A stretch of DNA of 64,000 bases from Hyphomicrobiales bacterium (GTDB lineage: Bacteria; Pseudomonadota; Alphaproteobacteria; Rhizobiales; Beijerinckiaceae). Positions within the stretch are counted from its first letter, which is position 1; each line of letters opens with the position of its first letter. The position numbers and the translations under genes were made by a program. Location of the stretch: assembly GCA_930633495.1 (NCBI GenBank), contig CAKNFJ010000001.1, forward strand, positions 1-64,000, given 5' to 3'. The notes under the pieces are model-generated. The model did not search any database and had not been told where the DNA came from. It was given only the letters and a program-made list of their open reading frames with translations. Of this stretch, positions 1-64,000 are shown piece after piece.

Positions 1-302
1 CTTTCGCAATTTGGTGCGTGAGTGAGTGATCGTCTCAGGTGAGGCTGCTGAGGCTTAGGCTCGGATATTTCGGTGCACACCACTCAGCAGTCTTTTGGTG
101 CGGGCTTTTGCCGCACACGCTTCGCTACTGCCTCTGAGAAAATGGTGCGCAAATCCGGGCCATATGCGGGTCGGCCGACCGGCTGTGAACCTGTAAAGAT
201 GCACGGGACGCTTTCGTAACGCGATCGATTCCCATGAAAGCGCCCCGACAATCCGCGATTGCCCCGGCTGCGCAACCCGGACCAGCTGCGCCGGGGCAAC
301 CG
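1..302. other. Non-coding left flank of the recombinase element, with TGGTGCG repeats
   Basis: No convincing gene is seen in either strand. The stretch follows the stop codon of the leftward helicase gene, so it looks like the end of the recombinase operon or of the whole element. It carries three plus-strand copies of TGGTGCG (12-18, 96-102, 143-149) and a degenerate one near 71-77. All point rightward into the element. They match inverted copies upstream of the first recombinase gene. The true end of the element could lie in this stretch or beyond the window. Confidence 0.5.
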
Positions 303-2432
303 CTAACCGCCGCAGCCTGTCGCAACGGCAACTGGGCGATTGAGGCGGTGGCCCAGAATATATCGCAGTCCTATCTGTCGGCTGGCTGATATTCCTTCGG
401 CTCGCACGGCACTCTCGAAGGCCTTGCGGTCTCCTACGAGGACCACCTGTTGCTGGGCCCGTGTCGCCGCAGTGTACAGCATGGTGCGATCAAGCAAACG
501 GCTCCTGGTCACTGGCATGATGACCCGCGGGAACTGCGAGCCCTGGGCCTTATGCACCGTGATGGCATACGCGTGCTCCAGGTTGCCGATCGCGCCTCCC
601 GAGATGACCCTCGTTTCGCCATCAAAATCGACGCGCAGTTCGTCCGCTCCAACCGCAACTACAGTGCCGAGGCTGCCGTTCATAAGTTCGAGGTCGTAGT
701 CGTTACGTACCCAAATGACAGGCTCGCCGGCCAAAAACTGCCCCGGCTCTCGGCCATGGTCTTCGGCGAAGCTGTGGAACAAATTGTTGATGCCAGCGAC
801 CCCCGCGTTTCCCGTCCGCAATGCGCTGATGATCTGGGTACCGGTCGCTCCCAGCTCTGCTCGTAGCTGAACTAAGCGGTCGGGGATTTCCTGGTCAGCG
901 CATTCGATAAAGCTGACTCCGGGGTTGGGACCGGCATAACCAACGAACGCTGGCAGTTCGCCAACGCGAATGGATCGTGCCACGGCGGGAATGCCAGTGG
1001 AGTCAGCTTGACGATGTACCTGGAGCAGATGCGTTTTTGGGATCGGGCTTTCCGGCTCAGCTAGGACATGAAGTACCAAGCCAAACCCGATCGGGGGAAT
1101 CTGGCCCGGATCGCCGACCAACATCAATCGCGTATCTGGAGGCAGCTTCTTTAAGAGACGATAGAACAGCGGGAGGTCGAGCATGCTGGCTTCATCAATG
1201 ATGACCAAGGCTCCCGAGAGGGCATCGAGCTCAATGGTGCCGTCCGCGATCCGATTGATGAAGCCAGCAATGGTCATCGCTGGTCGGCCGGTAGTCTCCT
1301 TCATGCGCTGGGCAGCTCGGCCCGCCAGCGCGATCTGGTAGACCGAACTGAGCTGACGCTCGCAAATGTCGTGCACTGCCCGGAGCGCCGTTGTCTTTCC
1401 AGTGCCTGCCCCGCCCGTGAGCAGGGACAGGGGCATTCGAACGGCGGCAGCGACGGCTGCTCGCTGTTCCTGGTTCATGGAATAGCCGAGGCGCTGCTCG
1501 AAGCGATCCAACTCTCTGGCGATTTCACTGGTGCCGAGGGCGGATGTGAAGGGCATCTGACCCTGGCCACCCAAGCGGGTGACCACCTGGTTGGCAAGAA
1601 AGGTTTCCATGGCGGCGGCGCCGGCGCCTACGATCAATCCGCCGCACGGGAGAACCGCGTTGTCCTCTATCGCGAGCCTCAGCGCTGTGGCCGCGGATTC
1701 CTCACTGCTGTCCAAGAGAGAGCGGATGCCGACAAGCAACTCAGCCTTTTCGGTGGCGGTGTGCCCGCCTTCAAGCCGGGCATAGACAGCTGCTTCGACA
1801 CCGGCAACCAGTCTCCTGGGGTCATCCAGTGGCACGCCTATCGCCCGAGCAAGAGCTTCGACCTGCCTCCATGGCAGGAAGGCCAGGAGCCTGTATGGGT
1901 TTTCCTTAGCCTTCTCGGGCAACGCGTTTCCGTAGATCGCTGCGAGAGGCGCTGCGATCTTTCGAGGCAGCCCGTGCGCATCCAGCCAGCGGTAGGTTCC
2001 TGCTTCGAGCGTCTGTTCGGCCCACGCAAGCATTGCCGCCCGCGCAAGCTCCGCGCTGACGATGGGATTGAGGCTGTGAGGGTCGCCCCCGTCGAGTAGA
2101 TCGTAAAGCCGATCGCCGAAAGCCTCGTACAGTTGGCGTGCTCTGACCTTCCCAATTCCCGGGCAAGCGGGGCTACAAAGGAAGCTGATCACCATCTCGC
2201 CGGTGGGGCGTTCCAGGATGGCTGAGGACGCTTGCAATTGGGGGCCATGCTCAGGGTGGCGGACAATGGAGCCATGCAGTTCCCACGTCTCTCCCAACCT
2301 CGGTGGCCGCGGCATCGCATCGCCATTGGTGAGGATGCGCATGCGCAAGCCATCCGGAGAGCGACCCGTAAAGATCGCGCCGCCGTGTCGCCCTATCCAG
2401 TGAATGGCCTCAACGGCAAAAGATCCGATCAC
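303..2432 (-). CDS. RecD2-like superfamily 1 DNA helicase
   Basis: ATP-dependent 5'-3' DNA helicase of the RecD2/TraA-like SF1B group, predicted. An N-terminal region with helix-hairpin-helix-like character (PGIGKVRA near residue 90) precedes the motor. Walker A (GGAGTGKTT) lies about residue 340, Walker B (VIIDEAS) about 405, motif III (VGDPGQIPP) about 435, and the C-terminal motifs (TVHKAQGSQ and YTAATRA) about 630-660. At 709 aa it matches RecD2 length. The start is GTG, overlapping the upstream stop by 4 bases (GTGA), so translation is probably coupled. It is the last gene of a six-gene operon with three tyrosine recombinases, which suggests a role in processing or replicating an excised element rather than RecBCD-type repair. 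No recB or recC is nearby. The helicase call is firm; the role is inferred. Confidence 0.85.
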   Translation of the reverse strand: MIGSFAVEAIHWIGRHGGAIFTGRSPDGLRMRILTNGDAMPRPPRLGETWELHGSIVRHPEHGPQLQASSAILERPTGEMVISFLCSPACPGIGKVRARQLYEAFGDRLYDLLDGGDPHSLNPIVSAELARAAMLAWAEQTLEAGTYRWLDAHGLPRKIAAPLAAIYGNALPEKAKENPYRLLAFLPWRQVEALARAIGVPLDDPRRLVAGVEAAVYARLEGGHTATEKAELLVGIRSLLDSSEESAATALRLAIEDNAVLPCGGLIVGAGAAAMETFLANQVVTRLGGQGQMPFTSALGTSEIARELDRFEQRLGYSMNQEQRAAVAAAVRMPLSLLTGGAGTGKTTALRAVHDICERQLSSVYQIALAGRAAQRMKETTGRPAMTIAGFINRIADGTIELDALSGALVIIDEASMLDLPLFYRLLKKLPPDTRLMLVGDPGQIPPIGFGLVLHVLAEPESPIPKTHLLQVHRQADSTGIPAVARSIRVGELPAFVGYAGPNPGVSFIECADQEIPDRLVQLRAELGATGTQIISALRTGNAGVAGINNLFHSFAEDHGREPGQFLAGEPVIWVRNDYDLELMNGSLGTVVAVGADELRVDFDGETRVISGGAIGNLEHAYAITVHKAQGSQFPRVIMPVTRSRLLDRTMLYTAATRAQQQVVLVGDRKAFESAVRAEGISASRQIGLRYILGHRLNRPVAVATGCGG

Positions 2433-2881
2433 ACTATTACCCGCCGCCCGGACAGCATGATCTGCTCAATATGCTCCAGTCGTCGGAGGCGATCCCTGAG
2501 CCCAGTGATCTCGGCCATCTGTGCAGCGATGCGCTCGTCTCGTCTTTTAATCTCCTGCTCCAAGCGGCGCGTCTTGTCGTCGGCGGCAGCAGGATGATGC
2601 TGCGCCTGGACGCTGGCATCGGTAGCGCCTCTATCTCGTTCCACTCGCGGCTCCAGGACGCCAGTTTGGTGCAGGCGACCCTCAAGCTCAAAGAAAAGAG
2701 CTTTCGCCGCTGGATTCTGGGCGAACACGGACCTTCCAAACCCGCAAGCGCTAGCGATGGCGCTCCGGTTCAACTGCCCATTTGTAATGAAGGCGGCCCA
2801 GTCCTCTGGACGTCTGATTTCGTCAGCCCAAGCTCGCAGTTTGCGGACGTTCGCCTCGGCAATCTGGCGGCCATTGGCCAT
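2429..2881 (-). CDS. Small accessory protein of the recombinase element (VPA1267-like)
   Basis: A 150-aa protein. The N-terminal half (MANGRQIAEANVRKL..., then LNRSAIASACGFGRS near residues 37-51) looks like a DNA-binding helix-turn-helix. The C-terminal half is a charged heptad-rich helix (about 100-140), a likely coiled coil. From memory it resembles the family named after Vibrio VPA1267, which sits beside recombinases in mobile islands; I could not check this. Its ATG overlaps the upstream stop (TGATG) and its own stop overlaps the helicase GTG. Likely a DNA-binding or architectural partner of the recombinases, by inference. Confidence 0.65.
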   Translation of the reverse strand: MANGRQIAEANVRKLRAWADEIRRPEDWAAFITNGQLNRSAIASACGFGRSVFAQNPAAKALFFELEGRLHQTGVLEPRVERDRGATDASVQAQHHPAAADDKTRRLEQEIKRRDERIAAQMAEITGLRDRLRRLEHIEQIMLSGRRVIV

Positions 2882-3366
2882 CAGGCATCCCCCTCATCGG
2901 CTACGGATGCAAGGCGAAGAGGTGTGACGGGATCCGGAATGGCCTTGATGTCGGCAAGCTTGCTCAACGCCGCCTGGTGGGCCTCGAAAAAGCGCCGATA
3001 TGCGCGCATTCCGCCAATCTCGCCCACGGCCATGATCATGGCCCTGTGTGACGCAATCAGAAGTGCATTTTCCTCCGTGAGCTCTTTGATACGCAAGTTC
3101 GCTCGGGCCAGAGGAAGGCTTTCAGAACTCGTGATATGGCCTCGCTGCGTTCCCCTGATAGTAACAGCTAGCTTCTGCAAATTCCTGGCTCTTTGGACTT
3201 GATCTCGGCGCTCCGCGTCTCGTGACAATGTTGTGTGCGCCACACCCAGCTTCACAGCGACCGAGCGCAATGTGACCTTCTCGTCGGCTGCGATCAGTTC
3301 ACGGCAAACACTGCCAATTTTCGGGTCGGGGGCGTCCAATTCGTCGAGCGTGATGATCTCAGTCAT
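2881..3366 (-). CDS. Small helix-turn-helix/coiled-coil protein, TnpC- or GmtX-like position
   Basis: A 161-aa protein. A predicted helix-turn-helix (VTLRSVAVKLGVAHTTLSRD, about residues 31-50) is followed by a long helix (about 85-115). It has no catalytic motif. The layout of one HTH that reads a short site plus a helical tail recalls the TnpC proteins of Tn554-type transposons and the third protein of Gamma-Mobile-Trio modules. Those assignments come from memory and gene position only. The ATG overlaps the stop of the 771-aa recombinase by 4 bases. Probable recombination directionality or accessory factor. Confidence 0.65.
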   Translation of the reverse strand: MTEIITLDELDAPDPKIGSVCRELIAADEKVTLRSVAVKLGVAHTTLSRDAERRDQVQRARNLQKLAVTIRGTQRGHITSSESLPLARANLRIKELTEENALLIASHRAMIMAVGEIGGMRAYRRFFEAHQAALSKLADIKAIPDPVTPLRLASVADEGDA

Positions 3367-5678
3367 TCGATTAGGCCGCTCATGCGAACTTCCTTGAAGG
3401 GGCGGCTAAGATCCTCACCATTGGGGAAGACGAAGTCGCCTGCTTTGGTCGCGATGGCCTGTTCGATCGCCGCCAGTCGGGCGGTCGCTTGTGCCTTTGC
3501 CTTGGATTTCGCTGCGTCTGACCCAGGGTGCTTGTCGATCGAGGCGAGAACAGCTTGATACCGGCCTGCGAGCTTTTGGAGCTGTGTGGTCTCGCCCGGC
3601 AAACCCGTCCTCATCAGATGGCTGCAGCCACCGAAACATTCGAGGTGGCGAGGGCAGGGTTCAACGACAAAGGAGTTCAGGCAAAGGCCATATGGCGTGA
3701 TCTGCATCCCGTCGGCCTCGGCAGCCAAATAGACCACTGCGGCTTCGTCGCCTTCTTCCTTTTGGATCCGGCGAAACTCGTCGACGACCCGACCACTACT
3801 CCGATTGGAGGCGATGAGCTTAAAGGCATCCCGAGCGGGTCCGATAAGAAGGTCCGCCGTGCCTGGCGGCAACTCCATGTCGGTCAATTCCTGGGCCAAC
3901 GTTCGGCTATCGTATTCATGGCTTTGCGCAACGGATTTCCGGCCAAAGCGATGAGTAATGATGGTATCAGCGACGCCAGCAACAAACAGCTCGTTATTGT
4001 GCATGTGTCGCATGGCATGCGAGTTGAGCGTGTAGGATGCCGCTTCCGGTTTGCCATACTTAGCAAAGAAGCTCTGCCCCGCCACGCTTTCCTTTCCCAA
4101 CGCCTCAGTGATGTCTTGCGAAGTCAGGCGACCGACGAAGGCATATCGTGTTACGTCGCAGACGGTATCTCCGCGTGCTTCATTGAGGGCGCGCTTTGGA
4201 GCCAGAAAGAGGCATTCATGGACAGCGAGTTCTCGCTGTCCTTCAAGAGGAAAGCCTTCGGTGTCGCTGAGCTTCGTCGGCAAGTTTATCTTGATTGCCT
4301 GTTCGAACTCCGAGATCAGGACGCCGAGGGATCCATACCGTGGACGCGATGCATTGCTGGCTGGCCGCAATTCGGAAGTCGCGATATCGCGACGAGGAAT
4401 CCAGCTGTTTCCACTCCGTGCCATGTATAGGGTAAATGCACCGCTATACGGTGCTCCTTGGCTTTGAAGTCGCGCTTGGTAGCTCCTGATTTCCAAGAGA
4501 ACCTTGGGGTCAAGCGTCCGACGGTATTTCTTAGCGAGATGATTATTCTTAGGGCCGTAAAAGACAAACGGGTTTCCTGATATGCGAGGGTAAATTTCCG
4601 TCAATGGCACCATTTCGTCGAGAGCATACTCGGGGAATATGCGGCCGGTTGTGATTTGCTCCTTGAGACGTTGGCGTAACGGCGCGGTTGCTTGTTCCAC
4701 GCGGTCGAGCACGGTTTGCACCTCATCCTCGAACATCCGGAGGATCGAGGTGGAAGTTTCGGCATAGATGACGGAGCGGGCCGATCTCAGGCCCTGCTTT
4801 TCCGAGAAGTGACGGATGAACATGGTCTGGCCAATGCCACCCCGCACGGCGGCGCTCTGCCCACGAACGTCCACGTATTTTTTCACGCTTACCGGCTTCA
4901 CGGGAATTGTCGCTATCTCTTCGACGCGCAAACCCATCAGGATGCCAAGCTCCACGGCGCCGAACCTGACCATGTCGTAGAAGGATGTGGGGCGTTCCTC
5001 GAGGAGAATGCGGAGCATTTCCCAGAACTCCCGCGCCCGGGGAAGGCGATCTGCCCTCCGCCGCTCTTCGAGTTTCGTGCGGATCTCCGGCATGCGCTTT
5101 CTCGCATTCAGCCTCTTCGATCGCTGTCCAAGCAAAGGGCAAAAGGCCGAAAGTCCGTTGTCATCGAGAATGATCAACAAAGCTTCGACCAGCGATTGGA
5201 GCTTGGCGTTTTTGTCAGCTTTCCCCAGGATCGACAGCGCCGTACCTACGTCCTCGCTGTTCAGTTCCCACGGCTCTTTCTCATAGCAGCAGGTAGCCAA
5301 GGCGCGTATCGGTCGTAAGATTCCATGGCGAATATGCTTGGCGCTATTCCTCTTCTCAAACAGAGCCCGAACCGTCAGTGCCTTCAAAAGCTCCCGCCAT
5401 TCGGGACTGATTGCACCATCGTTGATAAGGGAGGCGCCGAGAGATGCTCGCTCGGCGTTCAAGATGGCGAGGGTGGATGGATCCCGACCAAAGTCGGAGA
5501 GATAAAAGGCCGGCGGCTTTGGTGTGCCCGTTATTTCACCGATATCCCACCGAACATCCTTCGACACAGCACCGTCAGGCCCCACAGGGATGTCCCAGCG
5601 AAGGCCATTCGCATTTGCAACCCGCTGGTAGGTCGAGATGAACTGATCAAATTGGGCCGGACGATCGCCGCCGCTCAT
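3363..5678 (-). CDS. Large tyrosine recombinase-like protein with C-terminal Cys cluster
   Basis: A 771-aa protein, far longer than a usual integrase. A catalytic-domain pattern is visible: Arg in GLRVEEIA (about residue 251), then HAMRHMHNN (an HxxR box, about 565), then FGRKSVAQSHEYD with the probable Tyr nucleophile about 600. The H/W of box III is not obvious, so activity is uncertain. A Cys-rich segment (about 685-705; GLCLN, PCPRHLEC, GGC) could bind zinc. It is followed by a helical tail. It has 4-base overlaps with both neighbours. It occupies the place of TnpB in Tn554 or GmtZ in Gamma-Mobile-Trio modules. Recombinase fold likely; precise role unknown. Confidence 0.7.
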   Translation of the reverse strand: MSGGDRPAQFDQFISTYQRVANANGLRWDIPVGPDGAVSKDVRWDIGEITGTPKPPAFYLSDFGRDPSTLAILNAERASLGASLINDGAISPEWRELLKALTVRALFEKRNSAKHIRHGILRPIRALATCCYEKEPWELNSEDVGTALSILGKADKNAKLQSLVEALLIILDDNGLSAFCPLLGQRSKRLNARKRMPEIRTKLEERRRADRLPRAREFWEMLRILLEERPTSFYDMVRFGAVELGILMGLRVEEIATIPVKPVSVKKYVDVRGQSAAVRGGIGQTMFIRHFSEKQGLRSARSVIYAETSTSILRMFEDEVQTVLDRVEQATAPLRQRLKEQITTGRIFPEYALDEMVPLTEIYPRISGNPFVFYGPKNNHLAKKYRRTLDPKVLLEIRSYQARLQSQGAPYSGAFTLYMARSGNSWIPRRDIATSELRPASNASRPRYGSLGVLISEFEQAIKINLPTKLSDTEGFPLEGQRELAVHECLFLAPKRALNEARGDTVCDVTRYAFVGRLTSQDITEALGKESVAGQSFFAKYGKPEAASYTLNSHAMRHMHNNELFVAGVADTIITHRFGRKSVAQSHEYDSRTLAQELTDMELPPGTADLLIGPARDAFKLIASNRSSGRVVDEFRRIQKEEGDEAAVVYLAAEADGMQITPYGLCLNSFVVEPCPRHLECFGGCSHLMRTGLPGETTQLQKLAGRYQAVLASIDKHPGSDAAKSKAKAQATARLAAIEQAIATKAGDFVFPNGEDLSRPFKEVRMSGLIE

Positions 5679-7234
5679 CGCGCCTGCTCCGGCATGGTCG
5701 GATCCAAATCCTCGACAATGGCATCAATAATTTCCACCACCTCGCGCAGCTGCATGAACGCTGGGCTCACCCGATCTGTGCGGCCGGACGCGACAAACTC
5801 CTGGACGATTTGCTGAACGGAATCCCGAGCAGCCCGATGCACCTCGGCATCTCGGAGGTACATAAACTTGGCGCAGCCGTAGCATGCGAGGGCAGGGGTC
5901 TTTGTGCAAAAGGACTGCCCGATGGCGCAGCCCCCAATTCCCGCGATCAGATGGCCATGAGGAGCGGAGCCAACCTGCATGTCATTCGGCAGATCATTGA
6001 GTTCGTCGAGTGTGACGGAGCGCGCTTTCAGCGCCTTATCAATCGCCTGGAACAGGGGAGACAGGCCAAGGGCCTGATTGATTTTCTCCGCCTGAGTTGG
6101 GCTCATCTCGATGTAGGCGTCAGCTGTCTCGATGTCCTGGTGCATAAGGAACTCGGCCAACTCAACGCGGGAACAGCCGGCATCCGCCTTCCGTTGCGCA
6201 GCGGAATGCCGAAGGTCATAAGGCACCCTGCGAACACCTGTGATCTGCTCAGTTTTCTCCGCTACGATCGTAGTGATTTCAGAGGGCGAGACCCCGAATA
6301 GGGAATTGGGCCGATCGAAATCGACGGCGGGATTTAGCAATGCTCGTCGCGCCAACCACTCGGCCATCATCGGCGTCCAGTCCCGCTTCATCTTGCGGGT
6401 TTGCTCCATGGACTTCGCCTTGCCCCTTTGCTTGGCGTACCTGAAAGTCAAATGAATGACCGGATTTCCCTCATCCTGAGTGCGAAGCCTGGCGTGGCCG
6501 ATATCGCGGTTGGCGATCTGAATAGGACGCATGGCGTGCGCATAATTCCAGAACAGTACGCACGCGTCGCGGAGGTCCGCCGTCTGCACCGAGGCAGGGC
6601 TACCACGGAGAATTTCAGCGTTCAGATCGTCAAAATATGAGATGATTCTGCGCTCCTCCTCGAAGCTGATGATCGCTGCTCCATCGCGAACCGTTCGGTA
6701 CTTGGAGCGCTCGAATGGCGCGTTGATTGATTTCAATATGTTCGCATGCGACTTTCCCCAGCCAGCAATCTCAACTTCGCAGAAAAAATAGAGCATCGCC
6801 TTAGCGGACGTAAAATATTGGCTGCTTCCGACGACGCCTGACAGCGCAAAGAATTCCGTTCTTAGATATGAAATAGCATCTTCAGGCGCCTTGCACGCAA
6901 TGATCAAAAGAGGCAACTGATACGCGATCGTGCGGATATAATCCCCGAGGTAATTTACTGCTGTAGAGGGATTTTTGTGAAGCCTATTGATAGTAAAATG
7001 CTTTAATAAAATCTCCAATTGCGCACTGAGATTTGAGTACGGCAACGTCGCTTTTCTTCCGCCGCAGTCGATAATCCAGCGCTTCTCACTTGTATCTATA
7101 GATTTCGTCTTCTCGTTATATTCATCATAATAGCGAGCTATTTTTGGCAACGGGCCCAATTCTTCAGCGACGGAATTAAAGATTTCGACGCTATCAGATG
7201 GCTTTGAATTTGGGCTAGTTTCAAAATAGTTCAT
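5675..7234 (-). CDS. Tyrosine recombinase/integrase with C-terminal Cys cluster
   Basis: A 519-aa site-specific recombinase. Its catalytic residues are readable: Arg in AMRPIQIAN (about residue 235), YDLRHSAAQ (about 340; Tyr replaces the usual His of HxxR), box-III His in LMHQDIET, and the nucleophile Tyr in ADAYIEM (about 373). A C-terminal Cys cluster (GGCAIGQSFC and CYGC, about 430-460) resembles those of integrases from Tn554-like and trio elements. The 5' third (6900-7230) is strikingly A+T-rich for this genome, a sign of foreign origin. It has ATGA overlaps with the 410-aa recombinase upstream and the 771-aa one downstream. Confidence 0.85.
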   Translation of the reverse strand: MNYFETSPNSKPSDSVEIFNSVAEELGPLPKIARYYDEYNEKTKSIDTSEKRWIIDCGGRKATLPYSNLSAQLEILLKHFTINRLHKNPSTAVNYLGDYIRTIAYQLPLLIIACKAPEDAISYLRTEFFALSGVVGSSQYFTSAKAMLYFFCEVEIAGWGKSHANILKSINAPFERSKYRTVRDGAAIISFEEERRIISYFDDLNAEILRGSPASVQTADLRDACVLFWNYAHAMRPIQIANRDIGHARLRTQDEGNPVIHLTFRYAKQRGKAKSMEQTRKMKRDWTPMMAEWLARRALLNPAVDFDRPNSLFGVSPSEITTIVAEKTEQITGVRRVPYDLRHSAAQRKADAGCSRVELAEFLMHQDIETADAYIEMSPTQAEKINQALGLSPLFQAIDKALKARSVTLDELNDLPNDMQVGSAPHGHLIAGIGGCAIGQSFCTKTPALACYGCAKFMYLRDAEVHRAARDSVQQIVQEFVASGRTDRVSPAFMQLREVVEIIDAIVEDLDPTMPEQAR

Positions 7235-8463
7235 ATCCGCACTTGGTCAATGCTAGGCTCGATGGCGCGAATTGCGTTCACATGGGAATCGAAATCATCA
7301 TTCCATACTTGTGCAACATGCCGTTCCCAGTACGCCCGAGCGTAGAGTCGCGGCATAACTGAATCGTAGGTCCATCCGAAGAACGCCCGCAGTTTCTGTA
7401 AGGCTGCCTCTTCCGAAATTCCGGCAGATCGAAAATGATAGAGCCTTACGACGGCGCATGTGTGCCGTAAGTCATGAGCCGTGACCTTTGGTTCGCGCAT
7501 CGCGTCCAGGAGATGCTGTCGAGAAGTGTGAGACAGCGCGCTTGATGCGCTCGACATGATCTTACTAACGCTTCGGGAGCCGAGTGGTACTCCGCTGGAA
7601 TTGAGAAAAAAATGGGGGTAGGGGGATTTTCCTCGATGATTCTCATAGAAATGCTGGAAGCGGCGGGCGACATCCGGAGATACAGGAACCTGCCTCACGC
7701 TGTGGTCATTCTTGATCGAAGGCGCATCGCAAAAGCGAGGGTCTTCCTCGGCGAAGAGGTTCTGAACATTGATCCAGTGTCGCGGCTTCAAGGTCTGATC
7801 ATCGATGCCGCTCTTGATGGCATCGGCGGGCAAAAGCAAAGCCTCACCTCGGCGAAGGCCTTGATGGAGGAATGCGAGCAAAAGGCAGTGATTTCGCCAC
7901 CGGCGGCTCTCACCACGGAATGGATTGTTGGAGGACGCCGGATCGAAGATTGCGTAGATTTCACGCAAGACGGTCGACGGCAAAGCGCGGATTGTGCTGG
8001 GGTTGGGGGCTTTAGGGTTTGGGCGAAGATTTGAAAGCCTGGCACTAAGCCTCTGGATCCGTCTGTGAATGCTTCTGTGAGATTCCTCCGCTTCCGATAC
8101 GCGCTTGACGATGGTCTCGACGAAACTCGATACGGTCGCCCACCGGTCACGGTGATCCGAACCGGTCTGAACGGCTGAGTTCCTCAGCTTGATGAAAAAG
8201 CCCTCCAACGACGTTGAAAGACGGTCCGCGTCTGCCTGGTGAAGGATATCGTCTAAGACGTCGGCGCCGTGAATGTCCTCGACGTGCTGATAGAACGCAT
8301 CGATTGCATGAAGATGCATCCGGGTGGTGTTGTTCCGGAGATGCGCAAGCGAGGTGACCTCATAGACCGCGGACCAGAATCTCGGAACGCCGGAAGTCGC
8401 GACCGCGACGGGGCGTCTTAATGACGCCGGGACGAAGTCCGAGTTGAGGTTGCGGATGCCCAT
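7231..8463 (-). CDS. Tyrosine recombinase/integrase, first gene of the element operon
   Basis: A 410-aa phage-integrase-type recombinase. It has a SAM-like N-terminal core-binding domain (about 25-125) and a catalytic domain (about 165-385). The residues seen are Arg in GLRRGEAL, HDLRHTCA (HxxR), Trp in FGWTYDS (box III) and Tyr in RLYARAYWE. All residues needed for DNA strand exchange appear present. It is the promoter-proximal gene of the six-gene operon. No clear Shine-Dalgarno sequence precedes the ATG; the upstream stretch on the coding strand is pyrimidine-rich. It carries no Cys cluster, unlike the next two recombinases. Comparable in size to TnpA of Tn554 or RitA of recombinase-in-trio elements. 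Confidence 0.88.
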   Translation of the reverse strand: MGIRNLNSDFVPASLRRPVAVATSGVPRFWSAVYEVTSLAHLRNNTTRMHLHAIDAFYQHVEDIHGADVLDDILHQADADRLSTSLEGFFIKLRNSAVQTGSDHRDRWATVSSFVETIVKRVSEAEESHRSIHRRIQRLSARLSNLRPNPKAPNPSTIRALPSTVLREIYAIFDPASSNNPFRGESRRWRNHCLLLAFLHQGLRRGEALLLPADAIKSGIDDQTLKPRHWINVQNLFAEEDPRFCDAPSIKNDHSVRQVPVSPDVARRFQHFYENHRGKSPYPHFFLNSSGVPLGSRSVSKIMSSASSALSHTSRQHLLDAMREPKVTAHDLRHTCAVVRLYHFRSAGISEEAALQKLRAFFGWTYDSVMPRLYARAYWERHVAQVWNDDFDSHVNAIRAIEPSIDQVRI

Positions 8464-8505
8464 AAAGGGAAAGGTAGCGGGCAGCTCTTAAAGGCCACAA
8501 GCGCG

Positions 8506-8577
8506 CGCACCAAAGCGACAGGGGATAAGTTCCTGATAGCGCTCCCAGTACTATCAGAGACTCGTCGCTTCGCACCA
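8506..8577. repeat. Two inverted copies of TGGTGCG upstream of the recombinase operon
   Basis: Reverse-complement copies lie at 8506-8512 and 8571-8577. Read on the minus strand both are TGGTGCG preceded by CTT or AAC, and both point into the element. They mirror the three plus-strand copies at 12-149. They are probable recombinase or accessory-protein binding sites, by inference from density and orientation. Confidence 0.5.
8533..8557. promoter_or_regulatory. Perfect 7-bp inverted repeat in the element's upstream region
   Basis: CTGATAG and CTATCAG are separated by 11 bases. The geometry fits a repressor operator or a tyrosine-recombinase core site with paired arms. It lies between the two TGGTGCG copies and 70-95 bases upstream of the first recombinase start, so it could control the whole operon. 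Confidence 0.4.
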
Positions 8578-8626
8578 GTTTTGAAAGTACCTCGCCTTCG
8601 CATAAGACATATTATGGAACTTGTTC

Positions 8627-8659
8627 ATTTGAGTCGGCAGGCCGATATGGACCTCAAAT
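8627..8659. repeat. Inverted repeat spanning the stop codon of the MBL-fold gene
   Basis: ATTTGAG (8627-8633) and CTCAAAT (8653-8659) form 7-bp arms around a 19-base spacer. The right arm includes the stop codon of the MBL-fold gene. It could be a weak terminator of the housekeeping operon or the attachment site of the neighbouring element. Confidence 0.35.
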
Positions 8660-9457
8660 CGGCACGGTCACCGTCATGCCGTCGAACGCCACATCGATAT
8701 TGCCCGCTAAGCGCTTGGTCAGGCTCGCATAATCGAGATCGACATGCAGGTTCGTCAGGATCGCGCGGCGCGGTTTCAGCGCGGCGATTGCCTCGAGCGA
8801 GCGTTCGAGATGGAAATGGCTCACATGCGGCGTCTCGCGAAGGCAATCGAGAACGAGCATGTCGAGATCGGCCATGGCGTCCATGGCCGCCGGCGGGATC
8901 AGGCTCACATCGGGCAGATAAGCGAAGTCGGCGAAACGGAAGCCCAGGGCTTCGTAGTTCGGCCCGTGCTCGACCCGGAACGGCAGAGCCTCGATCGGCC
9001 CGCCGGAGCCATCGATGGTCTGGCTGCGGCCCGCGATGATCTGGTCGAGGTCGAGGATCGGCGGATAATAGCTGCCGGCCGGCGTCTCGAAGAGATAGCC
9101 GAAGCGCGAGCGCAGCGACGCCTCCGTGGTCGTGTCGGCGTAGACCCGGATCCTTCGGCCCATATACAGGACGAGCGCACGCAGATCGTCGATGCCATGG
9201 AGGTGATCGGCGTGGTCATGCGTCAGCAGGACGCCATCCAGGGCCGGCACCTCGGCCGACAGGAGTTGCTCGCGCAGATCCGGTGAGGTGTCGACCAGAA
9301 CGCGCGTTGTTCCGCCGAGGCCCGATCGCTCCACCAGGATGGAACAGCGCCGCCGACGGTTCTTCGGATTTGTGGGATCGCAGGCTCCCCAGCCGGAGCC
9401 GGGCCGTGGCACGCCGCCCGAGGAACCGCAGCCGAGGATCGTCACGGTCAGCGTCAT
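8654..9457 (-). CDS. MBL-fold metallo-hydrolase (PhnP/RNase Z-like)
   Basis: A 267-aa beta-lactamase-fold hydrolase. The metal-binding signature THDHADHLHG (about residues 79-88) is intact, with further His in VEHGPN and the late NLHVDLDY. An N-terminal GCGSSGGVPR motif is typical of the PhnP-like cyclic phosphodiesterase group. The substrate cannot be told from sequence; a 2',3'-cyclic nucleotide or a related phosphodiester is plausible. It is the last gene of a leftward operon, 8 bases after tatD, an order common in Hyphomicrobiales. The recombinase element abuts its 3' end. Confidence 0.85.
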   Translation of the reverse strand: MTLTVTILGCGSSGGVPRPGSGWGACDPTNPKNRRRRCSILVERSGLGGTTRVLVDTSPDLREQLLSAEVPALDGVLLTHDHADHLHGIDDLRALVLYMGRRIRVYADTTTEASLRSRFGYLFETPAGSYYPPILDLDQIIAGRSQTIDGSGGPIEALPFRVEHGPNYEALGFRFADFAYLPDVSLIPPAAMDAMADLDMLVLDCLRETPHVSHFHLERSLEAIAALKPRRAILTNLHVDLDYASLTKRLAGNIDVAFDGMTVTVPI

Positions 9458-9465
9458 GGCGCGGA

Positions 9466-10269
9466 TCAGGCGACCTGAGCGATCGGTGCGGCGTGGTCCA
9501 TCTTCCAGTAGCAGCGCCGGGCGTTCTCGGTCGTGATCCGCGCGATCTCGTCGAAGGAAACGCCGATCGTCTCCGCCATAACCTTCGCCGTTTCAGCGAC
9601 ATAGGCGGGTTCGTTGCGCTTGCCTCTGAACGGAACAGGCGCGAGATAGGGTGCGTCGGTTTCGACCAGCAGACGCTCGCGCGGCAGCATTCGCGCGATG
9701 CGGCGCAGGTTTTCCGAGGTCTTGAAGGTCACGATGCCGGAGAAGGACACATAGAAGCCGAGCTCGACACCCGCCATGGCGAGCGCTTCGCCTGCAGTGA
9801 AGCAATGCAGGATGGCGGGAAAAGCGCCCTTCCCGGCTTCTTCGCGCAGGATCGCGATCATGTCGTCGTCCGCCTCGCGAGCATGGATGACGAGCGGCAG
9901 CTGTGTCATCCGGGCGGCGGCGATATGGGTGCGCAGTCCTCGCGCCTGTGCCTCGCGAGGGCTTGAATCGTAATGATAGTCGAGCCCGGCTTCACCGATG
10001 GCGACGCAGCGCGGATGGCGCGACAGCTCCGCCAGCCTCTCGGCCGTGACATCGAGTTCTTCATGCGCCTGATGCGGATGCGTCCCGACCGAGAACCAGA
10101 CCGAGGGGAAGCGCTCCGCGATCGCGGCATAGTTCGCAAAGCGCGCGACGCGCGTCGATATCGTGACCATGCGGCCGACGCCAGCAGCTTCCGCCCGCGC
10201 CACATAGGCGGGCAGCTCCGTGGCGAAGTCCGGAAAGTCGAGATGGCAGTGCGTGTCGATCAGCATCAC
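9466..10269 (-). CDS. tatD: TatD family metal-dependent deoxyribonuclease
   Basis: A 267-aa TIM-barrel hydrolase of the TatD/YcfH family. Metal ligands are visible in the N-terminal DTHCHLDFP (about residues 5-13), [10 protein letters not shown] (about 92-101), VIHAREAD and the C-terminal ETDAPYLAP (about 203-211). Predicted 3'-5' exonuclease or DNase in DNA repair. It overlaps the metG stop by 4 bases, so it is translated within the same operon. Family assignment is secure; YcfH-like and TatD-like members are hard to separate by eye. Confidence 0.9.
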
Positions 10270-11825
10270 GCCGCCTGACCATCCTCGGGCTCGACATAGC
10301 GCGGGAACACCGCGCTCGGCGCCGGCAGCGGCGTACCGCTCGCCAGACGGCCGGCCTCGCCCAGCGTTGCAAAGCTGCGCGCCTCGGGGGCGATGGCGAG
10401 CAGATCGAGCAGCTTGCCTGCCGCGACCGGCATCACCGGCTGCACCAGGATCGCCACCTGCCGGATCACCTCGATCGTGACATAGAGCACGGTATCGCGG
10501 CGGGCCGGATCCGACTTGGTCAGGCGCCAGGGCTCGTTGCCGGCGAAATAGCGGTTCGCCTCGGCGACGACGGCCCAGATATCGGCCAGAACGGTGTGCA
10601 GCGCAAAGTCCCTCATCGACTCGCGTGCCTTGGCGAGCGCGCCGTCGGCCATGGCCAGCATGGCCTCGTCGGCCTCCGTCATCGTTCCGCGCGGCGGCAC
10701 CCTGCCCTCGCAGTTCTTCGTGATCATCGACAGCGAGCGCTGCGCCAGATTGCCGAGGTCGTTGGCGAGGTCGGCATTGATCCGCCCGACGATGGCCTCG
10801 TGGCTGTAATTGCCGTCCTGGCCGAAGGAGACCTCACGCAGGAAGAAATAGCGCAGCTGGTCGACGCCATAGGTCGCGGCGAGGTCGAAGGGATCGACCA
10901 CGTTGCCGAGCGACTTCGACATCTTCGTGCCCTTGTTGAGCAGGAAGCCGTGGCCGAAGACGCGCTTGGGCAGCGGCAGCCCCGCCGACATCAGGAAGGC
11001 CGGCCAATAGACCGCATGGAAGCGCACGATGTCCTTGCCGATGATGTGGACATCGGCCGGCCAGTAGTGCGCGCGCGGGCTTGCCGGATCGGGGAAGCCC
11101 GTTCCGGTGACGTAGTTGTTGAGCGCGTCGACCCAGACATACATGACGTGCTTCGGGTCGCCCGGCACGGACAGGCCCCAGTCGAAGGTCGTGCGGCTGA
11201 TCGAGAGATCCTCGAGCCCGCCCTTGACGAAGGATACGATCTCGTTGCGGCGCGTCTCCGGCGAGATGAAATCCGGAACCTCGTCGTAGAGCTTCAGCAG
11301 CGCGTCCTGGTATTTGGCGAGCCGGAAGAAGTAGCTTTCCTCCTCGACCCACTCGACCGGCGTCCCCTGCCCTCCGAGGCGCGTGCCGTCGGGCTGAAGG
11401 GTCGTCTCCTCCTCTCCGTAGAAGGCTTCGTCCCGTACCGAATACCAGCCGGAATATTTGGCGAGATAGATGTCGCCATTGGCTTCCATCCGCCGCCAGA
11501 GCTCGTCGGTCGAGACCTTGTGGTCGGAGTCCGTGGTGCGGATGAAACGGTCAAAGGAGCAGCCGAGCGTCTGTTCCATCTGCTGGAAGCGCGCCGCGAT
11601 CTTGTCGACGAACTCCTTCGGCGACAGGCCGTTCTGCGCCGCCGTGCGCTGGACCTTCTGGCCATGCTCGTCGGTGCCGGTCATGGCGAAGACGTCGTAG
11701 CCGTCGAGCCGCTTGAAGCGCGCGATCGCGTCCGACGCCACCATCTCATAGGCGTGGCCGATATGCGGCGGCCCGTTGGTGTAATGGATCGCGGTCGTCA
11801 GATAGAATTTCGGGGCCGTGGCCAT
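10266..11825 (-). CDS. metG: Methionyl-tRNA synthetase
   Basis: A class I aminoacyl-tRNA synthetase that charges tRNA-Met in the cytoplasm. The HIGH motif appears as HIGHAYE near residue 21 and the KMSKS loop as KMSKSLG near residue 304. There is a Rossmann catalytic domain and a helical anticodon-binding domain (about 360-500). At 519 aa it is the short form: it lacks the C-terminal EMAPII-like dimerisation domain and has no obvious CxxC zinc knuckles, as in many alphaproteobacteria. It sits 21 bases after holB and overlaps tatD. Confidence 0.97.
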
Positions 11826-11846
11826 CGTCTGTCCGAAAGCTTCGCT

Positions 11847-12917
11847 TCACGCTGCGCGCGAGCGGGACACCGCAGACGACAGATCATGAAACAGGGTCAT
11901 CACCAGCGGGCGGCGGTCGAGATTATAGGTCTCGACCTCGCGCGCCTGCTGGCCAAGCTTTTCCCATACCTCCGCCAGCGGTGCAAGGCGCGCCGGTTGC
12001 GCCGCAGCATGCGCGTGAAGATGGTCGGAGATCCAGCCCTGCACCGTCTCGATCATCACGGCGAAATCGCGCTCGCCAGCCTTGCCGGCGACGTCCTCGG
12101 CGAGCGCCAGCAGTGCCGGCGCATCGATCTGCGGCAGCGCGTCGAGCCGTGCCCTCACCGCTTCGACCAAAGCGAGCGTCTCGGGATCGACATAGGTCAG
12201 GGCGCGTCTCACCGAGCCTTCGGATAGGCTCGCCGCGCGGCGCAGCGCCGAGCCGTCGAATGGCGCCTCCATGCGTTCGAGCGCCAGACTGCCAGCCTCG
12301 ATCACGCCGGAATCGTCGAGAGGGGCGAATGTCAGGAGCCTGCAGCGCGAGCGGATCGTCGGCAGCATCCGTCCCGGCGCGCGCGCAACGATCAGGAACA
12401 GCGCTCGCGGGGGCGGTTCCTCCAGCAGCTTCAGCAACGCATTGGCGGCGGAACGCTCCATGTCCTCGGCTGAATCGACGATGCAGACGCGCCAGCCGCC
12501 CTCGGCGGCGCTCGCGCCGAAGCGGTCGATCACCCGCCGCACCGCGTCGACCGGGACATTGCTGGTGTAGCTCTTGCCGTCTGGCTTCGGGATCCGGCGC
12601 AGCACATGCAAATCGGGGTGCGACTGCGCCATGATGCGGCGCGTGGCCGGATCGTTCTCCGGCATGGCAAGATCGGTCTTCTGCGCGGCTCGATTGCGCG
12701 GGTCGCCGGCGGAAAGCATGAAGCGCGCGGCGCGATAGGCGAAGCTCGCCTTGCCGATTCCCTCCGGGCCGCCGAGCAGCCAGGCGTGATGCATCCGACC
12801 TGAGGTGACGGCGTCGAGGAAAGCCCGCTCCTGAGCCTCATGGCCGATCAGGCTCAGCGTCTCGCGCGGATGCGGCGCGATCGGCAGCCGGTCGGGTTCG
12901 TCGCTGGTCTCTCGCAT
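11847..12917 (-). CDS. holB: DNA polymerase III subunit delta'
   Basis: AAA+ clamp-loader subunit. The P-loop region GGPEGIGKAS lies about residue 45-54 from the chosen start, with sensor-type residues further on (LLKLLEEPP, SRCRLLTF). No zinc-binding Cys cluster is visible. I place the start at the ATG that overlaps the tmk stop (TGATG, 12915-12917). An upstream in-frame start at 12962 would add 15 residues and run 46 bases into tmk. Between tmk and metG in the conserved replication/translation operon. Confidence 0.92.
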   Translation of the reverse strand: MRETSDEPDRLPIAPHPRETLSLIGHEAQERAFLDAVTSGRMHHAWLLGGPEGIGKASFAYRAARFMLSAGDPRNRAAQKTDLAMPENDPATRRIMAQSHPDLHVLRRIPKPDGKSYTSNVPVDAVRRVIDRFGASAAEGGWRVCIVDSAEDMERSAANALLKLLEEPPPRALFLIVARAPGRMLPTIRSRCRLLTFAPLDDSGVIEAGSLALERMEAPFDGSALRRAASLSEGSVRRALTYVDPETLALVEAVRARLDALPQIDAPALLALAEDVAGKAGERDFAVMIETVQGWISDHLHAHAAAQPARLAPLAEVWEKLGQQAREVETYNLDRRPLVMTLFHDLSSAVSRSRAA

Positions 12918-13567
12918 CAGGCTTCCGGTTTGATCTGAAGGCGCTTGCTCATCGCTTGCCACGCCGCTTCGGCGAGTTCGTCAGGCGGCAGCGCGGCGTC
13001 GAGCACGACGCAGCGCCGCGGCTCACGGCCGGCAATGTCGAGATAGGCTTGGCGCAGATTGCGATGGAACGCCAGCGTCTCGCCCTCGAAACGGTCGACC
13101 GCTTCCCCAGGGCGGCGGCGTTTGGCGGCACGGGCAAGGCCGATCTCCGGATCGAGATCGAGGATCAGCGTCAGATCTGGAATCAGCCCCGCGATGGTCA
13201 CGGCCTCCAATTCGGCCAGCAGGGCTCGATCGATCTTGCCGAGAACGCCCTGATAGACACGCGTCGAGTCGATGAAGCGGTCGCAGATCACCCATTCGCC
13301 TCGATCCAGCGCAGGACGGATCAGCGTCTCGATATGGTCGATCCGGGCGGCGGAGAACATCAGCGCCTCGGCGAAGGACCCGTACTCCTTCGCATGTCCG
13401 GCCAGGATCATCTCGCGAATCGCTTCGGCCTTGGGCGAGCCGCCGGGCTCGCGCGTCGTGCGGGTGGAATAGCCGGCCTCGACCAGCCGCGCGGCCAGCG
13501 CCCGCGCCAGCGTGGATTTGCCGGCGCCCTCCCCGCCCTCGAGCGTGATGAAGCGTCCCTTGCTCAC
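12917..13567 (-). CDS. tmk: Thymidylate kinase (dTMP kinase)
   Basis: A 216-aa P-loop kinase that phosphorylates dTMP to dTDP for DNA synthesis. The P-loop GGEGAGKST is at about residues 10-18, followed by the DR(Y/F) motif CDRFIDSTRVYQG (about 97-109) and the lid region with AAKRRR. The length is typical. It lies 10 bases after the carboxypeptidase gene and overlaps holB by one base. Neighbouring holB is the classic arrangement. Confidence 0.96.
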   Translation of the reverse strand: MSKGRFITLEGGEGAGKSTLARALAARLVEAGYSTRTTREPGGSPKAEAIREMILAGHAKEYGSFAEALMFSAARIDHIETLIRPALDRGEWVICDRFIDSTRVYQGVLGKIDRALLAELEAVTIAGLIPDLTLILDLDPEIGLARAAKRRRPGEAVDRFEGETLAFHRNLRQAYLDIAGREPRRCVVLDAALPPDELAEAAWQAMSKRLQIKPEA

Positions 13568-13577
13568 GCCGCCTCGC

Positions 13578-14798
13578 TCAGCTCCGGCTCAACGCCTTGC
13601 GCACCCAGCCGGTCGCGACCTCGAAAAGCGCGTCGAGGGCGCGGCTATGCAGCGGCCCGGCCTGTACGGTCTCGGCCGCATAGAGCGGTACATCCAGGGT
13701 CTTGATATCGCCTCGCGTGACCACGAGGCGGGCGACCTCCGCCCCTTCCTGAACCGGGACGGCAAGAGGGCCGCGATAGACGATACGAGCGGCCAGACGC
13801 TCCGTGCTGCCGCGCGGCATCAGGAGGCTGACGGCGCCCTTGCTGCGCAGCGCGACGCGGCCCTTCTCGCCGCCATAGACGCTAGCTTCGCCGACCGTCT
13901 CGCCATCGGCAAAGAGCTGGCGCCGCTCGAAGGCGCGGAAACCCCATTCCAGCAGCTTGCGGGCTTCGCTCGCGCGATCCCGCGCCGTCTTGAGCCCGTT
14001 GACGACGACGACCAGGCGCTGACCGTTCTGAACGGCGGAGCCGACCAGGCCGAAGCCCGACTCATCGATATTCCCCGTCTTCAGCCCGTCGGCCCCGATA
14101 TCCATCGTCAGCAGCGGATTGCGGTTCTGCTGCCGGATCTTGTTCCAGGTGAACTCGCGCTGTCCGAAGATCTTGTAGAGTTCCGGATAGGTCTTGATGA
14201 TGTGGTCGGCGAGCAGCGCGAGCTCCCGCGCCGTCACGCGCTGCTGCGGATCGGCCATGCCGGTGGCGTTGCGGAAGACGGATTTCGTCAGGCCGAGCGC
14301 CCTCACCCGCTCGGTCATGATCCGGCCGAAGGTGGCCTCGTCGCCGGCGATCGCCTCGGCCAGCGCAATCGCGGCGTCGTTGCCGGACTGGACGATGATG
14401 CCCTGCAGAATATCGGAAAGCTTGATGCGGCTGTTGACGACGGCGAACATCGCCGATCCGCCCGAGGGAGCGCCGCCCTTGCGCCAGGCGTTCTCGGAAA
14501 TGCCGATCTCGCTGTCAAGCGAGAGCCGGCCGGCATTGATGTCCTGGAAGGCGACCAGCACCGTCGCGAGCTTCGCCATGCTGGCCGGAACCATCGGGTC
14601 GTCGGCCGACTTCTCGTAGAGAACCGCGCCGGTCTCCGAATCGAGAAGAACCGCAAAGGGGGCCGGGGACTGAAAGCTTTGCGCCCGAAGAGTCGTGGCG
14701 AAGCCCAGCAGGAAAAGCAGGAAAAGCAGGCCCATGCTCAGCCGCCGAACCGCCGGCGGGGCCGCGGCAGACAGGCGTGGATGGCGAAAGGCGCTCAT
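13578..14798 (-). CDS. D-alanyl-D-alanine carboxypeptidase (DacC/PBP5-type)
   Basis: A 406-aa low-molecular-mass penicillin-binding protein that trims pentapeptide side chains of peptidoglycan in the periplasm. It has a signal peptide (hydrophobic LLFLLFLLGFATTLRA, about 24-39), the SxxK nucleophile in PASMAKLA, SGN in QSGNDAAI and KTG in LKTGNID. A C-terminal PBP5-type beta domain (about 300-385) and a final amphipathic helix for membrane attachment follow. It lies between rlpA and tmk, so the run starts with two cell-wall genes. A dacA or dacC symbol is possible. Confidence 0.92.
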   Translation of the reverse strand: MSAFRHPRLSAAAPPAVRRLSMGLLFLLFLLGFATTLRAQSFQSPAPFAVLLDSETGAVLYEKSADDPMVPASMAKLATVLVAFQDINAGRLSLDSEIGISENAWRKGGAPSGGSAMFAVVNSRIKLSDILQGIIVQSGNDAAIALAEAIAGDEATFGRIMTERVRALGLTKSVFRNATGMADPQQRVTARELALLADHIIKTYPELYKIFGQREFTWNKIRQQNRNPLLTMDIGADGLKTGNIDESGFGLVGSAVQNGQRLVVVVNGLKTARDRASEARKLLEWGFRAFERRQLFADGETVGEASVYGGEKGRVALRSKGAVSLLMPRGSTERLAARIVYRGPLAVPVQEGAEVARLVVTRGDIKTLDVPLYAAETVQAGPLHSRALDALFEVATGWVRKALSRS

Positions 14799-14846
14799 GC
14801 TTCGATGTGAAGCAGAGCGCCCGGTATCAGGTCAAGGCAATTGACT

Positions 14847-16031
14847 TCAGTTGCGCGCCAGCGATGGCTTTGACTGCAAGGCAACCTTGTTGAGCGAGCT
14901 CGCCGCGCCGGTACGCAGCGGAGGTAACGTGGTCCGCAGGGGCGCCGGAACCGCGGTCGGCTTTCCGGCTTTGGCGATGGTGTCGAGATCGAACGGCCGG
15001 CTCGGCGGCAGCGGCGCGGCACGCACCGGCGTGGCTTCGGGCGCCGGACCGGCGGAAGCGAGCGTAGCCATGACGGGCGATGCGGGCGAGATCGTGCGCG
15101 TTACCGGCGGCGCGTAGGCCTGGACGACGGGCTGGCTCACGGCTGGCGCCTCTTCCGGCTCGCTGGCCACCGGGGCCGGCGTATCGAGATCGGCGCTGCG
15201 GCTGCGCGCGGTGGCCACGGCCCCGGCGCTGGCGACCATCGTGCGAGCGCTGGTGCCCGGGATCGGAGCAGCGCTGCCATCCGTCCGCAGCGTCGCGATC
15301 AGGAGGTTGTCATCAGAGCCGGCGAGCGAGGCCTGCCCGAGATATTCCATCTTGATGCGCGCCGTGCCGAGATGGCGGAAAGCGAGGGCGTCGGCGGTCT
15401 TCTGCGAAACGTCCATAAGGCGACCACCGTGATAGGGGCCGCGATCGTTGACGCGCACGATGATCGAGCGGCTGTTCAGCAGGTTGGTCACGCGCGCATA
15501 GGCCGGCAGCGGCATGGTGGGATGCGCGGCCGAGATGCTGTTGCGGTCATAGACTTCGCCATTGGCGGTGCGACGGCCATGGAAGGCCTCGCCATACCAG
15601 GATGCGGTGCCGACGGCGGTGTAGCCCATCGGCTTCTCGTAAGGGACGTAGCGCTTGCCGGCGACCGAATAGGCCTTGCCGACGAGCTGGCGACCGCCCC
15701 CCTTCGGCACTTCCTCACCCTCGGCCACGACGCGGGGGCTGGCGGGACCATATTTCGACTGCGGGAAGGCGCCGATTTCCTTGGAGCGACGACCGGCCGT
15801 CTGATTGCCCGCGCAATTGGCGACGAACAGGCCAGCCAGAACCACGCAGCCAAGGCGCAGGACGGAGGGAACGGGAGAAGACGCTGGAGGCGATCCGGTC
15901 GCGTTGGAGGAAAGCTCCCTAGCCGAAAAGCTCACGTCTCGCATCATACCGCTCATTCCGCCTTCTGCGCCAAAAACCACGGCTCCGCCCAAGCCGCACA
16001 GGCAGCTTGACCGAGCTTTCGGCCATTTCAT
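14847..16031 (-). CDS. rlpA: RlpA-family septal ring lytic transglycosylase, lipoprotein
   Basis: A 394-aa protein with a double-psi beta-barrel domain: GTASWYGEAFHGRRTANGE is followed by HPTMPLPAYARV and VNDRGPYHGGR (about 135-220). RlpA cleaves denuded glycan strands at the septum. A lipobox-like LFVANCAG about residue 70 suggests an outer-membrane lipoprotein. The start is uncertain: ATGs about 75-84 bases downstream (15956, 15947) give a more normal signal peptide, and 15956 has a purine-rich ribosome-binding site. The C-terminal third is Ala/Pro-rich low complexity with no clear SPOR domain. Confidence 0.88.
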   Translation of the reverse strand: MKWPKARSSCLCGLGGAVVFGAEGGMSGMMRDVSFSARELSSNATGSPPASSPVPSVLRLGCVVLAGLFVANCAGNQTAGRRSKEIGAFPQSKYGPASPRVVAEGEEVPKGGGRQLVGKAYSVAGKRYVPYEKPMGYTAVGTASWYGEAFHGRRTANGEVYDRNSISAAHPTMPLPAYARVTNLLNSRSIIVRVNDRGPYHGGRLMDVSQKTADALAFRHLGTARIKMEYLGQASLAGSDDNLLIATLRTDGSAAPIPGTSARTMVASAGAVATARSRSADLDTPAPVASEPEEAPAVSQPVVQAYAPPVTRTISPASPVMATLASAGPAPEATPVRAAPLPPSRPFDLDTIAKAGKPTAVPAPLRTTLPPLRTGAASSLNKVALQSKPSLARN

Positions 16032-16319
16032 TTAAGGGAGCGTTAAACGACGACGAATCCGCATCATGAGGATCGCCGAAACGGGCCGTCCCTGCCCTTG
16101 AGCAGGCACAAAAGTGTCGGAACGGCGGCGACTGTCAACCTGACGGACAGAGCTTCGCCATTTTTTCTACCGGGCGTGACCTTATGGCCACGCTTGCTGG
16201 GAGGTCGGAATGAACGCGGTTTTGAAGAGGCGATCCCCGTTATTTCCGCCGGAAACAGGGGCAAAAACGGCTTGGCGCCTCTTGCAAAACCGCCTGCCGG
16301 ACGGCATTGAACCTGGGCC
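16032..16319. other. Intergenic region before tRNA-Ser
   Basis: It separates the divergent rlpA start from the tRNA. It should hold the promoters of both, but no clear -35/-10 pair stands out by eye. No supported gene is seen. Confidence 0.4.
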
Positions 16320-16409
16320 GGAAGGGTGGCCGAGTGGTTTAAGGCAGCGGTCTTGAAAACCGCCGTGGGTGCAAGCCCACCGTGGGTTCGAATCCCACCC
16401 CTTCCGCCA
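16320..16409 (+). tRNA. tRNA-Ser(TGA)
   Basis: The acceptor stem GGAAGGG pairs with CCCTTCC, and GCCA is encoded at the 3' end. The anticodon stem GCGGT/ACCGC encloses the loop CTTGAAA, giving anticodon TGA. There is a long class II variable arm (GTGGGTGCAAGCCCAC) and the T loop TTCGAAT. The 90-nt length is typical of bacterial tRNA-Ser. It reads codons TCA and TCG. Confidence 0.97.
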
Positions 16410-16458
16410 GAAATTCCACCACTTAATTTCATTTGCAATATCATCTGCTTACGGGCGA

Positions 16459-17622
16459 TGAATTGCAAAGTGGACCCAAGATGGAGTGCGCCCCTTGAGG
16501 CGGACATGGTGAGGGCGGGCAATTGACCGGGGAGCCGGGCTTTCGGAGGATGAAAGCCCATGGTTCGACATCGTTCCCACAGCGTCGAGTTCAAGCGCCA
16601 GGTGGCGCAGGATTATCTGGCGGGCGAGACGCTTCACAGCCTCGCCCGACGACATGACCTGTCGCGCAACCTGATCCGCATCTGGATCCAGAAGTTCGAG
16701 GCCGGCGCCTTTGACGACGAGGCCGCCGCCGCCGATACGATCGAGGCCTACGAGGCGCGCATCGCGGCGCTGGAGCGATTGGTCGGCAGACAGGCTCTGG
16801 AGATCGAGTTCCTAAAGGGGGCTCTGAAGCACGGACCGCGGCCGAGAAGCGCGACTACATCCGTTGTCACCGGCCCCGCGGCCTCTCCGTCGCAGAAGGA
16901 TGTCGGCTGATGGGGATCGCGCGCTCGACCTATTACGACAAGCCGGCCATCAGCATCGACAACACGGCGCTCGTCGAGACGATGGCGGCGATCTCCGAGA
17001 ACTTCGAGGCCTATGGCTACCGCCGGATGCAGGCCGCTCTGCGGCACCGCGGCTTTGTCGTCAATCATAAGAAAATCCGACGCCTGATGCGCGAGCATGG
17101 TCTTCAGCCGCGTCGGCGCCGGCGCTACATCGCCACCACCGATAGCGTTCACGAACTGCCGATCTTCCCGAACCTGGCGAAGGATATCGTGCCGGATGGG
17201 CCGAACCAGCTCTGGGTGGCCGACATCACCTACGTCGCGATCGCTGCGGGCTTCGTCTACGTTGCCGTCATCCTCGACGCCTGGTCTCGCAAGGTCGTCG
17301 GGTATGCCATCGGCCGCTCGATCGACGTCAGGCTGACGCTAGCTGCCCTGCGCTCCGCCATCGAAAAGCGAAAACCGCCGCCCGGCTGCGTCCACCACAC
17401 CGACCGCGGATCGCAATATGCTGCAGGGCGCTATCGGCAAGCTCTTGCCGAACATGGTCTCGTCGGATCGATGGGGCGCCGCGGTAATCCGTACGATAAC
17501 GCCAAGGCCGAGAGCTTCATGAAGACGCTCAAGGTCGAAGCCGTCTATCCGATGGCCTATGAAACCTTCGAGGATGTCGCCGCCGACCTTCCGCGCTTCA
17601 TCGATCAGATCTACAACGCCAG
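16459..17622 (+). mobile_element. IS3-family insertion sequence, 3' end truncated
   Basis: The left end looks like the terminal sequence starting TGAATTGCAAAGTGGACCC at 16459, about 50 bases after tRNA-Ser. orfA and orfB follow. The reading frame departs from the family pattern just after the FIDQIYNA codons (about 17615-17622), and no right terminal repeat is visible. The last 40 or so codons and the right end are missing, so the element should be immobile on its own. Confidence 0.75.
16560..16910 (+). CDS. IS3-family transposase OrfA
   Basis: A 116-aa N-terminal transposase subunit. It has a helix-turn-helix (FKRQVAQDYLAGETLHSLAR and SRNLIRIWIQK) followed by a leucine-zipper-like helix (about 60-88). 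The stop overlaps the orfB ATG (TGATG). The orfB frame stays open upstream of that ATG (AEKRDYIRCH...). An A-AAG-GGG-G run near 16815 looks like the slippery site for the -1 frameshift that makes the OrfAB fusion in this family. Confidence 0.88.
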   Translation: MVRHRSHSVEFKRQVAQDYLAGETLHSLARRHDLSRNLIRIWIQKFEAGAFDDEAAAADTIEAYEARIAALERLVGRQALEIEFLKGALKHGPRPRSATTSVVTGPAASPSQKDVG

Positions 17623-17755
17623 CGTCGAAGTCGGGTTGCTGAACAGGCTCGACGGTTGGCCGCTCATCCTAAAGCCGAACACAGGATCAACGCCTGCCAT
17701 GCCCAAGGCTGTGTCCGTGAAAGCAGGCATGATTGAAGACCAGCTGGCCCGTTGA
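16910..17755 (+). pseudogene. IS3-family transposase OrfB, chimeric 3' end
   Basis: The DDE integrase domain is intact up to the catalytic Glu: Asp in WVADITY, Asp in HHTDRGSQY and Glu in NAKAESFMKTLK. An HTH_21-like segment (YGYRRMQAALRHRG) lies at the N-terminus. After FIDQIYNA the usual RRLHSALGY-like C-terminus is replaced by about 45 unrelated residues, from about codon 236 on. These run to a chance stop at 17755. The deletion or rearrangement that removed the IS right end therefore fused foreign sequence to the gene. Probably inactive. Confidence 0.8.
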
Positions 17756-18004
17756 AAGCCTCCGGCCAATAGCCCTTTCCCACGACAGCGCTTTGTCGAG
17801 CTTCTTCTCCCGCTGGGGGGCCGTCGCGTAGCGGTAATGGCTGAACGCGACGTGGGTCAGCACGCCGCCCAGCCCGGTGAGGAGGAAGGTCGAAGCCGTC
17901 TCCCAGTCGCGCATGTGGATGGCTGCGGCTACGATGAGCTGGAACCGGCGAGCAGTCGATGCAAGTCGCTCTGCCCCGGCGTCATCGAAAACGGGATCGC
18001 AGGA
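17623..18004. other. Scar between truncated IS and nhaA, with a possible minus-strand gene remnant
   Basis: Nothing here belongs to the IS or to nhaA. On the minus strand, about 17935 down to 17750, an open frame reads [18 protein letters not shown] then [13 protein letters not shown], ending in a charged tail. It looks like the C-terminal end of a membrane-associated protein that has lost its 5' part. I could not identify it. It is probably debris from the same event that cut the IS. Confidence 0.35.
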
Positions 18005-19858
18005 ATGTCGCAGGCTGCGATTGCCAATCGCCTGGACCGATCGGTCGATGATGAGATCGATCATGTTCTCGGCACCGGCCGCGCCCAGATCACGCTCGTC
18101 GAATACGGCAGCTATGCCTGCCCCTATTGCCGTGCCGCCAACGAGCGCATCGCCGCGGTCCGAGACCAGCTCGGCGAGCGCCTGCGCTATGTCTTCCGCC
18201 ACCGGCCGCTGACCGGCAGCGACATCGCACTGCGCGCCGCGCAACTCGTCGAACGGGCTCAAACCGCCGAGCAGTTTTGGGACGCGCATGTCAAGTTGAT
18301 GACGCGCTCCCAGGTGCTGACCGAGGACGATCTAGAAGCGGTCGCACGCGACCTCGGCCTTGCGGACCTCGCCTCCGATCGACAAGCGGAGGACATTCAA
18401 CGCGCGGCGGCGCGCATCGAATGCGATGTGGCCAGCTCCCATGCGAGCGGAGTGCGCTTCACGCCGACATTCTTCATCAACGAGCGGCGCTACGACGGGC
18501 CTTGGGACGGAAGTTCCCTTCTCGACGCAATGCAAGGAACCCTCGGCCACCGTTTTCGCGCGGCAGCCCTCGATTTCGCAAGCTGGGGGCCATCGGCCGG
18601 CATCCTGCTCCTGCTGGCGACGATCGTCGCGATAGCATTCACGAATTCGCCGCTGGGGCCGGCTTTCGAAGCCTTCTGGCACCGCGAGGCAGCGCTCTCC
18701 TTCGGCGAGGCCCGGTTCGGCATGTCGCTTCAGCACTGGGTGAACGACGGCCTGCTCACGATCTTCTTCCTGGTCGTCGGCCTGGAGATCAAGCGCGAGT
18801 TCACCATCGGTCATTTGGCCGGACGGCGCTCAGCTGCCCTGCCGATCGCCGGTGCCATCGGCGGCATGGCGATTCCGGCGGCACTTTACGCACTGGTCTT
18901 GCCAAGCGGCCCCTGGGCCCACGGTTGGGGGGTGCCGATGGCGACCGACACCGCCTTCGCCATCGCGATCATCGTCATGATGGGTACGCGCGTGCCGATC
19001 GAGTTGCGCATCTTTCTCACCGCCGCCGCCATAGTCGACGATATCGGCGCGATCATCGTGGTCGCGCTCTTCTATTCGGGCAAGCTTCAGCTCGGCTATC
19101 TGATTGCGGCCCTCGCCTTGACCGGCGTATTGGCGGCTCTCAACCGCGCCCATGTCTATCGCGTGACGCCTTACACATTGATCGGCATCGCGCTCTGGAT
19201 CTGCGTCTATGCCGGAGGACTGCATGCGACGCTGGCCGGCGTCGTGCTGGCGCTGTTCATCCCGACGCGCCCGCCCGCCGATCTCGCCGCGCTCACGGCC
19301 CAGGCGAATTCGATCATGCTGGCGGAAGCGGCCCATGGCGCCGAAGTCCTCAGACATGGCCCCTCGGCTCCAGCGCTTCGCGCTCTCGAGGCGATCCATG
19401 ATCGCCTGGAATCGCCCGCCGATCGCCTGCTCCGAAATGCCGGCGCCCGGTCGAGCTATCTGGTGCTGCCACTCTTCGCCCTCGCCAATGCCGGCGTCGT
19501 CATTGCGCCCGGAGTTCTCGAAGGACGTGGGATGTTGCTTCTGGCGATCGTGGCGGGGCTCGTGCTGGGGAAACCGCTCGGCATGTTGGGCGCCACCGTC
19601 CTCGCCGTCCGCCTTGGCATCGCGATCAAGCCCGCAGAGTATTCCTGGCCGCAGCTTGCCGGAGCGAGCGCCCTCGCCGGTATCGGCTTTACCATGTCTC
19701 TCTTCATCGCCGGCCAGGCCTTTGCCGACCCTGGAGATTTCGCGGCCGCCAAGATCGCAGTCTTTGCAGCCTCCATCGCGGCCGCCTTGCTCGGAGCGGC
19801 TTTGCTATGGGCAGCCGCTAGAAAGCGCCTCGATCAGCGTGCGGCCGAAGAGGCCTGA
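18005..19858 (+). CDS. nhaA: Na+/H+ antiporter NhaA with N-terminal DsbA-like thioredoxin domain
   Basis: A fusion of about 617 aa. Residues 1-185 form a DsbA/thioredoxin-fold domain with a CPYC active site (about residues 38-41) and a cis-Pro context RFTPTFF. Residues about 195-610 form NhaA, an electrogenic sodium/proton antiporter with about 11-12 membrane helices. The essential Asp of ATDTAFAIA and the Asp pair of [10 protein letters not shown] are conserved. There is no signal peptide before the thioredoxin domain, so it may face the cytoplasm. I chose the ATG at 18005; an in-frame ATG at 17837 would add 56 unconvincing residues from the scar. It is monocistronic, next to the broken IS. 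Confidence 0.9.
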
Positions 19859-20061
19859 ACGGGTTACCAGTCGCGGCCGCCTCGAAAATGCCCGTGTCGT
19901 TGCTCTACCGCGCGCTGCAGGCGCGATGATGGGCAGCCGGCTCGGTCCAGTAGCTTTCGGAATGGATCGGGCAGGTCCAGATCGCCCCTACGCGGCCGGA
20001 TTCGGCGCGGGCTTCTCGGCGCCTGCGACATAGCTTGCGAGGCCGCTGACGATGGATGTTT

Positions 20062-20355
20062 TCAGCCGAGGCGACGGGTCGCTCCACCCTTCTCCTTCTG
20101 CCAGCGCGGGGCCGGGGGAACGGGCGTCCCCAGATAATAAGCTCCCCCGCCGCCCGCTCTGCCAATGCCCAATGCCGGCCAACCCGGATCGGCATAGGCG
20201 TTGAGCTCCCAGCAGCGCAACCGTTCACGTTCGGCGTCGGTCGTGGCGTCGGAGCAGCGCGATACCTGGGAACGCTGCCAGAAGGCAGCGGCCGGGAGCG
20301 GCGCGGCCGCAACGACGGCGCCGGTCAGCGCTGCCAGCACGAGCAATCTGTTCAT
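20062..20355 (-). CDS. Small secreted protein of unknown function
   Basis: A 97-aa protein. It has a clear signal peptide (MNRLLVLAALTGAVVAAAPLPAAA) with cleavage likely after AAA-FW. The mature part has two Cys (SRCSD and LRCWE) that could form a disulfide, and a Gly/Pro-rich tail. I do not recognise a family. Codon use is like the genome, which supports a real gene. It stands alone between nhaA and a small plus-strand gene. Confidence 0.6.
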   Translation of the reverse strand: MNRLLVLAALTGAVVAAAPLPAAAFWQRSQVSRCSDATTDAERERLRCWELNAYADPGWPALGIGRAGGGGAYYLGTPVPPAPRWQKEKGGATRRLG

Positions 20356-20551
20356 CGCCTCTTCCAGTCCGCCAAGGGGCCCCTATGATGGGCGCCTGCT
20401 CTTGCCGAAGACTTAAACCGCGACGACGGCGGCAGATGTTGGCGGGAACCGCAGAGGCGGCCGCGCGTCATTCGTCTCGAAGCTGAAAACCGCTCCGTAT
20501 GTCCGGTCGGCAGGTCGAAGCGTTTCGCGGCCACGCAAAGGAGATCCCGAG

Positions 20552-20719
20552 GTGAAGCTGCCCATCGTCATCCACACCGATGAGGACTATGAGCGCGCCC
20601 AGCAGCGTGTCGAAGAGCTGAACACGGCGCCCGATACCGCCGAGAAGGAACGGGAATTGCGCGCCATCGCCGAGGCCATGCTCGCTTTCGAGCTGCGGCG
20701 CGACGAAGCCGACGACTGA
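20552..20719 (+). CDS. Short protein of 55 aa, HigA N-terminus-like
   Basis: GTG start with an AAGGAG ribosome-binding site 9 bases upstream (20537-20542). The product (VKLPIVIHTDEDYERAQQR...) is two predicted helices of mainly charged residues. The DEDYERA...VEELNTAPDTAEKEREL pattern recalls the segment before the HTH in HigA-type antitoxins, but no HTH follows. No toxin is adjacent. It may be a standalone small protein; function unknown. Confidence 0.55.
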   Translation: MKLPIVIHTDEDYERAQQRVEELNTAPDTAEKERELRAIAEAMLAFELRRDEADD

Positions 20720-20796
20720 GAGCCACTCCCGTCTCGGCCATGATATTGTATTGCCTGTGTTTTCACGAAATGCGGCGCGTGAACCTCTCACGCCGC

Positions 20797-21003
20797 CTAT
20801 GAATCGTTGCTCGCATTGAGCTCGTCCGGGCGCAGCCCTTCATCCGCTGCGCCATGCCCTGCCCCCTGAGCCTTCGCCCATTCCGCGACGATCTGGGCGA
20901 TCAGTTCGGCGCGGGAGTAGGCCGGGGCACGCTGCTCGATATAGCGGTCGAGCGCCGCCAGTTCCTCCTTGCCGAAAGCAACCGTAACAGCAGCCGGCGA
21001 CAT
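20797..21003 (-). CDS. Ribbon-helix-helix-like small DNA-binding protein
   Basis: A 68-aa protein starting at the ATG at 21003, preceded by GGAGG six bases upstream. An upstream in-frame start at 21117 would give 106 aa. The core (AAVTVAFGKEELAALDRYIE, then YSRAELIAQIVAEW) fits a beta strand plus two helices, as in RHH transcriptional regulators or antitoxins. The tail is acidic. It is oppositely oriented to the 55-aa gene, with about 80 bases between their 3' ends. Target unknown. Confidence 0.6.
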   Translation of the reverse strand: MSPAAVTVAFGKEELAALDRYIEQRAPAYSRAELIAQIVAEWAKAQGAGHGAADEGLRPDELNASNDS

Positions 21004-21247
21004 CGCGACCTCCATGGCAAGCGGAACTGCGCCGCAGCGACGGCGTTCTTCTCGGACAGCATAGGAGCACGCGCCCGCACGGCAGGCAAATCCTTTCAAA
21101 GGAGGCCGGGAAGCCATGCCTTTATGCGCGGTATATTTGTATTTTCGGCCAATATATTTCCAATAACAACGCCGGAATGAACAAAACCGCCCCAGGATTG
21201 TTGATTACCCATCCCGCATTGACCGCGGAAACATTCAGGAGGCAGAG

Positions 21248-21781
21248 ATGATCAAACATGTTCTGTTCGCGTCTGTCGGCGCAGGGTTGCTGGCTGCTAC
21301 GGCGCTCGCCCAGACAACCGCCCCTACTCCGCCTTCGGCCGCTCCGAGCACTTCGACGACTGCCGAAAAGACCTCACCGCCGCCGACCAACCTCGCCGGC
21401 CAGGGCAAGTGGCGCACGAGCAAGCTGATCGGCGTCGACATCTACGGTCCCGACGACAAGAAGGTCGGCGACGTGACCGAAGTGATCGTCGACAAGACCG
21501 GGAAGGTCGAGATGGTGACGGTTGGCGTCGGCGGCTTCCTCGGCATCGGCGCGAAGGATGTCGCGATCCCGTTCGAGCAGGTGACCTGGAGCGATCAGCC
21601 GATCACTCCGCCGGCTCCCGCTCCGGCAACAACGGGCAGTGGCTCCATGCCGCCCTCCGCGCCGGCTGCATCAGCCGCACCGGCACCCAGGGCGCCTGCC
21701 ATGTATCCCGATCACGGCAAGATCACGCTGACCAAGGACCAGCTCCACGCAGCGCCTGCCGTGAGCTATTCAGGGACCTGA
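21248..21781 (+). CDS. Secreted PRC-barrel domain protein
   Basis: A 177-aa exported protein with a signal peptide (about 1-21, cleaved after ALA-QT). A Thr/Pro-rich linker leads to a PRC-barrel domain (about 57-115: KLIGVDIYGPDDKKVGDVTE... VGVGGFLGIGAKDVAIPF). The C-terminal half is Pro/Ala-rich. In Hyphomicrobiales such proteins are periplasmic and common, often stress-linked; the exact role is unknown. A purine-rich AGGAGGCAGAG precedes the ATG. A strong hairpin follows. Confidence 0.85.
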   Translation: MIKHVLFASVGAGLLAATALAQTTAPTPPSAAPSTSTTAEKTSPPPTNLAGQGKWRTSKLIGVDIYGPDDKKVGDVTEVIVDKTGKVEMVTVGVGGFLGIGAKDVAIPFEQVTWSDQPITPPAPAPATTGSGSMPPSAPAASAAPAPRAPAMYPDHGKITLTKDQLHAAPAVSYSGT

Positions 21782-21807
21782 CACGGCACCCATCCGGCAT
21801 CGTCAAC

Positions 21808-21833
21808 GAAACCCGCCCGAAAGGGCGGGTTTC
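21808..21833. terminator. Bidirectional rho-independent-type terminator
   Basis: A perfect 11-bp GC-rich stem (GAAACCCGCCC/GGGCGGGTTTC) with a GAAA tetraloop lies between the convergent PRC-barrel and nnr genes. A-rich and T-containing arms allow function in both directions. Confidence 0.75.
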
Positions 21834-21847
21834 GCGTGAACGGCCGA

Positions 21848-23374
21848 TCAAGCAAGCGAAAATTCGCGCAGCAGCGGCGGGATCGCTTCCGGCAAATCAT
21901 CCGCGATCAATCCCATGCCAAGCGCCTCCCCTGCCCGGCCATGCAGCCACACGGCGGCGCAGGCCGCCTCGAAGGCAGCCATGCCTTGCGCGATCAAGCC
22001 CGCGATCAACCCGGCCAGCACATCGCCGGACCCGGCCGTCGCGAGGGCGGGCGAGCCGGTGACATTGATCGCCGCGCGACCATCAGGCCCCGCGATCACA
22101 GTGTCAGCCCCCTTGTATACGATGACCGCCTCGCAAAGCGCCGCCGCCTTGCGGGCACGCTCCAGCTTCGACTTTTCACCGGCGATCTCGGGCTCGTTGC
22201 CGAACAGGCGCTGGAATTCGCCCTCGTGAGGGGTCAGGACCCAGGGCCGGTCGCGCCTCCGCTCCATGCCGCCTTCCCCCCGCGCCGTCGCGAGCCAGGT
22301 CAGCGCATCCGCATCGAGGACGACCGGGGCGTCGCTGGCCAACGCCGTCCGGATCAATGCCGCAGCGCGTTCATCCAATCCCAGCGCCGGTCCGGCAAGG
22401 ATAGCGGATACCCGCCTGTCCAGGAGGAACTGCGACAGCGCCTCGCCGGTCTCGATCGGGCGCTGCATCAGCGCATCCGGCCCCCGCAAAGCGTGGGCGG
22501 CCAACGCCTCGGGCGCACACAGGATGGTCGCAAGCCCGGCACCGATCCGCAGGGCGGCACGCGCGCTCAGGCGTGGCGCGCCGACACCGCCGTTTCCCCC
22601 TGCAACCACCGCAACCGCGCCGCGGCGGAATTTGTGCGTGCCGCGCCCATGATGCGGCCAGGCCGCGCGCCACAACGGACATGCGTTGCCGAAGGCCGCC
22701 GGGGCAATCTCGCGCAACGCCGCCTCGGCCGGGATTCCGATATCGGCCACCACGACATCGCCGCAGAGCTCTCGGCCCGGCAGCAAGAGATGGCCCGGCT
22801 TCAGGCGGAAGAAAGTCACGGTTTCGTTGGCCCGGATCACCGGCCCCTCGGCCTGTCCGGTATCGCCAGACAATCCGCTGGGCACATCGACGGCGATCAC
22901 CGGCCGCCCAGCCGCATTCATGAACGCGACCGCTTCCGCCGCCTCCCCGGACAGCGCTCGCGTCAAACCAGCACCGAACAGCGCATCGACGAAGAGATCC
23001 GCGGGCACCTCTCCGATCGAGGCAAGCGGCTCGACGGGCGCGTTCCACCGGGCAAAGGCGATGGCGGCATCGCCTTGCAATGCCTGCGGCGCTCCCAGCA
23101 GCAGCATCCGGACGTTCAGTCCGTTCTCGCGCAGGATGCGGGCCGCGACGAAACCGTCCCCGCCATTGTTGCCGGGCCCGCCCGCGACCGCAACCGAGGC
23201 CCCTGCCCCCACCCGCCGCAGCACGGCCTCGGCCACCGCCCGGCCCGCCCGCTCCATCAGGACGATTCCAGCCGTGCCGGCGGCGATCGCGATTCCATCC
23301 GCCCGGCGCATCTGATCGGTCGTGAGCAGGGCGAGATCGTCGGTCTTCATCGCATCGGTCATCTGCGCAGGCAT
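21848..23374 (-). CDS. nnr: Bifunctional NAD(P)H-hydrate epimerase/ADP-dependent dehydratase
   Basis: A 508-aa metabolite-repair enzyme that restores damaged NAD(P)HX. The N-terminal epimerase domain (about 10-220) shows GGPGNNGGDGFVAA and VDALFGAGLTR. The C-terminal ribokinase-like dehydratase domain (about 235-500) shows LDADALTWLA, LTPHEGEFQRL and the ATP-site TAGSGDVLAGLIAGL. The length fits the fused Nnr/YjeF type. A shorter start at the MKTDD Met, 8 codons in, is possible. Divergent from glnB, an arrangement often seen in Hyphomicrobiales. Confidence 0.95.
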   Translation of the reverse strand: MPAQMTDAMKTDDLALLTTDQMRRADGIAIAAGTAGIVLMERAGRAVAEAVLRRVGAGASVAVAGGPGNNGGDGFVAARILRENGLNVRMLLLGAPQALQGDAAIAFARWNAPVEPLASIGEVPADLFVDALFGAGLTRALSGEAAEAVAFMNAAGRPVIAVDVPSGLSGDTGQAEGPVIRANETVTFFRLKPGHLLLPGRELCGDVVVADIGIPAEAALREIAPAAFGNACPLWRAAWPHHGRGTHKFRRGAVAVVAGGNGGVGAPRLSARAALRIGAGLATILCAPEALAAHALRGPDALMQRPIETGEALSQFLLDRRVSAILAGPALGLDERAAALIRTALASDAPVVLDADALTWLATARGEGGMERRRDRPWVLTPHEGEFQRLFGNEPEIAGEKSKLERARKAAALCEAVIVYKGADTVIAGPDGRAAINVTGSPALATAGSGDVLAGLIAGLIAQGMAAFEAACAAVWLHGRAGEALGMGLIADDLPEAIPPLLREFSLA

Positions 23375-23996
<622 letters not shown>

Positions 23997-24094
23997 AGTC
24001 TCTCCCGCATCATTTGGTATCAGGGGCCGCAGCCTGGATCGGAGCCAGCGGCGGCCCACGAGTTTGAGAAACTGCTGGCAAGAGGAATGCTGAA

Positions 24095-25504
24095 ATGAAA
24101 AGCGCCAAGGATGTCCTCAAGGCGATCAAGGACAACGACGTCAAATATGTCGACTTCCGCTTCACCGACCCGCGCGGCAAGTGGCAGCATGTGACGTTCG
24201 ACGTCGGCATGGTCGATGAGGACATCTTCGCCGAAGGCACGATGTTCGACGGTTCGTCGATCGCCGGCTGGAAGGCCATCAACGAGTCCGACATGCTGTT
24301 GATGCCTGATCCGACGACCGCCACGATGGACCCGTTCTTCTCGGCCGCCACGATGGTCATCAACTGCGACGTGCTCGAGCCCGGCACCGGCGAGCCCTAT
24401 GGCCGCGATCCGCGCGGCATCGCGAAGAAGGCCGAAGCGTATCTGAAGTCGACCGGCATCGGCGACACCGTCTATGTCGGCCCCGAGGCCGAGTTCTTCG
24501 TCTTCGACGACGTCAAGATCGCCGCCGACCCGTATCACACCGGCTTCAAGCTCGATAACATCGAGCTGCCGACCAACGGCTACGCCGACTACGAAGGCGG
24601 CAATCTCGGTCACCGCATCGCGACCAAGGGCGGCTACTTCCCGGTCCCGCCGCAGGATTCGGCGCAGGACATGCGCGGCGAGATGCTGGCTGCGATGCAG
24701 TCGATGGGCGTCGTCGTCGAGAAGCACCATCACGAGGTCGCCTCGGCCCAGCATGAGCTCGGCATGAAGTTCGACACGCTGGTGCACACCGCCGACCTGA
24801 TGCAGGTCTACAAATACGCGATCCACAACGTTGCCCAGAGCTACGGCAAGACCGCGACCTTCATGCCGAAGCCGATCTATGGCGACAACGGCTCGGGCAT
24901 GCACGTCCACCAGTCGATCTGGAAGAACGGCAAGCCGGTCTTCGCGGGCAACAAATATGCCGACCTGTCGCAGGAGTGCCTCTGGTACATCGGCGGCATC
25001 ATCAAGCATGCCAAGTCGCTGAACGCCTTCACCAACCCCTCGACCAACTCCTACAAGCGTCTGGTCCCGGGCTATGAGGCGCCGGTTCTGCTCGCCTATT
25101 CGGCGCGCAACCGCTCGGCCTCCTGCCGTATTCCGTGGACGACCTCGCCGAAGGCCAAGCGCGTCGAGGTTCGCTTCCCCGATCCGATGGCGAACCCCTA
25201 TCTCGCCTTCGCCGCCATGCTGATGGCCGGCCTCGACGGCATCGTGAACAAGATCGATCCCGGCCCGGCGATGGACAAGGACCTCTACGACCTGCCGCCG
25301 CGCGAGCTGAAGAAGATCCCGACCGTCTGCGGCTCGCTGCGCGAGGCGCTGGAGTCGCTCAAGAAGGACAACGCCTATCTCAAGGCCGGCGGCGTCTTCA
25401 ACGACGACTTCATCGAGAGCTATATCGAGCTCAAGATGCAGGACGTGGCGCGCTTCGAGATGACGCCGCACCCGGTCGAGTTCGCGATGTACTATTCGTA
25501 CTGA
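24095..25504 (+). CDS. glnA: Glutamine synthetase type I
   Basis: A 469-aa dodecameric GSI that makes glutamine from glutamate, ammonia and ATP. The N-terminal beta-grasp contains [10 protein letters not shown] and FDGSSIAGW. Catalytic motifs are [22 protein letters not shown] and [10 protein letters not shown]. The adenylylation Tyr lies in KDLYDLPP (about residue 397), so activity should be tuned by GlnE under PII control. A strong terminator follows. Confidence 0.98.
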
Positions 25505-25533
25505 GGTTTGGCCGCAGCTTGCGGACGACCGGA

Positions 25534-25563
25534 AACCGGGGCGGAAACGCCCCGGTTTTTTGT
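25534..25563 (+). terminator. Rho-independent terminator of glnA
   Basis: A 10-bp stem (AACCGGGGCG/CGCCCCGGTT) with a GAAA loop is followed by a run of T (25556-25562). It lies 30 bases after the glnA stop and just before the convergent flippase gene. Confidence 0.88.
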
Positions 25564-25578
25564 TTCGTGGCAACGCCT

Positions 25579-26961
25579 TTAACGGGCAGCCCAGCGAAAA
25601 GCGGCCAGCGCCGGGGCCGCGCCGAGCGACAGCACCGCGGCCAACGCAACTGCGGTCGACAGCAGGACATTTCCGGACAGCCCGATCTTGATGAGCAGGG
25701 CCGCGAGCAGCGCCGCGCCCGCCAGGGCGACCGGGCGCCAGGGCATCGCGAAGGGCAGCAGCCTCAGCAGGGGCAGCCCCGCGAGCATGGCGAGCCCGGC
25801 GCCGGCAGCGGCGCCGAGGGCAATGGCGGTGTCGCTGCCGGGCAGCAGCCCCATCGCGATGAATGCTCCCGCACACATCAAGACGCAGTCGAGCGCCGCA
25901 AGGCCCGCTATGGCGCGCAATCGCCGCAACAGATGCGCCGGCGTCGGCAGCAGCGTCTGCACCAGCGCCCGGATCAGTGCCATGACGGTGAAGGCCGGCG
26001 CAGTCCGCAGGAAGGCTCCCTGCAGATCGCGCGGGACGACGAAGCCGGCCGCCCACTCCATCACGGCCAGCAGCAGCGCGCCGCCGATCAGCGTCAGGCA
26101 GGCCAGCAGCGCATAGTAGCGCCCGAGTTCCTGTTTCAAGGCGTCGCCGGCGCCGGAGCGATCATAGAGCGCGACGAGATCGGGATAGCGGATTGCCTGC
26201 AGGGAGGAGACGATCAGGATGAAGGGGCGCTGCAACAGATCGAGCGCCAGCAGCGCTCCGGCGGCAGGGGTGGCGCCGAAGGCCGCGACGAGGATCGCCT
26301 TCAGGCCGAGCGGGCCGAGCAGCCCGGCGACGGAGGCCCCGGCCGAGACGCCGCCATAGGCGAGATGGCGCCGCACCGCCCCCAGATCGGCACGCACGGA
26401 CCAACCCAGCACCTGACGTGCCGCCGCAAAGGCGATGAGGCAGTACAGCACGTTGCCGAACAGGATGCCGAGCACGACATGGGCGAAATCGGCCGAGATG
26501 AAAGCTCCTCCCACCGTGGCCGCCGCCAGCAACGAAGCGCGCACCCCCTGCAAGCGCGAGAACAGGCCGAAGGCCAGGCGAAAGCGCAGCATGGTCAGAT
26601 GCAGTTCGCCGGCCGCTATCAGGACCGCGGCGCCCGCCCCCGCCAACCCGACCCAAAGCGGCGCTCCCCAGATCGTCGCGAACAGGCCTGCCACGACGCA
26701 GGCGACCGCGCTTGCGACGAATTCCGCCGTGATCGTACCGCGCTCGGACGCTTCGCTCGCACCGTCCGGCCCCGGATAGAAGCGGCTGCAGGCGAAGCGC
26801 ACCCATTCGAAGAATGCTATCGCGCCGAACTGGGCGATCGAAGCGAACAGCGAATAGGCGGCATATTCGCCGGGGGGCAGCAGATGCGACAGGACGATCA
26901 GCAGCCCGAAGGCGAGCACCGCCTGGTAAAGATAGGCCGCGAGCGCGACGAGCTTCGCCAT
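25579..26961 (-). CDS. Polysaccharide flippase-like membrane protein (MOP/Wzx family)
   Basis: A protein of about 460 aa with some 12-14 hydrophobic segments spread over its length, Gly/Ala/Leu-rich, and an Arg pair early (EWVRFACSRF) as seen in Wzx-type oligosaccharide transporters. It is predicted to flip lipid-linked sugars across the inner membrane. The ATG at 26961 follows the glycosyltransferase stop by 7 bases; an upstream in-frame ATG at 27021 would overlap that gene. The pair is probably co-transcribed. The substrate cannot be inferred. Confidence 0.8.
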   Translation of the reverse strand: MAKLVALAAYLYQAVLAFGLLIVLSHLLPPGEYAAYSLFASIAQFGAIAFFEWVRFACSRFYPGPDGASEASERGTITAEFVASAVACVVAGLFATIWGAPLWVGLAGAGAAVLIAAGELHLTMLRFRLAFGLFSRLQGVRASLLAAATVGGAFISADFAHVVLGILFGNVLYCLIAFAAARQVLGWSVRADLGAVRRHLAYGGVSAGASVAGLLGPLGLKAILVAAFGATPAAGALLALDLLQRPFILIVSSLQAIRYPDLVALYDRSGAGDALKQELGRYYALLACLTLIGGALLLAVMEWAAGFVVPRDLQGAFLRTAPAFTVMALIRALVQTLLPTPAHLLRRLRAIAGLAALDCVLMCAGAFIAMGLLPGSDTAIALGAAAGAGLAMLAGLPLLRLLPFAMPWRPVALAGAALLAALLIKIGLSGNVLLSTAVALAAVLSLGAAPALAAFRWAAR

Positions 26962-26968
26962 GCCGCCC

Positions 26969-28186
26969 TCACCTTCCCTTTGCCAGCAAGGCTTCGTAGC
27001 CGGCAATCGATCGGCTGACATGCCTGTCGAGCGTCAGAGGCTCTGCCCAATAGTTGCGGTAGGCCGCCGCTCCCATGCGGATGGCGAGATCGTCATCCCG
27101 AAGCGAGGCGAGTGCATAGGTCAGCCCCGCGACATCGCCACCCTCGACCAGAAGCCCGTCCTCTCCGTCGCGGATCCAGCTCGCCGGGCCGGTCGTGCGC
27201 GCCAGGACGACCGGCACGCCGAGCGAGCGTGCCTCGGCGACCACGAGCGGGCCGGGTTCGTACCAGAGCGATGGCAGCACGAGGCAGCGCGCCTGCGCGA
27301 TTTCGTCGAAGACGGCATCGGCCGGGACCCAGCCACGGATATCCGCCGCCGGGTTGGCGCCCCTGATCGCCGCTTCCAGAGGCCCCTCCCCGACGAACCG
27401 CACCGGCATTCCGGCGGCAAGCGCCGCCTCGGCCAGCAGGTCGGCCGCCTTCTCCTGCGTGAAGCGCCCGAGAAACAGCGCGTGGCGGTTCGCCCCAACA
27501 TCGGCGGGGACGCGCTTTGGCGCCTCCATCATGTTCTCGACGACGATGTGCCGGGCCTGCTTCGGCAGGAAGGGCTCGGCAAAATTACGGGCGAAGGGGC
27601 TCACATGGATGAAGAGCGGAGCATTCAGCCGGCTCATCGCCCCATTCGAGCGCCATTGGCGCGCCACGCGGACGAGCTTGTGGGCATAGGAGGCTCGGTC
27701 GCAGTTCCGGCCGACGCAAGAGGCTGACAGAGGCCGGCGCTGGCAGGGCTCGCCCGCGCGGAAGTCGAAATAGCCGCCGACCGGGCAGAACGAAAAATAA
27801 TCGTGCAGGGTGATCGCGACCGGCAGGCCACTTTCGCCGGCTGCCGCGATGGCGGCCGGGCTGAACGCCTTGGTCCATTGGTGCAGGTGAACGAGGGTTT
27901 CCCCCCGGGGCTGGCGGCTCAGCAGTCCGGCGAGCGCGTCATGGGCTCTCGCGTTCCAGATGCCCTGCCGGGCGGCGGCGAATTTGCTGCCGACTTTCCA
28001 GACCTCCTCCCCCTCGAACAGCGCGACCTCGATATTGGGATGCCGCAACCGCTCCGAAACGGGGCCGATCATGCAGGCGAAAACGATCTGGACCCCGGCC
28101 TCCGCGAGTCCGCGCGCGCTCTCGATCGCAACCTTCGCCGCGCCGCCATTGACCGAACAGAAATCGCTGACGATGACGCAACGCAT
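26969..28186 (-). CDS. Family 4 glycosyltransferase (GT-B fold)
   Basis: A 405-aa protein. The N-terminal domain begins MRCVIVSDFCSVNGGAAKV, the GT4-like opening. The donor-binding domain has LFLGRFTQEKAADLL (about 235-249), EGPLEAA and LPSLWYEPGPLVVAEARSLGVPVV (about 300-324) with the conserved E-x7-E-type motif. A Cys-rich insert (FCPVGG, EPCQRR, SCVGRNC; about 130-160) might bind a metal. It probably adds a sugar to a surface polysaccharide or glycolipid whose carrier is moved by the adjacent flippase. Confidence 0.85.
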   Translation of the reverse strand: MRCVIVSDFCSVNGGAAKVAIESARGLAEAGVQIVFACMIGPVSERLRHPNIEVALFEGEEVWKVGSKFAAARQGIWNARAHDALAGLLSRQPRGETLVHLHQWTKAFSPAAIAAAGESGLPVAITLHDYFSFCPVGGYFDFRAGEPCQRRPLSASCVGRNCDRASYAHKLVRVARQWRSNGAMSRLNAPLFIHVSPFARNFAEPFLPKQARHIVVENMMEAPKRVPADVGANRHALFLGRFTQEKAADLLAEAALAAGMPVRFVGEGPLEAAIRGANPAADIRGWVPADAVFDEIAQARCLVLPSLWYEPGPLVVAEARSLGVPVVLARTTGPASWIRDGEDGLLVEGGDVAGLTYALASLRDDDLAIRMGAAAYRNYWAEPLTLDRHVSRSIAGYEALLAKGR

Positions 28187-28258
28187 AAGCGGACGGCCCC
28201 TCCGCCGTCAGCTCTAGGGCCTAAAGGTTGATATTTCGGCGCAATACGCCGGGAGGGA

Positions 28259-28456
28259 TCAGTAGAAGTGCAACACCGCGAGCCCGGCCGACGCAGCAAT
28301 CGCCGCCGCCCACCAAAGCCACCGCGCAGCGCCGCTTTCGGGCGCGATCAGGGACGGGCCGACGACGTCCTCATGCCCGAAGCTCTCCCCCGCAAGCCGC
28401 GCCACGCGCTGCAGGCCTGCGATCCCGGTATTCGGAACTGAGCGACGCGACGCCAC
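28259..28456 (-). CDS. Small single-pass membrane protein
   Basis: GTG start at 28456, with GGGGAGAG just upstream on the coding strand; an ATG at 28483 would add 9 residues. The product of about 65 aa ends in one transmembrane helix (WLWWAAAIAASAGLAVLHFY), so it is tail-anchored. No family recognised. It follows the divergent parE upstream region and precedes the glycosyltransferase on the same strand by about 70 bases. Confidence 0.45.
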   Translation of the reverse strand: MASRRSVPNTGIAGLQRVARLAGESFGHEDVVGPSLIAPESGAARWLWWAAAIAASAGLAVLHFY

Positions 28457-28785
28457 AGCCTTCTCTCCCCTTGTGCCGATCATAGCGCATTGCAGCCGTT
28501 CGCATAGGCCCTGCCGACGATTCCGATCCTCGACAGCGATGGTTAACGCAGACTGAACGCGTCCGGTTCCGGCATCGTCGGTAGCCTGGGATCATCACAG
28601 GGCGATGACGCTTGTCCCCAAGCCGAAGGAGAGAGTTCCGATGTGCGCAGGAGCTGTCTATAAGCAGATCGGAGAGACACAAGGCCCGGCGTGACACTGC
28701 GGAGCCGGGTCGGATCGAGGCGAACAACCTGATCGAAGAATCTGTCTCCAGCCTCTAGAATACGACGGAACGAATCAGGAAACGT
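28457..28785. other. Upstream region of parE
   Basis: About 330 bases with no full-size gene. It contains a 17-codon frame at 28641-28694 (MCAGAVYKQIGETQGPA) preceded by a good AAGGAGAG, 6 bases away. This could be a leader peptide or a chance. The parE promoter should be here. Confidence 0.35.
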
Positions 28786-30876
28786 TTGGCAGCGATGGAA
28801 GACAACGGCGATCTTTTCGGCGCGGAGCCGGAGCGGCCTCGCGCGGCCGATCCCAAGCCGGACGCACGCTCGCCGGTCCCGGTTGCCAAGACACCCGCGA
28901 GCGCCGGCGCGGCACCGCGCAACGGCACGCTGTCGGAAGCGGGCTACGACGCCTCCGCGATCGAGGTCCTCGAAGGTCTGGAGCCCGTCCGCCGCCGCCC
29001 CGGCATGTATATCGGCGGCACCGACGAGCGCGCATTGCATCACCTCTTCGCCGAGGTGATCGACAACGCCATGGACGAGGCGGTGGCGGGCCACGCCACC
29101 TTCATCGATGTCGAGCTGTTCGAGGACGGTTCGCTCGCCGTCACCGATAACGGCCGCGGCATCCCTGTCGATCCGCACCCGAAATTTCCCGGAAAATCGG
29201 CGCTCGAAGTCATCATGACGACGCTGCATGCCGGCGGAAAATTCGATTCCAAGGCCTATGAGACCTCTGGCGGCCTGCACGGCGTCGGCGTCTCCGTGGT
29301 CAATGCGCTGTCGGATCGGCTCGAGGTCGAGGTTGCGCGCGGCAAGATGCTCTATCGGCAGATCTTTTCGCGCGGCCTGCCTCAGGGCCCGCTGGAGACC
29401 GTCGGCCCGGTCGCCAACCGGCGCGGCACCAAGGTGCGCTTTCATCCGGACGCGCAGATCTTCGGCGAAGGCGCGCATTTCTCCCCTGCCCGCCTGTTTC
29501 GCATGGCGCGCTCGAAGGCCTATCTCTTCGGCGGCGTCGAGATCCGCTGGACCTGTGCAGCCGCCTTGCTGAAGCCGGAAGGCGACGTCGCGGCCGAGGC
29601 CGTGTTCCGTTTCCCGGGCGGCCTGCGCGACTATCTCGGCCGCGAGATCGAGGGCAAGGACCTCGTCGCCGAGCCGATCTTCTCCGGCAAGATCACCAAG
29701 GAAGGCAGCCACGGCTCGCTCGAATGGGCGGTGGCGTGGCTCGCGACCGGCGAGGACGGCTTCTCCTCCTCGTACTGCAACACGATCCCGACGCCCGAGG
29801 GCGGCACCCATGAGCAGGGCCTGCGCATCGCCCTGCTGCGCGGCCTGCGCGACCATGCCGAGCGCATCGGCCAGTCGAAGCGCATGGCCCAGGTCACCTC
29901 CGACGACGTGATGGCCACTTGCGCCGCCATGCTCTCGGTCTTCATCCGCGAGCCGGAATTCCAGGGGCAGACCAAGGACAAGCTCGCGACGCTGGAGGCC
30001 TCCCGCATCGTCGAGGGAGCGGTGCGCGATGCCTTCGACCATTGGCTCGCGGCCGCGCCGCAGCAGGCCCTCCGCCTGCTCGACTGGTCGGTCGACCGGG
30101 CCGAGGAACGCCTGCGCCGGCGCCTCGAAAAGGAGGTCTCGCGCAAGACCGCGACACGCAAACTCCGGTTGCCCGGCAAGCTCGCGGACTGCTCCAATGC
30201 CGGCGCCGCAGGCTCGGAACTCTTCATCGTCGAGGGCGACTCGGCCGGTGGCTCGGCCAAGCAGGCCCGCAACCGCGCCAACCAGGCGATCCTTCCCCTG
30301 CGCGGCAAAATCCTCAACGTTGCCAATGCGACGCGCGAGAAGCTTAATCAGAACCAGCAGCTTGCCGACCTGATCCTCGCGCTCGGCTGCGGCATCGGCA
30401 CCCAGTTCCGCGAGGACGATCTCCGCTACGAGAAGGTCATCGTCATGACCGACGCCGATGTCGACGGCGCCCATATCGCCTCGCTGCTCGTCACCTTCTT
30501 CTGGCGCCAGATGCCGCGGCTGATCGAGAAGGGCCATCTCTATCTCGCCGTGCCGCCGCTCTACCGGCTCCAGCACGGCGGCAAGAGCATCTATGCCCGC
30601 GACGACGCCCATAAGGACGAGCTGATCGAGACCGTGTTCAAGGGCAAGAAGCCGGAGATCTCGCGCTTCAAGGGCCTCGGCGAGATGATGCCGGCGCAGC
30701 TCAAGGAAACCACCATGGATCCCTCCAAGCGGATCCTGCTCAAGGTCATGGTCGACCATGAGGCCAAGGAGGAAACCTCCGACACGGTCGAGCGGCTGAT
30801 GGGCAACAGGCCCGAAGCGCGCTTCACCTTCATCCAGGAGCGTGCAGCCTTCGCCGGCGAGCTGATCGACCTGTGA
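28786..30876 (+). CDS. parE: DNA topoisomerase IV subunit B
   Basis: A 696-aa type IIA topoisomerase ATPase subunit that decatenates daughter chromosomes with ParC. The GHKL ATPase domain shows RRRPGMYIGG, EVIDNAMDEA, DNGRGIPV and GGLHGVGVSVVNALS. The TOPRIM domain shows EGDSAGGSAKQARNR and the metal site TDADVDGAHIASLL. The C-terminal GLGEMMPAQLKETTMDP motif marks the ParE type. A TTG at 28786, with AGGA upstream, or the ATG at 28795 could be the start. Its N-terminus has an Ala/Pro-rich extension of about 45 residues. Confidence 0.95.
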   Translation: MAAMEDNGDLFGAEPERPRAADPKPDARSPVPVAKTPASAGAAPRNGTLSEAGYDASAIEVLEGLEPVRRRPGMYIGGTDERALHHLFAEVIDNAMDEAVAGHATFIDVELFEDGSLAVTDNGRGIPVDPHPKFPGKSALEVIMTTLHAGGKFDSKAYETSGGLHGVGVSVVNALSDRLEVEVARGKMLYRQIFSRGLPQGPLETVGPVANRRGTKVRFHPDAQIFGEGAHFSPARLFRMARSKAYLFGGVEIRWTCAAALLKPEGDVAAEAVFRFPGGLRDYLGREIEGKDLVAEPIFSGKITKEGSHGSLEWAVAWLATGEDGFSSSYCNTIPTPEGGTHEQGLRIALLRGLRDHAERIGQSKRMAQVTSDDVMATCAAMLSVFIREPEFQGQTKDKLATLEASRIVEGAVRDAFDHWLAAAPQQALRLLDWSVDRAEERLRRRLEKEVSRKTATRKLRLPGKLADCSNAGAAGSELFIVEGDSAGGSAKQARNRANQAILPLRGKILNVANATREKLNQNQQLADLILALGCGIGTQFREDDLRYEKVIVMTDADVDGAHIASLLVTFFWRQMPRLIEKGHLYLAVPPLYRLQHGGKSIYARDDAHKDELIETVFKGKKPEISRFKGLGEMMPAQLKETTMDPSKRILLKVMVDHEAKEETSDTVERLMGNRPEARFTFIQERAAFAGELIDL

Positions 30877-31035
30877 GGCACGAGCCCCGCAGGATTGAGG
30901 GGCTGGGCTTCACCGCCGCCGGGCTGCCGAAGGCGATGGTTGCAGGCAGGGTTCGCGCATGTCGAACCTGCCCTTCCCCCCGGACCGCAATGACCGCAAG
31001 CACCATACAGCGCAAAACGGCTGGCCGCTGAGCTC

Positions 31036-31980
31036 ATGGCCACCGGGTCTGCTCCACCTTCATCTCGACGCGGGAGCGATCTGGCGGCAGCGGCCGGGAA
31101 CGTCTCCTGGGACGACATCCGGATCTTCAACGCCATCGCCGTCGGCGGGGCGATGGCCGTGGCGGCGACGGAACTGGGGCTGAGCGAGGCGACCGTCGCG
31201 CGCCGACTCAAGGCGCTCGAACACGACCTTGGGCTCCAGCTCTTCACGCGCGAGGCAAACAGGCTCTCCCCGACTGCGATCGGTCTGGAACTCGCCGCCG
31301 AGGCGCGCGAGATCGAGGCTGCAGCACGCCGCTTCACGATCCGGGCCGAGGCGGCAAGACCACTCGCCAATGCGCCCGTGCGCGTGACCGCGACGACCTC
31401 GATCAGCCTGCTCCTGACCATGAATGCGACGGCGATCTCGGCCGCCGCAGGCGGTGTCGAAATCGTCATCATCAGCACGCGCAACCGCCTGGACCTCGCT
31501 CGCGGCGAGGCCGATATCGCGCTGCGCATGAGCCAGGTACCGACCGAGCCGGGCTACTACGCCCAAAAGGTTGGCAAGCTGATGCAGGCGCTCTATGTCC
31601 GGCGTGACGTCGATCCGGCGACGGCGCCGATCATTTCGGTCAACCGCGAAACCTCGTCGCGGATCGATGATTACATCATGGCCTATGCCGTAGGCAGGCC
31701 GATCGCCGCTCGCGTCGGAGACTCCGCGGCGCGCTACGAAAGCATCCGTTCGGCCGGCGCGCTCTCGATGGCCCCTTGCTTCATGGGCGATTCGGACGCC
31801 GCTTTGCGGCGCCTGGGCCCACCGCCGGAGCAGACCGGCGACACGATCTACCTGGTTTCGCACGATGTCTCGCGCAACAGGCCGGGCGTGATCGCGGTGC
31901 TCGGCGCCCTGCGCAAGCTCTTCCGCGAGCAGCGCTCCCGCCTGGCGGGGGAAGCCGTCGGCCCCGAGGCCGGCCCGTAA
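31036..31980 (+). CDS. LysR-family transcriptional regulator
   Basis: A 314-aa regulator. The N-terminal winged HTH (about 25-85: GGAMAVAATELGLSEATVARRL, LQLFTREANRLSPTAIG) is followed by a type 2 periplasmic-binding effector domain (about 110-300), which has an early VRVTATTSISLLL strand. No obvious divergent target lies next to it, so its regulon is unknown. The first 15 residues are low complexity, so the start may be further in. Confidence 0.85.
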   Translation: MATGSAPPSSRRGSDLAAAAGNVSWDDIRIFNAIAVGGAMAVAATELGLSEATVARRLKALEHDLGLQLFTREANRLSPTAIGLELAAEAREIEAAARRFTIRAEAARPLANAPVRVTATTSISLLLTMNATAISAAAGGVEIVIISTRNRLDLARGEADIALRMSQVPTEPGYYAQKVGKLMQALYVRRDVDPATAPIISVNRETSSRIDDYIMAYAVGRPIAARVGDSAARYESIRSAGALSMAPCFMGDSDAALRRLGPPPEQTGDTIYLVSHDVSRNRPGVIAVLGALRKLFREQRSRLAGEAVGPEAGP

Positions 31981-32082
31981 AATTGATCGGACCCTGGCAA
32001 GACCCGGCTAACCAAGCTTTTACGGCTGGTGAGTAGGCTGGTCCGCAGTGCTCGTGATGTCACGGGACGCGGAGAGTGCGCC

Positions 32083-32340
32083 ATGCGCCTGATCGACATG
32101 TTCTGGAAGAACCAGCGCGGCACGATGCTCGCCGACGTCGCCAAGGCCGGCGCGGCCATCGCATTCCTCTCCGTAGTCGCCGCCAACTTCATGTCGAGCC
32201 GCACACCGCTTGACAAGGAACGCCTCGCGGCCGTCAGCCTCGCCGCCTCCAAGCGTCAACCCGTCGATCCGCTGACCACCGGTTCGATCAGCAAGGCGGC
32301 CAACGACACCCGCCTCGATCCCTGCGCCCTGCCCCGCTGA
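32083..32340 (+). CDS. Small membrane protein, unknown (Flp-pilin-like region)
   Basis: An 85-aa protein. The start is set by GGAGAG 7 bases before the ATG at 32083. One hydrophobic helix (MLADVAKAGAAIAFLSVVAANF, about 15-36) follows a FWKNQRGT segment, which recalls the start of Flp/TadE-type pilins without matching their full signature. The rest is polar with a Cys near the C-terminus. No tad genes nearby. Function unknown. Confidence 0.6.
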   Translation: MRLIDMFWKNQRGTMLADVAKAGAAIAFLSVVAANFMSSRTPLDKERLAAVSLAASKRQPVDPLTTGSISKAANDTRLDPCALPR

Positions 32341-32444
32341 ATCGAAAGCGCTCCGGGACGAGCCCGGGATGGGGACGCGTTTCCGGATGCGGTCCGCATG
32401 TCCGGGTTGTTGACAGCTGACGCAACCGCTTCGAACTACACGCT

Positions 32445-32487
32445 TTGTCATTCGGGGATCTTCGCTACGCGAACCCGGAACGACAAA
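32445..32487. repeat. Imperfect palindromic repeat
   Basis: TTTGTCATTCGGGGATC and its near-complement ending GGAACGACAAA face each other. Such short palindromes, variants of GTCATTCCGGG, are common between genes in Hyphomicrobiales. It lies just beyond the 3' end of the CoA-transferase gene. Confidence 0.5.
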
Positions 32488-32496
32488 AGGGCGTCC

Positions 32497-33618
32497 TTAG
32501 GTTTCGCCGAGAACTTTTCGGGTATCGGCACCGCTCGCCGCGACCTTTCGCAGCCCGGCCGCCTGCTCCCGGAACACCGGCGCCAGCGGCAGCGGCGTCG
32601 AGACGAGGCGCCGGCCACCCGGCTCCTCGACCTGCGCGTCAAGCAGGCCGCGGGCGGTCATCTGCGGATCGGACACCGCCTCTTCCAGCGTGCGCACCAC
32701 CGTGCAACAGCAATCCAGCGACTCGATGACGGCGCGCCAGTGGTCGGCGCTTTCGCTCGCGACGATCCGTGCGATCGCCGCCCGCGTCGCCTCCGGATCG
32801 CGCCGGTCGTCGCGCAGCCTCTCATCGAGACCGACGCCCTCGCAGAAGCTCTGCCAGAATTTGGGCTCGATCGCGCCGACGGCGAGGAACCAGCCATCGG
32901 CGGTGGCATAGATCGCATAGCGCGGGCTCAGCCCCGTCAGGAGCCCCTCGCCGCCGTCCGGAAACGAGCCGGTCACCTGCCCCTGCGCCAGCCCGTACCA
33001 GGCGAAGGTCGCCATCGCATCGGCCATGGCGATATCGAGATGGCAGCCTTCGCCGCCACGCTCGCGCCGGCGCAGCGCCAGCAGGATATTGAGCACGGCC
33101 GGCATCGTGCCGCCGGCGATGTCGGCGACGAGCGGCGGCGGCAAGGGTGGCGCCTCGCCGCGCTTCAACGACTGGCCGAGCAGGCCGCCGAGCGCCTGGT
33201 AGTTGATGTCGTGTCCTGCCTCCTGCGCCCTCGGCCCGACCTGGCCATAGCCGCTGATCGAGCAGTAGATCAGCCGCGGATTCAGTGCCTTGAGCGCTTC
33301 GTAGCCGAAACCGAGCCGCTCCATCACGCCCGGCCGGAACTGCTCGATCAGGATGTCGGCCCTCTCGATCAGCGGCCTGAGCCGCGCCCGCGCATCCGGA
33401 GTCTTGAGGTCGATCTCGACGCTCTCCTTGCCGCGGTTGAGTACCGCGAAGGGAGCGGCCGTCTCACCGAAGCGGGGCGGGAAGCCGCGCATGTCCTCGC
33501 CGCCCGGCCTCTCGATCTTGATCACCCGCGCCCCGGCTTCGGAGAGGAAGAGGCTCGCCAGCGGGCCGGGCAGAAGCGTCGAGAAATCGAGGACCAGCAG
33601 GTCGTCCAGCGGCAGCAT
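32497..33618 (-). CDS. CaiB/BaiF-family CoA transferase, alpha-methylacyl-CoA racemase-like
   Basis: A 373-aa class III CoA-transferase fold. Key segments are LDFSTLLPGPLASLFLSEAGARVIKIE at the N-terminus, LNRGKESVEIDLK, ADILIEQFRPGVMERLG, and the catalytic Asp in GHDINYQALGG (about 155-165). The HDINY context is more typical of alpha-methylacyl-CoA racemases than of formyl-CoA transferases. It could epimerise branched acyl-CoAs in lipid degradation. It has no partner genes alongside; the flanking AEC permease is also leftward but separated by a repeat. Confidence 0.85.
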   Translation of the reverse strand: MLPLDDLLVLDFSTLLPGPLASLFLSEAGARVIKIERPGGEDMRGFPPRFGETAAPFAVLNRGKESVEIDLKTPDARARLRPLIERADILIEQFRPGVMERLGFGYEALKALNPRLIYCSISGYGQVGPRAQEAGHDINYQALGGLLGQSLKRGEAPPLPPPLVADIAGGTMPAVLNILLALRRRERGGEGCHLDIAMADAMATFAWYGLAQGQVTGSFPDGGEGLLTGLSPRYAIYATADGWFLAVGAIEPKFWQSFCEGVGLDERLRDDRRDPEATRAAIARIVASESADHWRAVIESLDCCCTVVRTLEEAVSDPQMTARGLLDAQVEEPGGRRLVSTPLPLAPVFREQAAGLRKVAASGADTRKVLGET

Positions 33619-33657
33619 TCCGTCCCCTATTGCTTATGGCCTGTTTGGAAAGAGGGC

Positions 33658-33767
33658 CCTCACCCTGAGGAGGCCCGAAGGGCCGTCTCGAAGGATGCTC
33701 CAGATGTTTCCGGAACCTCCTGGAACATCCTTCGAGACGCGCCTGGCGGCGCTCCTCAGGATGAGGA
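33658..33767. repeat. Large palindromic intergenic repeat
   Basis: A dyad of about 110 bases. The outer arms are CCTCACCCTGAGGAG and CTCCTCAGGATGAGG; the inner arms are GTCTCGAAGGATG and CATCCTTCGAGAC. The transcript would form a long cruciform-like stem. This sequence type is highly repeated in genomes of this order, from general knowledge. It may also terminate the AEC gene. Confidence 0.75.
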
Positions 33768-33790
33768 CTGAGGACATTTTCAACAGACTC

Positions 33791-34780
33791 TCAATGAAAC
33801 AGATCGGCCGTTATCCTGCCCGTCTTCACCAGCCACAGGAAGCCCGGCAGCGTGATCATCGACACGATGGTACCGACAAGGATGCAGGCCGAGGCGCGCT
33901 CGACGCCGACCTTGTACTGCGTCGAGATGACGAAGATATTCAGCGCCGGCGGTAGCGCCGCCATGATGATCGCGGCATAGATCCAGTGGGTCGGGATGCC
34001 GCCGAGCGCCGAGAGCAACATCCAGACCAGCAACGGATGCAGCAGGAGCTTGATGAAGACCAGCGTCGGAACGCCGGCAGGCATCCGCTTCATCGGCCTG
34101 AGCGCCACGGTGACACCGAGCAGGAAAAGCGCGCAGGGCGCCGCCGCCTGCGACAGCCACAGCACCATCCGGTCGAGCGCCACCGGCAATTCGAACTTGA
34201 GATAGCTCGCCAGCACGCCGGCCAGCGTCGCGACGTTGAACGGATGGGTCAGCACCCGCCAAACCACCTCGCCGGCCGTGGCAAGCAGGCTTTTCTTCTC
34301 GACGCCGGCGACGGCCATCAGCAGCGGAACCAGCGAGAACAGCAGGACGCTGTCGAAGACGAAGATCAGGACGACCGGCGCGCTGGCCTCAGGCCCCAGC
34401 GCCGCCAGGATCAGCGGCGGCCCCATATAGCCGATATTGGAATAGGCCCCCGCGACTCCCTGCATTACCGCCTGCGGCAGGTCGCCCTTGGCAGCCTTCA
34501 GCCCAATCGCAAGCGACAGGCTGAAAGCGCAGAAGGTGGCGAAGGTCGTGCCGGCGATGAACTTCCAGTTGGCGAGCTCGCTCAACGGCTTGTCGGCGAT
34601 CAGCCGGTAGAACAGCGGCGGCAGCGCGACATAGATCAGGAAGAATTGCAGCCAGGCGAGCCCGGCCTCCGGCAACTGCTTGTAGCGGCCGATGGCGAAG
34701 CCGAGCAGGATCAGCCCGAAGAACGGCGCGACCAGATTGAAGATGCTGAGCAGGTCGGCCATCGGCGCATTCGGTCCCAA
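33791..34780 (-). CDS. AEC-family (auxin efflux carrier-type) transporter
   Basis: A 329-aa protein with about 10 membrane helices in two halves. The N-terminal LVAPFFGLILLGFAIG and the second-half repeat are typical of the AEC/MdcF group, which move organic acids such as malate or malonate. A loop near the centre is polar, as usual. A start 5 codons further in is possible. No catabolic partner adjoins it except the divergent CoA-ester lyase at 35026, so a role in dicarboxylate transport is a guess. Confidence 0.85.
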   Translation of the reverse strand: MGPNAPMADLLSIFNLVAPFFGLILLGFAIGRYKQLPEAGLAWLQFFLIYVALPPLFYRLIADKPLSELANWKFIAGTTFATFCAFSLSLAIGLKAAKGDLPQAVMQGVAGAYSNIGYMGPPLILAALGPEASAPVVLIFVFDSVLLFSLVPLLMAVAGVEKKSLLATAGEVVWRVLTHPFNVATLAGVLASYLKFELPVALDRMVLWLSQAAAPCALFLLGVTVALRPMKRMPAGVPTLVFIKLLLHPLLVWMLLSALGGIPTHWIYAAIIMAALPPALNIFVISTQYKVGVERASACILVGTIVSMITLPGFLWLVKTGRITADLFH

Positions 34781-35025
34781 GGCTTCCGCCCCGAAACCGA
34801 GACGCTGATATCAGCCTCTAGCGCATGGTGCGGAGGCGGCAAGGCCATTCCAACCATGGCGAGCCGCCTCAGGCGCAATAGCGAGACTTTATGCCTAGGT
34901 AAAAATACCCACCAGAACATCTAGGAAAAAATGCCATCATCAAATCGTGCCGGTCCATCAAAAGAACCATGGACGGCGCCCCGGGGGCATGATTGACAAT
35001 GCTGCGTCGCAACACGGAGCCACCG

Positions 35026-36075
35026 ATGACGACCAAGACGCCGCGCCAGTTCTTCCGCCCGCTCGCGATCGGCGCGCCGGAGCCCTATCGGGACCTGCCG
35101 CTGAAGCTGGAGCGCATGATCCACTTCGTCCCGCCGCATCTGGAGAAGGTCCGGGCGAAGGTGGGCGAGCTCGCCGGACAGGTCGATATCGTGCTCGGCA
35201 ATCTGGAGGATGCGATCCCGGTCGAAGCCAAGCAGGCGGCTCGCGACGGCTTCATCGCCATGGGCAAGGCGGTGGACTTCGGCAAGACCGGCCTGTGGAC
35301 CCGCGTCAACGCACTGAATTCGCCCTGGTTTCTCGACGATATCACCGCGATCATGGCGGAGATCGGCGGCAAGCTCGACGTCGTGATGGTGCCGAAGGTC
35401 GAGGGGCCCTGGGACATTCATTATGTCGACCAGCTGCTGGCCCAGTTCGAGGCGCGCCACGCCCTGCCGAAGCCGATCCTGATTCACGCGATCCTCGAAA
35501 CGGCGGAAGGCGTGAAGAATGTCGAGGCGATCGCCACGGCATCGCCGCGTATGCATGGCATGAGCCTCGGCCCCGCCGATCTCGCCGCCTCGCGCGCGAT
35601 GAAGACCACGCGGGTCGGCGGCGGCCATCCCGAGTACAAGGTCATCGCGGACCCCTCCCCCGATGGCGGTCCGCGCGCCATCGCACAGCAGGATCTCTGG
35701 CACTATACGCTCGCCAAGATGGTCGATGCCTGCGCCGCAGCCGGGATCAAGCCGTTCTACGGCCCCTTCGGCGACTTCGCCGACGGCGCCGCCTGCGAGG
35801 CGCAGTTCCGCAACGCCTTCCTGCTCGGCTGCGTCGGCGCCTGGACGCTGCACCCCTCGCAGATCGACATCGCCAAGCGCGTGTTCAGCCCCGATCCGGC
35901 AGAGGTCGCCTTCGCCAAACGGATCCTGGAGGCGATGCCGGACGGCTCGGGCGCCGTGATGATCGATGGCAAGATGCAGGACGACGCCACCTGGAAGCAG
36001 GCCAAGGTGATCGTCGATCTCGCCCGGCAGGTCGCGGCGCGCGATCCCGATCTCGCCGCACGCTACGGAATGTGA
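35026..36075 (+). CDS. HpcH/HpaI aldolase/citrate lyase-family CoA-ester lyase
   Basis: A 349-aa TIM-barrel lyase related to the citrate lyase beta subunit and malyl-CoA lyase. Metal/substrate residues lie in [37 protein letters not shown] and GPADLAAS. The start is the ATG at 35026, after GGAG; an in-frame ATG at 34993 would add 11 residues. The reaction is probably reversible cleavage of a beta-hydroxyacyl-CoA such as malyl-CoA. The exact substrate cannot be assigned. It stands alone, divergent from the AEC transporter. Confidence 0.85.
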
Positions 36076-36187
36076 TGGTCGGCGCGCAGCGATCGATTGA
36101 TTTCGACGCATTTACGACGCATTGCTCTCGCAAGGGCGACGAGAACGTAAGCCGGCGGCGGATCGGCCGGCTCAGCATGGATCAATC

Positions 36188-36517
36188 ATGGAAGCGCGTT
36201 CGGCCAAGTTCCGGATCGGGCAAGTGGTCAAGCACCGCATCTACCCGTTCCGCGGCGTGATCTTCGACGTCGACCCGGTCTTCTCCAACACCGAGGAATG
36301 GTGGATGGCGATCCCGGAAAACATGCGCCCGTCGAAGGACCAGCCCTTCTACCATCTCTTCGCCGAGAACGAGGAGACGGAATACGTCGCCTATGTCTCG
36401 GAACAGAATCTCGTCAGCGACGATTCCGGGGAACCCGTCAGGCACCCGCGCGCCCGGGAATTCTTCCGGCGCGACCGCAAGGGCCGGTACCGGATCGACC
36501 ATACCGACCTGCACTGA
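36188..36517 (+). CDS. hspQ: Heat shock protein HspQ (YccV-like)
   Basis: A 109-aa single-domain protein. The core (AKFRIGQVVKHRIYPFRGVIFDVDP, EEWW, IPENMRPSKDQPFYHL, YVSEQNLV) matches HspQ/YccV, a hemimethylated-DNA-binding-like fold. In Escherichia coli HspQ modulates Lon protease specificity and DnaA levels. The ATG at 36188 gives the family's usual length. Convergent with the IalB gene, with a shared terminator. Confidence 0.93.
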   Translation: MEARSAKFRIGQVVKHRIYPFRGVIFDVDPVFSNTEEWWMAIPENMRPSKDQPFYHLFAENEETEYVAYVSEQNLVSDDSGEPVRHPRAREFFRRDRKGRYRIDHTDLH

Positions 36518-36568
36518 GCCGCTGCCGACTGGTCGGTCTGCACGCTGCTTCCGGGGCGGAACAACAAG

Positions 36569-36604
36569 AAAGGGCCGGCTCGCTGAGCCGGCCCTTTCCG
36601 TTTT
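36569..36604. terminator. Bidirectional terminator between hspQ and ialB-like gene
   Basis: A perfect 13-bp stem (AAAGGGCCGGCTC/GAGCCGGCCCTTT) with a 3-base loop. T-rich sequence follows on the plus strand (CCGTTTT), and on the minus strand the A-rich flank supplies T residues. Confidence 0.85.
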
Positions 36605-36621
36605 GGTTCGCCGTCGGCCGA

Positions 36622-37407
36622 TTAGGGCTTAGGCGGGGTCACTGGCGCGGCACCCGGAGCCGGGGCGGCGCCGGGCGCAGCACCCGGGGCAGCGTTGGCG
36701 CCGCCGGCGCCGAGGCGCTGGCGCAGCTCTTCCTGGCGCTTGGCGAGCTCGTCCTGGAGCTGCTTCTGCTGCTCCTCGAGTACCTTCGGATCGATCGGCG
36801 CGCCGTCGAAGCCCTTGGCGAAATCGGCGAGCGGAATAGCGAAGGTCACCTCGCGGGCGCCCTGGTTCTGGACGCTGATGTTCAGGGTCGTGCCCTTGCG
36901 CATCGCGTTGATGAAATCTTCCTTGACCTGCGCCTCGGCGAAGCAACCGTTCGGGAAGCAGATCGCATAGCGGCCGCCAGTCGGCTGGGCGTTGTCGACG
37001 CCGAAACGGATGCCGGGCTGCAGCAGCAGGCCGAGCGGCATCAGGAAGCGCACGATCTTGTTGGGATCGCCCTTCACGTCATAGACCGCGGCCGCCAGAA
37101 CCGGCTGGCCCTGATCCGACACGAAGTCGCGGGTGGTGTAGCAGATTTCCTTGTTGGCGCCCTGGTCCTTGCCGCAGACCTTGGTCCAGCTGGTCTGGGA
37201 CGGCTCGGGCTTGACCTGAACGACGGTCGGACCGGAACCGGCAGCGGGCTGCTGGCCGGGCTGCGCGGGGGCCGGAGCCGGGGCGGCGGGACGGGCCGGA
37301 GCGGCCGGGCGTGGGGCCTGAGCGAACGCCGCGACGGGCGCGAAGCCGACCGTCGCGCTGAGAACCAGCCCTAGAGCAGACGATGACAGGCGAAACGAAG
37401 CGGACAT
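36622..37407 (-). CDS. Invasion-associated locus B (IalB)-family secreted protein
   Basis: A protein of about 261 aa. A signal peptide (LVLSATVGFAPVAAFAQA) is followed by a Pro/Ala linker and then the IalB domain (about 55-200), with paired Cys in KVCGKDQ/EICYTT and AICFPNGCF that likely form disulfides. The tail is a helical Gln/Glu-rich stretch and a Pro/Ala-rich end. IalB in Bartonella supports erythrocyte invasion; free-living relatives carry many paralogues of unknown role. The start at 37407 is preceded by AAGGA; an ATG at 37443 would add 12 residues. Confidence 0.9.
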   Translation of the reverse strand: MSASFRLSSSALGLVLSATVGFAPVAAFAQAPRPAAPARPAAPAPAPAQPGQQPAAGSGPTVVQVKPEPSQTSWTKVCGKDQGANKEICYTTRDFVSDQGQPVLAAAVYDVKGDPNKIVRFLMPLGLLLQPGIRFGVDNAQPTGGRYAICFPNGCFAEAQVKEDFINAMRKGTTLNISVQNQGAREVTFAIPLADFAKGFDGAPIDPKVLEEQQKQLQDELAKRQEELRQRLGAGGANAAPGAAPGAAPAPGAAPVTPPKP

Positions 37408-37647
37408 TCCTTGTCTTTCCTTATCAGGCGAATTCGGGATCACGACTTCGCAAGCCGCGTGTCACCGCCGACAGCCCAATCGCATGGCGGCGACGGCCAT
37501 AGCAAGCCGTGCACATCCAGCGCGATTGAGGCGTTTGAATGACACCCGGTCACGCCTTTAGCGAGTTCGCGCGCGGGATTCCAGCCCGAATAGCTGCGTG
37601 ACGGCCGCCAGCACATGCTATTCTCAGGCAGGGAATCAGGTCGCACG

Positions 37648-39498
37648 ATGGTTTTTCGCAAATTGCCCTTCACGGCGAGCCGCCGCAGGGTCAACATGAT
37701 GCTCGCCTTGAGCCCGTTCGCCATGCTGGCGCGCGGAGGTTCCGCTGCGGCTGATTCGGCCCCGGCGCAGCACGCCATCGCGATGCACGGCCTGCCGGCG
37801 CTGCCGCCCGGATTCGCCCATCTGCCCTATGCCGACCCCAAGGCCCCGCGCGGCGGCCGGATCGTCTTCGGCATCCAGGGCACCTTCGACAGCCTCAACC
37901 CGCTGGTGGTTCTCGGCGTCGCGCCCGACGCCGTGCCGAAATATGTGCAGCAGAGCCTGCTCTTCCGCTCGGCCGACGAGCCTTTCACCGCTTATGGCCT
38001 GCTGGCCTCGCGCGTCGAGCTGAATGCCGACCGCACGAAGCTCGCCTTCGACATCGACCCGCGCGCGACCTTCGCCGACGGCAAGCCGGTCACCGCCGAG
38101 GACGTGCTCTTCACGGTCGAGATGCTGAGGACGAAGGGCAAGCCCTTCCACCGCTCAAGTCTCGTGCGCATCAGCAAAGCGTCGGCACCTTCACCGAAGC
38201 AGGTGGAGTTCGAGCTTGGCGACGGCTCCAATCGCGAACTGCCACTAGTGATCGGCGCATTGCCGATCTTCGCGAAGCACGCGACCAATGCCGAGACCTT
38301 CGGCGAAACCAGTTTCAAGCCGGCGCTCGGCTCCGGCCCCTATGCGGTCAGCGAGGTTCGTCCGGGCGAAGCGCTGACGCTGAAGCGGCGGAAGGATTTC
38401 TGGGCCGAGGACCACCCGTTGACCCGTGGCCTCTTCAACGCCGACGAGATCCGCTACGATTTCTACCGGGACTCCAACGCGCTGTTCGAAGCCTTCAAGG
38501 CCGGTCTCTACGATGTCCGGCTGGAGGGCGATCCGACGCGCTGGATGACCGGCTACGACATCCCGGCCGTGCATGACGGACGGATCATCCGCCAGACCCT
38601 GCATTTCAATACACCCAAAGGCATGACCGGCCTCGTCTTCAACACGCGGCGCCCGGTGTTCTCCGACGTCCGGGTGCGCGAGGCGCTCGGCCTGCTGTTC
38701 GACTTCGAATGGGTGAACCGCAACCTGTTCCACGGCGTCTATCGCCGCGCCGGCAGCTTCTTTTCCGATTCGGAACTCTCCGCTCTCGGCGTGCCCGCGG
38801 ATGGACGCGAGAAGACCCTGCTGGCCGCGTTTCCGGGTGCGGTGCGCGAGGACATCCTCTCCGGCGCGTGGAAGCCTTCGGAAACGGACGGCTCCGGCCG
38901 CGACCGCGAGCAGGCCCGCAGGGCGCTCGAACTGCTCAAGGCCGCCGGCTACACGCTGCAGGACGGCGTGCTGCGCAACGGCAAGGCTGAGCCCTTCACC
39001 TTCGAGATCACCGTCACCAGCCGCCCGCAGGAGCGGCTGGCGCTGAACTACGCGCAGTCGCTCGGCCGCCTCGGCATCGCCGCCAATGTCCGGCTGATCG
39101 ACGACGTGCAGTACTGGCGGCGTCTCTCCGCCTTCGATTTCGACATGATCCAATGGACCTGGCCGGCCTCCGCCTCGCCGGGCAACGAGCAGATCGGACG
39201 CTGGGGCTCCGCGAATGCCGAGCGCAAGGGTTCACTCAACTATGCGGGAGTGCGCTCGCCTGCCGTCGATGCGGTACTGCAGGCCCTGCTCAGCGCCCGC
39301 GAGCGCGAGGATTTCGTCGCCGCGGTGCGGGCGCTCGACCGGCTGCTGCTCTCCGGCTTCTATGTCGTGCCGCTCTATTATCTGCCGGACACATGGCTTG
39401 CCCATGCCCGCGACGTGGTGATGGCGGGGCGCCAGCCGGCCTATTTCCTTTCCAACGAAACGCTCGCGCGCCTTCCGGCGGCTGCGCCGGCGAATTGA
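37648..39498 (+). CDS. Extracellular solute-binding protein family 5 (YejA-like)
   Basis: A periplasmic binding protein of about 616 aa for peptides or microcin-like compounds. A short signal region (SRRRVNMMLALSPFAMLARG, with an RR pair that might be Tat-type) precedes the SBP_bac_5 fold. AMHGLPALPPGFAHLPYADP and FDSLNPLVVLG are hallmarks of the YejA subgroup. No permease or ATPase genes lie next to it, so it may serve a transporter encoded elsewhere. The ATG at 37648 is chosen; one at 37615 also fits. Confidence 0.87.
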   Translation: MVFRKLPFTASRRRVNMMLALSPFAMLARGGSAAADSAPAQHAIAMHGLPALPPGFAHLPYADPKAPRGGRIVFGIQGTFDSLNPLVVLGVAPDAVPKYVQQSLLFRSADEPFTAYGLLASRVELNADRTKLAFDIDPRATFADGKPVTAEDVLFTVEMLRTKGKPFHRSSLVRISKASAPSPKQVEFELGDGSNRELPLVIGALPIFAKHATNAETFGETSFKPALGSGPYAVSEVRPGEALTLKRRKDFWAEDHPLTRGLFNADEIRYDFYRDSNALFEAFKAGLYDVRLEGDPTRWMTGYDIPAVHDGRIIRQTLHFNTPKGMTGLVFNTRRPVFSDVRVREALGLLFDFEWVNRNLFHGVYRRAGSFFSDSELSALGVPADGREKTLLAAFPGAVREDILSGAWKPSETDGSGRDREQARRALELLKAAGYTLQDGVLRNGKAEPFTFEITVTSRPQERLALNYAQSLGRLGIAANVRLIDDVQYWRRLSAFDFDMIQWTWPASASPGNEQIGRWGSANAERKGSLNYAGVRSPAVDAVLQALLSAREREDFVAAVRALDRLLLSGFYVVPLYYLPDTWLAHARDVVMAGRQPAYFLSNETLARLPAAAPAN

Positions 39499-39508
39499 AG
39501 GGCCGTCG

Positions 39509-40540
39509 ATGCGGGCAGAACAGGACGAGGCTTCCGCGCTGCTCGACGGGCTCGACCTCGATACGCTGCTCAAGGCGCTCACCCGGGGGCGCGGCTATGA
39601 GGCGGCCCTGCGCGATCCCCCGGGGCGACGCGGTTGGAGCGATGTCGCCCCGGCCTCGATCAACTTCCTGCAGCTCGACCAGCGCGTCGATCAGCTGGCG
39701 CGGCTGCTGACCGTCAACAAGGGGCAACCCGGAGCGAGCGTCGCGATCCTGGCACCGCTGGGGCCCGAGGCGATCGTCTCGACGCTGGCCTGCCTGCGCG
39801 CCGGCCTTTCGCCGCTGATGCTGCCGCTGCACGGCAACGAGCTGGAACTGCTCCGCCTGATCGAAGCCGCCGGCGCGGTCATGGCGCTCGGCGTCAGCCG
39901 GGTCGGGCCGACGCGACCGTTGCTGACGCTGCGCAATCTGGCGATGCGTGCCTTCAGCACCCGCTTCGTCGGCGGTTTCGGCCCCGATGTGCCCGACGGC
40001 GTGGCACCGCTCGACGCATTGCTGGCCAATGCCAGCCTGCACCCCCTCCCCGGACCGGTCGAGCGGCCGCAGTTGCAGGTGGTGGATGCCGTCTCGCTCG
40101 CGGGCCCGCAGCGGATATCCGAGCGGGATCTCCTCGGCCGGGCGCTCGACATCTCGCGGGCGCTCAAGCCGATGAGCTCGTCGCGGATCGTGTCCACCCT
40201 CGTTGGCGGCGATCTCGCCGCGCTCGCCAGCGGGCCGGGCATGGCCATGCTGACGGGAGTCGAGCTGCTGCCGCTTGGCCTGTTCAATCTCGGGGACCTG
40301 CAGGCCTGCCTGGAGGGCGGGCGCAACGTGCATCTCGTCCTGCCGGGCAGCATGGAGCCGGCGCTGGCGCATTCGCGGCTGGCGGGCCATCCGGCGCTGG
40401 CCAGCCTCGTCTTCGTGCAGCGGGCCGGCGGCGAACATCCCTATCCGGCCATCGATCGCCCCGATCTCGCCATCGTCGACATAGCGGTGCATAGTGCTGC
40501 CGATATCACCGTGACCCTGCGTCAGGCGGCCACCGGCTGA
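39509..40540 (+). CDS. Degenerate AMP-binding (ANL) domain-like protein
   Basis: A 343-aa protein. The N-terminal half resembles the first Rossmann-like subdomain of acyl-CoA synthetases: SINFLQLDQRVDQLARLL, GASVAILAPLGPEAIVSTLACLRAGLSPLMLP, and VVDAV. Where the ATP-binding loop (S/T-SGTTG-PK) should be there is PMSSSRIVSTLVGG, and the GYG(M/L)TE and C-terminal lysine domain are absent. It is therefore unlikely to adenylate. It lies 10 bases downstream of the YejA-like gene, so is probably co-transcribed. Possibly a structural or regulatory relic. Confidence 0.6.
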   Translation: MRAEQDEASALLDGLDLDTLLKALTRGRGYEAALRDPPGRRGWSDVAPASINFLQLDQRVDQLARLLTVNKGQPGASVAILAPLGPEAIVSTLACLRAGLSPLMLPLHGNELELLRLIEAAGAVMALGVSRVGPTRPLLTLRNLAMRAFSTRFVGGFGPDVPDGVAPLDALLANASLHPLPGPVERPQLQVVDAVSLAGPQRISERDLLGRALDISRALKPMSSSRIVSTLVGGDLAALASGPGMAMLTGVELLPLGLFNLGDLQACLEGGRNVHLVLPGSMEPALAHSRLAGHPALASLVFVQRAGGEHPYPAIDRPDLAIVDIAVHSAADITVTLRQAATG

Positions 40541-40585
40541 ACGGCGCGAGGGCGATGATCGGGCGCATTCCACGGAGTGTTGACC

Positions 40586-40885
40586 ATGCTTGCCGTCGGT
40601 CTTGTCCTGCTTTCCCTCTCCGCCAGCCCGGCGCTTCCCGTGGCCGACACGGTGCCGCGCTTCGACATCGCCGCCACCTGCGGCAGCGCCGACAAATCGG
40701 CCACCGGCATCGGCCGACCGGTGCAGGCCTGCCGCGATGACGAGGAAAAGGCCCGTACCGCGCTGGAAATGCGCTGGTCGGAGTATCCGGCCCGTGCCAG
40801 GACGACCTGCACCGAGGGCGCGAGCCTCGGCGGGCCGCCGAGCTATGTCCAGCTCATCACCTGCCTCGAAATGACGAAGCAGTGA
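40586..40885 (+). CDS. Small secreted Cys-containing protein, unknown
   Basis: A 99-aa protein with ATG at 40586 and GGAG 8 bases upstream. A signal peptide (LAVGLVLLSLSASPALPVA) precedes a mature domain with four Cys (ATCGS, QACRD, TTCTE, ITCLE), probably two disulfides. The spacing and DDEEKARTALE segment suggest a small helical periplasmic protein common in Hyphomicrobiales. Function unknown. Followed at once by the YARHG-domain gene. Confidence 0.65.
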   Translation: MLAVGLVLLSLSASPALPVADTVPRFDIAATCGSADKSATGIGRPVQACRDDEEKARTALEMRWSEYPARARTTCTEGASLGGPPSYVQLITCLEMTKQ

Positions 40886-40971
40886 CACCCGGCCTCGCGA
40901 TGTCCGGCGCGACGGCGCCGGGCAGCAGGCGGTTTCCCCAGATCGGGCGGATGCCGGACCAGCCGCCATTC

Positions 40972-41283
40972 ATGCCTCGCCACTTGCCGGAGACCGCCAC
41001 CTTGCGCAGCCTTTGCCGTCCGCTTTTCGTTGTCCTGCTGCTCTCGGCCATGCCGGCGGCCCCTGTCCTCGCCAATCCCGAGAGCTGCGCGAATCTCTGG
41101 ACGGCCCGGAACGAGATCTACAAGGCGCAGGGCTACTGCTTTCGCACGCAGCGCGCGATCGCGGCTTTCGGCAATGCCGGCTGCCAATACGACAACATCG
41201 AGGACGTTCCTCTTTCGGCCAATGACCGCCGCGTGATCGCCGACATCGTCCGGCAGGAACGGGCGCTGCGCTGTCCGCGCTGA
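40972..41283 (+). CDS. YARHG-domain secreted protein
   Basis: A protein of about 103 aa. A signal peptide (PLFVVLLLSAMPAAPVLA) precedes a small extracellular domain: CANLWTARNEIYKAQGYCF, GCQYDNIEDVPLSANDRRVI and a final RC. It resembles the YARHG domain, named for its usual motif and found in secreted or peptidase-linked proteins. The Cys residues probably pair. Starts at 40951 or 40882 are also possible, but the signal peptide fits best from 40972. Confidence 0.65.
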   Translation: MPRHLPETATLRSLCRPLFVVLLLSAMPAAPVLANPESCANLWTARNEIYKAQGYCFRTQRAIAAFGNAGCQYDNIEDVPLSANDRRVIADIVRQERALRCPR

Positions 41284-41409
41284 CCCGACATCACCCACGG
41301 CGATTGCCTGTGGAAGGCAGGGCTGCCCTGCGCCCAGCGGGGGCGCGACCATGCTAGAAGCGCCGGCCGCGCCTGTGCGCGGCCTCTTTCAAGGCGATTC
41401 ACGACCCGC

Positions 41410-42921
41410 ATGACGACCGCAATCGAGATGGGAACGACAAGGACCGGCGAGCCCGGTCTGATCGATCTCGCCGAGTTGCTGGCGACACGCCTGCTCGTGC
41501 AGGGCAATTCCGGCTCCGGCAAGTCGCATCTGTTGCGCCGCCTGCTGGAGCAGAGCGCCCCGCTCGTGCAGCAGGCCATCATCGATCCGGAGGGGGACTT
41601 CGTCTCGCTCGCCGACCAGTTCGGCCATGTCGTGGTCGATGCCGAATGCGGCGAGGCCGAGTTGCAGCGCGTCGCGCTGCGCGTGCGCCAGCATCGCGTC
41701 TCGGTCGTGCTCAACCTCGAAAACCTCGAAGCCGACGAGCAGTTGCGCGCCACCGCCGCCTTCCTCGGCGGTCTCTTCGATGTCGACCGCTCGCTCTGGT
41801 TCCCGATGCTGATCGTGGTCGACGAGGCCCAGCTCTTCGCGCCCGTGATGGCGGGCGAAGCCTCGGACGAGGCGCGCCGGCTCTCGCTCGGCGCCATGAC
41901 CAACCTGATGTGCCGCGGCCGCAAGCGCGGGCTCGCCGGCGTCATCGCGACGCAGCGCCTCGCCAAGCTCGCCAAGAACGTCGCGGCGGAAGCCTCCAAC
42001 TTCCTGATGGGCCGCACCTTCCTCGACATCGACATGCAGCGCGCCGCCGACCTGCTCGGCATGGATCGGCGTCAGGCCGAGATGTTCCGCGACCTCGAAC
42101 GCGGCCAGTTCGTCGCGCTGGGGCCTGCCCTGTCGAAGCGGCCGCTGCCGATCCGGATCGGCGCGGTCTCCTCGGTCGATCGCGGCGGCGCGCCGGGATT
42201 GATGCCGCTGCCGGAACAGGCACCGGAAGAGGCCGGCAAGCTGATCTTCACGCCCGGCGAGGACGAGCCTTTGCCGATGGCCCGCCCGGTGCGCCCGGCA
42301 CCGCGCCCTCGCCCCGATCCGACCGAGGTTCTGCGCCGGATCGAGACCTATCGCCCTGCCCAGCAACCCGAGCCGGAACCCGAGATCGAGCTGGAGCCGG
42401 CCGAGCGCGAGGCGATCATGGTCGAGATCCTGCGCGAATTGATGGGTGATCCCGAGGCCCGCTCACGGCAGGTCGCCGTGCTCTATCAGGATTTCACCGT
42501 GCGCTGCCGGATGCGCCGGCTCGGCCGCACGAATCTGAGCCTGGAGGAGTTCCGCCGCAGGCTCGCCGTGGCGCGGGCCGGCGTCAGCGACAGCATCGCG
42601 ACAAGCGAGGGCTGGCGGACAGCCGTCGAGGCTTCCGGCACGCTGCCCGAAGACCTTCAGGGGCTCTTCCTCTACATCGCCCGCACGGCCATCGAGGGCC
42701 GCCCCTGCCCCAGCGATGCCGAATTGGCAGAAGTCTATGGCAGTGCTTCGCCGAGCCGGGCGCGGCGCGTGCTCACTTATATCGAGGAGCGCGGGCTGAT
42801 CGTCTGCCATGTCGATTTCCGCGGCCAACGCACGCTGGCTCTGCCGACGCTCGGCGTCGAGACCGCACCGGGGCTGGCGCAGCCGCGGGCAGCGGGGATG
42901 CCGCGCAGCGCGCGGGGATAA
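41410..42921 (+). CDS. HerA-like ATP-binding protein (DUF87 ATPase)
   Basis: A 503-aa FtsK/HerA-superfamily ATPase. Walker A is GNSGSGKSH (about 35-43), Walker B LIVVDEAQLF (about 136-145), and an arginine-rich GRKRGLAGVIATQRLAKL segment follows (about 175-192). It has a Pro-rich linker (about 285-340) and a winged-helix-like C-terminal region (AELAEVYGSASPSRARRVLTYIEERGL). No nurA nuclease is adjacent, so it is not the classic HerA-NurA end-resection pair. Predicted DNA translocase or helicase; partner unknown. Confidence 0.82.
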   Translation: MTTAIEMGTTRTGEPGLIDLAELLATRLLVQGNSGSGKSHLLRRLLEQSAPLVQQAIIDPEGDFVSLADQFGHVVVDAECGEAELQRVALRVRQHRVSVVLNLENLEADEQLRATAAFLGGLFDVDRSLWFPMLIVVDEAQLFAPVMAGEASDEARRLSLGAMTNLMCRGRKRGLAGVIATQRLAKLAKNVAAEASNFLMGRTFLDIDMQRAADLLGMDRRQAEMFRDLERGQFVALGPALSKRPLPIRIGAVSSVDRGGAPGLMPLPEQAPEEAGKLIFTPGEDEPLPMARPVRPAPRPRPDPTEVLRRIETYRPAQQPEPEPEIELEPAEREAIMVEILRELMGDPEARSRQVAVLYQDFTVRCRMRRLGRTNLSLEEFRRRLAVARAGVSDSIATSEGWRTAVEASGTLPEDLQGLFLYIARTAIEGRPCPSDAELAEVYGSASPSRARRVLTYIEERGLIVCHVDFRGQRTLALPTLGVETAPGLAQPRAAGMPRSARG

Positions 42922-42960
42922 GCATTCCGAAACGCTGAGCCTGTAGGCGATGCCCTGCCC

Positions 42961-43051
42961 GTCATGGTCGGGCTTGTCCCGACCATCCACGTCTTCGCTG
43001 GTCGAAAGTTGTGGTCAAGACGTGGATGCTCACCACAAGGGCGAGCATGAC
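42961..43051. repeat. Palindromic intergenic repeat (GTCATGGTCGGGCTTG type)
   Basis: The arms GTCATGGTCGGGCTTGT...CATCCACGTCTT and AAGACGTGGATGCTCAC...CGAGCATGAC are imperfect reverse complements around a short centre. This repeat type is abundant between genes in this order, from general knowledge. It fills most of the 285-base gap before trpG. Confidence 0.75.
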
Positions 43052-43206
43052 GCATCTGGAACCGCGTATAGGTTCCGGGTTCCGCTCTTCGGGCCGCTTC
43101 GAAAGGACGGCAACGGTTCCAGCGTCTCCCTCATACAGCCCGCTCGAAACTTGACCTCCCAGCCCCCGAGCGTGCATGACCTGTGGCCATCTTCACAGGT
43201 CCGGCC

Positions 43207-43824
43207 ATGCGCGTTCTGTTGATCGACAACTACGACAGCTTCACCTGGAACCTGGTCCACCTCATCGGCGGGCTGGGCGCCGAGGTCGATGTCTGGCGCA
43301 ACGACGCGCTCACGGTCGAAGAGGCGCTGGGTGGCGAGCATGACGCGATCGTGCTCTCGCCCGGCCCCTGCACGCCCAACGAGGCCGGAATCTGCCTGGA
43401 TGTGGTCCGGCAGGGCGCTGCCGCCAAGCCGATCTTCGGCGTCTGTCTCGGCCTGCAGGCGATGGGACAGGCTTTCGGCGGCGAGGTCGTGCGGGCGCCC
43501 ATCCCGATGCACGGCAAGGTCTCGCCGATCCGTCACAAGGCACGCGGCCTGTTCCGCGGCATCAACGGGCCGCTGCAGGCGACGCGCTACCACTCCCTCG
43601 TGGTCGACCGCGAGTCCTGCCCCACCGTCTTCGACATCGAGGCCGAGACCGATGACGGCCTGATCATGGCGCTCTCGCATCGCGAGCTGCCGGTGCATGG
43701 CGTCCAGTTCCATCCGGAGAGCATCGCCTCCGAGCATGGCGCGACGATCCTGCGGAATTTCCTCGATCTCGCGGAGCGATGGCAGAGCGAACGCGAAGCC
43801 TCCGCCCTGACCCCTTCAGCCTGA
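43207..43824 (+). CDS. trpG: Anthranilate synthase component II (glutamine amidotransferase)
   Basis: A 205-aa class I glutamine amidotransferase that supplies ammonia to TrpE. It has the N-terminal MRVLLIDNYDSFTWNLV, the oxyanion motif LSPGPCTPNEAG, the nucleophile Cys in GVCLGLQAMGQ (about 80), and the His-Glu of VQFHPESIASEHG. The start at 43207 gives the canonical N-terminus. First gene of trpGDC, 15 bases before trpD. The match to p-aminobenzoate synthase PabA is close, but the operon context favours TrpG. Confidence 0.95.
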   Translation: MRVLLIDNYDSFTWNLVHLIGGLGAEVDVWRNDALTVEEALGGEHDAIVLSPGPCTPNEAGICLDVVRQGAAAKPIFGVCLGLQAMGQAFGGEVVRAPIPMHGKVSPIRHKARGLFRGINGPLQATRYHSLVVDRESCPTVFDIEAETDDGLIMALSHRELPVHGVQFHPESIASEHGATILRNFLDLAERWQSEREASALTPSA

Positions 43825-43839
43825 TTCCGCAGAGTTCCC

Positions 43840-44853
43840 ATGGACGATTTCAAACCCTTCATCGCCAAGGTCGCGACCGGCGCGACGCTCTCCCGCGAGG
43901 AAGCGCGCGACGCCTTCGACACCATCCTTTCGGGCGAAGTGACGAACGCACAATCAGCCGCCTTCCTGATGGCGCTGCGCGTGCGCGGCGAGACGATCGA
44001 CGAGATCGCCGGCGCCGTCGGCGCCATGCGCGGCAAGATGCTGCCGGTCAAGGCGCCGGCAGATGCGATCGACATCGTCGGCACCGGCGGCGATTCCTCG
44101 GGCTCCTACAATGTATCGACGCTGGCCTCGATCATCACCGCGGCCTGCGGCGTACCGGTCGCCAAGCACGGCAACCGTGCGGCCTCCTCGCGTTCCGGCG
44201 CGGCCGACGTGCTGACGGCGCTCGGCGTCAAGGTCGGCCTCGATCCGGCCGGCACGGAGCGCTGCATCGCCGAGGCCGGCGTCGGCTTCATGTTCGCGCC
44301 GACGCATCACGCCTCGATGCGCCATGTCGCTCCGGTGCGCACCGAGCTCGGCACGCGCACGATCTTCAACCTGCTCGGCCCGCTCTCGAACCCGGCCGGC
44401 GCGAAGCGCCAATTGATCGGCGCCTTTTCCGAGACCTGGCTGGAGCCGATGGTCAAGGTGCTGGCCTCGCTCGGCTCGACCCGCGTCTGGGCCGTCCACG
44501 GCTCAGACGGGCTCGACGAGATCACGACGACAGGCCCGACCCGCGTCGTCTCGCTGGAGAACGGCAAGATCGAGAGCTTCTCGATCAGCCCGGCCGATGT
44601 CGGCCTTGCGCCGGCAAAGCCCGAGGTCCTGCGCGGCGGTACGCCGGAAGAGAACGCGGCGGCGCTTAATGCCGTGCTCGCTGGCGAGAAGACCGGCTTC
44701 CGCGACATCGCCGCTTTCAACGCGGCTGCGGCGCTGCTCGTCGCCGGCAAGGCCCGGGATCTGAAGGACGGCTTCACCCAGGCGACGGCAGCGCTCGATT
44801 CCGGCAAGGCCAAGGCCACGCTCGCGGCGCTCGTCAAAGCCTCGAACGCGTGA
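43840..44853 (+). CDS. trpD: Anthranilate phosphoribosyltransferase
   Basis: A 337-aa enzyme that joins anthranilate and PRPP in tryptophan synthesis. The PRPP-binding loop is [14 protein letters not shown] (about 80-93). Anthranilate-site residues lie in [17 protein letters not shown], and the dual-metal segment is visible near [10 protein letters not shown]. TrpD here is not fused to TrpG. It is co-transcribed with trpG and trpC. Confidence 0.97.
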
Positions 44854-44860
44854 GGCCCGC

Positions 44861-45673
44861 ATGACCGACATCCTCGCCAGGATCGAGACCTACAAGCGTC
44901 AGGAGATCGCGGCCGCCAAAGCCGCGGTCCCGCAGACCGAGATCGAGCGGCGCGCCCGCGCCGCGGCCAGGCCGCGTGGCTTTGCCGACGCGCTTGCGGC
45001 CAAGCTCGCCAATGGCAAGCCGGCGCTCATCGCCGAAATCAAGAAGGCGAGCCCCTCCAAGGGCCTGATCCGCGCCGATTTCGATCCGCCTGCCCTTGCC
45101 CGCGCCTATGCGGCCGGTGGCGCGGCCTGCCTCTCGGTGCTGACCGACGCGCCCTCATTCCAGGGCCAGCCCGAATTCCTGACGCAGGCGCGCGAGGCTT
45201 CGGGCCTGCCGGCGCTGCGCAAGGATTTCCTCTACGAGCCCTATCAGGTCTACGAGGCGCGCAGCTGGGGCGCCGACTGCATCCTGATCATCATGGCCGG
45301 CGTCGACGACGACACCGCAAAGGCGCTGAACGAGACCGCGCGCGAACTCGGCATGGACGTGCTCGTCGAGGTCCATGACGATGCCGAGCTCGACCGGGCG
45401 CTCAAGCTCGAAAGCCGGCTGCTGGGCATCAATAACCGCGACCTGCGCAGCTTCCATGTCGATCTCGCCGTGACCGAGCGGCTGGCGCCGCGCGTCCCGG
45501 CCGACCGCATCGTCGTCGGCGAGAGCGGCATCTTCGCCCATGCCGATATCGCCCGCCTCAACAAGGCCGGGGTTCACAGCTTCCTCGTCGGCGAGAGCCT
45601 GATGCGGCAGGCGGACGTCACCGCCGCGACGCGGACCCTGCTGACAGGCACGGCGCAAGAGAACGCGGCGTGA
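44861..45673 (+). CDS. trpC: Indole-3-glycerol phosphate synthase
   Basis: A 270-aa TIM-barrel enzyme that closes the indole ring. Catalytic and phosphate-binding motifs are [12 protein letters not shown] (about 58-69), [27 protein letters not shown] and VGESGIF. The spacing of 7 bases from trpD and the 4-base overlap with moaC (ATGA-like) tie it into one transcript. Confidence 0.97.
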
Positions 45674-46152
45674 GCCGGCTCAGCCATCTCGACTCGCAAG
45701 GCGCCGCGCATATGGTCGATGTCGGCGACAAGGCCGAGACGACCCGCATCGCGGTCGCCGAGGGCCAGGTCGTCATGGCGCCGGAGACGATCGCGATCGT
45801 GCGCGACGGCAATGCCAAGAAGGGCGACGTGCTCGGCACCGCGCGCCTCGCCGGCATCATGGCCGCCAAGCGCACGCATGAGCTGATCCCGCTCTGCCAC
45901 CCGCTGCTGCTCAGCAAGATCGGCGTCGATCTCACGATCGACGAGGCCCTGCCCGGCGTGCGCGTGCGCGCCGAGGTCAAGATGAAGGGCCAGACCGGCG
46001 TCGAGATGGAGGCGCTGACTGCCGTCTCCGTCGCCTGCCTCACGGTCTACGACATGGTCAAGGCCGTCGACCGAGCGATGCGGATCGAGAATATCCGCCT
46101 GCTGCATAAATCCGGCGGCCAATCCGGCGATTACGACGCGAAAGCTACCTGA
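45670..46152 (+). CDS. moaC: Cyclic pyranopterin monophosphate synthase
   Basis: A 160-aa molybdenum-cofactor enzyme that converts 3',8-cH2GTP to cPMP. Signature segments are [24 protein letters not shown] (about 55-78), [22 protein letters not shown] and the final KSGG. The start is GTG at 45670, overlapping the trpC stop by 4 bases. Its stop overlaps the moeA start. Confidence 0.97.
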
Positions 46153-47363
46153 TGGCTCTTACTCCGGTCCCCGTCGCGCGCAAGGCGCTGCTCGACAGCA
46201 TTCCGGGGCCGACCGGGGCGGAAACCCTGCCGCTCGCGCAATGCGCCTGGCGGGTGCTCGCAGCGGACCTGAAAGCCCTCAGGACGCAACCGCCCTTCGC
46301 CAATTCCGCCATGGACGGCTATGCCGTGCGCGGCGACGACATGGCGGAAGGCGTTTCGCTTGCCGTGATCGGCGAATCCGCCGCCGGCCGGGCCTTCGAT
46401 GGATCGGTCGGGCCGGGACAGGCGGTGCGGATCTTCACGGGCGCGCCGATGCCTGATGGAGCCGACACCGTCCTGATGCAGGAGGACGCCGACGGCGTCG
46501 ATAGTCCGACGATCCGTGTGCGGGTGCCACCGGCAAAGGGCAAGTTCCTGCGTGCGGCGGGACTGGATTTCCGCGAGGGCGACGCGCTGCTGCCGGCCGG
46601 ACGCGTGCTCGACAGCGCGGCGCTCGGCCTCGCCGCCGCGATGGGACACCCCGCGCTGCCGGTCCGGCGCAAGCCGCGCGTCGCGATCCTCGCCACCGGC
46701 GACGAGCTGGTGGCGCCGGGCGAGCCGGTCGGGCGCGACCAGATCGTCGCCTCGAACTCCTTCGCCCTTGCCGCATTGGTGGAGAAGGCCGGCGGCGCCG
46801 TCCTCGATCTCGGCATCGCCCGCGACGACCATGCGGATCTCGCCGCCAAGATCGGACAGGCACGGGCGGCCGAGGCCGACGTGCTGGTCACGCTGGGGGG
46901 CGCCTCCGTCGGCGCGCACGACCTCGTGCAGGAGGCGCTGACGCGCGCCGGCATGTCGCTCGGCTTCTGGAAGATCGCGATGCGGCCGGGCAAGCCGATG
47001 ATGACCGGCAGGCTCGGCCGGATGGTCGTGGTCGGGCTGCCCGGAAACCCGGTCTCCTCGATCGTCTGCGGCCATCTCTTCGTGCTGCCGCTGATCGAGG
47101 CGCTGCTCGGCATGGCCGATGCCGACCGCGACCGCAGCATTCCCGCGCTTCTCGGGCGCGACATGCCGGCCAATGACGAGCGCGAGGACTATCTGCGCTC
47201 CGAGCTCACGCTGACACCCGAAGGCTGGGTGGCGACGCCCTTCGACCGGCAGGATTCCTCGATGCTCGGCACGCTGGCGCGGGCACAGGCACTGACGATC
47301 CGGCCGGCCCATGCCGCCGCGGCGAAGAAGGGCGATCCCTGCCGGGTCCTGCCGCTAAGGTAG
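46152..47363 (+). CDS. moeA: Molybdopterin molybdenumtransferase
   Basis: A 403-aa enzyme that inserts molybdate into adenylylated molybdopterin. It shows the N-terminal FANSAMDGYAVRGDD, the MoCF-domain motifs ATGDELVAPGEP and TLGGASVGAHDLVQEAL, and MRPGKPMMTGRLG followed by GLPGNPVSS. The length is typical. It overlaps moaC by one base. Together with moaC it gives two late steps of the cofactor pathway. Confidence 0.96.
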   Translation: MALTPVPVARKALLDSIPGPTGAETLPLAQCAWRVLAADLKALRTQPPFANSAMDGYAVRGDDMAEGVSLAVIGESAAGRAFDGSVGPGQAVRIFTGAPMPDGADTVLMQEDADGVDSPTIRVRVPPAKGKFLRAAGLDFREGDALLPAGRVLDSAALGLAAAMGHPALPVRRKPRVAILATGDELVAPGEPVGRDQIVASNSFALAALVEKAGGAVLDLGIARDDHADLAAKIGQARAAEADVLVTLGGASVGAHDLVQEALTRAGMSLGFWKIAMRPGKPMMTGRLGRMVVVGLPGNPVSSIVCGHLFVLPLIEALLGMADADRDRSIPALLGRDMPANDEREDYLRSELTLTPEGWVATPFDRQDSSMLGTLARAQALTIRPAHAAAAKKGDPCRVLPLR

Positions 47364-47373
47364 CCCGCTTGCG

Positions 47374-47388
47374 GAACACAAGCAGAAC
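47374..47388. promoter_or_regulatory. LexA (SOS) box, perfect GTTC-N7-GTTC on the minus strand
   Basis: GAAC-N7-GAAC on the plus strand is the reverse complement of the alphaproteobacterial LexA site GTTC-N7-GTTC. It lies 57 bases upstream of the lexA start, which fits autoregulation. Confidence 0.8.
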
Positions 47389-47397
47389 GCGTATGGT

Positions 47398-47412
47398 GTT
47401 CGTGCTTTGTTT
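47398..47412 (+). promoter_or_regulatory. Second LexA box, one mismatch (GTTC-N7-GTTT)
   Basis: It lies 10 bases after the first box in the opposite orientation, 33 bases upstream of lexA. Two sites are consistent with tight self-repression. Confidence 0.55.
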
Positions 47413-47444
47413 CGAATCTGTCTTTCGAGGGGCCGGCGGGGATC

Positions 47445-48155
47445 ATGCTGACACGCAAGCAACACGAACTCCTGCGCTTCATCCAGGAACGCTTGCGCGA
47501 GAGCGGGGTGCCACCTTCCTTCGACGAGATGAAGGACGCGCTCGACCTGCGCTCGAAATCCGGCATTCACCGGCTGATCATGGCGCTGGAGGAGCGCGGC
47601 TTCATCCGCCGCCTGCCGAACCGCGCGCGCGCGCTCGAAGTCATCAAGATGCCCGACGGGCTCGGCACGCCGCAGCAGCGGCCGCGCTTCAGCCCTGCCG
47701 TCGTCCAGGGCGGCCTGGGGGCGCAGCCCAGCCTCGGCAAGCCCCGCCCTGCCCCCGACGAGGACAGCCGCGGCTCGATCGCGATCCCGGTCATGGGCCG
47801 CATCGCCGCCGGCACGCCGATCTCGGCGATCCAGAATCGCAGCCACACGGTCTCGCTGCCGCCGGACATGCTCGGCTCCGGCGAGCATTATGCGCTGGAG
47901 GTGCGTGGCGACTCGATGGTCGAGGCCGGTATCCTCGATGGCGACACCGTCGTCATCCGCAAGCAGGACACGGCCAATACCGGCGACATCGTCGTGGCGC
48001 TGATCGACGACGAGGAGGCGACGCTCAAGCGGTTGCGCAAGCGCGGTTCCTCGATCGCGCTCGAAGCCGCCAACCCGGCCTATGAGACCCGCGTGCTCGG
48101 ACCGGACCGGGTCAAGATCCAGGGCCGCCTCGTCAATCTGATGCGGCGCTACTGA
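47445..48155 (+). CDS. lexA: LexA repressor
   Basis: A 236-aa SOS repressor. The N-terminal winged HTH is [17 protein letters not shown]... [20 protein letters not shown] (about 1-65). The cleavage site is Ala-Gly in GRIAAGTPI (about 120). The catalytic Ser is in [10 protein letters not shown] and the Lys in EEATLKRL, so RecA-stimulated self-cleavage should work. Two LexA boxes lie upstream. The linker is longer than in E. coli, as in other alphaproteobacteria. The 3' end overlaps comEC by 7 bases. Confidence 0.97.
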
Positions 48156-50416
48156 AGGCGCTCGACGTCGGCGTCCGGCTCGCTTTCGACGGGGGCCGCG
48201 GTCTGGTTCGTCGGACGCGCTGATGACGTTGCCGGGCGCGGCTCGCGACGGCGGCTCCATGGTCGATCAGCGGGCCCCTGCTCTGAAATCCGGCTGCTCC
48301 AGCCTGCCGCGGTTCGATAGAGCGACGTCGCGCCATCGCGCGACAGCGCCGCCCGCTCGATCAGGCGCGCCTTGCAGGCTCCGTTCCAGGGAATGGCGGT
48401 CACCACGAGATCGGCACGCAGGCAGTCCTCGATGATGGCGAGCCGCTCGCGCGTATAGGAGACGGTCCGTTGGTCCGTCGTCCGGGCGACGCAGCCGAGC
48501 GCGTCGCAAGCGACGCCGGAACGCAGGCTCGGATCGTCCGGGGAACGGCTGTCGCCGTCCGAGGCAAGCCATTGTTGCAGGACGAAGCGGCTCGGCTTGC
48601 CGGCGATCGCCAGGCGCCCATCGGGGCCGCGCACCGCCAGCCCCGAACCGTCACGCTCGATCAGGATCTCCGGCCGCTCGGGTCTGCTCGCCACCGCGAC
48701 GCCGAGCACGAGCGGCACCACCGCAAACCAGCGCCAGGCTGTCGTCCAGAGCGAGAGCCAGAGCAGCGCCAGCACGAAGCAGATCAGCACCGCCGGCCCG
48801 AAGGCGGCGATCATCACGGTGGAGTGGTCGATGGTCGCGACCCCATGCGCCATCCTGAGCACGACGTCGGAGGCCAGCCCCATCAGCGCCCAGGCCGGCC
48901 AGTCGAGGCCGAAAGGGTAAGCCAGCACGCCGAACACCGCCGCAGGCATGACGAAAAGCGAGACGAAGGGCAGCGCCATCGCATTGCCGAGCAGGCCGAA
49001 GGGATTGAAGGTCTGGAAGTGATAGGCGCCGAAGGGCGCCGTTGCGGCCGTGGCGAGCAGCGTGGTGACGACGATGCCGAGCGCTGCGGCCCAGACCGGT
49101 CCAAGCGGCCAGGGCAGCGCGGGAGGCGGCTGCGCGCGCTTGCGGCCCTCCCAGCGCTCGGCGAAGGCGATCAACGCCGCGACGGCACCGAAGGACATCT
49201 GGAAGCTCGGCCCGAGCAAGGCCTCGGGCTCGCGCAGCAGCACGATCATGGCAGCGAGTGCGAGATTGCGCATGCTGAGCGCCGCGCGATCGACGAGGAT
49301 CGCGCCGAGCATCACCAGGGTCATGATCAGCGAGCGCTCGGTCGCGACCTCGCCGCCCGAGAAAACGCAGTAGGCCACCGCGCCGAGCATCGCCGCGACC
49401 GCGGCGATCTTCTTGATCGGCCAGAGCAAGGCCGCCGTCTGCGAGAGCGCCAGCAGCGCACGCACCAGCCAGAAGATCGTGCCGGCGGCGAGCACCATAT
49501 GCAGCCCTGAAATCGAGACGATGTGATAAATGCCGGCGGCGCGCAGATCATTGTTCGTCGCCTCGGTGATCAGACCGCGCTTTCCCGTGACGAGGGCTGC
49601 GGCAACCGCTCCGCCCTGCCCGCCTGCCGCTTCGGCGATACGCCGGGTCAGGGCGTTGCGCGCCCGGTCGATGGCCGCGTCGAGCGCGAGGCGCGTCGGC
49701 ATCGGATGAGGTGCCGGCGCCAGGACGATCTTGCCGGAGATGCTGCCGACCCCGCCAATGCCGCGGAAGAAGGCGTCGCGGCCGAAATCGTAGCCTCCCG
49801 CCCGTGCCGGGCCGGGTGGCGGCAACAGCCGTGCCGTCGCGACGATATGATCTCCCGGCGCGACGGAACCCGCGCGGATATTGACGCGCACGCGTTTCGG
49901 GCGTTCGGCCTGCGGCAGGCCGGCGAACTCGGTCACCAGCAACACGAGGCGGGCGCCGCTATCGCGTGCCTCCACGGCCTCGACGAAGCCCGTCAGCTTG
50001 CCGATTCGCGGACGCTCCAGCATCGGCGCCGCGATATCCGCCGTCCGCCACGCGCCCGCGGCGAAGCCTGCGAAGACGGCGGCAGCCGCCAGGCAAGCCA
50101 TGAATGCGAACCTGCGGGCGCGCAGCGTGAACGCAAAGATCGCGCTCAGCGCGAAACCTGTCAGGGGTGCCCATAGAGCCGGCTCACGGTCGGCCGCGAA
50201 ATAAAGCAGGATGCCTGCCCCCATCGCCACCGGCAGCCACAGGAACGGGCGGCGGCGATCGGCCTCCATTTCGAGCGCTTGTCCGAAGCGCGTCCACCAG
50301 CCTTGAAACCAGGCGTCTACCTGGGCGGAAGAGGGTCCGGCGAGCCACTGATGCGACGGCAAGGCACCGGCCTCCGCGCCGCGCCTCCTCCGCTGCCCCG
50401 GCGGCACCGGCTGCAT
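48149..50416 (-). CDS. ComEC/Rec2-family competence protein
   Basis: A 755-aa inner-membrane protein that in competent bacteria forms the DNA-import channel. An N-terminal DUF4131-type region with 2-3 helices is followed by an OB-like segment and the Competence domain (about 240-550, with [30 protein letters not shown]). The C-terminal region (about 570-690) aligns in position with the beta-lactamase-like domain but has no HxHxDH metal motif. Competence is not known to be general in this group, so its role is open. Convergent with lexA. Confidence 0.88.
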
Positions 50417-50568
50417 TACCTCCCCCTCCCACCGGTGCTGCGATTTGACCGCTTAACCTTTCCGGCCAAGCCATGTTACAGGGCGCGCGCCGGTTGTCAT
50501 GTCACGACTTGGCCCCTTTCCCTGTCTTGCCCGGACGGCCTCTGCCGCTCGGCCGGAGTCGCCTCCCC

Positions 50569-51987
50569 ATGAGCAACGCCGTCGTCACGCGCTTTGCGCC
50601 CTCGCCCACCGGATTCCTGCATATCGGCGGCGCCCGCACCGCGCTGTTCAACTGGCTCTATGCTCGCCGGCACGGCGGCAAGATGCTGCTGCGTATCGAG
50701 GATACCGACCGCGAGCGCTCGACCGAGGCCGCCATCGCCGCGATTCTCGACGGGCTGGAATGGCTCGGCCTCGATTGGGACGGCCAGACCGTCTACCAGT
50801 TCCAGCGCGCCGCCCGGCATCGCGAGGTCGCCGAACAGATGCTCGCCGCAGGCAGGGCCTATTACTGCTACGCCAGCCCGGCCGAACTCGAGGACATGCG
50901 CGAGAAGGCTCGCGCCGAAGGCAAGCCGCTGCGCTATGATGGGCGCTGGCGCGACCGCGACCCGGCGACCGCCCCGGCCGATGTGAAGCCGGTCATCCGC
51001 CTGAAGGCCCCGCAGACCGGCGAGACGGTGGTCAATGACGAGGTGCAGGGCCGCGTCGTCTGGCAGAACGAGAATCTCGACGACCTGGTGCTGCTGCGCT
51101 CGGACGGCACGCCGACCTACATGCTCGCCGTCGTGGTCGACGACCATGACATGGGCGTGACCCATGTCATCCGCGGCGACGACCATCTCACCAACGCCGC
51201 GCGCCAGACGCAGATCTACAACGCGCTCGGCTGGGACGTGCCGAGCATGTCGCATATCCCGCTCATCCACGGTCCGGACGGCGCCAAGCTGTCGAAGCGC
51301 CATGGCGCGCTCGGCATCGATGCCTATCGCTCGATGGGCTATCTGCCGGCGGCGCTGCGCAATTATCTGGTGCGGCTGGGCTGGAGCCATGGCGATCAGG
51401 AGGTCTTCTCGACGCAGGAGATGATCGACGCCTTCAACCTTTCGTCGATCGGCCGCTCACCGGCGCGCTTCGACTACGCCAAGCTCGAGAACCTCAACGG
51501 GCTCTACATGCGCCAGTCGAGCGACCGCGATCTGCTCGACGCGCTGAAGGTCATCCTACCGGAGATCGGCCCGGCGCGCGGGCTCGGTGCCACGCTGACA
51601 CCGGAGCTGGAAGCGAAATTCCTCGCCGCCATGCCCGGCCTCAAGGAGCGCGCCAAGACGCTGATCGAGTTGCTCGACAGCGCCTTCTACCTCTATGCTC
51701 AGCGCCCGCTGCAGCTTGATGACAAGGCCAAGGGCCTGCTCGACGAGGCCGCGCGCCAGCGCCTGCCGCAGATTGCGGCGAAGCTCGCCGCTGTCGGCGA
51801 CTGGGCGCCGGCGCCGCTGGAAGCCGCCGTGCGCGCCTATGTCGAGGAGACCGGCATCAAGCTCGGCCAGGCGGCGCAGCCGCTGCGCGCCGCTCTCACC
51901 GGCCGCGCCCAGTCCCCGGGCCTGTTCGACGTCATGGCCGTGCTCGGCCGCGAGGAGACGCTGGCGCGCCTCGCCGACCAGGCCTGA
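50569..51987 (+). CDS. gltX: Glutamyl-tRNA synthetase
   Basis: A 472-aa class I synthetase. The HIGH-type motif is [17 protein letters not shown] (about 10-26) and the KMSKS loop is AKLSKRHG (about 243-250). The C-terminal helical anticodon-binding domain is complete. The ATG at 50569 gives the canonical N-terminus [15 protein letters not shown]. It is divergent from comEC, and a hairpin plus T run follows the stop. Confidence 0.97.
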
Positions 51988-52359
51988 GCGCCCCGGCGGG
52001 GCCGGTGCCCGGCGCCGGCGATGCCCCTTTTTTAGCCACGGACCGCCCCTGTGCCGCCTTGTGAGGCGGCGCCGCGGCCGCTCTCGCAGATATGAACCAG
52101 ACGCGGCTCCAATCGCCTTTAGGCTCGGTTGAATGCGCTGGGCAAATGGTCTAGTGACGCGCAAGTGCATTGCGCGGCCACACCGTGGCGGGCACGAATA
52201 TTGCTTGTAAATCAGTCACATGGGCCTCCTTCCATCTGCCCTTCCGACATCATCCCGCCATATCGCGGGCCTCGGATGGGAAAAGGCTGACGCGGAAGCG
52301 CCGGCGGGCGGAAGAAACCGGGGCTGATAAAGCAGCGAGCCTTGAAAGGATCGGTATCG
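51988..52359. other. Intergenic region gltX-gltA
   Basis: 372 bases. It holds the gltX terminator at its left end and presumably the gltA promoter, for which no clear boxes stand out. AAAGGA precedes gltA. No gene is supported. Confidence 0.4.
51998..52033 (+). terminator. Probable terminator of gltX
   Basis: The GC-rich arms GGGGCCGG and CCGG-CGATG-CCCC form an interrupted stem, followed directly by TTTTTT (52028-52033). The stem has unpaired bases, so it is somewhat imperfect. Confidence 0.6.
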
Positions 52360-53649
52360 ATGAGCGGAAACACGAGCCAGCTCCAGGTCGGCGACAAGAC
52401 AGTCGACATGACGATCATGGAGGGGTCGGTCGGCCCCGCCGTCATCGACATCGGCAAGCTCTACGCCCAGACGGGCATGTTCACCTATGATCCGGGCTTC
52501 ACCTCGACGGCGAGCTGCGAGTCCCAGATCACCTATATCGACGGCGACAAGGGCGTGCTGCTCTATCGCGGCTACCCCATCGAGCAGCTCGCCGAGCATG
52601 GCGACTTCCTTGAGACCTGCTACCTGCTGCTTTACGGGGATCTGCCGACCGCCGCGCAGAAGGCCGATTTCGACTATCGCGTCACGCGCCACACCATGGT
52701 GCATGAGCAGATGGCCCGCTTCTTCCAGGGGTTCCGCCGCGACGCGCACCCGATGGCGGTGATGGTCGCCTCGATCGGCGCGATGTCGGCCTTCTATCAC
52801 GACTCGACCGACATCTCGGATCCGCACCAGCGCATGGTCGCCTCGATGCGCATGATCGCGAAGGTGCCGACGCTGGCGGCGATGGCCTACAAGTACTCGA
52901 TCGGCCAGCCCTTCGTGTATCCGCTGAACTCGCTGGACTACACCTCGAACTTCCTGCGCATGTGCTTCGCCGTGCCGGCGGAGGAGTACAAGGTCAATCC
53001 GGTGCTGTCGCGCGCGCTCGACCGCATCTTCATCCTGCACGCCGACCACGAGCAGAACGCTTCGACCTCGACGGTCCGCCTCGCCGGCTCGTCGGGCGCC
53101 AACCCCTTCGCCTGCATCGCGGCCGGCACGGCCTGCCTGTGGGGGCCCGCCCATGGCGGCGCCAACGAGGCGGCGCTCAAGATGCTCGAGGAAATCGGCT
53201 CGGTCGACAACATCCCGAAATACATCGCCAAGGCGAAGGACAAGAACGATCCGTTCCGCCTGATGGGCTTCGGCCACCGGGTCTACAAGAACTACGACCC
53301 GCGCGCCAAGATCATGCAGAAGACCACGCATGAGGTGCTAAACGAACTCGGCATCAAGGACGACCCGCTGCTGGACGTCGCGGTCGAGCTGGAGCGTATC
53401 GCGCTCTCCGACGAGTACTTCATCGAGAAGAAGCTCTACCCGAACATCGATTTCTATTCGGGCATCACGCTGAAGGCGATGGGCTTCCCGACCTCGATGT
53501 TCACCGTGCTCTTCGCGGTCGCCCGCTCGGTCGGCTGGATCGCGCAGTGGAAGGAGATGATCGAGGATCCGTCCCAGAAGATCGGCCGTCCGCGCCAGCT
53601 CTACACCGGCGCGCCGCAGCGCGACTACATGCCGATCGGCCGCCGCTGA
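52360..53649 (+). CDS. gltA: Citrate synthase
   Basis: A 429-aa type II (hexameric) citrate synthase, the entry to the citric acid cycle. Catalytic residues lie in [15 protein letters not shown] (His), [15 protein letters not shown] (His) and [14 protein letters not shown], with the Asp further down near ALSDEYF. An N-terminal beta domain (about 1-45) is present, as in Gram-negative types. AAAGGA before the ATG at 52360 sets the start. A strong hairpin follows. Confidence 0.97.
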
Positions 53650-53673
53650 ACGCGGCGCAGCGCTATCGACGAC

Positions 53674-53709
53674 AAGGGCGTGGTGGCCTCCACCGCGCCC
53701 TTATTGTTT
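53674..53709 (+). terminator. Rho-independent-type terminator of gltA
   Basis: A 13-bp stem with one wobble (AAGGGCGTGGTGG/CCACCGCGCCCTT) around a 3-base loop is followed by ATTGTTT. It begins 24 bases after the gltA stop. Confidence 0.75.
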
Positions 53710-53787
53710 CTGAAGATTAATCAATGGCGTGCAGGTGATCGGCTGGCAGGTCCGGGTAATGTCATGTCTTCCAACGGAGATCCGTGC

Positions 53788-54777
53788 ATGACCGAACCCC
53801 TCTCCCTCGACCGCCGTTCCTTCCTGATCGGCGCCGGAGCCGCGAGCCTCGCCGGAGCGCAAGCCCAGGCGCAGGCCGCCTATCCGACCCGGCCGATCAC
53901 GCTTGTGGTGCCTTTCGCCGCCGGTGGCTCGACCGACATCGTCGCCCGCCTCGTCGGCCAGAAAATGAGCGAGCTGCTCGGCCAGAGCGTGGTGATCGAG
54001 AACCGCGCCGGGGCCGGCGGCAATATCGGCTCCACCGCCGTCGCTCGCGCCGCGCCGGACGGCTACACGCTCCTGCTCGGCACAATCTCGACGCACGCCC
54101 TTAATCCGGCCATTCTGAAGACCGTCACCTTCGATGCGGTGAAAGACTTCACCCCGATCTCGCTGCTCGCGATCGTGCCCAACGTGATGGTGGTGCACCC
54201 CAGCTTCCCGGCAAAGACGGTCAAGGAGGTGCTGCAGGTTCTGAAGGACAATTCGGGCAAGTACTCCTACGCCTCCTCCGGCGTCGGCACTCCGCTGCAT
54301 CTCTCCGGCGAGCTGTTCAAGTCGCTCGGCGGCGTCCAGATGAACCATGTGCCCTATCGCGGCGCCGGGCCGGCGCTGAACGACGTCGTCGCGGGCGCGG
54401 TGCCGATCATGTTCGACAACCTGCCGTCCTCCGCCGGTTTCATCCGCAGCGGCCAGTTGCGCGCGATCGGCGTCACGACCAAGGAGCGTGTGGCCTCCTT
54501 CCCGGACCTCCCGACCATCGCCGAAGGCGGCCTGCCCGGCTACGAGACCTATACCTGGAATGCGCTGTTCGGCCCCGCGAACATGCCCCGCCCGATCGTC
54601 GACAAGATCAACCAGGCCGCCAACCAGGCGCTCAAGGACGAGAATGTGAAGAAGAAGCTCAACGACGTCAGCGCCGACATCGTCGGTTCGACGCCGGAGC
54701 AGCTCGGCGAGCACGTCAGGACCGAGCTCGCCAAATGGGCACCGATCGCCAAGGCCTCCGGCGCAGTGGTCGAGTAA
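53788..54777 (+). CDS. Bug-family (TctC-type) substrate-binding protein, Tat-exported
   Basis: A 329-aa protein. The N-terminus LDRRSFLIGAGAASLAGAQAQA is a twin-arginine signal. The mature domain has the Bug pattern: YPTRPITLVVPFAAGGSTDIVAR, GQSVVIENRAGAGGNIG and VPYRGAGPALNDVVAG. It binds a carboxylate or similar small solute for a tripartite tricarboxylate transporter, but no tctA or tctB is beside it. The ATG at 53788 is preceded by GGAG; 53764 is an alternative. Confidence 0.9.
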   Translation: MTEPLSLDRRSFLIGAGAASLAGAQAQAQAAYPTRPITLVVPFAAGGSTDIVARLVGQKMSELLGQSVVIENRAGAGGNIGSTAVARAAPDGYTLLLGTISTHALNPAILKTVTFDAVKDFTPISLLAIVPNVMVVHPSFPAKTVKEVLQVLKDNSGKYSYASSGVGTPLHLSGELFKSLGGVQMNHVPYRGAGPALNDVVAGAVPIMFDNLPSSAGFIRSGQLRAIGVTTKERVASFPDLPTIAEGGLPGYETYTWNALFGPANMPRPIVDKINQAANQALKDENVKKKLNDVSADIVGSTPEQLGEHVRTELAKWAPIAKASGAVVE

Positions 54778-54941
54778 GCGGCGCTTCGAAAGGCGGTGGG
54801 CGGCCAGAGGCTGCCAGCCTCGAGAGTATCGGACCGAGCACCGCATTTCGCCCGATACTCTTATCTATATGATTTTGCATCGATTTTTATCGAAAATCGC
54901 GTTCCGCTCTTCGGACCGGCGATCCAGGAGCGAGGTTCAAC

Positions 54942-55030
54942 GGGGCCAGCAAGAGACGATAGCTGCGAGACAGAGGGAGGCGAGATCGTTCCTGGCGAGC
55001 TTGTCGTAGCGATCGGCTCGCTCTCCAGCG
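54942..55030 (-). pseudogene. Remnant of an IS5-type transposase C-terminus
   Basis: Reading the minus strand down to a TGA, the last 24 codons encode ADRYDKLARNDLASLCLA then AIVSCWPR. This fits the conserved C-terminus of IS5-family transposases (the (T)RYDKLARNF... signature). Upstream the frame is lost and the usual RLK-WRR motif is not readable, so only a decayed fragment remains. No terminal inverted repeats were found. Confidence 0.6.
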
Positions 55031-55417
55031 CGCCCACTTCTCGGCGTCGCGGTCTTCTGGTCCAAACTCTCGGCACGAGGCGCCATGCCACGCCGTTGCA
55101 CCTGCGTCTGCCATCTGCGCCGGAGCTTCCGGATCGTCGCCATTGCCGATCAGTCCCGTTCGTCCGACGACGACAGGACGCCGGTGCTGCCGAGCCAAGG
55201 AGGCTTCCGGGCACGGCGCGAAGAAATTCGAGCGGGATGCGGCACTGATGCGCCGATAGCCGCTCCGGCAGTTCGATCAGGCTTCGGTATCCCCGTCCGA
55301 TCAAGGAGTTCCGACGCTCCAGCACTCCCGAAGAATCCGCCCTTCCTATTCGGCAATGCTCCCGGCCATTCCAATCGGCGTGGGGCTGAACGAGGGCATG
55401 GCCGGGCAGACCTCTCA

Positions 55418-55443
55418 ATTGCAAATCAATCGCACTTGCAAAG
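55418..55443. promoter_or_regulatory. Candidate metal-responsive operator upstream of sitA (distal)
   Basis: Two TTGCAAA half-sites in direct orientation sit 16 bases apart inside an A+T-rich patch. In rhizobia, Mur (a Fur-family Mn2+ sensor) binds TTGCAA-like sequences before sit genes, from general knowledge; the match here is by eye. Confidence 0.4.
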
Positions 55444-55474
55444 CGTGTCCGCTTCAGGTTAGGAATGTCTCGCT

Positions 55475-55495
55475 TTTGCAATTCATTGGCAATAA
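55475..55495. promoter_or_regulatory. Candidate Mur/Fur-family operator overlapping the sitA leader
   Basis: TTTTGCAATTCATTGGCAA is an imperfect dyad (TTGCAAT facing ATTG-GCAA) ending 10 bases before the sitA start. Binding here would block both transcription and the ribosome-binding region. Confidence 0.4.
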
Positions 55496-55504
55496 GGACG
55501 TTCC

Positions 55505-56413
55505 ATGATCCTTGGTTCGCGCAGATCGACTCTCATCGGGATGATGGGTGCCGCCTTCGTCGCCGCATGCAGCTTCGTGCCGGCTGCTGCCGAGGAGAAG
55601 TTCAAGGCCGTCACGACCTTCACGGTGATCGCCGATATCGCGCGCAACGTCGCCGGCGACACCGCCGTGGTCGAGTCGATCACCAAACCGGGCGCGGAGA
55701 TCCACAATTATCAGCCGACGCCGGGCGACATTCAGCGCGCACAAGGTGCGCAACTCATCCTCTGGAACGGCCTCAATCTCGAATTGTGGTTCGAGAAGTT
55801 CTTCCGGAACCTCAGGAATGTCCCGAGTGCTGTCGTCTCGCAGGGCGTCGAGCCGATGGGCATCAGCGAGGGGCCCTACAAGGGCAAGCCGAACCCGCAT
55901 GCCTGGATGTCGCCGACGGCGGCGCTGATCTATGCCGACAACATCCGCGACGCCTTTGCCAAGCATGACCCAAAGAACGCCGAGGCCTACAAGGCCAATG
56001 CCGAGGCCTACAAGGCCCGGATCAAGGCGGTCATCGACCCGATCAAGGCGGAGCTCGCCGCCGTTCCCGCCGAGAAGCGCTGGCTCGTGTCCAGCGAGGG
56101 GGCGTTCTCCTATCTGGCGCGCGATTTCGGGTTGAAGGAGCTCTACCTCTGGCCCATCAATGCCGACCAGCAAGGCACGCCGCAACAGGTCCGGAAGGTC
56201 ATCGACGCCGTGCGGAAGAACAAGATCACGGTGGTCTTCTCCGAGAGCACGATCTCCGAGAAGCCGGCCCAGCAGGTCGCACGCGAGACCGGAGCCACCT
56301 ATGGCGGCGTCCTTTATGTCGATTCGCTGAGCGAGGCGGACGGTCCGGTCCCGACCTATATCGACCTGCTCAAGGTTACGGCGGACACGATCGCGAAGGG
56401 ATTGACGCGGTGA
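55505..56413 (+). CDS. sitA: Manganese/iron ABC transporter, periplasmic binding protein
   Basis: A 302-aa cluster A-I metal-binding protein. The signal peptide has [17 protein letters not shown]; a Cys within it could be part of a lipobox. Metal ligands of the family are His in HNYQPTPGD, His in PNPHAWMSP, Glu in SSEGAFSY and Asp in [10 protein letters not shown]. His-His-Glu-Asp favours Mn2+ or Fe2+ over Zn2+, and there is no His-rich loop. It overlaps sitB by 4 bases. Confidence 0.9.
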
Positions 56414-57315
56414 ACGCTCCCATCGCCGGCCGCTCGCTTCCGCCCATCGCGGAGGAGAGCGCGGGCATCGCGGTGACCGATGCGACGGTCACCTATCGCA
56501 ACGGCCATACCGCCCTCAGGGATGCGAGCTTCCACATCCCCACCGGCACGATTGCGGCGCTCGTCGGCGTCAACGGCTCCGGCAAGTCGACGCTGTTCAA
56601 GGCGATCATGGGCTTCGTGCGCCTTGCGAAGGGCGACATCCGCATCCTCGGCATGACGGTGCGCGAGGCGCTGCGCCGCAACCTCATCGCCTATGTGCCG
56701 CAGGCCGAAGAGGTCGACTGGACCTTTCCGGTGCTGGTCGAGGACGTCGTGATGATGGGCCGCTACGGCCATATGGGCATGATGCGTATCGCAAAGGCCG
56801 CCGATCACGAGGCTGTCGCCGTGGCGCTCGATCGCGTCGACATGGGTGCCTTTCGCAAGCGCCAGATCGGGGAGCTCTCGGGCGGGCAGAAGAAGCGCGT
56901 CTTCCTCGCGCGCGCGCTGGCCCAGGACAGCCGGGTCATCCTGCTCGACGAGCCCTTCACCGGGGTCGACGTCAAGACCGAGGACCAGATCATCGCCCTG
57001 CTGCGGGAACTGAGGGCCGAGGGCCGCGTCATGCTGGTCTCGACGCATAATCTTGGCTCCGTGCCAGAGTTCTGCGACCGCACCATCCTGATCAAGGGGA
57101 CGGTGCTGGCCTATGGCCCGACGGCGGAAACCTTCACGCAGGAGAACCTGCAGCGCGCCTTCGGCGGCGTGCTGCGCCATTTCGTGCTGGGTGATGCCGG
57201 CCGCGAGGGGCAGACGCCGGTCGGCGTCTTCACCGATGACGAGCGGCCGCTGATCCTGCGCGAGGGCAAGGCATCGAGCCGGGAGGCCGAGACGCGCGAC
57301 GGAGAGCGGCCATGA
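56410..57315 (+). CDS. sitB: Manganese/iron ABC transporter, ATP-binding protein
   Basis: A 301-aa ATPase. Walker [10 protein letters not shown] (about 54-62), Q-loop in [10 protein letters not shown], signature LSGGQKKRV (about 157-165), Walker B VILLDEPF and the switch His in VSTHNLG are all intact. It energises metal uptake with the two permeases. GTG start, with 4-base overlaps on both sides. Confidence 0.93.
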
Positions 57316-58169
57316 TCGCCGTCCTCCTCGAGCCCTTCGCCTATGGCTACATGCGCAACGCAATGTGGGTCTCGGCCCTGGTCGGCGGGGTCTGCGCCTT
57401 CCTGTCCTGCTATCTCATACTGAAGGGCTGGTCGCTGATCGGCGATGCGCTCTCGCACGCGATCGTGCCCGGCGTGGCCGGCGCCTACATGCTGGGGCTG
57501 CCCTTCTCGGTCGGCGCCTTCTTCTCCGGCGGGCTCGCGGCCGGCGCGATGCTCTTCCTGAACCAGCGGACCCGGCTGAAGGAAGACGCCATCATCGGCC
57601 TGATCTTCTCCAGCTTCTTCGGGCTCGGCCTGTTCATGGTCTCGCTGTCGCCGACCTCGGTGAACATCCAGACCATCGTGCTCGGCAATGTGCTCGCCAT
57701 CACCCCGGCCGATACGATCCAGCTCGCAGTCATCGGCTTCGTCTCGCTCGCCATCCTGCTCGTCAAATGGAAGGATCTGATGGTCACCTTCTTCGACGAG
57801 AGCCATGCGCGCTCGATCGGCCTCAATCCGACGGCGCTGAAGCTGATGTTCTTCACCCTGCTTTCGGCCTCGACGGTGGCGGCGCTGCAGACGGTCGGCG
57901 CCTTCCTCGTCATCTGTATGGTGGTCACGCCCGGAGCCACCGCCTATCTGCTGACCGACCGTTTCCCGCGGCTGCTGTTGATAGCGGTCGCGATCGGCGC
58001 GCTGACGAGCTTCACCGGCGCCTATGCCAGTTATTTTCTCGACGGTGCGACCGGCGGCATCATCGTCGTGCTGCAGACGGCGATCTTCCTGACGGCCTTC
58101 TTCCTCGCGCCCAAGCATGGCCTGCTGGCCGCCCGGCGCCGCGCCGCCTGCGAGCTGGAGGCCGGGTGA
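57312..58169 (+). CDS. sitC: Manganese/iron ABC transporter, permease subunit 1
   Basis: A 285-aa ABC-3 family permease with about 8-9 membrane helices. The typical segment [22 protein letters not shown] (about 38-59) and the C-terminal [10 protein letters not shown] region are present. It overlaps the sitB stop by 4 bases (ATGA) and its own stop overlaps sitD (TGATG). Having two consecutive permease genes is the mark of SitABCD rather than ZnuABC. Confidence 0.92.
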
Positions 58170-59002
58170 TGGCTCTCATCGAGACGCTGCTGTCGCCCTT
58201 CCGGTTCGACTTCATGGTCAATGCGCTGGTGATATCCGCGATCGTCGCCGTGCCGATGGCGCTATTGTCCTGCTTCCTCGTGCTGAAGGGCTGGTCGCTG
58301 ATGGGCGATGCGATCAGCCATGCCGTGTTTCCCGGCGTGGTCCTCGCCTATATCTTCGGCTTTCCCTATGCGATCGGCGCTTTCGCCGCCGGCATGGTGT
58401 GCGCCACCGCGACGGGCTTCCTGAAGGAGAACAGCCGGATCAAGCAGGACACGGTGATGGGCGTGGTCTTCTCCGGCATGTTCGGCCTCGGCCTCGTCCT
58501 CTATGTCAAGATCCAGTCGGACGTGCATCTCGACCACATCCTGTTCGGCGACATGCTTGGGGTTTCCGGGGCCGACATCGCCGGGGCCGCGGCGATCGCC
58601 GCGTTCACCGCGGCGGTGATCGGCATCAAATGGAAGGATTTCCTGCTGCACGCCTTTGATCCGGCGCAGGCGCAAGCGGTCGGCCTGCGGGTGAAGCTGC
58701 TGCATTATGGCCTGCTCGGGCTGATCTCGCTGACGATCGTCGGTGCGCTGCAGGCCGTCGGCATCATCCTCGCCATCGCCATGCTGATCGCGCCCGGCGC
58801 CATCGCATTCCTGCTCACCCGCCGCTTCGCCACGATGCTCCTGGCATCGGTCGCCATCGCCGTGGCTGGCTCGCTGCTCGGCGTCTATCTCTCCTTCTTT
58901 CTCGACAGTGCGCCGGCGCCGACGATCGTGCTGCTTTTGTCGATCGTCTTCGTCTTCGCGCTCCTTCATGGAAACCGAAGAGTGCCGGAGGCGTCGGCAT
59001 AG
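58169..59002 (+). CDS. sitD: Manganese/iron ABC transporter, permease subunit 2
   Basis: A 277-aa ABC-3 family permease ([20 protein letters not shown]...) with about 8 membrane helices and the paralogous motif SLMGDAISHAVFPGVVLAY. The ATG at 58169 shares a base with the sitC stop. A much longer open frame upstream of this ATG runs out of frame through sitC and is not coding. With SitC it forms the heterodimeric membrane channel. Confidence 0.92.
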   Translation: MALIETLLSPFRFDFMVNALVISAIVAVPMALLSCFLVLKGWSLMGDAISHAVFPGVVLAYIFGFPYAIGAFAAGMVCATATGFLKENSRIKQDTVMGVVFSGMFGLGLVLYVKIQSDVHLDHILFGDMLGVSGADIAGAAAIAAFTAAVIGIKWKDFLLHAFDPAQAQAVGLRVKLLHYGLLGLISLTIVGALQAVGIILAIAMLIAPGAIAFLLTRRFATMLLASVAIAVAGSLLGVYLSFFLDSAPAPTIVLLLSIVFVFALLHGNRRVPEASA

Positions 59003-59126
59003 GCGCCGCCTGTTGGATCTCCACGCATCTGGCAGCTCTGGCTGGTAGACCGCCCCGAGTCGATTGACCGGCAAGGCCCGGCGGGATCACTCTCGCGGAC
59101 CGCCGGCTGGCAGTCGGGAGGGCGCG

Positions 59127-60434
59127 ATGCAGCCTGAGACGCATTACGCAAAGAGCGGCGAGGTCCGCATCGCGTATCAGATCCTGGGAAACGGACCGAT
59201 CGATCTCGTCTTCGTGCCCGGTTTCATCTCGAATCTCGATCACTCCTGGGACGAACCGACGCTCGCGTATTTCCTGACCCGTCTTGCCAACTTCAGCCGC
59301 CTGATCCTGTTCGACAAGCGCGGCACCGGCCTTTCGGACAGGATCGGAAACCTGCCGACCCTCGAGGAGAGGATGGACGACGTTCGCGCCGTCATGGACG
59401 CTGCCGGAAGCAAGCGGGCCGCGCTTTTCGGGGTGTCCGAGGGAGGTGCGATGAGCCTGCTGTTCGCAGCGACATATCCCGAACGATGCACGGCTCTAAC
59501 CCTCTATGGCACCTATGCGCACTTCTTCTCCTATGTTCTGCCTCCCGACCGATTCGAGGTCTTTGTCGCCGGCATCGATGAGCGTTGGGGTTCCGGTGCC
59601 AGCCTCGCGGCGTTTGCTCCGAGCAAGGTCGGCGACGGCCCCTTCACCGCCTGGTGGGCGCGCTTCGAACGGCTGGGGGCCAGTCCGTCTGCGGTGATCT
59701 CGCTGATGCGGATGAACACCGAGATCGATGTGCGCCATGTCCTTCCGGTCATCCACACGCCGACATTGGTTCTCCACCGGGTCGGAGACACGCGCGTCAA
59801 TGTCGAGGGCGGGCGGAACATCGCCCAGGGAATCCCGGGATCTCGCTATGTCGAACTGCCCGGCAATGATCATGTGCTTTGGGCCGGAGACGTCGATGTC
59901 GCAACGGATGCGATCGAAGAGTTCCTCACGGGATCGCGACATCACAACGAGAGCGACCGCGTTCTGACCACGGTCCTCTTCACCGACATCGTCGATTCCA
60001 CCAGGCGCCTGACGGAATTGGGCGATCACGCCTGGAAGGGGCTGATCGATCGACACGACCATATCGTTCGTCAGGAACTCGCCCGCTATCGCGGCCGTGA
60101 GGTGAAGACGCTTGGAGACGGCTTCGTCGCGACGTTCGACGGGCCGGCCCGCGCGGTGCGCTGCGCCAGCGCGATCGCCGATACGGTTCGGTCGCTTGGG
60201 CTCGAAGTGCGCAGCGGCGTGCATACGGGCGAGGTCGAGCTCAAGGGCGAAGATATCGCCGGTATCGCCGTGAATACGGCGGCCCGGGTGTCATCCGTGG
60301 CTGGCCCCGGTGAAGTGCTCGTCTCAAGCACCGTTCGCGATCTGGTCGCGGGTTCGGGTATTCGATTCACGGAGTTCGGCTCCCACTCCTTGAAGGGCAT
60401 TCAAGATGAGATCCGGCTTTTTCTCGTGGCTTGA
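59127..60434 (+). CDS. Alpha/beta-hydrolase fused to class III adenylate cyclase
   Basis: A 435-aa two-domain protein. Residues about 1-270 form an alpha/beta-hydrolase, with the nucleophile elbow GVSEGGAMS, Asp in RVGDTRV and His in GNDHVLW. Residues about 280-430 form a class III cyclase homology domain: metal Asps in LFTDIVDST and LGDGFVA, the substrate Lys in EVKTLGDG and the Asp/Asn/Arg of EDIAGIAVNTAAR. All catalytic positions look intact, so it should make cAMP. The layout matches mycobacterial Rv1900c, where the hydrolase domain flanks a cyclase. GGGAGGG precedes the ATG. Confidence 0.87.
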   Translation: MQPETHYAKSGEVRIAYQILGNGPIDLVFVPGFISNLDHSWDEPTLAYFLTRLANFSRLILFDKRGTGLSDRIGNLPTLEERMDDVRAVMDAAGSKRAALFGVSEGGAMSLLFAATYPERCTALTLYGTYAHFFSYVLPPDRFEVFVAGIDERWGSGASLAAFAPSKVGDGPFTAWWARFERLGASPSAVISLMRMNTEIDVRHVLPVIHTPTLVLHRVGDTRVNVEGGRNIAQGIPGSRYVELPGNDHVLWAGDVDVATDAIEEFLTGSRHHNESDRVLTTVLFTDIVDSTRRLTELGDHAWKGLIDRHDHIVRQELARYRGREVKTLGDGFVATFDGPARAVRCASAIADTVRSLGLEVRSGVHTGEVELKGEDIAGIAVNTAARVSSVAGPGEVLVSSTVRDLVAGSGIRFTEFGSHSLKGIQDEIRLFLVA

Positions 60435-60512
60435 GCCGATCCGGCCCGCAACGCGACAGACGCGACGCAAGGATCGTGGCAAGATGGCAGGAAACATTCT
60501 ACCGTCCTGCCG

Positions 60513-61001
60513 ATGCTGATCGAACAAGAACACGCGATCATTTATCGGGAGCGGCAGTTGCCGCTCCCGCTGAGGCTATTCAGCTTGGTGCTCGGGCTAG
60601 GCGTCGGGATCGTTATCCCGATCCCTTTCATTATTCACGCAGATTGGGGAACTCCCTCGCCCACGCTGCTTCTGGCGGCGCTTTGCATCGTATTCCCGGC
60701 GGTGCTGGGGAGCTTCTTCGTGCTCCTGTCCTTCGCAAGCTCCACCGAACTACGGCTGGACCAGACGACGGGGCACGCCATGAGGATCATGCGCGGGCCT
60801 TTTCTGCGGCGCCATGAAACCTATCCGTTTTCGGCGCTCACGGCGCCCACATTGATCATGAGAGACAGCGAGGACGGCCAATATCCCATTCTGCGCATGC
60901 GCCTGCCCAAGTGGCCGGCGGTGGAGATGAGCGAGTTCTCGGGACGCGCGGAAGCCGAGAAATGGCAGGAGCGCATAACGACCCTTCTTGCAAAAGCCTG
61001 A
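60513..61001 (+). CDS. Two-helix membrane protein, unknown
   Basis: A 162-aa protein. Two transmembrane helices (LFSLVLGLGVGIVIPIPFII and LLLAALCIVFPAVLGSFFVLLSFA, about 21-75) precede a cytoplasmic or periplasmic domain with short beta strands (ELRLDQTTGHAMRIMRGP..., SALTAPTLI, PILRMRLP) that looks PH-like or YdbT-like. It ends in a helix (AEAEKWQERITTLLAK). Function unknown. It follows the cyclase gene by about 80 bases and may be co-transcribed. Confidence 0.65.
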   Translation: MLIEQEHAIIYRERQLPLPLRLFSLVLGLGVGIVIPIPFIIHADWGTPSPTLLLAALCIVFPAVLGSFFVLLSFASSTELRLDQTTGHAMRIMRGPFLRRHETYPFSALTAPTLIMRDSEDGQYPILRMRLPKWPAVEMSEFSGRAEAEKWQERITTLLAKA

Positions 61002-61054
61002 GCGGACGAGATGACCCGAGGCGCAATGGCTCTGCAGGCATGCGCGGCGGCGCA

Positions 61055-61564
61055 TCATCGCCCGAAATTTTCGGCATCGAGGCGGCGATAGGCGAAATAG
61101 CGGCCTTCGGGCACGTCAGGCGGCAGCGGCACGGCTTCGAACGCAGGATGATCGAGCGGCCAGCCGGCAACGACCAAGCAGCCGATCCGGGCAAGATTCG
61201 CGACATGGTCCGGTAGCCATGCGAAGGCCAGCCGATCGCGCTCGGGCACGCCGGTCGTGACATCGACATGAATCAGAATGGCGGCGGCACCGTGCCGGGC
61301 AGCGAAGGCCGGCAATGTCTCCTCCATCTCGCCGACGATCAGGAGGTGCCGGGGCGGCATCGACCGGGGATTCGGGGCGGGGGTGCGTTCGAAAACGTGG
61401 ATGTCGCGCCCCGGCAGCCTTTCGCGCAGATGGTCATAGGTCCGGCCGTTGCCGAGCCCCAGTTCAAGGACGAGCCCTTCCCTGTCCGCCACGCGACCGG
61501 CGGCCCAGTTCAACATGCTGCGCTGGGCCTCCAGGCGGCGGATGAAGCTGTCGAGCCGGCTCAT
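61055..61564 (-). CDS. SAM-dependent methyltransferase
   Basis: A 169-aa class I methyltransferase. Motif I is LVLELGLGNGRTYDHLRE (about 31-48), the acidic end of beta-2 is VFERTPAP and motif IV falls near AAILIHVDVTT. The substrate is unknown. The ATG at 61564 gives the compact form MSRLDSFIRRLEAQR; an upstream frame to 61648 is low complexity and unlikely. Confidence 0.75.
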   Translation of the reverse strand: MSRLDSFIRRLEAQRSMLNWAAGRVADREGLVLELGLGNGRTYDHLRERLPGRDIHVFERTPAPNPRSMPPRHLLIVGEMEETLPAFAARHGAAAILIHVDVTTGVPERDRLAFAWLPDHVANLARIGCLVVAGWPLDHPAFEAVPLPPDVPEGRYFAYRRLDAENFGR

Positions 61565-61741
61565 CGAACCCCGTTCGCTGTCCCATGGTTGCGGACCGGA
61601 GCGCCGGCACGACCGGGCAAGAAGGCAGCCGATTCGCCCGCTTGCCAAACCGATCCGCCCGGTGGCCTAATCCCGGAAAGGACCCGCATCGTCGGGCAGG
61701 TATCGAAGGCCGGCAAGAGCCTTTCCCAGGGAGAGACGTTG

Positions 61742-62719
61742 ATGATGACGAAGCGATATCTCATCGCGGCAACGGCTGCGGTGTCCGTGGTGGCATTGTG
61801 CGGGCCGGCGCTCGCGGAAACCTGGCCGACGCGGCCGATCACCTTCATCGTTCCGTTTCCTGCCGGCGGCGGCACGGACGCTTTTGCGCGGCCGCTGGCC
61901 GCCCAGCTCGATCAGCAACTGGGCCAGCGCATCATCATCGAGAATCGCGGCGGCGCGGGCGGGACAGTGGGCGCATCGGCCGCCGCGAAAGCCAAGCCGG
62001 ACGGCTACACCTTCTTTGTCGGGGCCGCGCATCATGCGATCGCGCCGGCGCTCTATCCGAAGCTCGACTACAATATCCAGACCGATTTCATTCCGATCGC
62101 GGTCATCGCCCAGCCGCCACAGGTGATCGTGGTTCATCCGGGCAAGGTTCAGGCCAAGACCGTCGCCGAGCTGGTCGACTTCGCCAAGAAGAATCCGGAA
62201 AAGCTGAATTACGCCTCCGCCGGCAACGGCACGACGCACCACCTCGCCGGTGAGCTGTTCCAGATTTCGACGGGAACGAAGCTGACCCATGTGCCATATC
62301 GCGGTGCCGGCCCTGCCCTGCAGGATACCGTCGCCGGACAGGTCGATTTGCTGTTCGACGGGCTCGGCTCGTCGGCGGCGCAGATCCAGAGCGGCGCCCT
62401 GCGGGCCCTGGCCGTCGCCGCGCCGACGCGCTCCGAGGCGGTGCCGGACGTGCCGACCGCCAAGGAAGCCGGCCTCGCCGGCTACGAGGTCTCGACCTGG
62501 TACGCGCTCTGGGCGCCGAAGGGGACGCCGCCCGAGATCGTGACGCGGATGCAGGCCGAGGTCGACAAGGCCTTGAAGTCGCCGATGATCGATGCGGCCT
62601 GGAAAAAGAACGGCTCGCCGATTCCGAGCCTTGCGAGCGATGCCTTCGGTCGCTTCGTCGCGGCGGAGGTCGAGCGCTGGGGCAAGGTCGTCAAGGAAGC
62701 GCAGGTGAAGCTGGAGTGA
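61742..62719 (+). CDS. Bug-family (TctC-type) substrate-binding protein
   Basis: A 325-aa periplasmic protein. A Sec signal peptide (YLIAATAAVSVVALCGPALA) precedes the Bug fold: TWPTRPITFIVPFPAGGGTDAFAR, GQRIIIENRGGAGGTVG and VPYRGAGPALQDTVAG. It differs from the paralogue at 53788 in having no twin-arginine motif. No transporter membrane genes adjoin it. GGGAGAG lies before the tandem ATGs at 61742/61745. A longer open frame from 61268 overlaps the methyltransferase and is rejected. Confidence 0.9.
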   Translation: MMTKRYLIAATAAVSVVALCGPALAETWPTRPITFIVPFPAGGGTDAFARPLAAQLDQQLGQRIIIENRGGAGGTVGASAAAKAKPDGYTFFVGAAHHAIAPALYPKLDYNIQTDFIPIAVIAQPPQVIVVHPGKVQAKTVAELVDFAKKNPEKLNYASAGNGTTHHLAGELFQISTGTKLTHVPYRGAGPALQDTVAGQVDLLFDGLGSSAAQIQSGALRALAVAAPTRSEAVPDVPTAKEAGLAGYEVSTWYALWAPKGTPPEIVTRMQAEVDKALKSPMIDAAWKKNGSPIPSLASDAFGRFVAAEVERWGKVVKEAQVKLE

Positions 62720-62755
62720 GGGCGCGCGATCGCGGGCCTGCTCGAAGCCCGCCGT

Positions 62756-63316
62756 TCACGAACCGCTTTCCGCGTCGCCGTCGATGACGGCGCGTGCCGT
62801 CGCATAGCCGAAGCCGAGTCGCGCCAGCGCGGCGAGATCCTTCTGGCGGGACGCTGCCCGGTCGTCCTGCCGGCGCCAGGGGCCCAGCCGGCGGCGCTTC
62901 GCGGCGATGCGCGCCGCGGCAATCTCGTCATCGGCATGCGTGGCCGCGAAGCTGTCGGCGAGATCGCGCGCGACGCCTTTCGCGGCCAGCTTGGCCGCGA
63001 CAGCGCGGCTCGATTGCCCCTTGCGTCTCAGCGTTGCAGCTCTCGCCTCGGCGAAGCGGCGGTCGTCGATCAGGCCGGACGAGACGCAGCGGGCGATCAC
63101 CTCGTCGAGCGTCTCGGCGTGGAGAGCGGGATCGTCGCTGTGGTAGCGGCAGCTCACGGCGATCTTGCGCGCCAGCACCCGGCGTAGCTGCGCGGCGGGC
63201 GCAGAGTAGCGTTCGAGATAATGCAGGGCTGCCCGCTGCAGATAATTCGCGCTAATGCGCCGCGGCGCACGGGCAGGGCGAGCCCCCTGCCTCTTCGGGC
63301 GTTCGCAGTCCGGCAT
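62756..63316 (-). CDS. recX: RecX-family regulatory protein
   Basis: A 186-aa RecX-like helical-repeat protein that modulates RecA filaments. Visible repeats include LQRAALHYLERYSAPAAQLRRVL (about 26-48), VIARCVSSGLIDDRRFAEARAATLRRKGQSSRAVAAKLAAKG (about 73-114) and the C-terminal RLGFGYATARAVID. The N-terminus is Arg/Pro-rich. It is in tandem with arfB, 4 bases apart. No recA is seen in the window. Confidence 0.85.
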   Translation of the reverse strand: MPDCERPKRQGARPARAPRRISANYLQRAALHYLERYSAPAAQLRRVLARKIAVSCRYHSDDPALHAETLDEVIARCVSSGLIDDRRFAEARAATLRRKGQSSRAVAAKLAAKGVARDLADSFAATHADDEIAAARIAAKRRRLGPWRRQDDRAASRQKDLAALARLGFGYATARAVIDGDAESGS

Positions 63317-63320
63317 GGCG

Positions 63321-63740
63321 CTAGTCGGCCGTCGGCTTCTGGCGGCCAGTCTTGACGCCGGAACGCCGCTCCTTCGAGGCGAGCCTGCGTTCCTTCGAGG
63401 CCTTGGTGGGCTTGGTCGCGCGGCGAACCGTGGGCTTGACCGCGGAGCCCCGGATCATCTCGAGCAGGCGCTCGACGGCTTCCTCGCGATTGCGCTTCTG
63501 GCTGCGATGCGTCTGCGCGACGATCACGATGATCCCGTCCTGGGTCAGCTTGCTGCCGGCGAGTTTCATCAGGCGGATGGCGACCTCGTTCGGCAGCGAG
63601 GGCGAGCGGCGCGCGTCGAAGCGGATCTGCACCGCGCTCGACACCTTGTTGACATGCTGGCCGCCCGGCCCCGAGGCACGCACGAAGCTTTCCTCGATCT
63701 CGCTCTCGTCGATCGCGATGGACGGGGTGACTTGAATCAT
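63321..63740 (-). CDS. arfB: Alternative ribosome-rescue peptidyl-tRNA hydrolase ArfB
   Basis: A 139-aa release-factor-like protein. The catalytic GGQ is in [14 protein letters not shown] (about 27-40). The basic C-terminal tail ([33 protein letters not shown]) is the part that enters the empty mRNA channel of stalled ribosomes. The ATG is [22 protein letters not shown]. It is upstream of recX on the same strand and divergent from mazG. Confidence 0.93.
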
Positions 63741-63777
63741 GGGAGGACGCTATCGCAATTCACGGAGAGATGCAGCG

Positions 63778-64000
63778 ATGAAGCCTTCCCGCGACATTGA
63801 ACGGCTCGTCGCGATCATGGCGGCGCTGCGCACGCCTGGAACGGGCTGCCCCTGGGATCTGGAGCAGGATTTCGCATCGGTCTCCCCCTATACGATCGAG
63901 GAAGCCTATGAAGTCGCCGATGCGATCGCGCGCGGCGACAAGCTGGACCTCAAGGACGAGCTCGGCGACCTGCTGCTGCAGGTCGTCTTCCATGCGCGAA
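63778..64000 (+). CDS. mazG: Nucleoside triphosphate pyrophosphohydrolase MazG, 5' part
   Basis: The first 74 codons run to the window end. [44 protein letters not shown] and [17 protein letters not shown] carry the EExxE and ExxD metal-binding motifs of MazG. It hydrolyses damaged or excess NTPs. GGAG lies 12 bases upstream of the ATG. Partial because of the window edge. Confidence 0.9.

Follow-up and report, generated by a model that had tools for sequence, protein, structure and literature searches.

Related integrative elements

Nearly every circular bacterial chromosome contains dif, a site that must remain usable, and Xer-exploiting elements (IMEX) insert at it. The GInt elements are recognised by an operon that encodes three integrases plus a single small helical protein, together with at least 2.5 kb of cargo. 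Their further marks are site-specific insertion with short imperfect direct repeats, a requirement for all four genes, and the formation of a circle. They appear as the Tn6571 family in PMC10121019, and their reported target is an ABC transporter gene. Section 12 of one survey (PMC10214605) records no ginC-ginD block in Alphaproteobacteria. The SE elements (intA-tfp-intB-srap), which are strand-biased circularizing integrative elements, are reported only from Gammaproteobacteria. The window, by which we mean the whole 64,000-nucleotide stretch of DNA analysed, probably carries an integrative element, small and autonomous, that belongs to the GInt-like superfamily and inserts at dif by means of its own recombinases. 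It is seated at what is apparently the site by which the host untangles its chromosome.

Gene content and probable relationship to GInt

The element consists of a six-gene unit at positions 303-8463 on the minus strand, with overlapping neighbours and DNA richer in AT, confirming the arrangement given in the preliminary description. The three recombinases claimed there are borne out as tyrosine recombinases by profile matches and, for the third, by invariant residues and a structural model. The first, P410 (410 aa, 7231..8463, minus strand, GinA position), matches Phage_integrase at 28.1 bits, above the cut-off. The second, P519 (519 aa, 5675..7234, minus strand, GinB position), reaches 25.0 bits against the same profile (cut-off 27.1) and 53.6 bits against NF041502 (cut-off 350). 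The third, P771 (771 aa, 3363..5678, minus strand, GinC position), has the invariant residues R251/H554/R557/H558/Y589 and a cluster of Cys residues at its C-terminus, and its predicted AF structure resembles XerH, lambda Int and Cre. Profile searches of the two small proteins gave a weak DUF6262 match (E 0.0041, below the cut-off) for P161 (161 aa, 2881..3366, minus strand), which stands in the TnpC/GinD position, and a match of 96.3 bits to NF040697 (cut-off 90) for P150 (150 aa, 2429..2881, minus strand), a VPA1267-family protein that we take to be GmtX-like (GmtX). The last gene encodes P709, a RecD2-like SF1B helicase (709 aa, 303..2432, minus strand), with HHH_RecD2 and UvrD_C_2 matches and 396 bits against TIGR01448 (cut-off 500). 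P161 accompanies P771 in 79 of 82 related loci, and all four core families are present in 68 of the 82, with 12 of the 14 exceptions at contig ends.

The unit had been described as a GMT gene order with an extra 410-aa recombinase in front. The 410-519-771-161 quartet has instead the make-up of the GInt ginABCD operon, and remote homologues of the trio (P410 102-106, P519 22-24 and P771 46-48 bits) adjoin an ettA-like gene, presumably ettA, in two Pseudomonas genomes (L232, L235). For these reasons that reading is corrected, and we read the unit as a GInt-like (ginABCD) element carrying a GMT-type VPA1267-helicase pair. As in GInt, three recombinases and a small protein, which together make up the operon named in the GInt criterion, lie at one end of the element; insertion would be site-specific, with short direct repeats (a Rhizobium relative has one of 6 bp); and cargo is optional. 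The window element differs from GInt in lying at dif rather than at an ABC transporter gene, in having no cargo in this copy, and in its occurrence in Alphaproteobacteria. P771 also retains the first Arg (R251), which GinC is said to be without (PMC5385486).

The VPA1267-helicase pair and GMT islands

The helicase, thought at the outset to be the element's own, is not peculiar to it: among 11 genomes other than the window's own that were found through VPA1267 alone, a RecD2-like gene lay within 1.5 kb of VPA1267 in nine of the ten loci read. Across the 82 related loci, VPA1267 and the helicase occur together in 16 and are both absent from 66, and neither is ever found alone. At least eight changes are needed to place the pair on the P410 tree, which gives it the look of an add-on that can move. 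The strict pairing offers a clue to the function of the VPA1267 protein.

The kinship with GMT islands suggested earlier holds in that VPA1267/GMT-type relatives exist; the make-up of the core is rather that of ginABCD. That the unit is a GMT island proper which acquired a recombinase is one rival reading, and we regard it as unlikely. It would account for a VPA1267-family protein, above its cut-off, near recombinase genes, and for the RecD2-like helicase that adjoins it next to the core, as in gamma-type loci; moreover, at L175, a strong VPA1267 locus, genes resembling P410 (60 bits) and P771 (23 bits) are present as well. However, four loci besides L175 exceed the VPA1267 cut-off, and three of them point the other way: L176 and L177 have no match to P410, P519, P771 or P161, and L178 has just a weak P519 match. 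The element differs from GMT islands in that at two strong VPA1267 loci the recombinase genes go without a match and at a third they match partly. The upstream genes of L176 encode 478, 1114 and 224 aa; in the comparison for relatives of GmtY and GmtZ, the window profiles reached genes of L175 and missed those of 478 and 1114 aa in L176. The repeated gain or loss of the pair on the P410 tree also speaks against the GMT reading.

Insertion site and element ends

The preliminary description had missed two features, the target and a second copy. A complete dif-type site, TTCGCATAA-GACATA-TTATGGAAC, lies at 8597-8620 beside the P410 end, and a host MBL-fold hydrolase gene (Lactamase_B_2; 8654..9457, minus strand) flanks the insertion. 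The site is present in 40 of 41 genomes of the genus; the MBL gene has a match in every one of the 28 genus genomes searched, and in 18 of these 28 a near match to the site lies within 1.5 kb of it. The contig that carries the window (C1) terminates in GTTGATTCGTG; genomes of the genus gave 37 distinct site contexts, and in 30 of them GATTCG precedes CATAA. P771 is absent from all 60 relatives searched (36 of the same genus), and of the 61 genomes only the window's own has it. This absence, along with an exact duplicate of the unit on a second contig (C2), makes it look integrative, as first proposed.

The ends were read directly from the sequence. An imperfect terminal inverted repeat has one arm, CTTTCGCAATTTGGTGCG, at 1..18 (minus strand), which is the distal (3') end, and the other, CGCACCAGTTTTGAAAG, at 8571..8587 (plus strand). 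In the C2 copy the distal end seems to lie about 15 bases further left (TTCGCAAAATAGGAA). A conserved 3'-end motif, GTGAGTGAGTGA (other strand, TCACTCACTCAC), occupies 18..29 on the minus strand, and a similar motif ends several rhizobial six-gene elements. In a Rhizobium plasmid element, which carries cargo, the motif (ACTCACTCAC) comes after the cargo. Because the same motif sits about 270 bp beyond the helicase in the window, against the 2.5 kb or more of cargo expected of GInt (the helicase pair being left out of the count), the window copy is a bare mobility core, as had been surmised. Imperfect terminal inverted repeats, a four-gene operon, and copies on both chromosome and plasmid of one host are also features of SE (PMC10214605); a difference is that Tfp, which lies between IntA and IntB, is said there to be without the catalytic motif.

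The association with dif extends across related loci. A dif-type match of at least 9/10 lies ahead of the first gene in 43 of 58 loci, whereas control stretches gave one in 6 of 2583 cases and shuffles in 28 of 2900; 15 of the 58 fall below this threshold, and two of them (L139, L140) reach 9/10 slightly farther out. Of the 55 typed rows that the tree places in the window's clade, 43 are at dif and 12 miss 9/10, whereas none of the 12 outer rows is at dif. In the second Pseudomonas group, just two of five have a site that matches 10/10. Seventeen genomes were picked because they have what looks like a canonical site, and in 14 of them there is exactly one. A pair of Rhizobium plasmids provides a filled and an empty site, differing by an 11.3-kb insert with a 6-bp repeat between flanks that are 99.96% and 98.7% identical. 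Elements at dif with recombinases of their own occur in alpha-, beta- and gammaproteobacteria. Some dif-sited elements continue into defence genes (Gabija, Avs3a-like and type IIG restriction genes).

Two copies on two contigs

An identical copy of window positions 1-8600 lies on C2, which is 759 kb long, has repC (RepC, C2 positions 11877-12380) and is taken to be a large plasmid; we infer that C1 and C2 form two distinct circles. In the stretches sampled, polar motifs of the FtsK type point towards the site of insertion from both sides in each contig: 34 minus and 3 plus after the start of C1, and 14 plus and 1 minus before its end; 35 minus (three of them inside the element itself) and 4 plus up to 320 kb on C2, and 21 plus and 3 minus from 350 kb on, the split point on C2 having been picked after the counts were seen. 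Local convergence of the motifs is seen in G012, a relative assembled as a single contig, but there the polarity has changed once more by 1.95 Mb and the GC skew does not flip cleanly. Both contigs have unassembled junctions, and the distal junction of the C1 copy lies unread.

It is improbable that the genome has one copy only, with C1 and C2 either pieces of one chromosome left with an unjoined 8.6-kb overlap or C2 a contaminant. Such an error would yield what is seen, an identical shared stretch that begins in each contig at base 1, and contamination is given as 4.64% in the genome record. But the polar motifs switch strand inside C2, pointing to two ends of its own; C1 ends in GATTCG, as expected of the other half-site; and the insert on C2 has CCTATCA in one flank and TGATAGG in the other. 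The GC content, 0.58-0.64 over 13 stretches of C2 and 0.63-0.68 over 7 of C1, also weighs against it.

Proposed mechanism and implications

In the GInt-like, dif-homing reading, the three tyrosine recombinases and the small accessory protein would cut and join a circular form at dif, with crossover near the 6-bp centre. After insertion a complete dif would remain next to P410, with which the host could probably go on resolving dimers. The element would have entered a dif-type site of the 759-kb replicon as well, and the VPA1267 protein and RecD2-like helicase would form an exchangeable pair, probably aiding a circular or replicating intermediate. The trio itself presumably chooses dif, dif presumably stays functional, and the element probably still moves. 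We give little credence to a passive, IMEX-like exploiter of dif, integrated there by host XerC/XerD while its own recombinases serve another step: insertion at a dif-type site, with dif kept, is shared with IMEX, and elements that exploit Xer are known to target dif, but IMEX are characterised by having no recombinase of their own whereas the window element has three, the four core families stay together in most of the related loci, and related trios adjoin other genes, away from dif.

The unit had been called undescribed. Its broad kind, GInt-like, is known; for a dif-homing branch of that kind we found no description in the literature searched. We read the new part as this branch, with its own recombinases and reaching Alphaproteobacteria. 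Slightly short of an even chance, in our estimate, is the further proposal of a separate transposon lineage specialised on the dimer-resolution sites of replicons, whose own three recombinases read Xer half-sites and rebuild dif at one end. If this is true, the rebuilt dif lets the host survive, and dif on chromosomes and its counterpart on large plasmids, a site that circular replicons must keep, is a landing pad both safe and nearly universal, sometimes for defence genes; the VPA1267-RecD2 pair is then a replicative add-on that the element has in common with GMT islands. Such elements would offer a testable case of multi-recombinase elements reading a site already used by XerC, XerD and FtsK, and dif would be a general hotspot for mobile islands.

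Element anatomy and the two copies

Reading of the window bore out the preliminary description of six leftward open reading frames (303-8463) that overlap by 1-4 bases in a region richer in A+T (GC 0.574, versus 0.665 for the remaining window). Its claim of three tyrosine recombinases also held: the 410-aa P410 has a Pfam match to this family and the 519-aa P519 a Pfam match slightly under the cut-off, while the assignment of P771 follows from its predicted fold and from residues conserved across 18 aligned homologues. In profile searches P161 matched DUF6262 weakly, P150 exceeded the cut-off for the VPA1267 family, and P709 was identified as a RecD2-like helicase with a score under the RecD2 equivalog cut-off.

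The source genome, the record of which shows 4.64% contamination, carries this element on two contigs, C1 (5.14 Mb, with base 1 at the window start) and C2 (759 kb). C2:8600-1 is identical to window 1-8600, and searches of the genome found no further element copies. The polar motif GGGNAGGG, which orients FtsK in E. coli, aims at the contig junction from either side on both contigs. Counts were 34 minus and 3 plus after the start of C1 (all of window 8-64 kb plus samples at 100, 200 and 300 kb), 14 plus and 1 minus from 4.70 Mb to its end (five 20-kb stretches), 35 minus and 4 plus on C2 up to 320 kb (ten 20-kb stretches; 3 of the 35 lie inside the element), and 21 plus and 3 minus on C2 from 350 kb on (nine 20-kb stretches). 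Fisher tests of this strand bias gave p values of 5e-9 and 7e-10, the C2 split point having been picked after the counts were known. The terminal bases of C1 are GTTGATTCGTG; among 37 distinct contexts of the site in genus genomes, 30 have GATTCG before CATAA. The C2 insert is flanked by CCTATCA on one side and TGATAGG on the other. C2 has genes for RepC and for an initiator of the Rep_3 family; 1.1 kb from the end of this contig is a gene for a tyrosine recombinase whose N-terminal domain is SAM-like. From the motif polarity, the contig-end sequences, the C2 flanks and the RepC and recombinase genes, we interpret C1 and C2 as separate circles with one element copy at the dif-type site of each, the distal junction of the C1 copy being unassembled.

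An RtcB-family gene adjoins the plasmid copy, between the element and repC (L004 9229-10647, C2). Immediately before the end of C1 is a two-gene unit (L006 16422-18795) that, by eye, we take to be an IS21-type istA/istB pair.

Insertion at a dif-type site

The dif-type site of the window (8597-8620) is complete and lies beside the P410 end of the element. The pattern TTCGCATAA-N6-TTATG was found in 40 of 41 genus genomes, the source genome included, with exactly one occurrence in 30 of these; its backward control was found in none of the 41. A near match lies at most 1.5 kb from the MBL gene, the host hydrolase gene that flanks the insertion (8654-9457, minus strand), in 18 of 28 genus genomes. 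P771 was found in none of the 60 relatives of the host that were searched. In G012, a single-contig genus relative, polar motifs numbered 17 plus and 0 minus left of the site (1.60-1.76 Mb, three stretches) and 0 plus and 7 minus right of it (1.79-1.87 Mb, two stretches), with mixed strands at greater distance; no clean flip of GC skew was seen in this genome. DNA left of the site in several genus relatives corresponds, in the opposite orientation, to window 61.8-63.1 kb. This suggests an inversion of ~53 kb in the source genome (window 8600-63000) with one end at dif.

Most of the related loci examined have the same kind of site. We searched ~400 bp before the P410 frame for CATAA-N6-TTATG, allowing one mismatch, in 58 loci for which 250 bp or more of preceding sequence was available; these loci are not independent, since several come from near relatives. 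The pattern was present in 43, perfectly in 28, compared to 6 of 2583 stretches elsewhere in these loci and 28 of 2900 shuffled sequences. Among 17 genomes selected for a canonical-looking site, 14 had exactly one, 1 had two, and 2 lacked the stricter pattern. Plasmid records with a match numbered 35; of the six elements read, five had a perfect site.

The preliminary description proposed looking for an empty site in a related genome, and one was seen for a relative element. R. beringeri pRlX1 (L242) and R. leguminosarum pRLgr12_3 (L246) differ by an 11.3-kb insert, apart from which the flanks are 99.96% and 98.7% identical; the insertion point is CATAA-TCAACA-TTATGGAAC, with a 6-bp repeat. 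By annotation, this Rhizobium insert begins its gene set with two integrase genes; two hypothetical genes stand where P771 and P161 would be, and a small gene and one for an AAA ATPase take the places of VPA1267 and the helicase. The insert also holds VOC, isochorismatase, hypothetical and NUDIX genes. It terminates in the motif ACTCACTCAC, also present at window 18-29.

Distribution and gene content of relatives

P771 had 28 matches in a large protein database, its own entry counted, among the 7992 candidates with the most shared words, to which scoring was limited. A genome scan confirmed 91 loci, of which 80 were kept, and a viral-contig scan added two, for a total of 82. Counting co-occurrence of the six genes, another proposed check, gave the complete set in 16 loci and all four core families (the recombinase trio and P161) in 68; 12 of the 14 loci with an incomplete core are at contig ends. 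VPA1267 and the helicase are both present in 16 of the 82 and both absent from 66, and never occur one alone. On two contigs classed as viral (L160, L161), the recombinase core stands at a perfect dif-type site.

In betaproteobacterial elements a different fifth gene of ~166 aa (L082 5783-6280 and similar contigs) replaces the VPA1267-helicase pair; the one protein scanned had no Pfam match. Several betaproteobacterial contigs of ~6.5 kb contain almost nothing besides the element and have similar ends, and we infer that they are collapsed multi-copy elements.

In four beta- and gammaproteobacterial loci, the core at dif is followed by proteins that include, in L101, Gabija and an RT-protease; in L109, type IIG restriction and a PLD-type helicase; in L119, an Avs3a-like protein; and in L091, a PDC-M54A match. 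These defence-type genes probably belong to the elements, the 3' ends of which were not located.

Relationship to known elements

A P410 tree built quickly from 88 rows, in which many branches are long and the deep order is unreliable, placed the window in a clade of 69 rows with support 100. Of the rows typed in this clade, 43 of 55 were at dif, compared with none of the 12 outer rows; in a second Pseudomonas group 2 of 5 were, both with a 10/10 site. The P771 profile matched in 31 of 199 Pseudomonas genomes. Among the 14 loci read, L232 and L235 adjoin an ABC-F ATPase gene, presumably ettA, and others adjoin genes that we take to be ssb, nrdA or dnaQ. The target reported for GInts is an ABC transporter gene. 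Remote six-gene or trio relatives (L181, L182, L233, L234, L179, L183, L236, L175, L238) adjoin DNA-metabolism genes, by eye presumably ssb, nrdA, nth or dnaQ.

The proposed likeness to Gamma-Mobile-Trio (GMT) islands stood in part: a VPA1267-family protein is present, and the recombinase genes of loci with strong VPA1267 matches correspond in part or not at all to those of the window. Four loci of other genomes had VPA1267 over the cut-off (L175, L176, L177, L178). L175 has P410-like and P771-like genes and L178 a weakly P519-like gene, while no recombinase matches to the window families were found in L176 or L177. GMT-type accessory genes therefore accompany varying recombinase sets.

The whole word 'dif' is absent from the available main text of PMC10214605, PMC5385486 and PMC10121019. 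Titles and abstract beginnings among the matches listed, mostly without subscription papers, contained no description of three-recombinase elements at dif, though a published account may exist. Published work on GInts (ginABCD elements) states that the four core genes function together and proposes staggered cuts of 6 nt. For the elements described here, the choice of dif would be made by the recombinase trio, dif would remain usable after insertion, and the VPA1267-helicase pair may assist a replicating or circular intermediate.
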